From Chroococcidiopsidaceae cyanobacterium CP_BM_ER_R8_30 (GTDB lineage: Bacteria > Cyanobacteriota > Cyanobacteriia > Cyanobacteriales > Chroococcidiopsidaceae): 44,046 bases of DNA. Below the pieces are notes generated by a model. The model was not told where the DNA came from. It did no database searches and worked only from the letters and a program-made list of their open reading frames with translations. The stretch covers positions 1 to 44,046 of the forward strand of contig JAFASY010000197.1 in assembly GCA_019244235.1 (NCBI GenBank), given 5' to 3'. How positions within the stretch are numbered: the stretch's first letter is position 1; each line of letters begins with the position of its first letter. Both the position numbers and the translations under genes were made by a program. This document shows positions 1 to 44,046 of this stretch, one piece after another.

Positions 1-252
1 ACAAAGATTGCGGCAAAAGTAAATCCAGGTTTGTTGCAGTGCATCTTCATAGTAAGGGGAACTATCTTTCCAAAGTTTGCCGGATTTGATAATTAGTCGA
101 ATGATCTGGGTTAAAACTCTCTGGCGCCCATTACTACCTGGTTTATGCTTACAAGCTTCTATCACCAATTGAGCTATTTGTTCCTCGATTTCTTTGACAA
201 GCCCAAAGCCGTTGCTGCCTCTTTTCATAGAACGCTCCCAAAGATGATACAT
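1..252 (-). CDS. Partial sigma-70-like regulatory protein, N-terminal part
   Basis: This ORF runs off the left edge; only the first 84 codons are present. It reads from an ATG at 252 (alternative in-frame ATG at 228) without a stop to base 1. The visible part is charged and helical, with the stretch KSGKLWKDSSPYYEDALQQT followed by an aromatic/Cys segment. From memory this resembles the N-terminus of a cyanobacteria-specific sigma-70-family protein that begins with a similar SGKLW...PYYxDALQQTW segment. The DNA-binding regions that would prove it lie outside the window. A start-less ORF ends 6 bases upstream. The reading frame is well supported, the function only moderately. Confidence 0.5.
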   Translation of the reverse strand, partial: MYHLWERSMKRGSNGFGLVKEIEEQIAQLVIEACKHKPGSNGRQRVLTQIIRLIIKSGKLWKDSSPYYEDALQQTWIYFCRNLC

Positions 253-258
253 TACTGG

Positions 259-534
259 TTAGAGCTGCTTTTTAATCGGCTGATAATCAAAAACAAGAGG
301 AATTTTTAGTGTCATGCAACTCTTACCCACTAGATTCAATTCGATAATTTGAGAGATTTCCTCGACTGGCTTGGGAACACCGATTTTGCAGTGTCCGTCT
401 TCATCAAAATGATAGGGTTGACTTTCTAGGTTTATGCAACAAAGATCTAAAAAGGTAGATTTGGTACGCTTCCCCTGAAATTTGCATCTTTGGCCTACAA
501 ACGCCTCTACCTTGCACTCTGTTCTCCCAAAACG
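259..534 (-). pseudogene. Start-less ORF remnant upstream of the sigma-like gene
   Basis: An open frame of 91 codons ends with TAA at 259-261 and is closed upstream by an in-frame TAA at 535-537. It has no ATG until very near its end; GTG and TTG also occur only in the last third. The product would be Cys-rich in its middle and end in PLVFDYQPIKKQL. It lies 6 bases before the sigma-like start, as an operon partner would. I do not recognise the family. The simplest reading is the 3' part of a gene whose 5' end has been lost. It could also be chance open sequence, so confidence is low. Confidence 0.3.
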
Positions 535-662
535 TTAGAGGTTGTTTAGGTAAATGTAGATTTGAGGCGAGAGATTATGATGGAAGATACTCACAGGAAT
601 TCCCTTACCAAGCTGCACTAGAAAGAGTATGATAATTCAGACCTGATGCCGATTTCTTGGCT

Positions 663-1313
663 ATGACGCTGCAATTGCGTGTTTATGTTCCACCACATCC
701 ATTAATTAAGCACTGGCTAGGCGTTGCTCGTGATGTTGCTACGCCTTCTGTTCTATTTAAGAGCGCGATGACAGAACTGGGGCGCTGGCTGACTTACGAG
801 GCCGTTCGAGACTGGTTGCCAACTGAAGAAGCTACGGTACAAACTCCCCTGGCTCCCTGCCCTGTAACTCTAGTTAATCCACAGGTGCCAATAGCAGTGG
901 TACCGATTCTGCGAGCGGGACTGGCGTTATTAGACGGAGCACAAACGTTGCTACCCTTATCATCAACATATCATCTTGGCTTGGTGCGAGATGAAACTAC
1001 ACTGGAACCAAGTTGCTACCTTAACAAATTACCAGAGCGATTTGCCCCCGAGACGCAGGTTCTGGTGCTAGAGCCCATGCTGGCTACAGGAGGATCGATT
1101 ATGGCTGCAATGGCAGAGTTACAAAAGCGGGGAGTCGATCTGGATTTGACACGAATTATCTCTGTGGTAGCAGCCCCTGTAGCTTTGCAAAGACTGAGTG
1201 CAGCTCATCCTGAATTGGTGATCTACACTGCAACAATTGATGAAGGGTTGAATAACCACGGATATATTGTCCCTGGTTTGGGAGATGCAGGCGATCGCGC
1301 TTTTGGCACTTGA
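663..1313 (+). CDS. upp: Uracil phosphoribosyltransferase
   Basis: Converts uracil and PRPP to UMP in pyrimidine salvage, in the cytoplasm. The PRPP-binding loop reads LEPMLATGGS near residue 140 and the uracil-binding C-terminus ends GLGDAGDRAFGT, both diagnostic of Upp. The 216-residue product has the usual length. I chose the ATG at 663, which gives the N-terminus MTLQLRVYVPPHP; an in-frame TTG at 657 would add two residues. The 5' side is a 120-base spacer after the remnant ORF. The next gene is 68 bases downstream on the same strand. The usual DPMLATGGS has Glu-Pro here, a conservative change. Confidence 0.93.
   Translation: MTLQLRVYVPPHPLIKHWLGVARDVATPSVLFKSAMTELGRWLTYEAVRDWLPTEEATVQTPLAPCPVTLVNPQVPIAVVPILRAGLALLDGAQTLLPLSSTYHLGLVRDETTLEPSCYLNKLPERFAPETQVLVLEPMLATGGSIMAAMAELQKRGVDLDLTRIISVVAAPVALQRLSAAHPELVIYTATIDEGLNNHGYIVPGLGDAGDRAFGT
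1291..1298. repeat. HIP1 palindrome, one of at least 14 in the window
   Basis: GCGATCGC is the highly iterated palindrome of cyanobacteria. I see it also at 4784, 7401, 8164, 11895, 13287, 18656, 19630, 24181, 24362, 25956, 26908, 30016 and 32253. Random sequence of this length would hold about one copy. Most copies are inside genes. Confidence 0.9.
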
Positions 1314-1381
1314 GCTAGTATGCAGCTAGGACAACTAATAGAGAAATTAAAGTTGCAATGTTTCCTGAAGGCGGTAACGAG

Positions 1382-1729
1382 ATGAGTCAACGCAACGGTT
1401 TTGTCACTGGCTTTCTTGCTGGGTCACTTGTAGGAGGCATAGTTGGTGGTGTGATCGGGGCACTAGTTGCTTCTGGGCGGACAAGTGTGACTTTAGCAGG
1501 TGACTCTGAGCCCAGATCAAATGCTAAGCTATCGGACCCTAAGAATAGCAAGGGAAAACGGCGTCAGCTCAAACTTTCCCCAGAGACGAGTATCGAAGTA
1601 GCACGTCGTAGCTTGGAAGATAAAATTGCTCAGCTAAATGAAACAATTGATGAAGTTCGTCTGACTCTGGGTGATGTGAATCGAAATTTACCGGAAGGGA
1701 GTGCTGAGCAGCGCAATGCAGAATCTTAG
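1382..1729 (+). CDS. YtxH-like small membrane protein
   Basis: Conserved small protein of 115 residues. Residues 5-33 form a Gly-rich hydrophobic segment (GFLAGSLVGGIVGGVIGALVA), typical of the YtxH/gas-vesicle-like family, followed by a basic linker and a C-terminal heptad-like coiled coil. I chose the ATG at 1382, where the membrane segment follows directly; an upstream ATG at 1358 adds eight residues. It lies between upp and the yggT homologue on the same strand. Members of the family are linked to stress responses in other bacteria, but nothing in the sequence gives a specific role. Confidence 0.75.
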   Translation: MSQRNGFVTGFLAGSLVGGIVGGVIGALVASGRTSVTLAGDSEPRSNAKLSDPKNSKGKRRQLKLSPETSIEVARRSLEDKIAQLNETIDEVRLTLGDVNRNLPEGSAEQRNAES

Positions 1730-1855
1730 GAGGTATGGTGCGAATGGTAACAGCCGCTACACTTCGATAGTAATGATGATCGAAAATCACTAATATTGGT
1801 TAGACTAGATTCAGCAAACGCCACAAATTGAATTAAGCAGGGAACCTTTACTTCC

Positions 1856-2143
1856 ATGAGTAACTCAGTCGCACTACTAGTCCATACACTGGTTACTTTC
1901 CTAACCATTTATTTCTACCTGATCATAGTTCGGGTGCTTTTAAGCTGGTTCCCGAATGTTAACTGGTATGCTCAGCCGTTTTCGATCTTGAGCCAGTTGA
2001 CAGATCCATATTTAAATCTGTTTCGCTCCATCATTCCACCCTTGGGCGGTATTGACATCTCCCCTATCTTGGCGATTCTCCTACTGCAATTTGCAGGTGG
2101 GATTCTGACTAGCCTCGTAGGAGGGGCCGGATTGGCATTCTAG
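1856..2143 (+). CDS. YggT/Ycf19 family membrane protein
   Basis: A 95-residue integral membrane protein of the YggT family, called Ycf19 in plastids. It has two hydrophobic segments (about residues 5-30 and 65-90) separated by the family signature: RVLLSWFPN, then LTDPYLNLFRSIIPPLGGIDISPI. Plastid and cyanobacterial relatives have been linked to thylakoid membrane organisation and nucleoid distribution; that is family knowledge and is not shown here. The gene faces a convergent gene whose stop lies 13 bases away. The start is the first ATG and gives the normal length. Confidence 0.9.
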   Translation: MSNSVALLVHTLVTFLTIYFYLIIVRVLLSWFPNVNWYAQPFSILSQLTDPYLNLFRSIIPPLGGIDISPILAILLLQFAGGILTSLVGGAGLAF

Positions 2144-2156
2144 GGGGTCAAAAGCT

Positions 2157-2588
2157 TCATCTGCGGACCGTACCGCTAAAACCAGCTGCCTTAAATTGCT
2201 TTAACTTCAGGGGCGTAGGTTGGTTCGCTGGGACTGAGATACGTAGGGAAAAATCGCTGATGCCTGGCGGAACTTCTTCTATTGATCCAAGACGAGTGCG
2301 GTTTTGCATGACTGAGTCGTTGTTGGCATCATAAATGCGCCCAAAAATGTCGGCGTTGTAGACTGGCTTGCCAGATGTGTTTTCGGCTTTACCAGTAACG
2401 ATGAAACAGTTAGCGCTCATGGTAGTCCCACTCGTGACAGCGCCTTGAGAGAGTTCCTCTGAACACTCGTGATAAGAAATATCAGACAGCTTAATCTGAG
2501 TTAGTGCTAGAGCGGGGGGAGCAGGTACCCAGGCAATCAAACCAATGAGGCAGATCATTAAGAATGTAGCGAAGGCTCGAAACCGCAT
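2157..2588 (-). CDS. Exported or lumenal conserved protein, FxLYD-like
   Basis: A 143-residue protein that starts with a signal peptide: basic MRFR, a hydrophobic core to about residue 22, and AxA-type cleavage near PPALALT. The mature part is predicted to be a beta-sandwich, with a GKAENTSGKPVYNADIFGRIYDAN segment like the FxLYD/DUF3426 fold of secreted domains. Two cysteines (in YHECSE and ANCFIV) could form a disulfide in an oxidising compartment. It probably acts in the periplasm or thylakoid lumen. No enzyme motif is visible and no symbol is justified. It converges with the YggT gene. Confidence 0.7.
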   Translation of the reverse strand: MRFRAFATFLMICLIGLIAWVPAPPALALTQIKLSDISYHECSEELSQGAVTSGTTMSANCFIVTGKAENTSGKPVYNADIFGRIYDANNDSVMQNRTRLGSIEEVPPGISDFSLRISVPANQPTPLKLKQFKAAGFSGTVRR

Positions 2589-2709
2589 AAGGGACCAAGA
2601 ATCAATAGAGCTAACCTCAGCTTACCCGAAATTTAGGAGATAAAGGTCTAGGAAGCTGCTCAAAAATTTTTGTCATAATTAGGAAATCAAGCCTCGACTG
2701 CTATTTGCT

Positions 2710-3342
2710 ATGAACCCAGATGAGATCGAAGTGGCACTGCAATCAGCCTTTGACCGCTGTGACACAGCTAGCTGCCCTCTCACTGAGCAACAGAAACAGA
2801 TATTGCTGCAAGCGGTAGAGGAGCTAATGTACCAGCTACCTGACTTGCCAGCTATTGAAGCTGTAGAATCAGATACGGCTAATCCCCTGGATGAACTGAC
2901 TCCTGACCAACGGCAATGCTTTTTGCAGTTTGTCAAAGCTCAGGAGCAACAGAATCGTCCCTGGAAAGTTAAATTGCTTGACGATTGGCTGCAAGAACGT
3001 GCCTCTGGTTCAGTACAGTTCATCCGCGACCGCTACGGTCCCCAGTGGCTAAATCGGCTAAAGCCAGGTCATTTTGCCAAGTATGCAGGTGAGGGAGAAG
3101 AAGTCCTAAAGCTAAAAGTGGGCGATCACATCGAAGTCTCGAATAGTCTGTGGGAATGGGTGCAGGAAAATGGTCCCTGTAGCCGCGAATGGTTTGCTTG
3201 TACTGTAATTCGGGTTGAAGAAACTGGCGAGGGTACTAATGCTGCCATTGATTGCATCATCCGCTTTAATAACGGTGCTGAATACGAGATTCAAAGTATG
3301 TACGGTTGGAATCGCTACAACTGGCGCTGGCCTCAACCGTGA
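2710..3342 (+). CDS. Conserved cyanobacterial protein of unknown function
   Basis: A 210-residue soluble protein with no signal peptide or membrane segment. The N-terminal 70 residues are acidic and helical; residues 95-130 contain LDDWLQERASGSVQFIRDRYGP. The C-terminal 80 residues look like a small beta-barrel (LKVGDHIEVSNSLWEWV, then CIIRFNNGAEYEIQSMYGWNRYNW) reminiscent of SH3-like or KOW-like folds. The Trp/Tyr-rich ending is striking. I recognise it only as a conserved hypothetical type. It stands alone between a divergent gene and a 127-base spacer. Confidence 0.75.
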   Translation: MNPDEIEVALQSAFDRCDTASCPLTEQQKQILLQAVEELMYQLPDLPAIEAVESDTANPLDELTPDQRQCFLQFVKAQEQQNRPWKVKLLDDWLQERASGSVQFIRDRYGPQWLNRLKPGHFAKYAGEGEEVLKLKVGDHIEVSNSLWEWVQENGPCSREWFACTVIRVEETGEGTNAAIDCIIRFNNGAEYEIQSMYGWNRYNWRWPQP

Positions 3343-3469
3343 ATGATGGTAAATTGGAGATGTGTTGCAAAACCTTACAATTCTAGAATTAAATTAAGAA
3401 ATGTTGCATTTGTTTGCTACAGTTGCTAGCTTATGCGTAGCAGACAAAATCATGAGAGTTTTTACTTAA

Positions 3470-4096
3470 GTGAGCAACATAAATACAGAGAACTGTAAAG
3501 ACCAACTGTCAGGCTCAGGAGCAACAAGTCATCAATTGCCCTTGAGCAATACAACGGCCCCTGTACCCGATCACCTGAGTCAAAATATCTCAGCTATCAA
3601 AGCTCTGCACGAGCGCGCCGAGCAGGATGTGAGTCAACATCAGCGAGTTGTGGAGACGGTGACAGCTTTCTTAGGGCGTCCAGCGTTCCTCTACAGCATA
3701 CTGCTTGCGATCTCCCTCTGGATTTTGCCTAATCTCTTACCTCGCCGATTCGGTGTCCCCCATTTTGACCCACCTCCATTTGACTGGTTGGAGCGAACCA
3801 TCACTCTTAGTTCATTATTGGTAACAACCGGGGTTTTAATTAAACAAAGCCGACAAGAGAAGCTAGCAGAGCGACGGGCACATCTGAGCCTACAGATGAA
3901 CCTGCTAGCCGAGCAAAAAACTGCTAAGCTCATTGCCTTGGTCGAGGAACTGCGCGACGATCTTCCTGGTGTGAGAAACCGACACGATCCTGAAGCTGAG
4001 GTGATGAAGCAGTCTGCTGACCCCCATGCAGTGATGAAGGCGTTGGAAGAGGCACTTATAGAAGAACTGGAAGCACTGCAAAAGCAGAATCGCTAG
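3470..4096 (+). CDS. DUF1003 family membrane protein
   Basis: A 208-residue protein with the DUF1003 layout: a polar N-terminus, the signature AEQDVSQHQRVVETVTAFLG around residues 50-70, two close membrane helices (about 74-92 and 108-125), then a long basic/acidic helix (KQSRQEKLAERRAHLSLQMN) and a cytosolic coiled tail. The start is GTG at 3470; no better in-frame ATG exists. Its stop overlaps the convergent aroE stop within the palindrome CTAG at 4093-4096. No function is established for the family; small-molecule transport or membrane scaffolding are only guesses. Confidence 0.82.
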   Translation: MSNINTENCKDQLSGSGATSHQLPLSNTTAPVPDHLSQNISAIKALHERAEQDVSQHQRVVETVTAFLGRPAFLYSILLAISLWILPNLLPRRFGVPHFDPPPFDWLERTITLSSLLVTTGVLIKQSRQEKLAERRAHLSLQMNLLAEQKTAKLIALVEELRDDLPGVRNRHDPEAEVMKQSADPHAVMKALEEALIEELEALQKQNR

Positions 4097-4947
4097 GCTT
4101 CCAGGGATTGACGCATCACATCTACTGGTATCGGCTGTTGTAACCAGATTTCTAAAGCAGCTGCCCCCTGGTAAACTAGCATTTCTAGTCCGTCAAGAGT
4201 AGCAAGTTGTAGTTGCTGAGCCTGACGCAGCAACTGGGTGGGGCGAGGATTATAAATCAGGTCGTAGACAATGGCATTCGGTGGTAGTTGTGCCATCGTA
4301 GCTGCACTCAAGGGCGATTCCTCAACTTTGGGGTACATGCCAGTTGGAGTTGTGTTGACCAGGAGAGTGGCTTGGGGAATTAGTCGTGGCAGTTGCTCCA
4401 AGGTGTGGACTTGCAGATTGTTTAAGTTTGAATTGACCCAACTCGCTTTGAACTCTTCTAACTTCGTCTGGTTTCGACCCGTAACGTGGATCTTGGCACA
4501 GCCTAACTCTGCACAGCCAAATGCTACTGCCCTAGCGGCACCACCATTACCTAAAATTACGGCTACAGTTTGGCTCCAATCTCGGTTATACCTAATTTGC
4601 AAAGGGGCGAGAAACCCTGCAACATCAGTGTTCGTTCCGCTCCAGCCCTTATCTGTACGCCACACGGTGTTAACAGCACCTACAGCTTGAGCAACTGGTA
4701 GAACTTCCGACAAGAAATTCAGTATTGTCTGTTTATGAGGAATTGTGACATTGAAACCAACCAGCCCGATAGCAGCAAATCCGGCGATCGCTGCTGGTAA
4801 ATTTTCTGGTGTTACTGGTAGGGGCAGATAGACATAATCTAATCTTAAAGCGGCGATGGCGGCATTGTGCATGACTGGTGACAATGAGTGTTCAACCGGA
4901 TGCCCAATCACACCTAGCAGTTTTGTTTTGCCCCCAATCACTGGCAT
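4093..4947 (-). CDS. aroE: Shikimate dehydrogenase
   Basis: Reduces 3-dehydroshikimate to shikimate with NADPH in the aromatic amino acid pathway. The substrate site is seen in GHPVEHSLSPVMHNAA (residues 15-30) and FNVTIPHK (about 64-71, containing the catalytic Lys). The NADP-binding Rossmann loop is GNGGAARAV near residue 134, and the NTTPTGMYP and LEMLVYQGAAALEIW motifs follow. The 284-residue length is normal. The gene converges with the DUF1003 gene, both using CTAG for their stops. The hydrolase gene on the other strand starts 60 bases from its start codon, so the spacer holds two divergent promoters. Confidence 0.95.
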   Translation of the reverse strand: MPVIGGKTKLLGVIGHPVEHSLSPVMHNAAIAALRLDYVYLPLPVTPENLPAAIAGFAAIGLVGFNVTIPHKQTILNFLSEVLPVAQAVGAVNTVWRTDKGWSGTNTDVAGFLAPLQIRYNRDWSQTVAVILGNGGAARAVAFGCAELGCAKIHVTGRNQTKLEEFKASWVNSNLNNLQVHTLEQLPRLIPQATLLVNTTPTGMYPKVEESPLSAATMAQLPPNAIVYDLIYNPRPTQLLRQAQQLQLATLDGLEMLVYQGAAALEIWLQQPIPVDVMRQSLEA

Positions 4948-5006
4948 ACCTCTAAAGACAGGTTCAAGCTACTCATCTTCTTTGCTTTTATATTCAGTAA
5001 AAACAT

Positions 5007-5984
5007 ATGCAGCCTAGTATAAAGTCACATAGTAATGGGTATACAGCTCCTATTCCCGGCACTTTTTGGCAGTGGCGCGGGCAATCTATTTACTACGTTC
5101 GGGCAGGAGAACCATCGTCTGAGCGTCCTCCACTGCTGTTGGTACATGGATTCGGTGCTTCTACAGATCACTGGCGCAAAAATATCGCCCAACTACAAAA
5201 TGATTTTGAAGTTTGGGCAATTGATCTTTTGGGGTTTGGACGCTCAGCCAAACCTAACTGGCAGTATAGCGGCGAGCTTTGGCGAGACCAGCTCTATGAA
5301 TTCATCATTAGCGTCATTGGTCAGCCAGCTGTGTTAGCAGGTAATTCCCTAGGGGGCTATGCTTGCTTGTGTGTTGCTGCCCAGCGTGCTGACGTAGTAG
5401 CAGGCTTGGTGTTACTCAACAGTGCTGGTCCTTTCTCCGATGCCCAGCCTTCCCCCGAACCTGATTCACTGCAAACCGAAGTTCAGCCCTCACAGCAGCC
5501 CAATCCTTTGCAAAAACTACTGGGGAACGTTGTGCAATGGATTCTACAACAGTCTTGGGCACGGTTCCTGCTATTTCAATACGTGCGACAACGGTGGGTG
5601 ATTCGACAAACCCTAGAAAAAGTCTATCTCGATCAAAGTGCTGTTACAGACCAGTTGGTGGAAGAAATCTATCGCCCCTCTTGCGATGTGGGTGCAGCAG
5701 AAGTTTTTGCTTCTGTATTCAGTACTCCCCAAGGTGAAAAGGTTGATATGCTGCTTAAGCAGTTAACTTGCCCTCTATTATTACTTTGGGGAGAAGCCGA
5801 TCCCTGGATGAATGCCAGGGAGCGATCACCAAAGTTTCGTCAATTCTATCCTGAACTGACAGAATACTTCCTCAAAGCGGGCCATTGCCCTCATGATGAA
5901 GTACCAGAACAAGTGAATGAAGTAATGTGCTCTTGGGTACTATCTATCGATAAAACCAGCACTGGATGCACTCACCCATCCTAA
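5007..5984 (+). CDS. Alpha/beta hydrolase with a Uma2-matching 3' end
   Basis: A 325-residue alpha/beta hydrolase of the epoxide-hydrolase/pheophytinase-like type common in cyanobacteria. The oxyanion motif is HGFGAS at 47-52, the nucleophile elbow GNSLGG puts Ser at 114, the acid is Asp265 in WGEADPW, and the base is His293 in AGHCPHDE, so the triad looks intact. A Pro/Gln-rich insert lies at residues 145-166 in the lid region. The substrate cannot be read from sequence. The last 11 codons and the stop come from a 41-base stretch (5949-5989) that matches the Uma2 gene at 13812-13852, so the natural C-terminus was probably shorter or different. Confidence 0.88.
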   Translation: MQPSIKSHSNGYTAPIPGTFWQWRGQSIYYVRAGEPSSERPPLLLVHGFGASTDHWRKNIAQLQNDFEVWAIDLLGFGRSAKPNWQYSGELWRDQLYEFIISVIGQPAVLAGNSLGGYACLCVAAQRADVVAGLVLLNSAGPFSDAQPSPEPDSLQTEVQPSQQPNPLQKLLGNVVQWILQQSWARFLLFQYVRQRWVIRQTLEKVYLDQSAVTDQLVEEIYRPSCDVGAAEVFASVFSTPQGEKVDMLLKQLTCPLLLLWGEADPWMNARERSPKFRQFYPELTEYFLKAGHCPHDEVPEQVNEVMCSWVLSIDKTSTGCTHPS

Positions 5985-5989
5985 CCTTC
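5949..5989. repeat. 41-base copy matching the Uma2 gene (38/41)
   Basis: Bases 5949-5989 match 13812-13852 at 38 of 41 positions, on the same strand. In the second location this is the antisense of a Uma2 gene. Here it encodes the last 11 residues and stop of the alpha/beta hydrolase. Read in the Uma2 frame on the minus strand, this copy would give LGWVSASSAGFI against LGRVSASSAGFI, so two of the three differences fall in one codon (Arg to Trp) and the third is silent. Confidence 0.8.
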
Positions 5990-6027
5990 AATTATGAGGA
6001 TATTACGAACTGGTGTCCCGCGTTAAG

Positions 6028-8235
6028 CTAATGGTGCTTGCCAACGCAACGGGAATTTAGGGGAAACTGCTGACACAAAATCTGCTGGCCTTCTGGTGAA
6101 AGCTGAATCGGTGGAAGTGTAATCCTTTGAGACTGAGGTGTCGATTGAGCCCGAACCAGTGGTGTTGGTCCCTGCGGGACTGGCGGTTTTGGTTGAGCCC
6201 TAACTAGTGGTATTGGTCGCTGCGGGACTGGCGATGGAATGGGTTGTAATGAAGGATGTTGGGGTGCAGGAAGTTCTGGCTGGAGAGCATTGTTAATTCC
6301 GCTTTCTCGAATTTTACTAGCTGCTATATACTTTTGGGCCATCTGAATAATTGGCCTGATCTGATGCTGCCAGTAGGGAGTATCTTGCTTTACCCCCTGT
6401 CCAAGTAGTCTAACCTTATTAGTTTTATCTATCGCTTCCTGCCACTTACCTTGCTTAAGCGCATCTTGAGCTGCCTGCAAATAATTTTGATTATTGTTCC
6501 ACTCTGTTCGCCATCTTTCGCGCATTTTCTTAACACTTATGGCAAGAGAGCTAGTTTTAGGAATAGCTTTAGTTAGAGCGATTGCATTTTGTAGGTCTTT
6601 GGAGTTGTACGATTGTTTGTATCGTTCCTGGGCTTGTTTAATCAGGCTTAGAGACGACTGACTGATGAGCTGTTGAGCTTGCTCCTGAAAAGTGCTACCT
6701 GGGTGAATCTTACTGGCATCAGCTATCGCATCCTTAAAATTGTTCTTTTTTGCCAACTCTTTGGCTTGAGCTAGCCTTTTCTCATCTTGAGCAAGGCGCT
6801 GACAGTCATTGAGTAAATTTTGAGCATTGGCATAGAAACCTGATTGTGATTGAACTACTCTGGCTTCATTCGCACACATTTCATAGTTTTTGTCTTTGTT
6901 GAACTCTTTAGCACTTTCCAATGCTGTCTTCACAGATTGGTTATCTTGCCCTCTCATGTGAGAAAAATAGGCTAAACCCCCACCTACGAGAGCGACAGCA
7001 GCGGCTATTGATTGAAACAACAGTCGTCGTACTTTTTTCTGATCCTCTCCTCGTTCACTAATTGGTAGGGTTGGCTTGAAATTATTTTGTTCAGTTTTCA
7101 GCCCAAGTGAGCCGGTAGATTTCTTTGTTTGTCCTACGCTTTGCTGCAACTGTTGTAACTGTTGGTGAGTGTTTTGATTGAGCTTGTGCTCTTCGAGCCA
7201 AGGAGTTGTTTCCGGCAGAACCTTGAGCGGCTTCTGCTGAGCATTAGCTGTGCTGCTAGCCCCACCACTTTCAATAGAAACAGCAGCAAGCATTGCCTGC
7301 TTCAACTCAACTACCGATGCAAAGCGTTCAGCAGGTGCCTTTTGCAAACACCGCATGACTACCGCCTCCAATTCCGAAGACAGCTGCGACAAGCCTGGTT
7401 GCGATCGCAGTGGTACAAGTGGCTTTGATGTATGAGCTAAGAGCCATGACATTCTATTAACTGGCGCATCGTTTATCTTAAAACCCAGACCAAACGGGTC
7501 GGTACCGCTCAGCATTTCGTAGATGATGATGCCCAAACTATAAATGTCGGCTCGCCCATCCAGGTCTTTTTCAACTTTTAACTGCTCGGGTGCAGCATAG
7601 TGAAATGTACCCAACGACATACTTGTTAGGTTATTATGTTCAACTTGGGTTTCACGGATTTTTGCCATGCCAAAGCCCAGAATCTTCACCAGCTCTCCCA
7701 TCGCTGTGGGGACTAGGAAGATATTGTCCGGTTTTAGGTCACGATGAACTACCTTGACTTGCTCACTGGCTGTAGCATTGTCTCGCCACAGGGTCACTCC
7801 TTCATGCGCTAGTTGCAGACCGTCACATACTTGGGCAATGATGCTCACTGTCTGTTCTACCGACAGTCGCTGCTTCTGCAATAGCAGCTGTCCTAGACTC
7901 TGTCCGCGCAAATACTCCATCACGAAGAATGGATACCCCTCATCTGTTACTCCATAGTCGCTGACTTCAACAACGATGTGCTCACTTTTGAGGGTGGCGC
8001 ACAGTGCCACCTCGCGTTCAAAACGCTTTCTCCGCTCCTCTGATGCTACAAATTGGTCTTTAAGCAGTTTTAAAGTCACCTGCTGACCCAGCAGGGTATC
8101 CATGGCGACGAAGACATCCTCCATGCCTTCCACTGCTAAGCGCTTATCTAGACGGTAACGTTGGCGATCGCCAAGCAATCGACCTATCCAGGGATCTGGC
8201 TGAGAAGGGGCTTTACTTAGCGAACGGTCATTCAT
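6028..8235 (-). CDS. Membrane-anchored Ser/Thr kinase homologue, probable pseudokinase
   Basis: A 735-residue protein: Hanks-type kinase domain at about 25-320, basic/Gln-rich linker, one membrane helix at about 406-424, then a helical TPR-like region (430-640) and a Pro-rich tail. The catalytic loop HRDLKPDN (164-171), the ATP lysine in VTLKLLK (Lys56) and the APE motif (215-217) are present. However, the Gly-rich loop reads AVEGMED (34-40), with Ala, Glu and Glu where this family usually has Gly, and the magnesium-binding DFG is GFG (187-189). This argues for weak or no catalysis. The C-terminal part probably faces the periplasm. The gene is divergent from the HisKA/ParA-SulP pair across 840 bases. 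Confidence 0.9.
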   Translation of the reverse strand: MNDRSLSKAPSQPDPWIGRLLGDRQRYRLDKRLAVEGMEDVFVAMDTLLGQQVTLKLLKDQFVASEERRKRFEREVALCATLKSEHIVVEVSDYGVTDEGYPFFVMEYLRGQSLGQLLLQKQRLSVEQTVSIIAQVCDGLQLAHEGVTLWRDNATASEQVKVVHRDLKPDNIFLVPTAMGELVKILGFGMAKIRETQVEHNNLTSMSLGTFHYAAPEQLKVEKDLDGRADIYSLGIIIYEMLSGTDPFGLGFKINDAPVNRMSWLLAHTSKPLVPLRSQPGLSQLSSELEAVVMRCLQKAPAERFASVVELKQAMLAAVSIESGGASSTANAQQKPLKVLPETTPWLEEHKLNQNTHQQLQQLQQSVGQTKKSTGSLGLKTEQNNFKPTLPISERGEDQKKVRRLLFQSIAAAVALVGGGLAYFSHMRGQDNQSVKTALESAKEFNKDKNYEMCANEARVVQSQSGFYANAQNLLNDCQRLAQDEKRLAQAKELAKKNNFKDAIADASKIHPGSTFQEQAQQLISQSSLSLIKQAQERYKQSYNSKDLQNAIALTKAIPKTSSLAISVKKMRERWRTEWNNNQNYLQAAQDALKQGKWQEAIDKTNKVRLLGQGVKQDTPYWQHQIRPIIQMAQKYIAASKIRESGINNALQPELPAPQHPSLQPIPSPVPQRPIPLVRAQPKPPVPQGPTPLVRAQSTPQSQRITLPPIQLSPEGQQILCQQFPLNSRCVGKHH
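6136..6231 (-). repeat. Tandem 48-base repeat in the kinase Pro-rich tail
   Basis: Residues 669-684 and 685-700 of the kinase homologue are two copies of a 16-residue unit: PVPQRPIPLVRAQPKP and PVPQGPTPLVRAQSTP. The DNA is a direct 48-base duplication. It lies in the Pro-rich tail beyond the membrane helix and probably changes length between strains by slippage. Confidence 0.75.
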
Positions 8236-9075
8236 TGTAATATCCCACCCTGGAGGTTACATATTTTACTTAAGTTTCTAGTCTTGTGACATCTAACTAA
8301 GCAGTTGAAATGCTTGATTCTTTATTAGAAGCTTAATAAATTCAGAAAATGAAATATGATTCCCATCTTTACTTGTAATCAAGGCTCTGATTTGTAAGAT
8401 ATTATATGCTCCCTTCTGAACCCATTGCATCTTTTCAGTCTTTTTATTCTGTCGGCAAAATCAGGTTTGTAAAGAAATTTTACGATTGAGAGGATTCAAC
8501 GTAAAAGACAAGACATAACTCTGATTAAGTCTTTAGAAGCAAAGACAATGTGGATTTTATGGTTCACAAACACACCCTAGTCAAAACTCCAGCTCTGTTC
8601 CAGATTTTCCAGAACTCATCATCCCTTTTCAGACCCAAGCGTCTCTAGGACTCAGCTTTCAAGTATATAGGTCAGTTTAGCTGATAAGTACTAAGCAAAT
8701 AGTGTCCCATCCGGCTGAAACATTTCATTATGCGATGGGCTCAATGGCTGTTTGGTTTCTTATTTTTAAGAACTTAGTTAACGAACTCATAACTGCCTTT
8801 ATTACGATCTTGGTTGGCATAAAGATGCCAGCCCTTACTTTGATTTGTCTGCTATCTCTCAGTAGGGCTTTTCCGCTCAGAGTTATCTGGAATAGTTCGA
8901 TTTTGATTCATGTTTTGAAGCAGGTTTTTTAACAGCTGTTTTTGAGCAAGATTCTTTCTCTATCTCTACTAAAATCGGTTGATCACAATTGCCTGCTTGC
9001 GCTCTTGCATCCCTACCGTAGGGATTTGTCCCCCACACCTGTCCTGGTGGTAAAAGATAACACAGTTATTTTGAA
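8236..9075. other. 840-base divergent intergenic region
   Basis: This is the longest gene-free stretch in the window, between the kinase homologue (minus) and the HisKA/ParA gene (plus). It is AT-rich. Two short open frames (8702-8932 and 8942-9154) lack recognisable motifs or good ribosome sites and the second overlaps the real gene in another frame, so I do not call them. The only clear structure is a tetraloop hairpin at 8812-8833. An in-frame stop lies 18 bases before the ATG at 9076, so the downstream protein cannot begin earlier. The length suggests regulatory sequence for both genes, or a decayed gene. Confidence 0.5.
8812..8833 (+). other. Tetraloop hairpin in the leader of the HisKA/ParA gene
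   Basis: GGTTGGCAT (8812-8820) pairs with ATGCCAGCC (8825-8833) around the loop AAAG: nine pairs including one G-U. No T-run follows, so an intrinsic terminator is unlikely. It could be an RNA structure in a long leader about 245 bases before the start codon. It may also be a chance palindrome. Confidence 0.4.
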
Positions 9076-11235
9076 ATGCGACAGAACAACCAAGTGCAGC
9101 AAACCCTACTGGTATATCTGCGCCACGAACTCTGTACACCCATCAATGCCATGATTGGTTACAGCGAAATGCTTCTGGAAGAGCTGCAGACTCAGCAAGA
9201 GTCAACCCTGTTTGGGGATCTGCAAAAGATTCACGTCTCTGGAACACAACTGTTGACGCTGGTAACCGCTATCCTGGACCCGATGCAACTGGAAATGAGC
9301 CAGCCTGAAGGCGATCTCAGTAGCTTGGGCTCTACGCTGCGAATGGAACTGCTCGCTCCATTGAGCACTATCATTGGCTACTGCGAGATGTTGTTAAAGG
9401 AAGCTCCTGCTGAACTTATCCCCAACCTGGATAAGCTAAACACCGCAGCCCAACAGTTGCTGAGCCTAGTTAACGACATTATCAATCTGGCTTGGCAGTT
9501 GCAGACTTTAAATTCACATGAGGCGGCATGTCAAATCCCTCAACTCTTACTAGAAAGCCCAGCAACTGCCACCACACTTCAGACTCTCAAGGCTTCGCCG
9601 GAGGTAGCTCCGTCGACTTCCTTGAGCAAGCTCAAAGACAGGTCTTTTGAAAAGCCAGCTCAGGGCAGCATGATTTTGGTGGTAGATGACAACTCAGCTG
9701 ATTGGGACTTGCTCTCTCGACAATTAAAACGGCAAGGCTATACGATAACGATCGCCACCAACGCGCCACAAGCCCTGAGCCTGCTGCAAGCTATACCCTA
9801 TGACCTGATTCTGCTAGATGTGATTCTGCCCGGAGCGAATGGCATTGAATTGCTAGAGCAGCTCAAGCGCCATGACAACTGGCAACACATTCCGGTAATC
9901 ATGATCTCAGCTCTAGATGAGATTGATGGTGCCGTCAAGTGTATTGAAATGGGAGCAGATGACTATTTGCATCAGCCCTTTGATCCAATATTACTTAAGG
10001 CCAAGATAGGGGCTTGTTTGGAGAAGAAGCGACTCAGAGACCAGGAGATTCTCTACCGGCAACAAGTGGAACGCCTGACCGCAGCAGCAGCAGCGGTAGA
10101 AACAAACACCTTCAACCCCGACAGTCTAGCCGATCTGGTCCAACAGCCTAACGAGCTGGGGCAACTAGCCCGCGTCTTCCAACACATGGCTACTGAGGTC
10201 AATTCCCGCGAACAGCACCTGGCACAACAGGTGCACCTATTGCAGGTGGCTATTGACGAAGGTCAAAAAAAGCGACTGGTTAACGAGATTGCCGAAACTG
10301 ACCATTTTCGACAGCTCCAGAAACGATCTCAGGGTAGCACAGACATCGAGAATCCGTATCGCTCTTCCCTGTCTGCTCCTCAAGCTCCGTCTCAGGTTGT
10401 TAAGAGGATAGAGAAGCCAGCTTTAGACCCTGATTCTCCGAACGTTAGCACCCCTAAAATTGTGGCTATCCACTCCTATCAAGGAGGGACAGGCAAGTCA
10501 AATCTTATCAGTAACCTGGCTATCAGTGTCGCGAAGCAGGGTCATCGGGTGGGGATTATTGATACAGACTTGCAATCTCCTGGGATTCATATTCTATTTG
10601 GCTTGGATGATAAGACGACGGAGCGAACCCTGAACGATTATCTCTGGGGTCGTTGTGTTCTCTATGAAGCTGCCCACGATCTGAGCCACATCTTGCAACA
10701 GCCTACTGGAAGTTCTGATGGCGCTATTTATCTGATTCCGGCAAGTGCCAAAGCTTACGACATTACGCGCATTCTGCGCGAAGGATACCACGAAGAACTC
10801 CTGCTCGACGGTTTCGCCGAGATTATCCACGATCTGCAACTGGACTTTTTGTTGATTGATACCCATCCTGGCATTAATGAAGAGACACTGCAGGCAATCG
10901 CGGCTGCCAATCTGTTGGTCATGGTGCTGCGTCCAGACTACCAGGACTACCAGGGTACCGCTGTGATTGTTGAGCTGGCACGCATGTTGTCAGTCTCAAA
11001 GATGTTGCTCGTGGTCAATAAGGCACTACCCACCTTTGATAACAGGACGTATCGACAACAGTTAGAGGAAACCTACGATGTTCCGGTTGCGGAAATCCTA
11101 CCCTTCACTGAGGAAATGTTGTATCTGGGAAGTCGCGAAATCTTCTCAATTCGCTACCCTAGTCATCCGCTGACAAAGGCAGTAGATGCCATGGCTCAGC
11201 ACATAATTGATGCAGAGGTGACCTCATGTCCTTAA
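9076..11235 (+). CDS. HisKA-receiver-ParA/MinD-like ATPase fusion protein
   Basis: A 719-residue soluble signalling protein. Residues 10-70 are a HisKA-like phosphoacceptor helix pair with H-box LRHELCTPINAMIGYSEML (His17). Residues 85-145 repeat it, but with Met90 in place of His. No HATPase_c domain follows. Residues 199-315 are a receiver domain (Asp204, Asp205, phosphoacceptor Asp248, Ser278), but the usual KPF is QPF (Gln300). A coiled region (315-420) leads to a ParA/MinD-type ATPase at 461-700: QGGTGKSN (469-476), DTDLQ, and Walker B FLLIDTHPG (Asp595). The deviant Walker A signature Lys is Gln469. The gene overlaps the SulP gene by 10 bases. No clear Shine-Dalgarno precedes the ATG. 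Confidence 0.88.
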   Translation: MRQNNQVQQTLLVYLRHELCTPINAMIGYSEMLLEELQTQQESTLFGDLQKIHVSGTQLLTLVTAILDPMQLEMSQPEGDLSSLGSTLRMELLAPLSTIIGYCEMLLKEAPAELIPNLDKLNTAAQQLLSLVNDIINLAWQLQTLNSHEAACQIPQLLLESPATATTLQTLKASPEVAPSTSLSKLKDRSFEKPAQGSMILVVDDNSADWDLLSRQLKRQGYTITIATNAPQALSLLQAIPYDLILLDVILPGANGIELLEQLKRHDNWQHIPVIMISALDEIDGAVKCIEMGADDYLHQPFDPILLKAKIGACLEKKRLRDQEILYRQQVERLTAAAAAVETNTFNPDSLADLVQQPNELGQLARVFQHMATEVNSREQHLAQQVHLLQVAIDEGQKKRLVNEIAETDHFRQLQKRSQGSTDIENPYRSSLSAPQAPSQVVKRIEKPALDPDSPNVSTPKIVAIHSYQGGTGKSNLISNLAISVAKQGHRVGIIDTDLQSPGIHILFGLDDKTTERTLNDYLWGRCVLYEAAHDLSHILQQPTGSSDGAIYLIPASAKAYDITRILREGYHEELLLDGFAEIIHDLQLDFLLIDTHPGINEETLQAIAAANLLVMVLRPDYQDYQGTAVIVELARMLSVSKMLLVVNKALPTFDNRTYRQQLEETYDVPVAEILPFTEEMLYLGSREIFSIRYPSHPLTKAVDAMAQHIIDAEVTSCP
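11215..11225 (+). promoter_or_regulatory. Ribosome binding site of the SulP gene
   Basis: GAGGTGACCTC directly precedes the SulP ATG at 11226 and lies inside the upstream coding sequence. The GAGGTG core is well placed. This supports the start and translational coupling across the 10-base overlap. Confidence 0.6.
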
Positions 11236-13451
11236 TCACCCCCATCCTAGAAACAATTCACCTGCAAAAGCTCCAGCCACCCAAATTGCTGCCCAATCTG
11301 TTGGCTGGCATCGCCGTGGGACTGGTTTCCCTCACCTACAGTATCTCCTTTGCCGCGCTGCTCTTTTCGGGAAACCTATCTCCTTACTTCCCGCAAGGAG
11401 TTGGCAGCGCTCTGGTTAGCTCGGCGATTGCTGGCACTTTTGTGGCATTGCGTAGCTCCTTTCCTTTTGCCATCGCTGGTCCTGACTCTAATGCCGCTGC
11501 CATTCTAGCTATGATGGTCAGCGCCATTACCCAAGAGATACGCAGCTCAAGTCGAGTTGAACAACTCTTTCCAACAGTGTGGATGGGGATCGCCTGCAGC
11601 ACCCTATTAGCTGGTCTGTTGTTATACGCTATGGGACGCCTGCGTCTGGGACGCTGGGCACGGTTTATTCCCTACCCCGTGATGGGTGGATTCCTGGCGG
11701 GAACAGGCTGGGAGATTACCCGTAACTCCTTCAAAGTCATGGTGGGGTTGCCCTTGGGGTGGGATGAATTGCCACATCTTTTCCAGTTTCCTACCCTGAT
11801 TCACTGGCTACCAGGGATGCTGTTTGCCGGGGGGCTGATAGCTATGACACAATACTATCCCCATCCCTTGGTGTTACCAACTCTGCTATTGGGAGCGATC
11901 GCAGGCTTCAATCTCCTCTGGCATCTGCTCCAAGTTTTCGTGCCGTTGACCCCACAAGGATGGTTCCTCGAACGGTTCTCCAGCAATCAGCTCTGGCACT
12001 CCTGGAACGCCAAGAGCATCATGCAAGTCGATTGGCAAGTCTTGGCAAATCAGAGTGGGGCACTGATAGTGCTGATGGTCGTCGTTGTCATTATCATCTT
12101 ACTCAATAGTACTGGTCTGGAACTGGTAACCGAGCAGGAGAGCACTCTCGACAGCGAACTTTGCACTAATGGCATCGCCAACTTAGTGGTGGCTCTCTAC
12201 GGTGGGATGGTGGGTTATCTCTCCTTCAACAGAACTTTGCTACTTCGCAGTGCTGGCGCCAACAGTCGTTTAGCAGGTGTGACGGCGGCAGTCTTTTGTG
12301 GAGCTATGCTATTGCTTAACCCAGCGGTTATGGCTTATATCCCCCGATGGGTCTTGGGCGGTGTGCTGCTGATGATTGGGGGTAAGCTGCTGCTCGAATG
12401 GGGCATTTACGCCTGGTTCAAGTTTCCCCACCTAGATTATGCTCTGATTGCGCTCATTCTGGTGAGCATTGCGCTTAGGGGCTTTGTCACTGGTGTGGGG
12501 ATTGGTGTGATTATCGCTTGCGCCTTATTTATCTTTAGCTATAGTCGTCATCAGGTGATTCGACATCAGTTTTCGGGGGCGACTTACCCCAGTCATGTTT
12601 GCCGTTCGTTTCCAGAGCAACGCCTGCTACGACAGCAGGGAGACCAAATCCAGGTCTTGCTTTTGCAAGGCTACCTCTTCTTTGGCACGGCGAATACGTT
12701 GCTCGAACAAGTCTGTCAACGACTACGAGATCCGGCGCTGCCCTTAATCCGGTTTGTGGTTTTGGATTTCCGTTTGGTAAGCGGACTAGATTCCTCAGCG
12801 GTACTCAGCTTTATTAAGCTGCGGCAGCTGGTGCAAAAGCAGGAGGTGCGATTGGTGTTGACGCATCTTGCCCCGGTAATCTGGCAACAACTGCAGCAAG
12901 GAGGCTGCATCCTGACGCAGAATAACTCGCTCCAAGTTTGTGCAGATTTGGAGCGAGGCATTGAATGGTGTGAAGACCAAATTCTCGCAACCATGCCCCT
13001 ACGTCGTCGTCGGGCTCTGCCACTCGCCCTCCAGTTGCACGAGTTCTTCGAAGGAGTCGAGCAAGTTTCTAGCTTTATGGGCTATTTGCAAAAGACTCAA
13101 GTGCCCGTTGGTCATACCTTGTTTCGCCAGGGTGAGTTGTCTGACACGCTCTACTTGATTGAGTCAGGGCAAGTGACAGTCTTGCTCCAACTTAGTGATG
13201 GACAAACCCGACGACTGCGCACCTTAGGGGCAGGCATGAGCCTGGGTGAAAATTCATTCTATCTCGGCACGCCCCACAAAACTTCAGCGATCGCCGATCA
13301 ACCCAGCACACTTTACTGCTTATCCCAAACCAACTTGCAAATCATGCGCCAGGAAGCTCCTCAAGTCACTGCTGCCTTTGGAGACTTTATCATTCGCTTG
13401 CTGGCCGAGCGCCTAATTTATGCCTACGAGGAAATTGAAGAGCTGCTTTAA
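11226..13451 (+). CDS. SulP anion transporter with STAS and cyclic-nucleotide-binding domains
   Basis: A 741-residue SLC26/SulP-type transporter. Residues 20-440 hold the membrane core (about 12 segments) with SulP-like LPNLLAGIAVGLVSLTYSISF and the substrate-region GPDSNAAAI. A STAS domain follows at about 470-580 (VVLDFRLVSGLDSSAV, Ser523-524), then a cyclic-nucleotide-binding-like domain at about 620-735 (GHTLFRQGELSDTLYLIESG, then LGENSFYLGTPHKTSAIA). In that pocket the usual Arg is Lys, so ligand binding is uncertain. The anion cannot be assigned; sulfate, bicarbonate or another anion are possible. It is translationally coupled to the HisKA/receiver/ParA protein, which suggests regulation by it. 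Confidence 0.9.
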   Translation: MSLITPILETIHLQKLQPPKLLPNLLAGIAVGLVSLTYSISFAALLFSGNLSPYFPQGVGSALVSSAIAGTFVALRSSFPFAIAGPDSNAAAILAMMVSAITQEIRSSSRVEQLFPTVWMGIACSTLLAGLLLYAMGRLRLGRWARFIPYPVMGGFLAGTGWEITRNSFKVMVGLPLGWDELPHLFQFPTLIHWLPGMLFAGGLIAMTQYYPHPLVLPTLLLGAIAGFNLLWHLLQVFVPLTPQGWFLERFSSNQLWHSWNAKSIMQVDWQVLANQSGALIVLMVVVVIIILLNSTGLELVTEQESTLDSELCTNGIANLVVALYGGMVGYLSFNRTLLLRSAGANSRLAGVTAAVFCGAMLLLNPAVMAYIPRWVLGGVLLMIGGKLLLEWGIYAWFKFPHLDYALIALILVSIALRGFVTGVGIGVIIACALFIFSYSRHQVIRHQFSGATYPSHVCRSFPEQRLLRQQGDQIQVLLLQGYLFFGTANTLLEQVCQRLRDPALPLIRFVVLDFRLVSGLDSSAVLSFIKLRQLVQKQEVRLVLTHLAPVIWQQLQQGGCILTQNNSLQVCADLERGIEWCEDQILATMPLRRRRALPLALQLHEFFEGVEQVSSFMGYLQKTQVPVGHTLFRQGELSDTLYLIESGQVTVLLQLSDGQTRRLRTLGAGMSLGENSFYLGTPHKTSAIADQPSTLYCLSQTNLQIMRQEAPQVTAAFGDFIIRLLAERLIYAYEEIEELL

Positions 13452-13466
13452 ATGAACAACTAAGGC

Positions 13467-14054
13467 TCATTCGAACTCAGGTGCCCACACCTCTGCTATT
13501 GCCAGTTCCCAGCCGGGAAGCAGTTCAGGAACCGTTAAGACATCCCCATTTCCCAGGACAGCTTTCTCTGCTCTCGGACGGTAAACTTCCACAGTTCGAG
13601 TTCTGGGATCAACTAAGACACCCACCTGAGTCCCTAGCTCTAGAAAACTTTGAAGCTTCTGGCGGAGTTTTTCTAGCGAGTCACTTTTAGACTTAACCTC
13701 AAACACTAGATCGGGCACAAGCTGGGCATAGTTCTCGGTTGTCCGTCGTAACCGCTCTGCGCGGATAAACGATGCATCTGGGGCGCGCACATCTTTATCT
13801 ACGTTAGGTAAGATAAAACCAGCACTGGATGCACTTACTCGTCCTAACCTTCGGGGACGAACCCAATTGCCGAGCTGTCGAATGATCTCTGCTGCAACTT
13901 CATCCGATTCCAAGCCAGAGGGACTCATGATAATAATTTCTCCACCCACCAACTCCATGCGATAGTCAGGGAGCTGTGATTGTAGCCTTTCTAGGTCTTT
14001 GACAGTGAGGGACATAAACTCTGTTGAGACACCTATTTTCGGTGCTACAACCAT
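13467..14054 (-). CDS. Uma2 family PD-(D/E)XK endonuclease-like protein
   Basis: A 195-residue member of the Uma2/DUF820 family, which is greatly expanded in cyanobacteria. It has the N-terminal helix-strand motif YRMELVGGEIIIMSPSG, then RAPDASFIRAERL and PDLVFEVKSKSD, giving the Asp and Glu-X-Lys catalytic residues of a restriction-like fold. The C-terminus VGVLVDPRTRTVEVYRP is typical. Family members are assumed nucleases of unclear role, often seen with mobile DNA. Codons around residue 68-81 match the 3' end of the alpha/beta hydrolase gene. The gene ends 15 bases from the convergent SulP stop. Confidence 0.9.
   Translation of the reverse strand: MVVAPKIGVSTEFMSLTVKDLERLQSQLPDYRMELVGGEIIIMSPSGLESDEVAAEIIRQLGNWVRPRRLGRVSASSAGFILPNVDKDVRAPDASFIRAERLRRTTENYAQLVPDLVFEVKSKSDSLEKLRQKLQSFLELGTQVGVLVDPRTRTVEVYRPRAEKAVLGNGDVLTVPELLPGWELAIAEVWAPEFE
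13812..13852. repeat. Uma2 segment shared with the hydrolase 3' end
   Basis: The second copy of the 41-base repeat at 5949-5989 (38/41 identical). Here it is part of an intact Uma2 reading frame (minus strand), so this copy represents the ancestral coding context. Confidence 0.8.
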
Positions 14055-14223
14055 CTTAAACTCAAGAGAACTCCTGTGTCAGCAAAGAGCTATTTTTCCC
14101 ATATAGCTGAATAACGCCAGAATAGGTGTCTTCTAAATAATTGTTCCTGTTAGCGCTTTTGTGTAAATCTGAATTTTTTGAGTCAGCTTATCACTCATCG
14201 TAATTCTCTAGAAGAGTTTACGC

Positions 14224-14685
14224 TCAGCGTCGCCTCTCTAATCTTTGAAAAATACTGAGAACTACAAAAGTCAGCAGAGAGGCAATTAATCCCATCTGCC
14301 ATAACCCACAGCCAGCAGCAATTCCCAAGGCAGCTGAAACCCAAACAGCAGCAGCGGAAGTGAGCCCCTGAATCTGAACTTGCCTAGGTTCTTTTTGAGA
14401 TATCCGCAAGATTTCACCTGCCCCTAAAAAACCAATACCTGTAGTAATGCCCTGAATCACTCGACTGATAGCAGCGTCACGGCTTGCTTGATCTGTCGTT
14501 ACGAGGAGGGATATGAGAATAAATGAGGCTGAGCCAAAACTCACTAGCATATGAGTTCGTAAGCCCGCTGGTTTGTGGCTGCGCTGACGCTCTAAACCGA
14601 TGATTGCTCCAAAAAGTAAGGCAAGGCAGAGTCTGGAGGTTATACCTAACAAATCATTCGGAGTGAGGGATATAGTGTTTGACAA
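14224..14685 (-). CDS. MgtC/SapB family membrane protein
   Basis: A 153-residue membrane protein with four hydrophobic segments. It shows the MgtC signature: CLALLFGAIIGLERQRSHKPAGLRTHMLV (about 19-47) and RVIQGITTGIGFLGAGEIL (about 75-93), ending with a basic tail RLERRR. MgtC proteins are linked to growth at low magnesium and, in pathogens, to inhibition of F-type ATPase; the role in cyanobacteria is open. The protein lacks the long C-terminal ACT-like domain of enteric MgtC and so belongs to the short form. Its upstream spacer of 235 bases is shared with the divergent PEP-synthase-like gene. Confidence 0.88.
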   Translation of the reverse strand: MSNTISLTPNDLLGITSRLCLALLFGAIIGLERQRSHKPAGLRTHMLVSFGSASFILISLLVTTDQASRDAAISRVIQGITTGIGFLGAGEILRISQKEPRQVQIQGLTSAAAVWVSAALGIAAGCGLWQMGLIASLLTFVVLSIFQRLERRR

Positions 14686-14839
14686 TGCTTGCGATTGAAG
14701 GATGAGTATTGCAACTTCAACTTAGTGTACAGCCTAGCAGTTAGATTGTGAAACCGAGCCTATGTGTGAAGGGTGGCGGTAGTTTCTTGAACCTTGTCTT
14801 TAAGGTATACCCTAGTAGCTCCTACAATGAAGAGAACCT

Positions 14840-14895
14840 CACCACTAAAATGCTGAAAGCCGAGGAACCTAGACGGGGCAGATGCACTAGTGGTG
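14840..14895 (+). other. Stem in the leader of the PEP-synthase-like gene
   Basis: CACCACTA (14840-14847) pairs exactly with TAGTGGTG (14888-14895), enclosing 40 bases. It lies 25 bases before the GTG start at 14921. I compared it by eye with riboswitch consensus patterns I know (glutamine, guanidine, TPP, M-box) and saw no match. It is a possible leader structure only. Confidence 0.3.
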
Positions 14896-14920
14896 GCATA
14901 TCAGGTCGGGATGACATTGA

Positions 14921-17296
14921 GTGGTAGATAACCTGTACGACTTAACTCAAATTCTACCTATACAGCGCTTATGTATAGGTGACAAAGCGCTTCTGTTAAG
15001 TCAACTCATACAGCAGGGCTACCCAGTGCTGACAGGCTTTGTGGTTTCAGCTCAAGTGTACTGTGAATTTCTAGAAACTCTAAACAGTACTGAGCCATTG
15101 CTAGCAGACCTACCGCATTCTTATCTGCACCTAGATGTTAACAATCCGTACCAATTGCAGCAGGTTGCTCAGCGCCTCCGTCAGGAAATTACAGCTGCCA
15201 TCCTGCCCTCTGAGTTGGTGGACTCAATTCAACTAGCAACTGAAGCTTGGGAGACACCTGCCCTGATGTTCAGCCCCTCTCTGATACTGCCAACTACTGC
15301 CAAGATAGGTCTAAAAACAGATGGGCTACTGGAAATGCAGGTTTGCTCCAACGATAAGGAAGCAATTGCTCTCACGTTGAAGCAAGTTTGGAGCCAGATG
15401 TTTCGAGCTAGAAGTCTACTAGTTTGGCAACAAGCTGGAATTGGAATACAGCAAATTAAACTAGCAGTTTTAGTGCAACCACGCACCAATGCCATTGTCT
15501 CTGGTCTTCTCATTCATTCCTCAGAGGAGTTAAAAATTCAAGCAACCTGGGGGATGGAGACATCAATTACCCAGGGAGAAGTCATGCCAGACTCTTTCTA
15601 CATTGAACCTGAGACTGGTGCAGTCCGCTTGCGACAATTGGGGAATAAAACGCTAGCCTATAACTTAATTGAATCTCTGACCAAACCTAATCTTAATTCT
15701 AGCTCTACAGCACCATTACCCCAAACTGTTAGTTGTTATCTGCAAGCTTATCCACTTAACGAAACACAACAACAACAGTTTGCCCTGGCAGAAGAACACC
15801 TGCAACAACTGATCCAACTAGGTCAAAAACTCTCGACTGAGCTAGGGGCAAACTTTGCCTTTGAATGGACAATTCCAGAAACCGATGGTAGAAAAGCACC
15901 AAAGCCACATATTATACAGGTCAGTCCTTATCTCCCTATCACCCCACCTTCCCATCTCCCCATCCCTCCAAGCCCCCCAACTCTCTTAATCAAGGGACTA
16001 GGGGCAGCAGGAGGACAAGTTGTAGCCCCAGCTTATGTGATTGTTCACTCCACATCAAAGCCAGAATCTTTACCGCCAAAAGTGATTCTAGTCGTCTCAG
16101 CGATCACACCTGATTGGTTACCATTACTACAACAAGCAGTGGGTGTTGTGGCTGAACAGGGCGGTTTGACCTCCCATAGTGCTATCTTAGCCAGAGAAAT
16201 GAGTATCCCAGCAGTTGTCAGCGCTACTGACGCTACTCAACTGATTCAAACAGGTGAATCACTATTGTTAGATGGTAGCCGAGGAGAAGTCTACCGTGGT
16301 GGAGTGAGTGAGGGATACGATCGAGCTAAGTCCCCACTTTTGCTTGAGATTGATCCCCCTGAATATTCCTATAAAGTGCCAATTGCTACTCAGCTTTACG
16401 TCAATCTGAGCCAGCTCGACTCACTTCTAGCAGTTAGGAATTTGCCGATAGATGGCGTGGGATTGTTACGTTCAGAACTGATGGCACTGGCTCTATTAAA
16501 GGGGCAGCATCCTTATACTTGGCTCCAGCAGGGACGCAAAGCTGAATTAGTTGAACTCTGGCAAGAGCAGCTCATTCATTTTGTCCATGCCTTTGCTCCC
16601 CGACCCGTATTTTATCGCTCCTGGGATTGGCGAGCCGCCGAATTTTCATCGCTTAAGGAAGATACCTCAGTGAAAGCTGCAACTTATCCGCTACTGGGTC
16701 AACGCGGCACCTTCAGCTATGTGCAAGATCCCATAATTTTTGAGCTAGAACTGACCGCTTTGGAAGCTGTACAGCAATCTGGCTACACCAATCTCCATCT
16801 GATCTTGCCCTTTGTGCGCACTGTTGAGGAGTTTTCCTTCTGCCGTCGCTTGGTTGAGCGAGTGGGCTTAAGCCGGGTGCCTCAATTTCAGCTCTGGATT
16901 ATGGCAGAGGTGCCGTCCATCCTATTTCTACTGCCAGAATACGTTAAAGCTGGTGTCCAGGGCATCTCAATTGGAACAAACGACCTCACTCAACTGTTGC
17001 TGGGAGTCGATCGCGACCAAGGTCAGTTGGCGGCAGTGTTTGACGAGCGTCACCCGGCAGTGAGGCAAGCGATCACACAACTGATTCAGCAAGCTAGGCA
17101 GGCAAATATCCCTTGCTCAATTTGCGGTCAAGCCCCAGCGCTATATCCTGAGTTGATTGATGCTTTGGTGCGGTGGGGTATTACGTCGATTTCTGTGGAA
17201 GTAGATGCACTCTTGCCTACTCATACGGCGATCGTGCGGGCAGAAAAACGCTTACTCTTGGAAGCTGCCCGCTGCCAACTGAGAATCGATCAATAG
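14921..17296 (+). CDS. PEP synthase-like protein with degenerate ATP-grasp domain
   Basis: A 791-residue protein with the three-part layout of phosphoenolpyruvate synthase. The swivelling phosphohistidine domain is intact (GGLTSHSAILARE, His419), as is the C-terminal PEP/pyruvate barrel (GVGLLRSEL, SIGTNDLTQLLLGVDRD, CGQAP with Cys735). The N-terminal ATP-grasp domain is weak: where PpsA has an Arg-Ser-Ser...Glu-Asp...Phe-Ala-Gly segment, this has LMFSPSLILPTTAKIG, and GLGE is GMET at 211-214. A Pro-rich linker (340-354) joins the domains. It is probably a PpsA-derived paralogue; normal PEP synthase activity is doubtful. The start is GTG at 14921. Its stop overlaps the convergent baeRF gene by 7 bases. 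Confidence 0.8.
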   Translation: MVDNLYDLTQILPIQRLCIGDKALLLSQLIQQGYPVLTGFVVSAQVYCEFLETLNSTEPLLADLPHSYLHLDVNNPYQLQQVAQRLRQEITAAILPSELVDSIQLATEAWETPALMFSPSLILPTTAKIGLKTDGLLEMQVCSNDKEAIALTLKQVWSQMFRARSLLVWQQAGIGIQQIKLAVLVQPRTNAIVSGLLIHSSEELKIQATWGMETSITQGEVMPDSFYIEPETGAVRLRQLGNKTLAYNLIESLTKPNLNSSSTAPLPQTVSCYLQAYPLNETQQQQFALAEEHLQQLIQLGQKLSTELGANFAFEWTIPETDGRKAPKPHIIQVSPYLPITPPSHLPIPPSPPTLLIKGLGAAGGQVVAPAYVIVHSTSKPESLPPKVILVVSAITPDWLPLLQQAVGVVAEQGGLTSHSAILAREMSIPAVVSATDATQLIQTGESLLLDGSRGEVYRGGVSEGYDRAKSPLLLEIDPPEYSYKVPIATQLYVNLSQLDSLLAVRNLPIDGVGLLRSELMALALLKGQHPYTWLQQGRKAELVELWQEQLIHFVHAFAPRPVFYRSWDWRAAEFSSLKEDTSVKAATYPLLGQRGTFSYVQDPIIFELELTALEAVQQSGYTNLHLILPFVRTVEEFSFCRRLVERVGLSRVPQFQLWIMAEVPSILFLLPEYVKAGVQGISIGTNDLTQLLLGVDRDQGQLAAVFDERHPAVRQAITQLIQQARQANIPCSICGQAPALYPELIDALVRWGITSISVEVDALLPTHTAIVRAEKRLLLEAARCQLRIDQ
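15928..15984 (+). repeat. Pyrimidine-rich CCCATCTCC-type tract inside the PEP-synthase-like gene
   Basis: A C/T-rich low-complexity tract on the coding strand, translated as the Pro-rich linker between domains. The same kind of sequence is seen in intergenic DNA at 27861-27895 and, as its complement, at 27661-27710. In many cyanobacteria such tracts are intergenic. Confidence 0.6.
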
Positions 17297-18459
17297 CGAA
17301 AAATGGCTGCTGCTGAAGCTTCAGCAGGTACTTTCTCTGGCTCAACTACATAGACTGCACCACCATTCAACAATGTATGGATTGCACAAAAGTCCAACAG
17401 ATCTTCATCGTCTGGCTCAGGCTCTTGGTGTAACTCTACTTTCATCGTATCTGGATCGAAGCGACCCCAGTACTGCTGTCCCCCTGCTACTAGCAGAGAA
17501 TCAACTCGTTGGAAAAACGCAGCGGGAACAATTTCTTTCAGATCTCGAGAGGCTTTGCCAGTATCAGCTCCAGCTAATTCTTGGTAACGTTCTATAGTCT
17601 CATGTTGATGTTTTTGAAACAAAGGTTCCACAATCTGCAAAGCTTGGTCGTGCAATTCTTCTGGCTTCAAGTTTTCCGGATTCCCAGTAATTCCTTCCTC
17701 TACCAGATGTTGGTAAGTGTTAGCCTCTTGATAGATTGGGAACAGATATTCAACTCCAGCTAAGACTAAAGGGGCTGTTTTACGGCGCAGTTTCTCGTGC
17801 AACCCAGCATCAATCGCGTGAAAAAATTGCAGCAGATCTTGCTTAATATCATCTCTGTCGGGACTTCCCTGCCCGTGAAAAGTGCCTGCCTGTACAGCTG
17901 AATTGGCAGTTCCCCCTCTTGATGTGCTGATCCGAAATTGTCCTTCTTGGGCAGTTTCATCATACTGAAGGGCTTCATCCATGCTCTTAGGCACGTTCTC
18001 TAGCTCAATCTCCTTGACGCTATAGCGTGTTCCCTCAAGCAATCTTACATCTTTTTGGCTGAGAGCCAGGATGTAGAATTGTTCATCATTGGTGAACAGC
18101 GGTAACAGTGGCTTGAGGTGGAAACGGTTAGTAACGATTACCAATTCTGGAAACTCCACAGGAAGACGGTAGTAGCGGAATACTGCTTTTGAGATAAAGA
18201 TAGCTAATCCACGATCCTGGTGTTCCCAAAAATCGCTCTTATCAAGCTGGTGGGCTGAACTTAACCACTCCATTGCCTCCTGATGGGAAATACCGATTGC
18301 ATCCAATCGTTCCTCTGCTGCCCGGATGAGATTTTTGAAGCGAATAGGATTTTGTCGAATCTCTGGTCCTGCCTTTTGCATGGGCAGATAAATTGATACA
18401 CAGGGGTTTTGGGGATTTTCTGTTAAAGTTTTTAGTTCGTCGAGAGATAACATTGCCAT
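17290..18459 (-). CDS. Bacterial archaeo-eukaryotic release-factor-like (baeRF) protein
   Basis: A 389-residue soluble protein that I assign to the baeRF group, bacterial relatives of archaeo-eukaryotic release factor eRF1, probably family 3. The sequence opens with LSLDELKTL and NPCVSIYLPMQKAGPE, continues with the beta-rich middle (GLAIFISK, FYILALSQKDVRLLEGT), and has the eRF1-like core LVLAGVEYLFPIYQEANTY with a C-terminal L7Ae-like fold (DDEDLLDFCAIHTLLNGGAVYVV). The role is inferred to be ribosome-related, such as rescue or hibernation, but is unproven. The ATG at 18459 or 18453 starts it. It converges with the PEP-synthase-like gene with a 7-base overlap. Confidence 0.75.
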   Translation of the reverse strand: MAMLSLDELKTLTENPQNPCVSIYLPMQKAGPEIRQNPIRFKNLIRAAEERLDAIGISHQEAMEWLSSAHQLDKSDFWEHQDRGLAIFISKAVFRYYRLPVEFPELVIVTNRFHLKPLLPLFTNDEQFYILALSQKDVRLLEGTRYSVKEIELENVPKSMDEALQYDETAQEGQFRISTSRGGTANSAVQAGTFHGQGSPDRDDIKQDLLQFFHAIDAGLHEKLRRKTAPLVLAGVEYLFPIYQEANTYQHLVEEGITGNPENLKPEELHDQALQIVEPLFQKHQHETIERYQELAGADTGKASRDLKEIVPAAFFQRVDSLLVAGGQQYWGRFDPDTMKVELHQEPEPDDEDLLDFCAIHTLLNGGAVYVVEPEKVPAEASAAAIFRY

Positions 18460-18663
18460 ATTCTTAAACTCCCATCTATAACGGACACTTGCGCTTGTTG
18501 GAGGAAACCTTGGTAACGTTGTGTACCCATAGGCACGTGTCCTCGCCAGCCAATCGCTGACGGATATAGGTTTATTTCAGACGCAAACCGAGCTGCATGC
18601 ATCTTTCTTTTGATAAAGAACCATTTACCTATAAAACCCTTCTTTAGATGGAGAAGCGATCGC

Positions 18664-19566
18664 TCACAAGCGAACTCCACCAATGTTTCGAGATGACAGC
18701 GTTAAATTTAAGATTGACAAAACCAAAATGACCAAAAACAGCACCAGCCCAATTGTGCAGGCATAGCTGATCTCCAAGTTATGAAAAGCCTGCTCGTAGA
18801 GATAGTAAACAATCGTCTTAGAACTATTACGTGGTCCCCCCTGGGTCATAATATAGACTTCTTCAAACACTTTTGTGGCAGAAATAGCAGAGATTACTGC
18901 CACTAGCACCAAGTAAGGCTTCATCAGTGGTATAGTGATGTTCCAGTGTTTGCCGATACCATCTGAGCCATCTATTGCTGCTGCTTCATACAGGTCCTCT
19001 GGAATTGATTGCAAGCCAGCAAGATATATGACCATGTAGTAGCCCAATCCCTTCCATACCGTCACTGCCATAACGCTGAAAATAGCCCAGTTAGGGCTAG
19101 TCAGCCAGGGTATAGCACCAATAGCAAGTTGTTTGAGCCATTGATTAAGTAGACCATCTTCTGCATAAAGCCACTTCCAGGCAATTCCAGCCACCACCGT
19201 CGAAATCACCACAGGTGCGTAGTAAGCAGCCCGAAACCAGTGAATTCCCCGTAGTTTTTGGTTAACTAAGATTGCTAGTGCTAGTGGCGCAACCACTAAA
19301 ATTGGCACAACGCCAATGATATACACAATTGTGTTACGCAGGGTTTGCCAAAACACAGGGTCTGCCCATAGGCGGTGGAAGTTTTCTCCTCCCACCCATT
19401 GTGGCGGTTGGGTTAGGTCATCGTAGTGGGTAAAGCTTAGGTAGAACGCTTGGGCAGCTGGCCAAAAGACAGTCAAGCTCAAGATAGAGAAAGCCGGGAG
19501 CAAAAACAGGTATGGGGTTAATCGCTGTTGAATCAGAACCTTGTCTTTTGGCATTAAGTGCTGCAT
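18664..19566 (-). CDS. Carbohydrate-type ABC transporter permease (MalF/UgpA-like)
   Basis: A 300-residue inner membrane permease with six helices. The N-terminus LTPYLFLLPAFSILSLTVFWP and FRAAYYAPVVISTVVAGIAWKWLY are typical of the CUT1 sugar family. The EAA loop that contacts the ATPase is EAAAIDGSDGIGKHWNITIPLMKP near residue 205. Such permeases work as heterodimers with a MalG-like partner, a binding protein and an ATPase. None of these is nearby: downstream is the baeRF gene 204 bases away, upstream a 490-base gap. The partner may be encoded elsewhere, as is common in cyanobacteria. The substrate is unknown. Confidence 0.9.
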   Translation of the reverse strand: MQHLMPKDKVLIQQRLTPYLFLLPAFSILSLTVFWPAAQAFYLSFTHYDDLTQPPQWVGGENFHRLWADPVFWQTLRNTIVYIIGVVPILVVAPLALAILVNQKLRGIHWFRAAYYAPVVISTVVAGIAWKWLYAEDGLLNQWLKQLAIGAIPWLTSPNWAIFSVMAVTVWKGLGYYMVIYLAGLQSIPEDLYEAAAIDGSDGIGKHWNITIPLMKPYLVLVAVISAISATKVFEEVYIMTQGGPRNSSKTIVYYLYEQAFHNLEISYACTIGLVLFLVILVLSILNLTLSSRNIGGVRL

Positions 19567-20056
19567 GTTAAAAAACTCGTATTATTAGGTTCAAGTTATT
19601 GGTAGGTAGCGGTGTGAGGTTCGAGGTGGGCGATCGCAAAGAATGTAATTGTCAGTTAAACACAAAAGTTTTTAGCGTGGGCGGAAAAGAACTAGACATT
19701 CTTAATTTTATCGAGCTACACTAGGCGGTCAATAATCTGTAGTGAATGCTATATTACATGACTGCTTCAATTGCTGTAACCCCGTGTTTCTGCTTACCCT
19801 GTTTATTAGAATGTCGTCCAGAGGCTTAATACCAAAGCCGAAGGAAGCAGCTGTATGTCGATTGTGATTACCCTGAGCCCAGAATTAGAAACACTACTAC
19901 CTCAAATTAAAAAGCAAATAGCAAAATCAATACATGGTTGTATCGTCATACTATTTGCTAAATTTTTACAGTTTTGCTCTCTCACTTTATTTAAATTTCA
20001 TGGAAGGCATCATAAATAATCTTATTATAAACAGTAAAAATTCTTTCATTAGAGCT
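19567..20056. other. 490-base spacer with antitoxin remnant
   Basis: The spacer separates the ABC permease from the PEP-CTERM gene. It contains one HIP1 site (19630-19637) and a truncated antitoxin-like frame (19855-20019). The ORF frame upstream of 20057 is open to 19934 but its extra 41 residues do not look like a signal peptide, so I assign it to non-coding leader. No other gene or strong terminator is visible. Confidence 0.5.
19855..20019 (+). pseudogene. Truncated antitoxin-like gene fragment
   Basis: A 54-codon frame with a good ribosome site (GAAGGA) before an ATG. The first 14 residues, MSIVITLSPELETL, look like the start of small cyanobacterial VapB/CopG-type antitoxins, which often begin MSI(T/V)I(S/T)L(P/S)PELE. 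After about residue 20 the frame turns into Phe/Leu-rich sequence with no resemblance to an antitoxin. No toxin gene follows. It is probably the 5' remnant of a deleted toxin-antitoxin pair. Confidence 0.45.
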
Positions 20057-20668
20057 ATGAACCTACTACGAAAATTAGCATTGATGACTGCTAGCACTGC
20101 TCTGGGCTTGACAGGAATTTCAGTGAATTCAGCACAAGCTGCGTCTTTATCTGTGTCAGGCAGTTTTACAGTAGGAGGCTTTTTTGATCGTCAAAGTGGT
20201 CTACTTGATGGCACACTGTCTGGTTCGTTTTCAGGTATTGATAGTACGGGAAGTGGTTTTTTGACAACAAATGAACTGAATTCATTGGAAGTGACATTCT
20301 CAGGTGATCCACTTATTGGTACGCAAACATGGGGTTTAGCTAATCTGAGGCAATTTTCTTACATGTATTTAAATAATGGTATACCTGAAAGATTTGCGTT
20401 AAGTGTGGGACCAAATAACAATGGTTCAAATGCATCAATATCTGTGGCAGAGGGGGCTTTCTCGTCTGTCTCCTCTCCGACAGCTGCCGCAACTTCTATG
20501 TCTTTTCCAAGCCTTGGTTCATCAGTTACAGTTGTTCCCGAACCAGATAATATTGGAGCTGTATTCGTCGGTGGTACTATCCTCGGTCTAGGGTTGCTCT
20601 TTAAGAAAAAGTCAGCACTTCTTTCAAAAAGTTCCGTTCCCCAAATTTTCAAAAGCTCTTTCCATTAG
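20057..20668 (+). CDS. PEP-CTERM sorted exported protein
   Basis: A 203-residue exported protein. From the ATG at 20057 it has a signal peptide (NLLRKLALMTASTALGLTG, cleavage near SAQAAS), a Ser/Gly-rich beta-type body with few charges, and a C-terminal sorting signal: VPEPD at about 175-179, a hydrophobic helix (GAVFVGGTILGLGLLF) and a basic end (KKK). In cyanobacteria such proteins are handled by exosortases and reach the cell surface or extracellular matrix. The tail after KKKSA is unusually long (about 18 residues). The ORF could begin at 19934, but the signal peptide supports the later start. Confidence 0.85.
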   Translation: MNLLRKLALMTASTALGLTGISVNSAQAASLSVSGSFTVGGFFDRQSGLLDGTLSGSFSGIDSTGSGFLTTNELNSLEVTFSGDPLIGTQTWGLANLRQFSYMYLNNGIPERFALSVGPNNNGSNASISVAEGAFSSVSSPTAAATSMSFPSLGSSVTVVPEPDNIGAVFVGGTILGLGLLFKKKSALLSKSSVPQIFKSSFH

Positions 20669-20689
20669 AGTGGATTTACTACTTGTAGA

Positions 20690-20716
20690 CCCAAAGGTAT
20701 CTTTGCTACCTTTGGG
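20690..20716. terminator. Perfect 10-base-pair hairpin after the PEP-CTERM gene
   Basis: CCCAAAGGTA (20690-20699) pairs with TACCTTTGGG (20707-20716) around a 7-base loop, 21 bases after the PEP-CTERM stop. It could end transcription from both sides, although no T-run follows on either strand. Confidence 0.55.
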
Positions 20717-20732
20717 GCAAATAGGCACCGCA

Positions 20733-20928
20733 GGGGTGCATCTAAGAGTTAGGGGAGTACAAAGAATAGTACAAGCAACCAGACCCAATCCTAACCGCCT
20801 ATATTTGCATCAATGAGAACAGATAGAGCAGTCTGAGCAAAAGTTGCCCCGTCTGGGGATTGTTCAATCGTTCTCTAATAAGAATCTATCGCTTTCGTTG
20901 TATTCTCCCAACTCTTAGATGCGTCCCC
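20733..20928. mobile_element. MITE-like element with about 30-base inverted ends
   Basis: The arm at 20733-20762 and the complement of 20898-20928 agree at about 26 of 30 positions with one gap, including the exact core GCATCTAAGAGTT. The 196-base interior has no open frame of note. The size, inverted ends and intergenic position fit a miniature inverted-repeat transposable element or the remnant of an insertion sequence. No second copy is visible here and I see no clear target duplication. Confidence 0.5.
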
Positions 20929-20961
20929 TAAGCATCCTACGCACTTTCTGATCTAACAACT

Positions 20962-21198
20962 CTAGTAGAGTGGAGGGTCCTGCCCTAGAAGGCCGACTTC
21001 CTCAGCCTTGAAATCTGCTGAGGAACCTGTCACTGTAGAACCATCAGGGAGTAAAACTACAAGCTGTTCATCTATAGGCAGTTCATCCGAACCAATAGTC
21101 TCGACGTGAACGATTGTTCCGGTTTGCCCATCAAGAGTCCGAACTCTGTCACCAATTTGATGTATCACTGGTTTTTCTTTCCAAGAACGTTGTAGCAA
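20962..21198 (-). CDS. Small KOW/SH3-like conserved protein
   Basis: A 78-residue soluble protein. It contains HQIGDRVRTLDGQTGTIVHVETIGSDEL, a pattern of KOW or SH3-like beta-barrels, and ends acidic. It follows amylosucrase by 59 bases on the same strand and may be the last gene of that operon. The TTG at 21198 gives the full open frame; a GTG 30 bases later (VIHQIGD) is an alternative, and no ATG is available. No function can be assigned. Confidence 0.6.
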   Translation of the reverse strand: MLQRSWKEKPVIHQIGDRVRTLDGQTGTIVHVETIGSDELPIDEQLVVLLPDGSTVTGSSADFKAEEVGLLGQDPPLY

Positions 21199-21257
21199 TA
21201 AGTTAACCTACATTGAGTCAACACTCGCTCTACCTAGAAACGCTTTTTAAGCTTAAC

Positions 21258-23237
21258 CTACTCAACATCTGTTAACCATAAACTTTCATACGGTCCCAGG
21301 CGAATGTATCCATCAGTTATTGATAAGACTCCACCCGTTAGTATATCGTACACATTGGCACCTAGACCCCCATTCTGCAACAGATCGGCTTTTACCAAGT
21401 GCTCAGTTTCATGAAAGTTTGCCAATAGCAACAGGTGCCCCATAGGATTTGAGCGAGATAGAGCAAAGACATGCTCATTATCTGTCCATAGTGGCTGGAT
21501 GAGACCGAGACAGTGAAGCATTGGTGCCGACTTGCGGGCTTTAATTAACCTGAGTAATCCCTGGTATATCCGTCCCACAACACCTGTGGGCTCGTGGCGG
21601 CTCTGTGCCTTCACCCAGTCCATCGGCGGTCGATGCATCCAACGATTATCTTCGGCTTTCACAGAGTCACTAAGATAGGAGCGGTCGTTAAACAACCCCA
21701 ACTCGTCACCCATATAGATAAGTGGAATACCACTGTAGGTCATAATCACGCTGTGTAGCAGCAGGATGCGACGCACAGCCAAATCGATTTCACGCTCATC
21801 CTGTTTGGCCACTGCCTGTTCCAACCCTGCCAGCGATGCAGTCGTACCACTAATGCGGGCGTCTTGAGTCACTGGATTATACTGAAAGAGTTCACCTTTA
21901 GCGAACGAGCCGGGAAAGATACCGTCATAGAACTCGTTGAGAAACTGGCGATGGAGGAAACCATTCTCGCCAACTGCGGCAGCATCCTCATCAGTTATGG
22001 CCCAACCAATATCATCATGGTTGCGGACGTAAGTGATCCAGGTGCTGCCTAACAGCATGCGTGGCATATGCTGAAGTACATATGTCATCAATTTTACCTT
22101 ACGACTGGCAAGAGTACTCCAGAGCAACACCATGAGCTGGTTGTTGTATGCTAACTCACACTGCTTACCAACAGTTGTCTTAATTCCGAGATAAGGTAGA
22201 AGAAAATCGGGTGGCACAATCGCCTCAGCCTTGAAAATCAACGCTGGTGCCACTACTCGCATGACAGCGCGAAAAGCCTCAATCAGCAGGTAAACCTCAG
22301 GTTGGTTTTGGCAGTTAGTGCCCATCCGTTTCCAAATAAAGGGCACAGCGTCGAGCCGCAAGATATCTACGCCCTGGTTAGCCAAAAAGAACATGATATC
22401 TACCATTGCTCGAAATACCATGGGATTCGTATAGTTGAGATCCCACTGAAATTCGTTAAAGGTTGTCCATACCCATCGTCCGCTACCAGCCATCTCGGGA
22501 TACCAGCTAAAGTTACCTGGTGCGAAATCAGGGAACACCTCTGGTAGGGTGAGTTCGTAGGCGTCAGGGAAGGTGCGATTTGGGAACGTATAGTAGTAGT
22601 CCATATACTCTGCTTCACCAGCCAGAGCCCTCTGCGCCCACTCGTGTTCTTTGGCAGTATGGTTGAGTACTAGGTCTATGCACAAACTAATGCCAAAGGT
22701 ATGCAACTCACTAGCAAGTGCCTGTAGATCAGCCATGGTGCCTAGTGCCGGATCGACAGCATGATAGTCCATGACCGCATAGCCACCATCGTTGATACCG
22801 GGGCGCGGTTTGAGTACTGGCATCAGGTGCAGGTAGGTGACTCCCAGTTCACGCAGGTAGCTGATATGTTCGCGGACTCCAGCTAAGGTACCCGCAAACA
22901 GGTCGGTGTAGCAAACATAGCCAACTATGTTTGGGCGCTGGAACCAGTCGGGCATGAATTGTCGTTCGAGATCTAGTAACCGTAGTGGTTCGGGTCGTGC
23001 CACATAGGCGTCGAGCATCTGGTCAAACAAAGAGTCAAACTGCTGCTGGAAATCAGCTTGTTCGCCATAGAGCTGTAATAGCGGCAAATAGAGATCCTCG
23101 AAGTAGCTCTCTAGACGCAGCAAAAATACGTCTACATCTCTTGGGGCACAGCGTGTTGCCAGTGCGGGGGCGAGCCGCTCTATCACCGCCTCAAGAACAG
23201 AGCGCGATGCGCTCGACATGTGTAATATATTGTGCAT
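21258..23237 (-). CDS. ams: Amylosucrase (GH13 sucrose glucosyltransferase)
   Basis: A 659-residue GH13 enzyme of the amylosucrase group. It transfers glucose from sucrose to a glucan and releases fructose. The catalytic Asp is in VDILRLDAVPFIWK (about residue 300), the acid/base Glu in FKAEAIV (about 344), and the transition-state Asp in YVRNHDDIGWAI. The helical N-domain (residues 1-100) and the substrate motif DLVLNHTAKEHEW are also typical. There is no signal peptide, so it acts on intracellular sucrose. It lies 31 bases after tldE. Amylosucrase is known to cluster with sucrose-synthesis genes in some cyanobacteria; here an SPS-like gene starts the same run. Sucrose hydrolysis is an alternative reaction. 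Confidence 0.88.
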   Translation of the reverse strand: MHNILHMSSASRSVLEAVIERLAPALATRCAPRDVDVFLLRLESYFEDLYLPLLQLYGEQADFQQQFDSLFDQMLDAYVARPEPLRLLDLERQFMPDWFQRPNIVGYVCYTDLFAGTLAGVREHISYLRELGVTYLHLMPVLKPRPGINDGGYAVMDYHAVDPALGTMADLQALASELHTFGISLCIDLVLNHTAKEHEWAQRALAGEAEYMDYYYTFPNRTFPDAYELTLPEVFPDFAPGNFSWYPEMAGSGRWVWTTFNEFQWDLNYTNPMVFRAMVDIMFFLANQGVDILRLDAVPFIWKRMGTNCQNQPEVYLLIEAFRAVMRVVAPALIFKAEAIVPPDFLLPYLGIKTTVGKQCELAYNNQLMVLLWSTLASRKVKLMTYVLQHMPRMLLGSTWITYVRNHDDIGWAITDEDAAAVGENGFLHRQFLNEFYDGIFPGSFAKGELFQYNPVTQDARISGTTASLAGLEQAVAKQDEREIDLAVRRILLLHSVIMTYSGIPLIYMGDELGLFNDRSYLSDSVKAEDNRWMHRPPMDWVKAQSRHEPTGVVGRIYQGLLRLIKARKSAPMLHCLGLIQPLWTDNEHVFALSRSNPMGHLLLLANFHETEHLVKADLLQNGGLGANVYDILTGGVLSITDGYIRLGPYESLWLTDVE

Positions 23238-23268
23238 TGGTATTGAACCTTTGATACCGCAACCTGCT

Positions 23269-24609
23269 TCAAACGCTGTCAGTCACACTGCTGAAATTAA
23301 AAGCCTGTACCCGTACCCCAGGTACTACACTGCTACCATAGCGCTGAACTGTACTGAGAGCATCAACATCCCTTAGCATCTCAGGTAAGCTTTGGTTGAA
23401 ACGCAGATTTTTGATTGGGTAAGCAATCTGACCATCCTCAATCCAGAATGTACCGTCACGGGTCATACCTGTAACTACTAAGCTTCGAGGATTGACATAA
23501 CGAACGTACCAAGCCCGACTCACTAAGATCCCTCGCTCTGTCTGCCCAATTAAGTTTGCTAAGCTCTGGTTTGTCCCATCCATAACAATCGGAGTCAAAG
23601 AACCAGTCGGCTCTTTGCCTTGCTGCTTTGCCCAATAGCGACTGTAGGATAAGTTTTTAGGGACACCATCCTCAATGATCTTCAGGTAGCCATTGCTCAA
23701 CCCATCACTGGTGAAAGTTCCCAATTGTAACAACGGATGAGCTGCATCACGTTGGACCTGCACAAGGGGACTGAATATTGCCTCACCTAAAAGATTCCCA
23801 ATGGGTTTACTAGTCTCATCAATGCGAGACATGAATGATCGCCCCTCATCGGCTGCCCGTGCATCCAAGTTCCAGATCACCCAACTTAGCAAATCCGCAA
23901 AAGCGGCTCCATCGAAGACAACTGGATATATACTTGGCTTCACTTCACGAGGATGTTTTGAGCGTGCTGCCCGTTCAATAAGTTGCTCTGTTAATGACTC
24001 GATAGGTAACTGGTCTATAGCCCAAGCAGTCCGCTGACTCCAGCTAGAGCCATCTCCAGTTCGGGCGGTAAAACTAAAATCTGCTACTGTCCCTTGGCTA
24101 CAAGCTCGTAATCCCCGTGAGTTCCCCACTGCCCGTAGGAACACCTCCGTACTAAGGGTACCCGAACCGTCAACATTGGCGCGATCGCTCCGGGCACATA
24201 CCGCCTGGACAATTTTGCCACGCTCTAGAGGCGAGAGCATAGCTGTCGCTTCATCAAAGGCTGGAGTTCGCTGCTCGTAAACTTGCACTTCCAAGAGCGG
24301 CATCCATTCTGGATCTTCTGGAGCAATGCGGGCGAGTTCTTCAGAGCGACGAACTGCTTGGGCGATCGCCTCTGGATCGGTATCAGTTGTTGAGGCAGAA
24401 GCACAGCGAGTTCCGAAATAACTGGTAATAGTCAGATTAAACCGCGTTTGACTGATATTCTGACTAATCTGATTTTCCGAGTAACGACTAAGAGCTTCTT
24501 CACCAGTACTAAGACTGACAAAAACTCCCTCTGCCTCTGATTGTTTAATAACTTTTTCTACCAAGGACAGTAGCTGGTCTTCACCAATCAAAATTGGTGC
24601 TGCTATCAT
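23269..24609 (-). CDS. tldE: TldE/PmbA-type peptidase subunit
   Basis: A 446-residue protein of the PmbA/TldE family, which forms a heterodimeric protease with TldD. The catalytic zinc-binding motif is absent here, as expected for the E subunit. Visible family features include the N-terminal SRYSENQISQNISQT, the NSRGLRACSQGT segment and the C-terminal VSRAWYVRYVNPRSLVVTGMTRDGTFWIEDG. Its start overlaps the tldD stop by 4 bases (ATGA), so the two are translationally coupled. In other bacteria the pair trims peptides such as microcins; the cyanobacterial substrate is unknown. Confidence 0.93.
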   Translation of the reverse strand: MIAAPILIGEDQLLSLVEKVIKQSEAEGVFVSLSTGEEALSRYSENQISQNISQTRFNLTITSYFGTRCASASTTDTDPEAIAQAVRRSEELARIAPEDPEWMPLLEVQVYEQRTPAFDEATAMLSPLERGKIVQAVCARSDRANVDGSGTLSTEVFLRAVGNSRGLRACSQGTVADFSFTARTGDGSSWSQRTAWAIDQLPIESLTEQLIERAARSKHPREVKPSIYPVVFDGAAFADLLSWVIWNLDARAADEGRSFMSRIDETSKPIGNLLGEAIFSPLVQVQRDAAHPLLQLGTFTSDGLSNGYLKIIEDGVPKNLSYSRYWAKQQGKEPTGSLTPIVMDGTNQSLANLIGQTERGILVSRAWYVRYVNPRSLVVTGMTRDGTFWIEDGQIAYPIKNLRFNQSLPEMLRDVDALSTVQRYGSSVVPGVRVQAFNFSSVTDSV

Positions 24610-26093
24610 TGTGATCCCCCAATCTGAATATTACGTACCCGTACTGGCACGCAGGCATGGGTCATTTGGGCAAGCTGAATCGGCTCACCTTTACCACACA
24701 TACTGGTACCGCACTGTTCGCGTTCAGATGCTGGTCCCAAGGCGTCAACACGATTCCAAAAGTCAGTTGTCATTGAGTGGTAAGTCACATTCTTGAGCAT
24801 CCCCACCACCTTACCCTTTTCCACTTTCCAAAAAGCATCACCGCCGAACTGGAAGTTACGCCGTTGCTGGTCAATAGAGAAACTGCCAATTCCATCAATT
24901 AAAATTCCGTTCTCAGTATCAGCAATCATCTCTGATAGAGTGGCAGTATGGCTACTCCCATCTGGTCCCGGTTCTAGCCCAAGATTCGGAATTCGCACCA
25001 TCGGTACACTAGCCCAGCTATCAGCGTAAGCACAGCCATTACTACTGTCACGACCGAGTCTATAGGCTGTCTCGCGGTCTGTAAGGTAATCTACTAAAAT
25101 ACCATCTTTAATAACGTACCAATCTTGAGCTGGAACACCTTCATCGTCATAGCCCAGAGTGCTACGTCCTCCTAACTGAGTGCGGTCAGCTCGGAAGTTA
25201 ACCCAAGGAGCTGCATACTGGAGAGTGCCCAGTTTATCAGTAGTGGCAAAGCTAGTACCAGCAAAATTCGCCTCATAGCCATATACTCGGTCTAGTTCCG
25301 TAGGATGCCCTATTGATTCGTGGATTGTGAGAAACAAGTTTGTTGGTTTAAGAATGATAGTTGTGCTGATACCAGAAGGTCCTAGGGGAGCATTGACTTT
25401 TTCAACTGCTTCTGTAGCCACACGGTCTACCTGAGCTAGCAGATCCTGTGGCTGAATGTGTTCATAACCTATATTTAAAGGTGGACGCTCATAGCTCCGA
25501 CTTTGAGCATCGCCATTGGCAATAGCAGTACAGCCAAATCCTGGATAGCTGCGGTAAATGGTCTGCTGGATTGTAGCACCTGCTGTGGAAGCAAATATCT
25601 TATCTTCGCGCGTGAATCGCAGATAAGAATAAGCTTTTTTGATACCCCGATCGCCATAACTCAGGAGCTGTTCATTAAGCTGTAGCAGTAGTTCCGCCTT
25701 TTCGGTAATAGGTACGCTGAAGGGGTCGATGGCGATTGGCGTCACGTAGGTATCGCTATAGGCAGTGACTGGTACCAACTGGACTTGTGTCTGTTGCGAA
25801 AGGTGACTTGCCTTGGCGATATCCACGGCCAAGTTAACAATTCTCTCAACCTCAGCTAAAGTCCTGTTGTGACTAGCGGCGAATCCCCAGGCTCCATTCA
25901 GCAAAACGCGTACCCCAAAGCCAGAGCTGACGTTATCTGCTAACTGGCTCAGGGTGCGATCGCGGGCGGTTAAGTTCTGAGAACGGTAGGTGCACAAGCG
26001 TATATCTCCGTACTCACAACCAGCTTGATGAATCCGGTCGATGGCTATTGTAGCTAAATCTGTAGTAGCGATCTGCGCAGGAGCTTGAACCAT
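24606..26093 (-). CDS. tldD: TldD-type metalloprotease subunit
   Basis: A 495-residue partner of TldE. The zinc motif HExxxH is present as HESIGH (His258, Glu259, His263) followed by PTELDRV, and the C-terminal SMCGKGEP loop with its Cys residues matches the family. There is no signal peptide, so the complex is cytosolic. It is coupled to tldE by a 4-base overlap and lies 92 bases downstream of the glycosyltransferase start run. No nearby precursor peptide gene (microcin- or RiPP-like) is visible that would give a substrate. Confidence 0.94.
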   Translation of the reverse strand: MVQAPAQIATTDLATIAIDRIHQAGCEYGDIRLCTYRSQNLTARDRTLSQLADNVSSGFGVRVLLNGAWGFAASHNRTLAEVERIVNLAVDIAKASHLSQQTQVQLVPVTAYSDTYVTPIAIDPFSVPITEKAELLLQLNEQLLSYGDRGIKKAYSYLRFTREDKIFASTAGATIQQTIYRSYPGFGCTAIANGDAQSRSYERPPLNIGYEHIQPQDLLAQVDRVATEAVEKVNAPLGPSGISTTIILKPTNLFLTIHESIGHPTELDRVYGYEANFAGTSFATTDKLGTLQYAAPWVNFRADRTQLGGRSTLGYDDEGVPAQDWYVIKDGILVDYLTDRETAYRLGRDSSNGCAYADSWASVPMVRIPNLGLEPGPDGSSHTATLSEMIADTENGILIDGIGSFSIDQQRRNFQFGGDAFWKVEKGKVVGMLKNVTYHSMTTDFWNRVDALGPASEREQCGTSMCGKGEPIQLAQMTHACVPVRVRNIQIGGSQ

Positions 26094-26185
26094 GGTGAGT
26101 CACAGCAGAACAGTTAACACATTCTAACGAATGCTTCTACCTATGACTCAACGTTCTGCCAAAGGTGCCTCCGGCAGCGCAAAGA

Positions 26186-27466
26186 TTAAGCACTCACAGC
26201 TGCTGTCTGAGCAGTTGAGGCTACATTCTCTGCTTCTAGCAACTGACTATAGAGTCTGCTCAACTGTGCTGCAACGCCATCCCAACTGAACTTGGTTTCT
26301 ACCCGCTTTCTTGCCGCCTGACCTAGCTGACGCTGCCAAGCTGGATTCATCAGAATTCGATCGATTGCTGCTGCAAAGGCTGCATCATCTTTGGGTGGGG
26401 CAAGTAAACCTGTTTCCTCTGATATGACTGTAAACTGTAGACCACCTACATCACTAGCAACTACTGGCGTCCCACTTGCCATTGCTTCTATTGCCACTAG
26501 CCCGAATGGTTCATAATAACTAGGAACTACACAGACATTAGCTGCGGCATAGTAATTTGGCAGAATTTTATCGCCAAGACGACCGGGGAAAATCGTAAAG
26601 TCACGCATCCCTAGCTCATCAATAATCTGCTCGATGCGATCACGCTCAATCCCATCACTTTGACCAGGACGGCTCCCGCCACCAATAATTAGCTTCAGGT
26701 TGCCTTGGCTGCGCGATTTAGACTGAGCAACTGCACGTACCAGGGTTTCAATCCCTTTACGCTGGTCAAACCGTCCTACGTACAAGACAACGTTAGTTTC
26801 TGGATCAATTTCCAAAGACTCCCTGGCTTGCTGCCGATCGATAGAGCCAAATCGCTTAATGTCTGTACCACAAGGAATAATATCAATATTGCCTTTAGTG
26901 GAAACGAGCGATCGCATGTGTTCTTTTTCTTGGGGACTTGTTGCTACTATGCGCTCTGCTGTCTCTAAAACGGCTTTTTCCACACTCAATCGAGTCTTGG
27001 CAATGAGCGGAATCGTCGAAACTGACTTGTACTTAATCGCTCCTAGAGAGTGGTAAGTATGAACCTGCTTGCTACCTTGGATTTTCTTTAGCTCCATACC
27101 TACCCAGCTAGAAATCCAATAATTTGTGTGGACTAGCCCATACTCAATACCATTCTGCTGTTGAAAGTCCAGAAATGCCTGAACGAACTCTGGGGCATAT
27201 CCAAAAATATTGTCCCGAGGTACAAACTCCTCGGGACCAGCTACTAAGCGAATTGTCCGACAATTCGAGCTATGTTGAACTATGGAAGACTGCTCCCTGC
27301 TAGCTTTACGGGTAAACATATCGACTTGCCATCCTAACTTGGCTAGTGCCTTACCCACCTGACGCACGTAGACATTTTGCCCTCCTGCCTCTTCTTTGCC
27401 AATTTCAATTGCAGGATCGCCATGGACGGAAATCAGAGCAACGTGCTTCTGAGTTGCAGAGTTCAT
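26186..27466 (-). CDS. GT4 glycosyltransferase, probably sucrose-phosphate synthase-like
   Basis: A 426-residue GT-B enzyme. Near the N-terminus it has ISVHGDPAIEIGKEEAGGQ followed by VYVRQVG, a pattern shared by minimal cyanobacterial sucrose-phosphate synthases and related GT4 enzymes. The donor-site region reads VGRFDQRKG and the EX7E motif is EPFGLVAIE with GTPVVASDVGG after it. There is no phosphatase-like C-terminal domain, as in the short SPS of filamentous strains. I chose the ATG at 27466; a TTG at 27511 adds 15 residues unlike the family. Its run with amylosucrase supports a role with sucrose, but a different acceptor is possible. Confidence 0.78.
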   Translation of the reverse strand: MNSATQKHVALISVHGDPAIEIGKEEAGGQNVYVRQVGKALAKLGWQVDMFTRKASREQSSIVQHSSNCRTIRLVAGPEEFVPRDNIFGYAPEFVQAFLDFQQQNGIEYGLVHTNYWISSWVGMELKKIQGSKQVHTYHSLGAIKYKSVSTIPLIAKTRLSVEKAVLETAERIVATSPQEKEHMRSLVSTKGNIDIIPCGTDIKRFGSIDRQQARESLEIDPETNVVLYVGRFDQRKGIETLVRAVAQSKSRSQGNLKLIIGGGSRPGQSDGIERDRIEQIIDELGMRDFTIFPGRLGDKILPNYYAAANVCVVPSYYEPFGLVAIEAMASGTPVVASDVGGLQFTVISEETGLLAPPKDDAAFAAAIDRILMNPAWQRQLGQAARKRVETKFSWDGVAAQLSRLYSQLLEAENVASTAQTAAVSA

Positions 27467-27899
27467 AGTTTTGTAAAAGACTTTGACGAGATGGGGAGAA
27501 ATAAATATCAAGTGGCTGCCTCAAAGCAGCTTTAACAATTATTAATTGTAATTTAAAGTCCACAACAAATCGTGACAATCCTCTACAAGACTGATTCTGC
27601 TCAGAGTCTCTTTCCCCTTCAGTAGTAAGTGGTGTTCGCCAATTGTTTGTGCATCTATCGCAGGTGAGGAGGTATGGGCGTGGGAAGATAGGGTGATGGG
27701 GAGAGAGAACAGCAGCTCATTTGTCGTTCTTGGATGTCAGCTCGTGAAGGCTTAGTTTGAAGCTCTGCTTTTCAATCTAGAATTCAGGTGAAGCTTTAAG
27801 AAAGCTGTACTCGATTGGATTTGTAGGTTTAAGGAACAAAGTAAGCAGACAGTTTTCTTGCTCCCCATTACCGCATTACCCCATCTCCTTACCTTCGCC
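27467..27899. other. 433-base intergenic region with purine/pyrimidine-rich tracts
   Basis: The region separates the end of the rbp gene from the start of the SPS-like gene. It contains two low-complexity tracts, G/A-rich at 27661-27710 and C/T-rich at 27861-27895, which resemble each other as complements. No gene or RNA is recognisable. Confidence 0.5.
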
Positions 27900-28385
27900 T
27901 CAGTTAGTAGTTTGAGCCGCTAACATCTGCTTGAGCTTTTCTAACTCAGAAGCCCAACGCGGATCTGGCTGAACTGCGTCTGACTCACCAGCAGGAGCAC
28001 TAGCAGCAGCGCGGCGAGGCTTCTTATTCGCCCCACCACGGCGAGGAGTCGCTTTTTCTACGCTAGCGCTACTCGTCGTACTAGGAGTAGCACTGCTATC
28101 TGGATTGGGAGATTCTTCATCCCCTTGACCTTTAGACCGAGGCAATGCCTTCTCTATTTTTAGTGGAGTGTCCTTGAACATGTGACCATTAAACTTCTCA
28201 ATCAGTTGGTCAGCTTGCTCGTCATCATTGACAGTAACAAAACCAAAACCACGGCATTTGCCTGTCTTCCGGTCTTTGATGACTTTAGTCGTAACTGCAT
28301 CTCCCATTTCGGCAAAAACCGCTTGCAGCTCCTGACGATCTACTTCTTCTTTCGGCAGATTGCCGATGTAAAGACGAACAGACAT
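27900..28385 (-). CDS. RRM RNA-binding protein (cyanobacterial Rbp type)
   Basis: A 161-residue protein with one RNA recognition motif at residues 1-80: RNP2 LYIGNL (5-10) and RNP1 KCRGFGFVTV (about 43-52). The rest is a Ser/Ala/Pro-rich linker, a basic ATPRRGGANKKPRR patch and an acidic helical end. Such Rbp proteins bind RNA and are often induced by cold in cyanobacteria; many Rbps are only 80-110 residues, so the long tail is notable. The start is well defined by GGAGG 8 bases before the ATG. A 634-base spacer upstream leaves room for a long leader. Confidence 0.92.
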   Translation of the reverse strand: MSVRLYIGNLPKEEVDRQELQAVFAEMGDAVTTKVIKDRKTGKCRGFGFVTVNDDEQADQLIEKFNGHMFKDTPLKIEKALPRSKGQGDEESPNPDSSATPSTTSSASVEKATPRRGGANKKPRRAAASAPAGESDAVQPDPRWASELEKLKQMLAAQTTN

Positions 28386-29019
28386 GAACGATACCTCCAG
28401 ACTTTAGTAAAAATAAAACTTTGACAAAACTGCTCAATCGGCAGTGGCTTGGGGAGGCTACTCTTCCTCCAAATTTGCGTTCAAACACGGTTTAGCCTTT
28501 GGCAAAGCAAACCTTGACTAGCCGAAATTGACGAACGCTGCCACAACCGAATTTCTTGCTCCAAACCGCTAATCTTCGCAAACCCCTTCATTAGATGAAA
28601 AAAGCTATTTAGCACCACAGGTCCTTGACACCATAAAAACCTAAACTTCCATCAGGCAGTTGGCCTTTTGACACATTCCAGTCAGGCTTTTGCCGCTGGT
28701 GCTAATTTCCTTGGACTCTGATACCATTCTTCACAATACCACGAGCTTCAGCTTACAGCTAGTTTGGCAGATATATTTCCACCTTTAGCCATAATTTTGA
28801 CTCAGTAGCAGCTATAATACCCTTACCTAGTAATAGCACATTGTGAGAAATTCAAGACCAACTAATAATAGTAACTGTTTGATCTTAAGAAGAGTGTTGG
28901 TAGGAGAAAAGCATTCTCTAGCCAAATAGCTCATCTAAAATGTAGTTTCGCAGCAGCCTAAATCCATTGAATCTATGTATTTAATTTAACATGGACAACA
29001 GTAAGCTAACCTCTTTAGT
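28386..29019. other. 634-base intergenic region upstream of rbp
   Basis: Separates the rbp start from the M48-like gene stop on the same strand. Cold-inducible rbp genes often have long 5' leaders, which may occupy part of this. I see a good Shine-Dalgarno site next to the start but no convincing tRNA, sRNA fold or ORF. The TATAAT at about 28815 on the plus strand has no plausible -35 box at normal spacing. Confidence 0.5.
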
Positions 29020-31080
29020 TCAGCCGCCTTTCCACAAGATATAGGCTCCCCCTATAGCTGCTGCACTCGCTAACACTGTAGACCAGAGTGGGTGACTACT
29101 ACGACTAGTTGCGCCATTGTAAGTCCGCAGCATATCAATATCGATCCAAGCCCTGGTACCGCGACGGAACCAGCCAGTAACAGTTATACTTCGACCTATC
29201 AGATCGTAAGGACGGGGGGATCTAGGCAAGAGATAACCAAGTCCAAGCCAAGATGTATGGTGTAACTTGACTAAACCAGTGGTGGAGTCTAGGAGCAAGT
29301 CTTGCCCTAACCAATTACTAATGCCGCGACGACCAAGGAGCTTGCCTTGTAAACGGATAGGCTGACCGTCAATAGGTAAGGCAGTAGAGCTAGCAAGAAG
29401 GTCTTGTAATTTGATGTTTGTCTGTACATTGGTAGGCTTAATGTCTGGAAACAGGGTGTTGATTCGCACCAGAGTGCCAAGACTAAAGCCAATAGGGACT
29501 AGACCTCTAAACAAAGACCAATCGTCGTAGATCCAGCTTAACGACCAAAACCCCAGCACAAAGCCGAGCTTCCAGAGCAGCCAAAAAATAGCTCCAGAGG
29601 CAAAGGAGAGGAGGATACCGAGGAAGGGGGCTGCTTGTAACAGGGATTTTGAATTTAGGGCTGAGGCGACGGTTTCAAGCTCGACCAGATCGAGTTCTGT
29701 CGGGAGTTGCCAGTAATAGGCTATATGTGTCAGGCGTTGCAGTCTCTCGCCTAGAAGTGGATGGGTGTTGTTGAATCCCAACCAGTGGCGGTTAGGATTG
29801 AGACAATCCCACGTTAAGACAGATTCAAACTGAGTGTCTGGAGGTAGGCTACCTAGACTAATAGCCTGCTGGTGGTCTACTGGAGAAAGCAAATTGAAGC
29901 TTTCTAACAGCCAAAGAGTGTAGCCTTGTTGCTGGATTTCTTGAGCAATGCCGATTGTGATTTTAAGTATGGCACGGCTGAGCCCATTGGGATTGCCAGT
30001 CAAATCAGCAGCGAAGCGATCGCTATAGTAAACCCGCAGTCGCGACAACCATACAACCGGACTTCGGAGGAGGTAATACAAGCCATAACCGAGCGAGGCA
30101 ATGATTGCTGCTCCATTCCTTAAAATTTGACTACTTCTGCGGTCTCCCCACAGAGACACTTGCCAATAGACTATGTAAGGGATTTGGATAACAAGTACGC
30201 CTAAGGAAATAACAACGAAATCCCAGTAGGTAATCTGCCCTAGCTGACTGGCACAGATGGCAGCAATTTCATCATCTTCTAGCTGCGCTAACAGTCCTTG
30301 GCTAACCACAATTCGGGCGGTGCAGGGTAGATTTCCATAGGTTAGGACAAGAGGGATGTTAGTGGGCAAGATGCCTAACCGGGGTAAGGGCCAGTGCCGT
30401 TTTAAACAATAGTTTTGCAGCATCTGTACCATCTCTGGACTATGCTGCGAGAGTCTATCGCTTGATAAGGGTTGGCAATCATAGAACAGCCGTAGGAGTC
30501 CATCCAGTAACCAAGGAGATAGGCAGAATGCAATAGAGAGTGTCAATAGCAGAATTTGAGTTGGATCTTTGTATAAGAGTTGAATCGGCTCCAGGAGCGG
30601 TAGGTATGCTAACAGGCTGTTTGTGAAGAACAAACCAAGCTTGACAAGTTCACAAATAACCCAAAATAAGACTACAGCCGTACCAACCTGTAGTAACCAA
30701 AAAGGAATTAAGTTAACCCCACATAGGGGCTGCCACTGACTTGCACGCCCTGCTTGTCGCCATTTGGGGAGGGGGGGAGTGGAGGGATTTCTGTCCCCTC
30801 GTTCTGTTTGTTCTGTCAGATCAGCGTAAATCTTATCTGCCCAGTTTTTGACTTTGGGATCGGTGCTTTTGGCTAGTTTTTGGCATAGGGCGATAGCACA
30901 CCCGATTGTGCCAGTTTTGTGGTACGCCACCACTAACCCCATCTGTACCTTGGTGAGGGAATGTAGGGGTAGGGACGGGTTACGGCAAACAGTTTCTAGG
31001 TGTGTGATTGCAGTTTGATAATCTTCCTGCTTCAGCGCTGTCAAGCCAATCTTCAAAGATGAGTAGGGAACAGAAGCCAT
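29020..31080 (-). CDS. M48-like membrane protein lacking the HExxH zinc motif
   Basis: A 686-residue membrane protein. It begins with a TPR-like helical pair (1-90), then membrane helices at about 125-155 and 172-190, and the M48-like core (PLPRLGILPT, ARIVVSQGLLAQLEDDEIAAICA). Where M48 enzymes have the zinc-binding His-Glu-x-x-His, this one has Ser-Gln-Leu-Gly-Gln (278-282), encoded at 30235-30249. The later ligand region is YYSDRFAADLTGNP. The zinc site therefore appears lost and the protein is probably not an active protease of that type. A C-terminal OB-like region (about 570-665) ends with a membrane helix. Confidence 0.82.
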   Translation of the reverse strand: MASVPYSSLKIGLTALKQEDYQTAITHLETVCRNPSLPLHSLTKVQMGLVVAYHKTGTIGCAIALCQKLAKSTDPKVKNWADKIYADLTEQTERGDRNPSTPPLPKWRQAGRASQWQPLCGVNLIPFWLLQVGTAVVLFWVICELVKLGLFFTNSLLAYLPLLEPIQLLYKDPTQILLLTLSIAFCLSPWLLDGLLRLFYDCQPLSSDRLSQHSPEMVQMLQNYCLKRHWPLPRLGILPTNIPLVLTYGNLPCTARIVVSQGLLAQLEDDEIAAICASQLGQITYWDFVVISLGVLVIQIPYIVYWQVSLWGDRRSSQILRNGAAIIASLGYGLYYLLRSPVVWLSRLRVYYSDRFAADLTGNPNGLSRAILKITIGIAQEIQQQGYTLWLLESFNLLSPVDHQQAISLGSLPPDTQFESVLTWDCLNPNRHWLGFNNTHPLLGERLQRLTHIAYYWQLPTELDLVELETVASALNSKSLLQAAPFLGILLSFASGAIFWLLWKLGFVLGFWSLSWIYDDWSLFRGLVPIGFSLGTLVRINTLFPDIKPTNVQTNIKLQDLLASSTALPIDGQPIRLQGKLLGRRGISNWLGQDLLLDSTTGLVKLHHTSWLGLGYLLPRSPRPYDLIGRSITVTGWFRRGTRAWIDIDMLRTYNGATSRSSHPLWSTVLASAAAIGGAYILWKGG

Positions 31081-31149
31081 AAAATTCTCCTCCTCCGTTC
31101 CCTCTCAACATACCCAAAACTTGGCTTGTAACTATCAGCCTGCTACAAT

Positions 31150-31920
31150 TTACACAGGAGGAACTGAAGAAACTGGCTCTGCATATCTCTGTTTGGGCTC
31201 GGCAAACACCGCAGCATAGAGCCATCCTGCTAGTAATGCTCCCAAAATCGGCGCTACCCAGAATAGCCATAACTGAGCAATTGCCGCATTACCAGCGAAG
31301 ACTGCCGGACCTGTACTCCGAGCAGGGTTAACTGATGTATTGGTTACTGGAATGCTAATTAAGTGAATTAGCGTTAGGGATAGCCCGATGGGAATAGGGG
31401 CAAATCCTACGGGAGCACGGCGATCGGTAGCCGCCAGAATAATGAGGAGAAAGATAAAGGTCAGAACGACCTCGGCGATAAAACAAGAATACAAGGCATA
31501 GTGTCCTGGAGAGTGGTCTCCAAAACCATTGGAAGCGAAGCTACTGAGTTGGAAATCTGGTTTACCCATGGCAATCACATAGAGAATGCCAGAAGCAAAT
31601 ATCCCACCAAACACCTGGGCTGCGATGTAGGGGAGGAGTTCTGAAGCTGGAAAGCGTTTTCCTGCCCACAGACCAAATGAAACAGCAGGGTTGATGTGGC
31701 AACCGGAGACTGAACCGAAGGTGTAAGCCATGGTAAGTAATGTCAGTCCGAAAGCTAGGGAAACACCGACTAACCCAATACCTAATGGATATGGGCCTAA
31801 GGTACCGAGCTTTGTATCGTCAGCAACGTAAGCCGCTGCTAGCACAGCACTACCACAACCTCCGAAAACAAGCCAGAAAGTTCCTATGAATTCCGCAAGA
31901 CATCGCTTTGCTAAGGGCAT
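31150..31920 (-). CDS. aqpZ: Aquaporin Z-type water channel
   Basis: A 256-residue major intrinsic protein with six membrane helices and two NPA half-helices: HINPAVS (77-79) and SVNPARS (198-200). The selectivity filter residues fit a water channel: Phe57, His186, Thr195, Arg201. This distinguishes it from glycerol facilitators, which have Gly at the His position. The length is slightly above the usual 230 because of the tail [16 protein letters not shown]. It may function in osmotic adaptation. It lies 69 bases upstream of the M48-like gene on the same strand and could be co-transcribed with it. Confidence 0.95.
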
Positions 31921-32218
31921 AGCTTGGAGTTCCTTAGAATGACGAGAATATATTGTGAAGTGACTATCTTTCCCATCAGCAGCTCATCTACTTCCTTGTT
32001 AGTAACTGAAGCGAGATGTTGTTAGCTGTTAGTAGGGTATGGGAAACTAACCGCTTGTGAAACCTCGAAGCAGAATTTCTATCTGTCAGGCGACACATAC
32101 ATGCAAGCTTCTCCTCTATCTGAAGAGATAGTCATGCCGATTATATGTTGCTCGTAGCAAAACACACAATGATTTATTAAAAAGTGTGTTTCCTTATAGA
32201 AAGCATCGTCCTGGTTTC

Positions 32219-33847
32219 TTATTTCACGGGTTCTCGACCAGAAACCACAGGCGCGATCGCTGATAATTTCAGCTCTGGATGTTCTCCTTCTACCTGCTGA
32301 CAATTCCATTCATTGCGAAACAGCAACACTGGTCGTCCCCAACTGTCTTTAACAGTCACTGTATTGAACAGGCGTCCCACTTTTTGCAACGCTGCCCAAC
32401 CACCAGTTACCCAACGAGCGACAGTATAAGGCAATAACTCTAGCTGAGTTTCCACCCCATATTCGTTCTGCAATCGAAACTGCACCACTTCAAATTGCAA
32501 TTGACCTACTGCTGCCAGGATTGGGTCACGCTTAGACTCATCAGCAGAGTAAACAATCTGCACTGCACCTTCTTCCCGCAATTCAGAAACTCCCTTATTG
32601 AATTGCTTGAATTTAGAAGGATTTGGGTTGCGCAAAATCGCAAATAGCTCAGGTGAAAAGCAAGGAATCCCTTCGTACTCTAGTTTTTGACCAGTATAAA
32701 TCGTATCGCCAATTGCAAACATCCCAGGATTATTCAGACCAATGACATCACCTGGATAGGCAACATCAATTGATTCCCGATCTTGGGCAAAAAGTTTCTG
32801 AGGTCGCGACAGGCGGATAGTTTTTCCAGTCCGAGCGTGATTAACCAGCATGTCTTTTTCAAACTTACCAGTGCAGACTCGGATAAACGCTACTCGGTCT
32901 CGATGCTTCGGGTCCATATTTGCCTGAAGCTTGAAGACGAAGCCAGAAAATTCTGGGTAGGTGGGCGAAATTTCTCCCAAATTGCTATTGTGAGCCCCAG
33001 ACTTAAGGGCATAGTCAAGAAAGGTATTCAAAAATAGCTCCACCCCAAAATTGGTCATGGCACTACCGAAGAACACAGGTGTCATTTTGCCTTGGTGGAC
33101 TAACTCGGTGTCCAGTTCCGGTCCCAGACCATCTAGAAGTTCTAAATCGTTCTTGAGCTGGTGATAAAGGTCTTGCTCCAACAACTGTTCAATTTTGGGA
33201 TCTCCTAGTTGAATGACCGTATCCAAAGCTTCGCGGCTACCATGGGCACTACGTTCGAATAGGTGAATTTGCTTTCGTTGACGGTCAAATATACCTTTGA
33301 AGCGTTCACCGATACCGATTGGCCAGTTAACGGCATATGTCTGTAGCCCTAGTTCCTGTTCAATCTCGTCTAGGAGTTCTAAAGGTTCCCGGCCTGGACG
33401 ATCTAGTTTATTGACGAAAGTGAAGATCGGAAGTGATCGCATGCGGCAGACTTCAAACAACTTCCGAGTCTGTGGCTCTAAACCTTTAGCCACATCGATC
33501 AGCATCACAGCATTATCTGCAGCGGCCAGAGTCCGATAAGTATCTTCACTAAAATCCTGGTGACCAGGAGTATCTAGTAAATTAATCTGACAGTCCCGGT
33601 ACTCAAACTGTAACACCGTTGAGGTAATTGAAATGCCTCGCTGTTGCTCCATTGCCATCCAGTCTGAAGTTGCCTTACGCTCTTGCCGCCGTGCCTTCAC
33701 GGCTCCAGCTTCATGAATAGCTCCTCCGTAAAGCAAGAGTTTTTCTGTCAGTGTCGTCTTACCAGCGTCAGGGTGAGAGATGATAGCGAAGTTTCGCCGT
33801 CGCTCAACTGCTATTTGAAGTTCTGTCTGTAGATCGTTGGATATCAT
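32219..33847 (-). CDS. prfC: Peptide chain release factor 3 (GTPase)
   Basis: A 542-residue translational GTPase that recycles RF1 and RF2 from the ribosome. G1 is SHPDAGKTT (24-32), G2 RGISITST, G3 DTPGHQD and G4 [10 protein letters not shown]. The region [19 protein letters not shown] and [25 protein letters not shown] is typical of RF3 domains 2 and 3, and separates it from EF-G. The length is normal. The gene stands alone, with 120 bases to a divergent gene and about 300 bases before aqpZ. Confidence 0.97.
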
Positions 33848-33967
33848 GAAGCCGAGCTGTAGAATTGTAAAGAGAAAAAGTATTTAATCAAATACGCTCA
33901 TTCTCAAAGATAACAGTTGCAAGATTGGTTAGAAGTAAAGAAAATACCACCAAGCGGAGGGTGATCT

Positions 33968-34321
33968 ATGTACGACCTGTACGACAAGGACAAGCGAAGA
34001 TTGCTATCGGCTCTAAGTCATGGATCAATCTTTTTCAGCACTACGCTCTTGTCAGTCGGAATACCTATTGCAATCCTATTTGTATCTGAAGACCCAATTG
34101 TTAAGGAGAATGCAAAAGAGGCAATTAACTTTCACTTTAACGTATGGTTCTACGGAGCCATTATTGCAGTCTTAGGTTTTATTACGTTTGGTCTAGCATG
34201 GTTCATTCTAGGACCTATAGGGTTTATTATTCATTGGGGACTGACAGCTTGGGCGATTACGCATACGCTGCGCGCACCTGACGAGCCATTTCGCTATCCC
34301 TTTATTTTTCGGCTGTTATAG
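33968..34321 (+). CDS. DUF4870 family small membrane protein
   Basis: A 117-residue protein with three hydrophobic segments (about 18-40, 55-80, 82-100). It shows the DUF4870 pattern: RRLLSALSHGSIFFSTT, then VKENAKEAINFHFNVWFYG, then WAITHTLRAPDEPFRYPFIFRLL. A ribosome site (CGGAGGGTG) precedes the ATG. It lies 47 bases upstream of hemB and is likely co-transcribed. No biochemical role is known for the family. Confidence 0.85.
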   Translation: MYDLYDKDKRRLLSALSHGSIFFSTTLLSVGIPIAILFVSEDPIVKENAKEAINFHFNVWFYGAIIAVLGFITFGLAWFILGPIGFIIHWGLTAWAITHTLRAPDEPFRYPFIFRLL

Positions 34322-34368
34322 GATAATGTCCCTGGTTGCATCTAATTAATTTACCTTTCCCTGAAGCC

Positions 34369-35349
34369 ATGTTTCCCATCCATCGCCCCCGCCGCCTACG
34401 TAGTCATCCCCAAATACGTCGAATGGTGCGCGAGACTGTCCTGACGGCTAACGATTTAATCTACCCCCTGTTTGCTGTACCAGGTGCAAGCGTTGCCAAA
34501 GAAGTTAAATCAATGCCTGGAGTCTATCAGTTATCGGTAGATAAGATAGTTGAGGAGGCAAAGGAAGTTTATGACCTTGGCATTCCTGGCATTATTCTGT
34601 TCGGCATTCCCGAAGACAAAGACACAGAAGCAACTGGTGCATGGCATGATTGCGGTATTGTGCAACAAGCTGCTACCGTAGTGAAAGCGGCGGTGCCAGA
34701 TTTAATTGTAATTACTGATACATGCCTGTGTGAATACACGACTCACGGTCACTGTGGCTATCTACAAGTTGGTGACTTGAGTGGGCGTGTCTTAAATGAC
34801 CCAACACTAGAGTTGCTTAGAAAGACAGCAGTTGCTCAAGCCAAGGCAGGAGCTGACATCATTGCTCCTTCAGGGATGATGGATGGGTTTGTGCAAGCAA
34901 TTCGCCAGGGGTTAGATGAGGCTGGATACCAGGATATACCGATTATGTCTTATGCGGCCAAGTATGCCTCGGCTTACTATGGTCCTTTCCGTGATGCAGC
35001 TGAATCAGCGCCGCAATTTGGTGATCGCCGCACCTACCAAATGGACCCTGGTAATGCCCGTGAAGCCCTCAAAGAAATTGCTCTTGACATTGCTGAAGGT
35101 GCTGATATGCTGATGGTTAAGCCAGCCCTAGCATATATGGACGTTATCTGGCGAGTTAAGGAAGCAACCAATTTACCAGTTGCTGCCTATAATGTTTCTG
35201 GCGAGTATGCCATGATTAAGGCGGCTGCTCTTAACGGTTGGATTGACGAAGAGCGGATCGTGATGGAGACTTTGACTAGTTTTAAGCGTGCTGGCGCTGA
35301 CTTGATCCTCACATATCATGCCAAAGACGCTGTTCGGTGGTTAGGTTAA
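34369..35349 (+). CDS. hemB: Porphobilinogen synthase (delta-aminolevulinate dehydratase)
   Basis: Condenses two 5-aminolevulinate molecules into porphobilinogen, on the route to heme, chlorophyll and bilins. The 326-residue product has the zinc-type cluster [14 protein letters not shown] (Cys119, Cys121, Cys129), unlike the Asp-rich magnesium-type site of plants. The active-site lysines are Lys198 ([17 protein letters not shown]) and Lys251 ([12 protein letters not shown]). I chose the ATG at 34369 ([11 protein letters not shown]); the open frame extends to a TTG at 34336. It follows the DUF4870 gene on the same strand. Confidence 0.97.
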
Positions 35350-35528
35350 ACATTATCAGAAAATCTGTAAATACACCATTTATCATCGGCTTAGTCTGAG
35401 CTTAAGCTCAAGACAGAGGGACGTAGAGACGGAGAATCTATGGCAGTTAGAGTAAAAGCGAAATTACAGAGCTGATTAAGTGAAACTAGATCCCGTTTTA
35501 GACTTTTGGCTTGAGTGGGAGCTATGAA

Positions 35529-37577
35529 ATGCGGAAGCACTTAAAGCGTTATTACGGTCTATCCTACAACCGACGTCAAAATTTCGCACTACAGCAGATA
35601 CTCATCCTGCTCCTATTCATCTGTAGTATTTCTGCTATTAGCTGGATTATCAGTAGTTGGTTAGACGTAGTATCTAGTAAGTCCGGCACCCCATTTTTGA
35701 TCGCTTGGCTAGTTGCTCTCTCATTTGTAGGAGTAGTGGTTGCTCGCTGGACGACTTTGCCACAACTTGCTGCCCCCAAAAGGGGTAAAGATCAACTGCA
35801 AAAAGCCTATGACGAGTTGGAGCACCAGCTTGAGGAGAGGACAACCGAATTGGCAAAACTGGCAGCATTACTCGAAGAAAGTCAGGGTCGATTGACTGCC
35901 CTCATTGATTCCCTGCCAGGTATTGCTTTCTTCTGTGCTAACACCCCTGAGTATCCAATGACCTATGTCAGTGAAGGGTGCTTGGCTCTCACTGGATACA
36001 CAAGCGAAGAACTGGTGGGAGAACATAGAGCCAATAACTATAATGCCATCACTCATCCTGATGATTTGCCTAAAGTCTTAAATGCGATTAAGACAGGGAT
36101 TGCTTTGCGGCAACCTTACGTTGTTGAATATCGCATTCGTGCCAAATCAGGTGAAGAAAAATGGTTATGGGAGAAAGGGAACTTAGTTTTGCATGGGAAT
36201 GACCAAATCGTGGGCGTGAAAGGTTTTATTACTGACCTTACACAGCGTAAGCACATGGAGGAGGCTCTACAGCATAGTGCGTTCCACGACTCATTAACAG
36301 GTTTAGCCAATCGAGCTTTATTTATAGACCGTCTCCAACAGGCACTCCATCAAGTCAAACAGCATCAAGAAGCACAATTTGCTGTTTTGTTTCTGGATCT
36401 GGATCGCTTTAAGGTGATCAATGACAGCCTTGGGCATCTCATGGGCGACCAATTCCTGATTGCTATTGCAAGCCGTTTGGTAGCCTGCCTGCATCCTACT
36501 GATACGGTTGCCCGACTCGGTGGAGACGAGTTCACTATTCTTATGGAGGGGTTCAAAGATCTCAGCGACGTATTCTACATTGCTGACCGCATACAAGGGG
36601 AACTATCGTTGCCCTTTGAACTCCATGGACAAGAGGTGTTCACCACTGTGAGTATTGGCATTGCGCCAAGTACAATCGGCTTTGAGCGACCAGAAGACAT
36701 CCTACGTGCTGCTGACACGGCGATGTACCGCGCCAAGGCCCTGGGTAGAGCACGCTATGAAGTCTTTGATCTAGATATGTACACTCAGGCAGTGGCTCGA
36801 TTGCAGTTGGAGATAGATCTGTGGCATGCCCTTGACCGTCAGGAGTTTAAAGTTTATTACCAACCGATTGTGGCATTCAATAGCGGTAGGATTGCAGGGT
36901 TCGAGGCTTTGATTCGCTGGCAGCATCCAGACCGTGGTCTCGTTACACCATCCGATTTCATCCCCGTGGCAGAAGAAACCGGACAAATTGTCCAAATTGG
37001 TTACTGGGTGCTGCGCTGTGCTTGCTATCAGATGCAAGCATGGCTAGAACGCAACTATTCCGCTTTACCCTTAAGAATCAGCGTCAATCTTTCTTTCAAG
37101 CAGTTTTCCCAGTCAGATCTGACGCAGCAAATCCAGCAAATTTTGCATGAAACTGGTCTTCCTGCCAGCTGTTTAGTACTGGAGATTACAGAAAGCGTTA
37201 TTATGGAAAATGTGGCATTTGCAACTGCTGTGCTCTCACAACTGCAAGCTTTAGGTATTCATTTATCCATAGATGACTTTGGGACTGGCTATTCATCATT
37301 AGCTCGTCTGCACCACTTCCCTATTAGGGGATTGAAAATTGACCGCTCGTTCGTTAGCAGTCCTAACGCTTCGTTGGGAAGTTGTGAGATTGTAGAGACA
37401 ATTGCGACACTAGCACGTAAACTTGGAATTGACATCACAGCAGAAGGGGTGGAAACCCAAGAGCAGTTAGCAATTCTAAGAGGGTTAAAGTGTGAATATG
37501 GTCAAGGATATCTTTTCTCCTCTCCCTTAAACAGAGAGGAGTCTGAGGCTCTGCTTTTGGCTTCTCCCCAGTGGTAA
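35529..37577 (+). CDS. PAS-GGDEF-EAL cyclic-di-GMP protein
   Basis: A 682-residue membrane protein. It starts with two helices (about 21-38 and 54-72), then a coiled-coil linker, a PAS domain (about 115-235), GGDEF (about 250-410) and EAL (about 425-675). Both catalytic signatures are intact: RLGGDEF and FEALIRW, with EAL partners such as DDFGTGYSS and DITAEGVET. The product inhibition I-site is not conserved (HPTD in place of RxxD). It may make or break c-di-GMP depending on PAS input. I chose the ATG at 35529, which has GGGAG upstream; a TTG at 35511 adds six residues. It stands alone. Confidence 0.95.
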
Positions 37578-37650
37578 ATCTGCTCCTACACCCCACACCC
37601 TGTTCTCGGTTAAGATTACAAAAAACAAAGTAATCAAACTCAATAGTCCA

Positions 37651-38634
37651 ATGGCAGAAACTTTTTTCTTTGAAGCTCTACGTGCCGCCGTTGATGAAGA
37701 AATGGAGCATGACCCGTCTGTATTTGTCCTTGGTGAAGATGTGGGTCACTATGGTGGTTCCTATAAAGTCACGAAAGACCTATATAAAAAATATGGCGAA
37801 CTGCGGGTTCTAGATACCCCGATTGCTGAAAATAGCTTCACTGGTATGGCAGTCGGAGCCGCTATGACGGGACTCAGGCCAATTATTGAAGGCATGAATA
37901 TGGGCTTTTTGCTCCTTGCCTTCAACCAAATTGCTAACAATGCTGGGATGCTACGCTACACCTCTGGTGGCAACTTTAAAATCCCCATTGTGATTCGTGG
38001 TCCTGGTGGTGTGGGCAAACAGTTAGGGGCAGAACACTCTCAAAGATTAGAGGCGTACTTTCAAGCAGTTCCTGGTCTGAGGATTGTTGCCTGCTCTACA
38101 CCCTACAATGCCAAAGGTCTGCTCAAATCCGCCATTCGCGATGACAACCCAGTTCTTTTCTTTGAACATGTCTTGCTCTATAACTTGAAGGAAGAATTGC
38201 CAGCAGCAGAGTACTTACTACCGCTGAACAAAGCAGAGGTGGTGCGGCAAGGTAAGGATGTCACGATCTTGACCTACTCGCGGATGCGCCATCATGCGAT
38301 GCAAGCAGCAAAGATCCTAGAAAAGGATGGTTACGATCCAGAAGTTATTGACCTGATATCTCTAAAACCACTTGATTTGGAAACAATAGGCGCTTCAGTG
38401 CGTAAAACTCATCGGGTTATCGTTGTTGAAGAGACAATGAAAACTGGCGGTATTGGGGCAGAACTCATCGCCTCGATTAACGACCGCTTCTTTGATGAAC
38501 TTGATGCACCCGTTATACGGCTGGCTTCCCAAGATATCCCTACCCCATATAACGGAGCTTTGGAGCGCTTGACGATTGTGCAGCCAGAGCAAATTGTAGA
38601 AGCAGTGCAAAAAATGGTAGCCCTACAGGTTTAG
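37651..38634 (+). CDS. pdhB: Pyruvate dehydrogenase E1 beta subunit
   Basis: A 327-residue thiamine-diphosphate enzyme subunit, together with PdhA decarboxylating pyruvate and feeding acetyl-CoA formation. Family signatures include [36 protein letters not shown] and [21 protein letters not shown], and the C-terminal domain [20 protein letters not shown]. The length and lack of insertions match plastid-type E1 beta. No pdhA is within the window. It precedes secD and secF on the same strand, an order also seen in other cyanobacteria as far as I recall. A 140-base spacer with a long hairpin separates it from secD. Confidence 0.95.
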
Positions 38635-38718
38635 CTGTGTTGCTGTATAGCTGCTTATTCCGCACAAAACGGATTATCATAGCATTTGTTGGAGAGAAGT
38701 CCGAGCGCTGAGGTTGCC

Positions 38719-38767
38719 TCCGCTCTTCGGAGCTCTTCCTTTAGGAAGCTCGGAACTTCGGAGCGGA
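38719..38767. other. Long imperfect hairpin just upstream of secD
   Basis: TCCGCTC (38719-38725) pairs with GAGCGGA (38761-38767), and CTTCC with GGAAG form an inner stem with loop TTTA (38740-38743); the motif CTTCGGAGC occurs twice. The fold ends only 7 bases before the secD ATG at 38775. It may limit ribosome access, end pdhB transcription, or be one of the small palindromic repeats common in cyanobacteria. Confidence 0.55.
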
Positions 38768-38774
38768 TTAGAGT

Positions 38775-40196
38775 ATGCAAAGACAGCGATCTCTATTGGG
38801 TTTGATCCTCATTCTTCTCGTCGCCGCTATCGTGGTGATTATTAAATATCCTGTCCCTTTGGGGCTAGACTTAAGGGGAGGGGCACAGCTGACACTGCAG
38901 GTAAAGCCTTCTCAGGAAATTAAGCAAATCAGCCCCCAAGATTTAGCAGCAGTTCAGAGAGTTTTAGAAAATCGAATTAACGGCCTTGGGGTCTCTGAAT
39001 CAGTGGTTCAGACGGTGGGCAACAACCAAATTTTGGTGCAGCTGCCAGGGGTAAGTGACCCCCAGCAAGCAGAACGGGTGCTAGGCGGTACGGCTCAACT
39101 GGAGTTCCGCCTGCAAAAGCCAGGTACAGAGGGGCAATTGAATGCTGAATACCAAGTGCAGCAAGCTGAGATAGCTAAGCAGGCAGAGTTGAGACAGAGT
39201 GGGGATGAGGCCGTGATCGCTAAAAATCAGGCAGCCCTTAACGAGACGAATCAAGCGCTCCTGGGGCTATTTGAGAGCAGCAACCCCCCATTAACTGGTA
39301 AGTACCTCAAAGATGCAGGTGCTGCACCACATCCTAACAGCAACGCTTGGGATGTTGACATCCAGTTTGACCAATTTGGCGGTGAATTATTTGCCAAGTT
39401 AACGAAGAATCTCGCTGGTACAGGACGCAGCATCGGTATTTTTCTAGATAACAAATTAATCAGCGCTCCTACTGTTGAGGCTCAATACGCACAAACTGGC
39501 ATTACTGGTGGACGAGCAACGATTAGTGGTAACTTTACTGCCAAATCGGCAAACGACCTGGCAGTGCAGCTCAGAGGAGGAGCTTTGCCATTCCCTGTAG
39601 AAGTTGTGGAGAACCGGACAGTTGGAGCAACTTTAGGTAAAGACAGCATCCAGCGCAGCATCTACGCCGGGATTGGGGGTCTGGTTTTAGTGTTGGTCTT
39701 TATGGTGCTCTACTACCGATTGCCTGGAATCATTGCTGATGTAGCATTAATCATCTATGCTGTGTTAACATTTGCAGTCTTCGCTGGGTTACAGTTCACC
39801 CTGAGTCTGGCGGGAATTGCTGGATTTATCCTCAGTATTGGGATGGCAGTTGATGCCAACGTGCTGATTTTTGAGCGCACCCGTGAAGAATTACGAGCTG
39901 GCAAAACTTTGTATCGTTCAGTAGAGGCTGGGTTCTATCGAGCTTGGTCCAGCATTTTAGACAGTCATGTAACAACCTTAATTGCTTGTGCCGCACTGTT
40001 TTGGCTAGGCGCAGGTCTAGTTAGAGGCTTTGCTCTCACCTTAGCACTGGGGTTGGGAGTAAATTTGTTTACAGCAATTACCTGTAGTCGCACGCTGCTT
40101 TTGTTCGCATTGAGTTTTCCCCAATTCCGGAAACCCGAACTGTTTTGTCCTAATCTGCCAGCCACAACAAAATCTCAGGTACAGGGGGCAAAATGA
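38775..40196 (+). CDS. secD: Protein translocase subunit SecD
   Basis: A 473-residue membrane protein of the Sec accessory complex. It pulls proteins across the membrane using the proton gradient. The first helix (about 7-25) is followed by [14 protein letters not shown], the large periplasmic/lumenal domain, and five more helices, with the proton-relay motif [18 protein letters not shown] in the C-terminal half. The start is the ATG at 38775. Its stop overlaps secF by 4 bases (ATGA), a coupled pair. A large hairpin directly precedes it. Confidence 0.96.
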
Positions 40197-41173
40197 AGAA
40201 ATTCAGTGTGATCGAACAGCGACGCTGGTGGTGGACGCTTTCTGCGGCTCTCATCCTTAGTGGCTTAGTATCGATGGGGATTTCTTGGCAACAACTAGGC
40301 TCACCGTTACGGCTAGGTCTAGATTTTGCAGGTGGTACTCGACTACAGTTTGAACGCAATTGTCAAGTCCCACATAACTGTGATCGCCCAATAGACATTG
40401 CCACAGTTCGGCAAATCCTTGACGAGCAAGGACTGGGTAATAGCAGTATCCAAATTGTTGGCACAAATCAACAGGCGGTATCTCTAAGGACAAAGGCATT
40501 AAATGTCGATCAACGTACCAAGTTGCAAACCGCTCTTACTCAGAAACTTGGTGAGTTTAATCCCCAAGCAACTCAAATTGATACTGTAGGTCCCACAATT
40601 GGTCGGCAACTCTTGTCTTCTGGTTTGTTGGCTCTAGCCGTCTCTTTCATTGGCATCGTTATCTACTTAAGCGTGCGATTCCAGACTGATTATGCTGTAA
40701 TAGCAATCCTTGCTCTGTTCCATGATGTCTTGATTACAGTCGGGTTTTTTGCGTTCTTAGGTCTGGTGCAGGGCACAGAAGTTGATAGCTTGTTTATCGT
40801 GGCAATTTTAACAATTACTGGCTTCTCGGTTACGGACACGGTTGTCATCTATGACCGGATTCGGGAAATCTTCAAACTCAATCCGAACAATTCTATTAAC
40901 CAGGTTGTGGATGATGCTGTCAATCAGACCCTCACTCGCTCCATTAACACGACGTTAACGGTACTGCTAACGTTGTTTTCCATCTTCCTCTTTGGTGGTG
41001 AAAGTCTGAGAAACTTCTCCCTGGCTCTGATTATTGGGTTCACAATGGGAGCTTATTCTAGTATCTTTATCGCCAGTCCCTTACTTGCTTGGTGGCGTCG
41101 TAACAGTCAGCCACCAAAGACCATCAGTACAGAGCCTGTTGATACTTTGACCAGTTCGGATGATGGTCGATGA
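40193..41173 (+). CDS. secF: Protein translocase subunit SecF
   Basis: A 326-residue partner of SecD. It has the signature [13 protein letters not shown] after the first helix, a periplasmic domain of about 90 residues, and five further helices, with [18 protein letters not shown] as the conserved relay segment and [27 protein letters not shown] near the C-terminus. The 4-base overlap with secD (40193-40196) implies stoichiometric translation. A small membrane protein gene follows after 30 bases. Confidence 0.96.
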
Positions 41174-41203
41174 TCGGCTTGGCAGAAACATCGCGAGTGT
41201 GCC

Positions 41204-41617
41204 ATGGACCAGTCAAAAAACCAGCATTTTGAATCACTTACAGATACGCAACTTGACCCAGCCTTTAAGCAGCAGGTGCAAAGACTACATCAGATTAAGG
41301 TCTATAGCAGGTGGTTGGTGGTAGGTGTCTTGTGGGTTACTATTGCACCTTTAAGCCTGTGGGGTTTACGTGCAGAAATTGCGCTATGGCTGCAATACTT
41401 TACCTGGGTAGCGGTGCGATATGGCCTCTATTACAACCCACTGTCAGCTTTGGGGCTAGCTTTTTGTATTGGTATGACTGTTGCTGTTTTGGTGTGGCAA
41501 ACTCGGAATATTCTCCTCGGACTACCGCGTCAAGAGCAGCAACGTCTCGAACAACAGGTTTGCCGAATTCGGCAACAGGGACCAAGTCATCCTTTGTGGC
41601 GGTGGGTGTGCCGATAG
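41204..41617 (+). CDS. Small conserved membrane protein downstream of secF
   Basis: A 137-residue protein with two hydrophobic segments (about 36-58 and 80-100) and a basic, coiled C-terminal tail (LGLPRQEQQRLEQQVCRIRQQ). It is conserved in the sense that the N-terminus LDPAFKQQVQRLHQIKVYSRWL is strongly biased, but I do not recognise a named family. Its position 30 bases after secF suggests co-transcription and perhaps a link to export or membranes. The function is unknown. Confidence 0.7.
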   Translation: MDQSKNQHFESLTDTQLDPAFKQQVQRLHQIKVYSRWLVVGVLWVTIAPLSLWGLRAEIALWLQYFTWVAVRYGLYYNPLSALGLAFCIGMTVAVLVWQTRNILLGLPRQEQQRLEQQVCRIRQQGPSHPLWRWVCR

Positions 41618-41742
41618 AAGAGAGCTATTCTTGAGCAGGGGGGGCAGGGGGAAACAAGGGTGCGGTGAGCAACGTCACTGTACTGTTACTTTGCAAAATG
41701 TGAAGTTAGAGTTACAATTCTCAATATCGGTAACAGTGGATT

Positions 41743-42198
41743 ATGGATTGTAGTCATATTCAGTTTTCTGATCGCAAGTCTTTTGACTTGAAGCAACTTC
41801 AAGCGCTGCTGAAGCTGGGGGCTTTTTGGGCTCAGGAACGAAGTATCGAAGACTTGGGCATCGCCATTGCTAACAGTAATCCTGTCATCAGCGTTTGGGA
41901 TCGAGATCGGTTGATTGGGTTTGCCAGAGCTACCTCAGATGGTATCTACCGCGCTACCATTTGGGATGTCGTGATCCACCCAGATTATCGTGGTTCTGGG
42001 CTGGGGAGGAAATTGGTTGAAACTGTTTTGAGCCATCCGCATATGAACCGGGTAGAGCGTGTTTATCTCATGACTACCCATCAACAGCGGTTTTACGAAC
42101 GGATTGGGTTTAAGCCTAATACTAGTACCACGATGGTACTGTTCAATCAGCCTCAACTCAGTCCTCTTCGGCTTCAAGAGTTACAATTTCAGGACTGA
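41743..42198 (+). CDS. GNAT family N-acetyltransferase
   Basis: A 151-residue GNAT enzyme using acetyl-CoA. The acetyl-CoA loop is VVIHPDYRGSGLGRKLVETVL (about 77-97, with RGSGLG), preceded by FARATSDGIYRATIWD and followed by YERIGFKPNTSTTMVLF. The fold and sequence type resemble plastid/cyanobacterial GNATs (Ycf52-like). The substrate is unknown; protein lysine or N-terminal acetylation are candidates. The last 41 bases overlap the convergent kinase-like gene (42158-42198). Confidence 0.88.
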   Translation: MDCSHIQFSDRKSFDLKQLQALLKLGAFWAQERSIEDLGIAIANSNPVISVWDRDRLIGFARATSDGIYRATIWDVVIHPDYRGSGLGRKLVETVLSHPHMNRVERVYLMTTHQQRFYERIGFKPNTSTTMVLFNQPQLSPLRLQELQFQD

Positions 42199-43174
42199 CG
42201 ATGGGCACAGTGAGTTGAATCCGAGTCCAAGGAAACTCATTCGCATCCACTGAGATTGGGAAGGCCTCTAAACGACCTTTCATAAGTTCTAGTAGTGTCT
42301 GATTCATCATCAGTGACAGTCCAGATGAAGAGATAACGGTTTGGTTAACTGATGTGCCGTGCATTAAATCCACTGCTTCTTGTCTCCAGAATTCTGGACT
42401 CATCTGGATATCAAGCCAGATATGGATATAATCAAGTTCGCTCAACGTAAGTTTATGAGCTACCTCCGGCGGAACCTTCACTTGGTATGATCGCGCCGTT
42501 GGAGCTGCTTCCAGCGGAACGTCGAGCGCTGACGAAGTCTTGGCAGAAATGTAAATACTACCCTCCTCCATCTGTACTAGTGAAGTACTGACTAAGCTCA
42601 CTAATACCTGCCGTAGCCAACGAGGATCTGCCAGAATATAAACGTCTGGATCGGGTGACGATATCCGTAGCTGAAAGTTGCGATCCAAAGCCAGCAGGTG
42701 GGTTAATTGATAAATTTCCTGCAGCACCGCAGCTAGCTGGAGTGGTTGGATCTCTAGCTGATTAGTACCATGTTCTACTCTGGCTACGCTGAGAATTTCA
42801 TCGAGTAGCTTCAGTAACTTCAGAGCTGACTCGTTAGCCTTGGCAATGAACTCGCGCTCTTCATCTGGATTTTCGCATAGGTCAGATAGAATTAACTGAT
42901 GCAGACCGATCAGACTATTGAGAGGTGAACGTAGCTCATGGGAAACCCGCGTTAAAAACCCGGCTTTAAATTGGCACATATCCTCTGCCAGCTGATATGC
43001 CAACTGATAAGCCTCTAGCTGTTCCAGGAGATTTTGCCGATTGGGCGCTGCCACTTCTTGCTGAGAGTTTATGGATGCTGAATTAGCTAGGCGACCTCGC
43101 TGTGCCCATAGCCAACTACACCATAAGCCCAACCCTATCCCGACTCCAAGATATATCCAATCACTCCACACCAT
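42158..43174 (-). CDS. Sensor histidine kinase-like protein with degenerate ATPase domain
   Basis: A 338-residue protein with an N-terminal membrane helix (about 6-24), coiled linker, and HisKA domain with an intact H-box VSHELRSPLNSLIGL (His79). The ATPase part is weak: the N-box reads DPRWLRQVLVSLVSTSL, with Ser193 and Ser196 where Asn residues are expected; the DxGxG segment is LDIQMSP (254-260), and the second Gly-box is SSGLSL. ATP binding may be lost, leaving a phosphoacceptor or dimerising module. It overlaps tsaC by 14 bases upstream and GNAT by 41 bases downstream. No receiver partner is adjacent. Confidence 0.82.
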   Translation of the reverse strand: MVWSDWIYLGVGIGLGLWCSWLWAQRGRLANSASINSQQEVAAPNRQNLLEQLEAYQLAYQLAEDMCQFKAGFLTRVSHELRSPLNSLIGLHQLILSDLCENPDEEREFIAKANESALKLLKLLDEILSVARVEHGTNQLEIQPLQLAAVLQEIYQLTHLLALDRNFQLRISSPDPDVYILADPRWLRQVLVSLVSTSLVQMEEGSIYISAKTSSALDVPLEAAPTARSYQVKVPPEVAHKLTLSELDYIHIWLDIQMSPEFWRQEAVDLMHGTSVNQTVISSSGLSLMMNQTLLELMKGRLEAFPISVDANEFPWTRIQLTVPIVSPEIVTLEAEED

Positions 43175-43757
43175 ACTCTAGTTTAACCGCTCCCTGCCGC
43201 AGAACTTCCCAACGACAGCCTACCCATTTAACAACAGTAGAAGGAATGCCAATTCCGGATTCAACCGCTACCAATTCTCTTGATGGGATTAAAACATCTG
43301 GAAATTGGGCGGCAATTTCTGCCATTGTTAGCAGAGGTTGCTGACCTGACAAATTAGCACTGGTGGTAGCAAGCGGCCCGGTTCGTGACAGGATGCTGCG
43401 TGCGACCGTATGACTTGGTACCCGTAACCCAATCGTCTTCGGATCGCTGGGGTTCATTGCGGATGGGACAAGTTCACTTGCTGGTAGAACCAGCGTCAGC
43501 GCTCCAGGCCAGTAGGCTTGTGCAACTTGCTGCCAAATCAGCTGTTCATCTGCACTACCAAATGTAAAGGACCAGAGTTCAGCTGGAGTAGCCGCCATCA
43601 AAATTAAGGGTTTGCTTTGGCTGCGTCGCTTGGCCGCAAATATTAAGTCAGCCCGATTGGGTCGGACTGCTAGAGCCGGAACAGTATCTGTAGGAAAGCT
43701 AATCAAACATCCAGCATTCGCCCCAGCGATTAGGGCTTCTAGGGTAACTTGTGTCAT
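43161..43757 (-). CDS. tsaC: Threonylcarbamoyl-AMP synthase (Sua5/YrdC family)
   Basis: A 198-residue enzyme that forms threonylcarbamoyl-AMP for the t6A modification of tRNAs. Family motifs are seen in SFPTDTVPALAVRPN (19-33), AAKRRSQSKPLIL (41-53), YWPGALTLVLP, GLRVPSH and PLATTSANLSGQQP. It is the short TsaC form without the extra Sua5 domain. Its 3' end overlaps the kinase-like gene by 14 bases. Upstream, across 126 bases, lies prmC on the same strand, a common bacterial neighbourhood. Confidence 0.94.
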   Translation of the reverse strand: MTQVTLEALIAGANAGCLISFPTDTVPALAVRPNRADLIFAAKRRSQSKPLILMAATPAELWSFTFGSADEQLIWQQVAQAYWPGALTLVLPASELVPSAMNPSDPKTIGLRVPSHTVARSILSRTGPLATTSANLSGQQPLLTMAEIAAQFPDVLIPSRELVAVESGIGIPSTVVKWVGCRWEVLRQGAVKLEYGVE

Positions 43758-43883
43758 TAAAGTTCCGGCAAAAGTCAGATCTTTCTACATAGCTACGATA
43801 TTTATCGGCTTTGTCTTCGCAAATTATGCAATAGGTCCATGTGAAGAGGGTTCTGCCTGCATGCTGCGCTAAAGGGCGCTTGA

Positions 43884-44046
43884 CTAACGGCGATAAGCTA
43901 GAGCATACCTTTCAATCCCAGCTAAATCAGTTGAAATTTCGATGCCGTGGTAGCTCCCTTGACTATGTAGTAGAGCCGTCACCTGCTCAGCCTGCCCTGC
44001 CATCATCTCGATTAAGAAGACGCCACCAGAACACAGATAGGTGGGA
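43884..44046 (-). CDS. prmC: Partial PrmC release factor glutamine methyltransferase, C-terminal end
   Basis: Only the last 53 residues are in the window; the gene continues beyond the right edge. The frame ends in DLAGIERYALAYRR and contains GGVFLIEMMAGQAEQVTALL, both typical of the C-terminus of PrmC/HemK, which methylates the GGQ glutamine of release factors 1 and 2. The catalytic NPPY motif lies outside. The stop is TAG at 43884-43886. The position next to tsaC supports the call. Confidence 0.82.
   Translation of the reverse strand, partial: PTYLCSGGVFLIEMMAGQAEQVTALLHSQGSYHGIEISTDLAGIERYALAYRR

Follow-up and report, generated by a model that had tools for sequence, protein, structure and literature searches.

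The window (the whole stretch of 44,046 nucleotides analyzed here) carries two adjacent genes, here called A and B, on its forward strand. Both open reading frames are intact and begin with ATG, they share a 10-base overlap, and a Shine-Dalgarno-like GAGGTG lies within gene A five bases ahead of the second ATG (Table 1). An earlier note on this DNA had described the gene pair, its overlap, an internal ribosome site, and the domain content of the two products, all of which we find: Pfam detects HisKA, receiver, and ParA/MinD domains in A and SulP, STAS, and cNMP domains in B. The neighbors of the pair, a Ser/Thr kinase gene upstream and a Uma2 gene downstream, are both encoded on the opposite strand; the kinase (positions 6028 to 8235) has a long Pro/Gln-rich C terminus.

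Table 1. Features of the A-B locus (positions refer to the window)
Feature	Residues	Positions	Strand	Remarks
DUF3365 sensor kinase relic	33 residues	8966-9064	+	Directly upstream of A; from between the two receivers of the kinase
Gene A	719 aa	9076-11235	+	ATG start; HisKA, degenerate HisKA, receiver, HAMP-like coil, tail, ParA/MinD ATPase
HisKA domain 1 of A	9-72	9100-9291	+	
HisKA-like domain 2 of A	About 76-150	9301-9525	+	
Receiver of A	200-311	9673-10008	+	Pfam Response_reg, E 3.7e-26
HAMP-like stretch of A	331-375	10066-10200	+	Pfam HAMP, E 1.1e-4, under cut-off
Tail of A	382-423	10219-10344	+	Tail profile, 57.8 bits
ParA/MinD-type ATPase of A	461-719	10456-11232	+	
Shine-Dalgarno-like GAGGTG		11215-11220	+	Within gene A, ahead of B start
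A/B overlap	10 bases	11226-11235	+	ATGTCCTTAA
Gene B	741 aa	11226-13451	+	ATG start; SulP-STAS-cNMP
SulP membrane domain of B	23-393	11292-12404	+	Pfam Sulfate_transp, E 4.9e-36
Exchange-boundary region of B	391-421	12396-12488	+	Identity to L001 climbs from ~0.3 to ~0.8
STAS of B	473-560	12642-12905	+	Pfam STAS, E 7.9e-11
cNMP-binding-fold domain of B	625-705	13098-13340	+	Pfam cNMP_binding, E 9.2e-16

Besides that of the window, five full-length A genes occur in a set of 80 loci retained from 260 relatives: in Phormidium tenue (L001), an Oscillatoriales MAG (L002), a Chamaesiphon MAG (L003), Stenomitos frigidus (L004), and cyanobacterium RU_5_0 (L011). Pfam places HisKA in two stretches of A (E 8.9e-17): the phosphoacceptor of the first, His17, is present in all six full-length proteins, and the second has no such histidine (Met90 in the window; Met, Leu, Val, or Trp across the six). 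The receiver retains its acceptor, Asp248, but its conserved lysine, kept in the five relatives, is Gln300 in the window. A HAMP-like stretch and a further element, which we term the tail (TDHFRQLQ within it begins at residue 408), separate the receiver from the ATPase, a feature beyond those in the earlier note. The ATPase itself (Pfam AAA_31/ParA/CbiA within residues 461 to 681, best E 5.9e-16) has its Walker lysine at position 474 and a glutamine, Gln469, at the signature lysine position, where the family has arginine. Because Pfam finds no HATPase_c domain in A, which thus lacks the HisKA-HATPase_c combination of histidine kinases, gene A may encode a phosphate acceptor that would have no kinase activity of its own.

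Gene B combines the Sulfate_transp and STAS domains that define SulP (SLC26) proteins; these are shared with BicA, DauA, and SULTR4;1, from which B differs by its extra cNMP-fold domain. It remains below the equivalog cut-offs of both BicA (68.9 bits versus 880) and DauA (111.3 bits versus 614), and its STAS domain has a DSS motif with Ser523 and Ser524. In cyclic-nucleotide-binding domains, the phosphate-binding arginine lies in a PRxA motif; its expected place in B is taken by His684, and histidine stands there in L001 and L011 as well. Among 12 other SulP-STAS-cNMP proteins, three (L124, L132, and L134) retain the arginine. This substitution makes ordinary cyclic-nucleotide binding by B doubtful, and the domain may serve as a protein-protein module.

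The ATPase of A represents a separate family within the ParA/MinD type. ParA/MinD proteins are marked by a deviant Walker A motif with a signature lysine, KGGxGK[ST]. Among 108 open reading frames with a ParA match, 102 carry [FY]RGGTGK, in which arginine replaces this lysine; YQGGTGK is confined to 4, all representing the window gene (three of them re-fetched duplicates), and the last 2, which do not match the pattern, are diverged tandem copies in L033 and L052, each beside a typical ParA. The fold and the P-loop (Walker A GGTGKS) are those of MinD, FlhG (FleN), and ParA/Soj: Pfam assigns AAA_31/ParA/CbiA, Foldseek matches 1hyq with a TM score of 0.87 by target length, and MinD (1hyq), FleN, and FlhG are closest in both fold and sequence. 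No NCBIfam model reaches its cut-off among the 25 of 132 matches listed, in which NF047398 attains 81 of 90 bits and minD_arch 75.7 of 201.75. Standalone relatives, mostly 250 to 300 aa long and about 46 to 60% identical to the ATPase domain of A, come from Cyanobacteria, Chloroflexota, Rubrobacter, a Thermoleophilia MAG, and a Planctomycetia MAG; the corresponding domain of L001 is 76% identical. Tandem ATPase pairs are encoded in the Chloroflexota genomes G463, G472, G499, G507, G531, and G539, with the second copy far more diverged (about 237 to 264 bits versus 419 to 430).

Inspection of the genes neighboring RGGTGK ATPases revealed that otherwise unlike proteins share the same segment of ~46 residues (consensus LxxQxxxLxIEIDxxKxxRQVAEIxESDYFQxLQxxAxxxR). 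This tail is of mixed charge, is C-terminal or internal, and occurs on c-heme Cache, dCache, CHASE2, PAS, cNMP (L135), receiver, and HisKA proteins, as well as on kinases (CHASE2 plus Ser/Thr kinase in L175; a cyclase domain plus Ser/Thr kinase in L163), with several copies of its core in some CHASE2 proteins (L028, L155, and L156). The Pfam stretches of the tail proteins scanned end before the tail, the one exception being Hac8_like_N in L020, far under its cut-off, and no chemoreceptor signaling domain is listed for any of them. A tail scoring above 30 bits is found in 74 of 1,028 genes of the loci (genes of at least 100 aa, outside the short or re-fetched pieces L081 to L122, L143 to L150, and L157; the model included a few misplaced rows), and gene B is not among these hits. 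Of these tails, 67 are fused to an ATPase or at most two genes away from one, a count that is biased because most of the loci were fetched with a tail-containing query. The upstream same-strand neighbor of the ATPase is most commonly a tail-bearing DUF3365-HAMP protein (32 of 92 ATPase genes), other such neighbors being dCache and CHASE2 proteins.

AlphaFold models the tail of A as a helix, at low confidence: in one monomer model its second half, with the DxF core, has a pLDDT of about 54 and 38, and in the other the entire tail lies between 35 and 52. Docking of the tail on the ATPase is visible in neither model, which neither backs nor excludes docking in cis, and a monomer cannot reveal a site at a dimer interface.

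The strongest association between the two elements comes from a genome census, in which an ATPase profile (E ≤ 1e-50) and a tail profile (E ≤ 1e-4; two of 34 alignment rows, being receiver sequence, were removed) were applied to the same genomes at one threshold each. In Cyanobacteria, the phylum of the window, the ATPase is present in 23 of 146 genomes and the tail in the identical 23; in Chloroflexota, the phylum of the Anaerolineae MAG that contains L077 (G420), both are present in the same 22 of 151. Not one genome of either set has only the ATPase or only the tail. The probability of such agreement by chance would be about 1e-26 per set if genomes were independent and kinship were ignored; since they are not independent, we take the absence of exceptions, rather than a P value, as the evidence. 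For 46 of the 81 tails, an ATPase is encoded at a distance of at most 10 kb, whereas 11 of the 45 genomes (7 Cyanobacteria and 4 Chloroflexota) have only unlinked tails, each either on a different contig from the ATPase or beyond 10 kb from it. As these include genomes assembled into 1 to 7 contigs each (G058, G090, G131, G135, and G161), linkage combined with contig breaks is insufficient to explain the co-occurrence. Copy numbers of tail and ATPase are correlated (rho = 0.70, P = 0.0002 in Cyanobacteria; rho = 0.47, P = 0.026 in Chloroflexota), and the correlation of their scores is weak or absent (rho = 0.40, P = 0.058; rho = -0.12, P = 0.58). In the genomes examined, then, tail and ATPase are strictly coupled at the genome level.

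When two proteins that are separate elsewhere occur fused, this is classically taken to indicate interaction. At L005, L006, and L007, the ATPase has a gene of its own, directly after one for a HisKA-receiver-tail protein; in A, these two parts form a single chain. In the ATPase tree (a quick tree with many weak branches), the six A sequences form one clade (support, 98), whose sister is the split pair of L006 (95). By sequence, A is thus best described as a fusion of a client (HisKA-receiver-tail) with the ATPase, related to the split pair of its relatives.

The surroundings of A in the relatives indicate a larger operon. Its full order, present in L001 and L011, is a DUF3365-HAMP hybrid kinase with two receivers, A, SulP, and a multidomain receiver protein (receiver-HisKA-HisKA-receiver-PAS-receiver); L004 has the same order without SulP, and its last protein is without PAS. 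The stretch available for L003 begins at A and that for L002 ends shortly after the next gene, with no SulP after A in either. The downstream receiver protein also bears a tail in L001, L003, and L011 (that of L004 scores just 18.7 bits). With respect to what the full operon might sense, the available text of PMC12889525 ascribes nitric-oxide-sensor properties to DUF3365 domains fused to signaling modules, which makes NO or redox state a candidate input.

Directly before A, the window retains a remnant of the operon kinase. The relic is 50 to 67% identical to all four operon kinases tested, in its best match to each (35.4 to 43.9 bits, versus 24.6 bits for the best of 200 shuffles); it is closest to the kinase of L002 (67%), and its match in L004 is part of a longer gapped match. 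The window locus thus derives from the full operon, whose kinase it has lost. The receiver gene after B is likewise missing at this locus, where B is followed by the Uma2 gene from position 13467. The glutamines in the receiver (for Lys) and in the ATPase (for Arg) are each unique to the window among the six full-length A proteins. Elsewhere in the source genome, a DUF3365-HAMP gene on another contig (C299) is 60% identical to the front part of the operon kinase and ends shortly past HAMP, and a second ATPase (C211) lies about 2.3 kb from a tail-bearing Ser/Thr kinase. Judging from the two changed switch residues, the kinase relic, and the missing receiver protein, the window copy is probably partly uncoupled.

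The pairing of A with B is rare, and SulP is an occasional partner of the ATPase family of A. The earlier note had looked to repeated occurrence of the pair across species; the pair is common to the window, L001, and L011, all cyanobacteria, but SulP adjoins A at just these three of the six full-length A loci (not at L002, L003, or L004), such that the two genes are seldom adjacent in related genomes. Of the 80 ParA-family loci, 2 contain a full SulP gene, and no ParA occurs in the stretches around the 12 other SulP-STAS-cNMP genes from genomes of the phylum. Across 386 genomes of the phylum, 12 contain SulP-STAS-cNMP genes, at 13 places in total (the window included), and 9 have a match to the front half of A (E ≤ 1e-50). 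Nor is the overlap of A and B conserved (a 13-base overlap in L011, a 22-base gap in L001), so that the fixed stoichiometry that had been read from it is not supported. What survives of the earlier interpretation is a real pair for which, in line with that note, we found no description in open-licence papers; the same holds for the tail and for the RGGTGK ATPase family.

A more general role of transporters as cargo of the ATPase was also considered and is not supported: genes with at least seven predicted membrane segments are not enriched near ParA (11 of 187 versus 18 of 344 genes, P = 0.84, by a simple hydropathy count outside loci L081 to L122 and L143 to L157). At seven loci (L041, L042, L063, L035, L005, L006, and L008), a large membrane protein that appears APC-like by eye is encoded near the ATPase; the one scanned (L041, positions 3279 to 5918) matches no Pfam family.

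The two halves of the SulP protein have different histories. The STAS and cNMP domains of L001 and L011 are 66 to 79% identical to those of the window (79% for STAS and 78% for cNMP in L001), and the STAS-cNMP parts of these three form one clade (support, 100/99) among 15 proteins. By comparison, the membrane domain of L001 is only 36 to 40% identical to that of the window and lacks a close relative among matches from 244 genomes (best, 40%), and a grouping of window, L001, and L011 is rejected for this domain (p-AU = 8.8e-6), in a test chosen after the difference in identity had been noticed. Since the cytoplasmic parts form one clade and the membrane parts do not, the membrane half was exchanged in one operon and the STAS-cNMP half retained. 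The exchange thereby shows that the part of the transporter conserved in the operon is STAS-cNMP, and its staying with A fits regulation via the cytoplasmic domains.

We favor, at a probability of roughly 0.55, the interpretation that A is the one-chain form of a two-part signaling system composed of an RGGTGK ATPase and a docking tail borne by its clients. The tail would dock on the ATPase, probably on the ATP-bound dimer, in the manner of MinE or ParB peptides, and would couple the signaling state of the client to the ATPase cycle, such that clients (membrane sensors, kinases, receivers, and others) gate the ATPase. In full operons, the upstream c-heme sensor kinase would phosphorylate both the receiver of A and the downstream receiver protein, and phosphorylation of A would alter the contact between tail and ATPase. 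Where SulP is present, its STAS-cNMP half might read the result of the system, the membrane half being swappable; the system may affect transport.

A different role for the tail would be that of an output coil whose target is not the ATPase but another factor inherited with it, such as a third shared protein. Many tails do come after a HAMP domain or coiled coil, and docking is seen in neither AlphaFold model, yet in L163, L175, L034, and L169 the tail comes after a Ser/Thr kinase, CHASE2, or PAS domain that has no HAMP immediately ahead of it. Together with the exact agreement, in both sets, between the genomes with the tail and those with the ATPase, and with the union of the two parts in the single chain of A, this leads us to regard such a coil as rather unlikely. 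The prospects are similarly poor for the proposal that the operon is decaying in the window and that what is left of it there has no present function: this would account for the kinase relic, the missing receiver gene, both glutamine substitutions, and the location of the nearest DUF3365-HAMP gene, which ends shortly past HAMP, on another contig, but the frames of A and B are intact, identity to L001 remains at 76 to 79% in the ATPase, STAS, and cNMP domains, and the genome retains a second ATPase and a second tail.

Quite unlikely, in our estimation, is a dedicated system in which A positions or gates SulP at the membrane, which is close to what the earlier note had envisaged. The adjacency of A and B in three loci, the persistence of the STAS-cNMP half beside A despite the change of membrane half, and the APC-like proteins at seven loci all speak for such a system. 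Against these stand the absence of SulP from half of the A loci and from all but 2 of the 80 ParA-family loci, the absence of the ATPase around all 12 other SulP-STAS-cNMP genes, and the lack of enrichment of polytopic genes near the ATPase in general.

Several known systems resemble parts of this arrangement. CpaE/TadZ proteins consist of a receiver fused to a ParA-type ATPase, and A shares with them a receiver N-terminal to the ATPase, but it additionally has HisKA helices, a HAMP-like coil, a tail, and a deviating Walker A motif. Peptide partners of ParA/MinD-type ATPases include MinE, ParB, McdB, and ParP/TlpT, and the tail, as a short element on the partner that is a likely docking site, would be comparable to them. 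According to the available text of PMC10241942, the cargo partners of ParA/MinD proteins present a positively charged, disordered N-terminal peptide, whereas the tail is internal or C-terminal, helical, of mixed charge, and distributed over many classes of signaling proteins; a helical tail on signaling proteins would be a new variant of the known scheme. ParC and PpfA, which act on chemoreceptor clusters (same source, as far as available), are likewise ParA/MinD ATPases with signal transduction clients, but the proposed clients of the RGGTGK ATPase are sensors, kinases, and receivers, with no chemoreceptor domain listed. The domain that, with HAMP, heads the operon kinase is that of the DUF3365/Tll0287 c-heme Cache sensors (PMC12889525); tail and ATPase are additions here, the words ParA and MinD being absent from the available text of that source. 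Within the ParA/MinD type as a whole, the arginine in place of the signature lysine sets the RGGTGK family apart.

Many ParA/MinD ATPases have no known cargo or partner, and through exact co-occurrence in two genome sets, one such family gains a concrete candidate partner element that can be read from sequence. If the tail docks, clients of the ATPase can be recognized by it in any genome, and ParA/MinD biology, centered on chromosomes, organelles, and chemoreceptors, comes to include signal transduction in general. On a broader and more tentative level, at somewhat less than even odds, these elements could constitute an undescribed signaling hub of Cyanobacteria, Chloroflexota, and some Actinomycetota and Planctomycetota, in which one RGGTGK ATPase gathers or paces unlike signaling proteins (heme, Cache, CHASE2, and PAS sensors, Ser/Thr kinases, a cyclase-kinase, and phosphorelay receivers) via one transferable docking tail and, in A-type operons, also operates a transporter with an exchangeable membrane-domain cassette.

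Some loci place the tail or the ATPase in unusual company. In L163 (positions 2861 to 5413), a cyclase-like domain, a Ser/Thr kinase, and the tail are joined in a single protein. L172 (positions 885 to 4657) is a partner-switching cluster carrying the tail, with SpoIIE-receiver, CheB-receiver, DUF6272, STAS/SiaC-like, and small HAMP-tail proteins encoded in a row, and the order in L173 is similar. In L020 (positions 2634 to 7690), a dCache-HAMP-tail sensor bears a fused Nif11 peptide domain and is followed by the ATPase, a DUF7005 protein, and a double cNMP protein; the Nostoc loci L032 and L047 resemble it, and in loci of this type the ATPase perhaps resides inside a peptide-export gene cluster.
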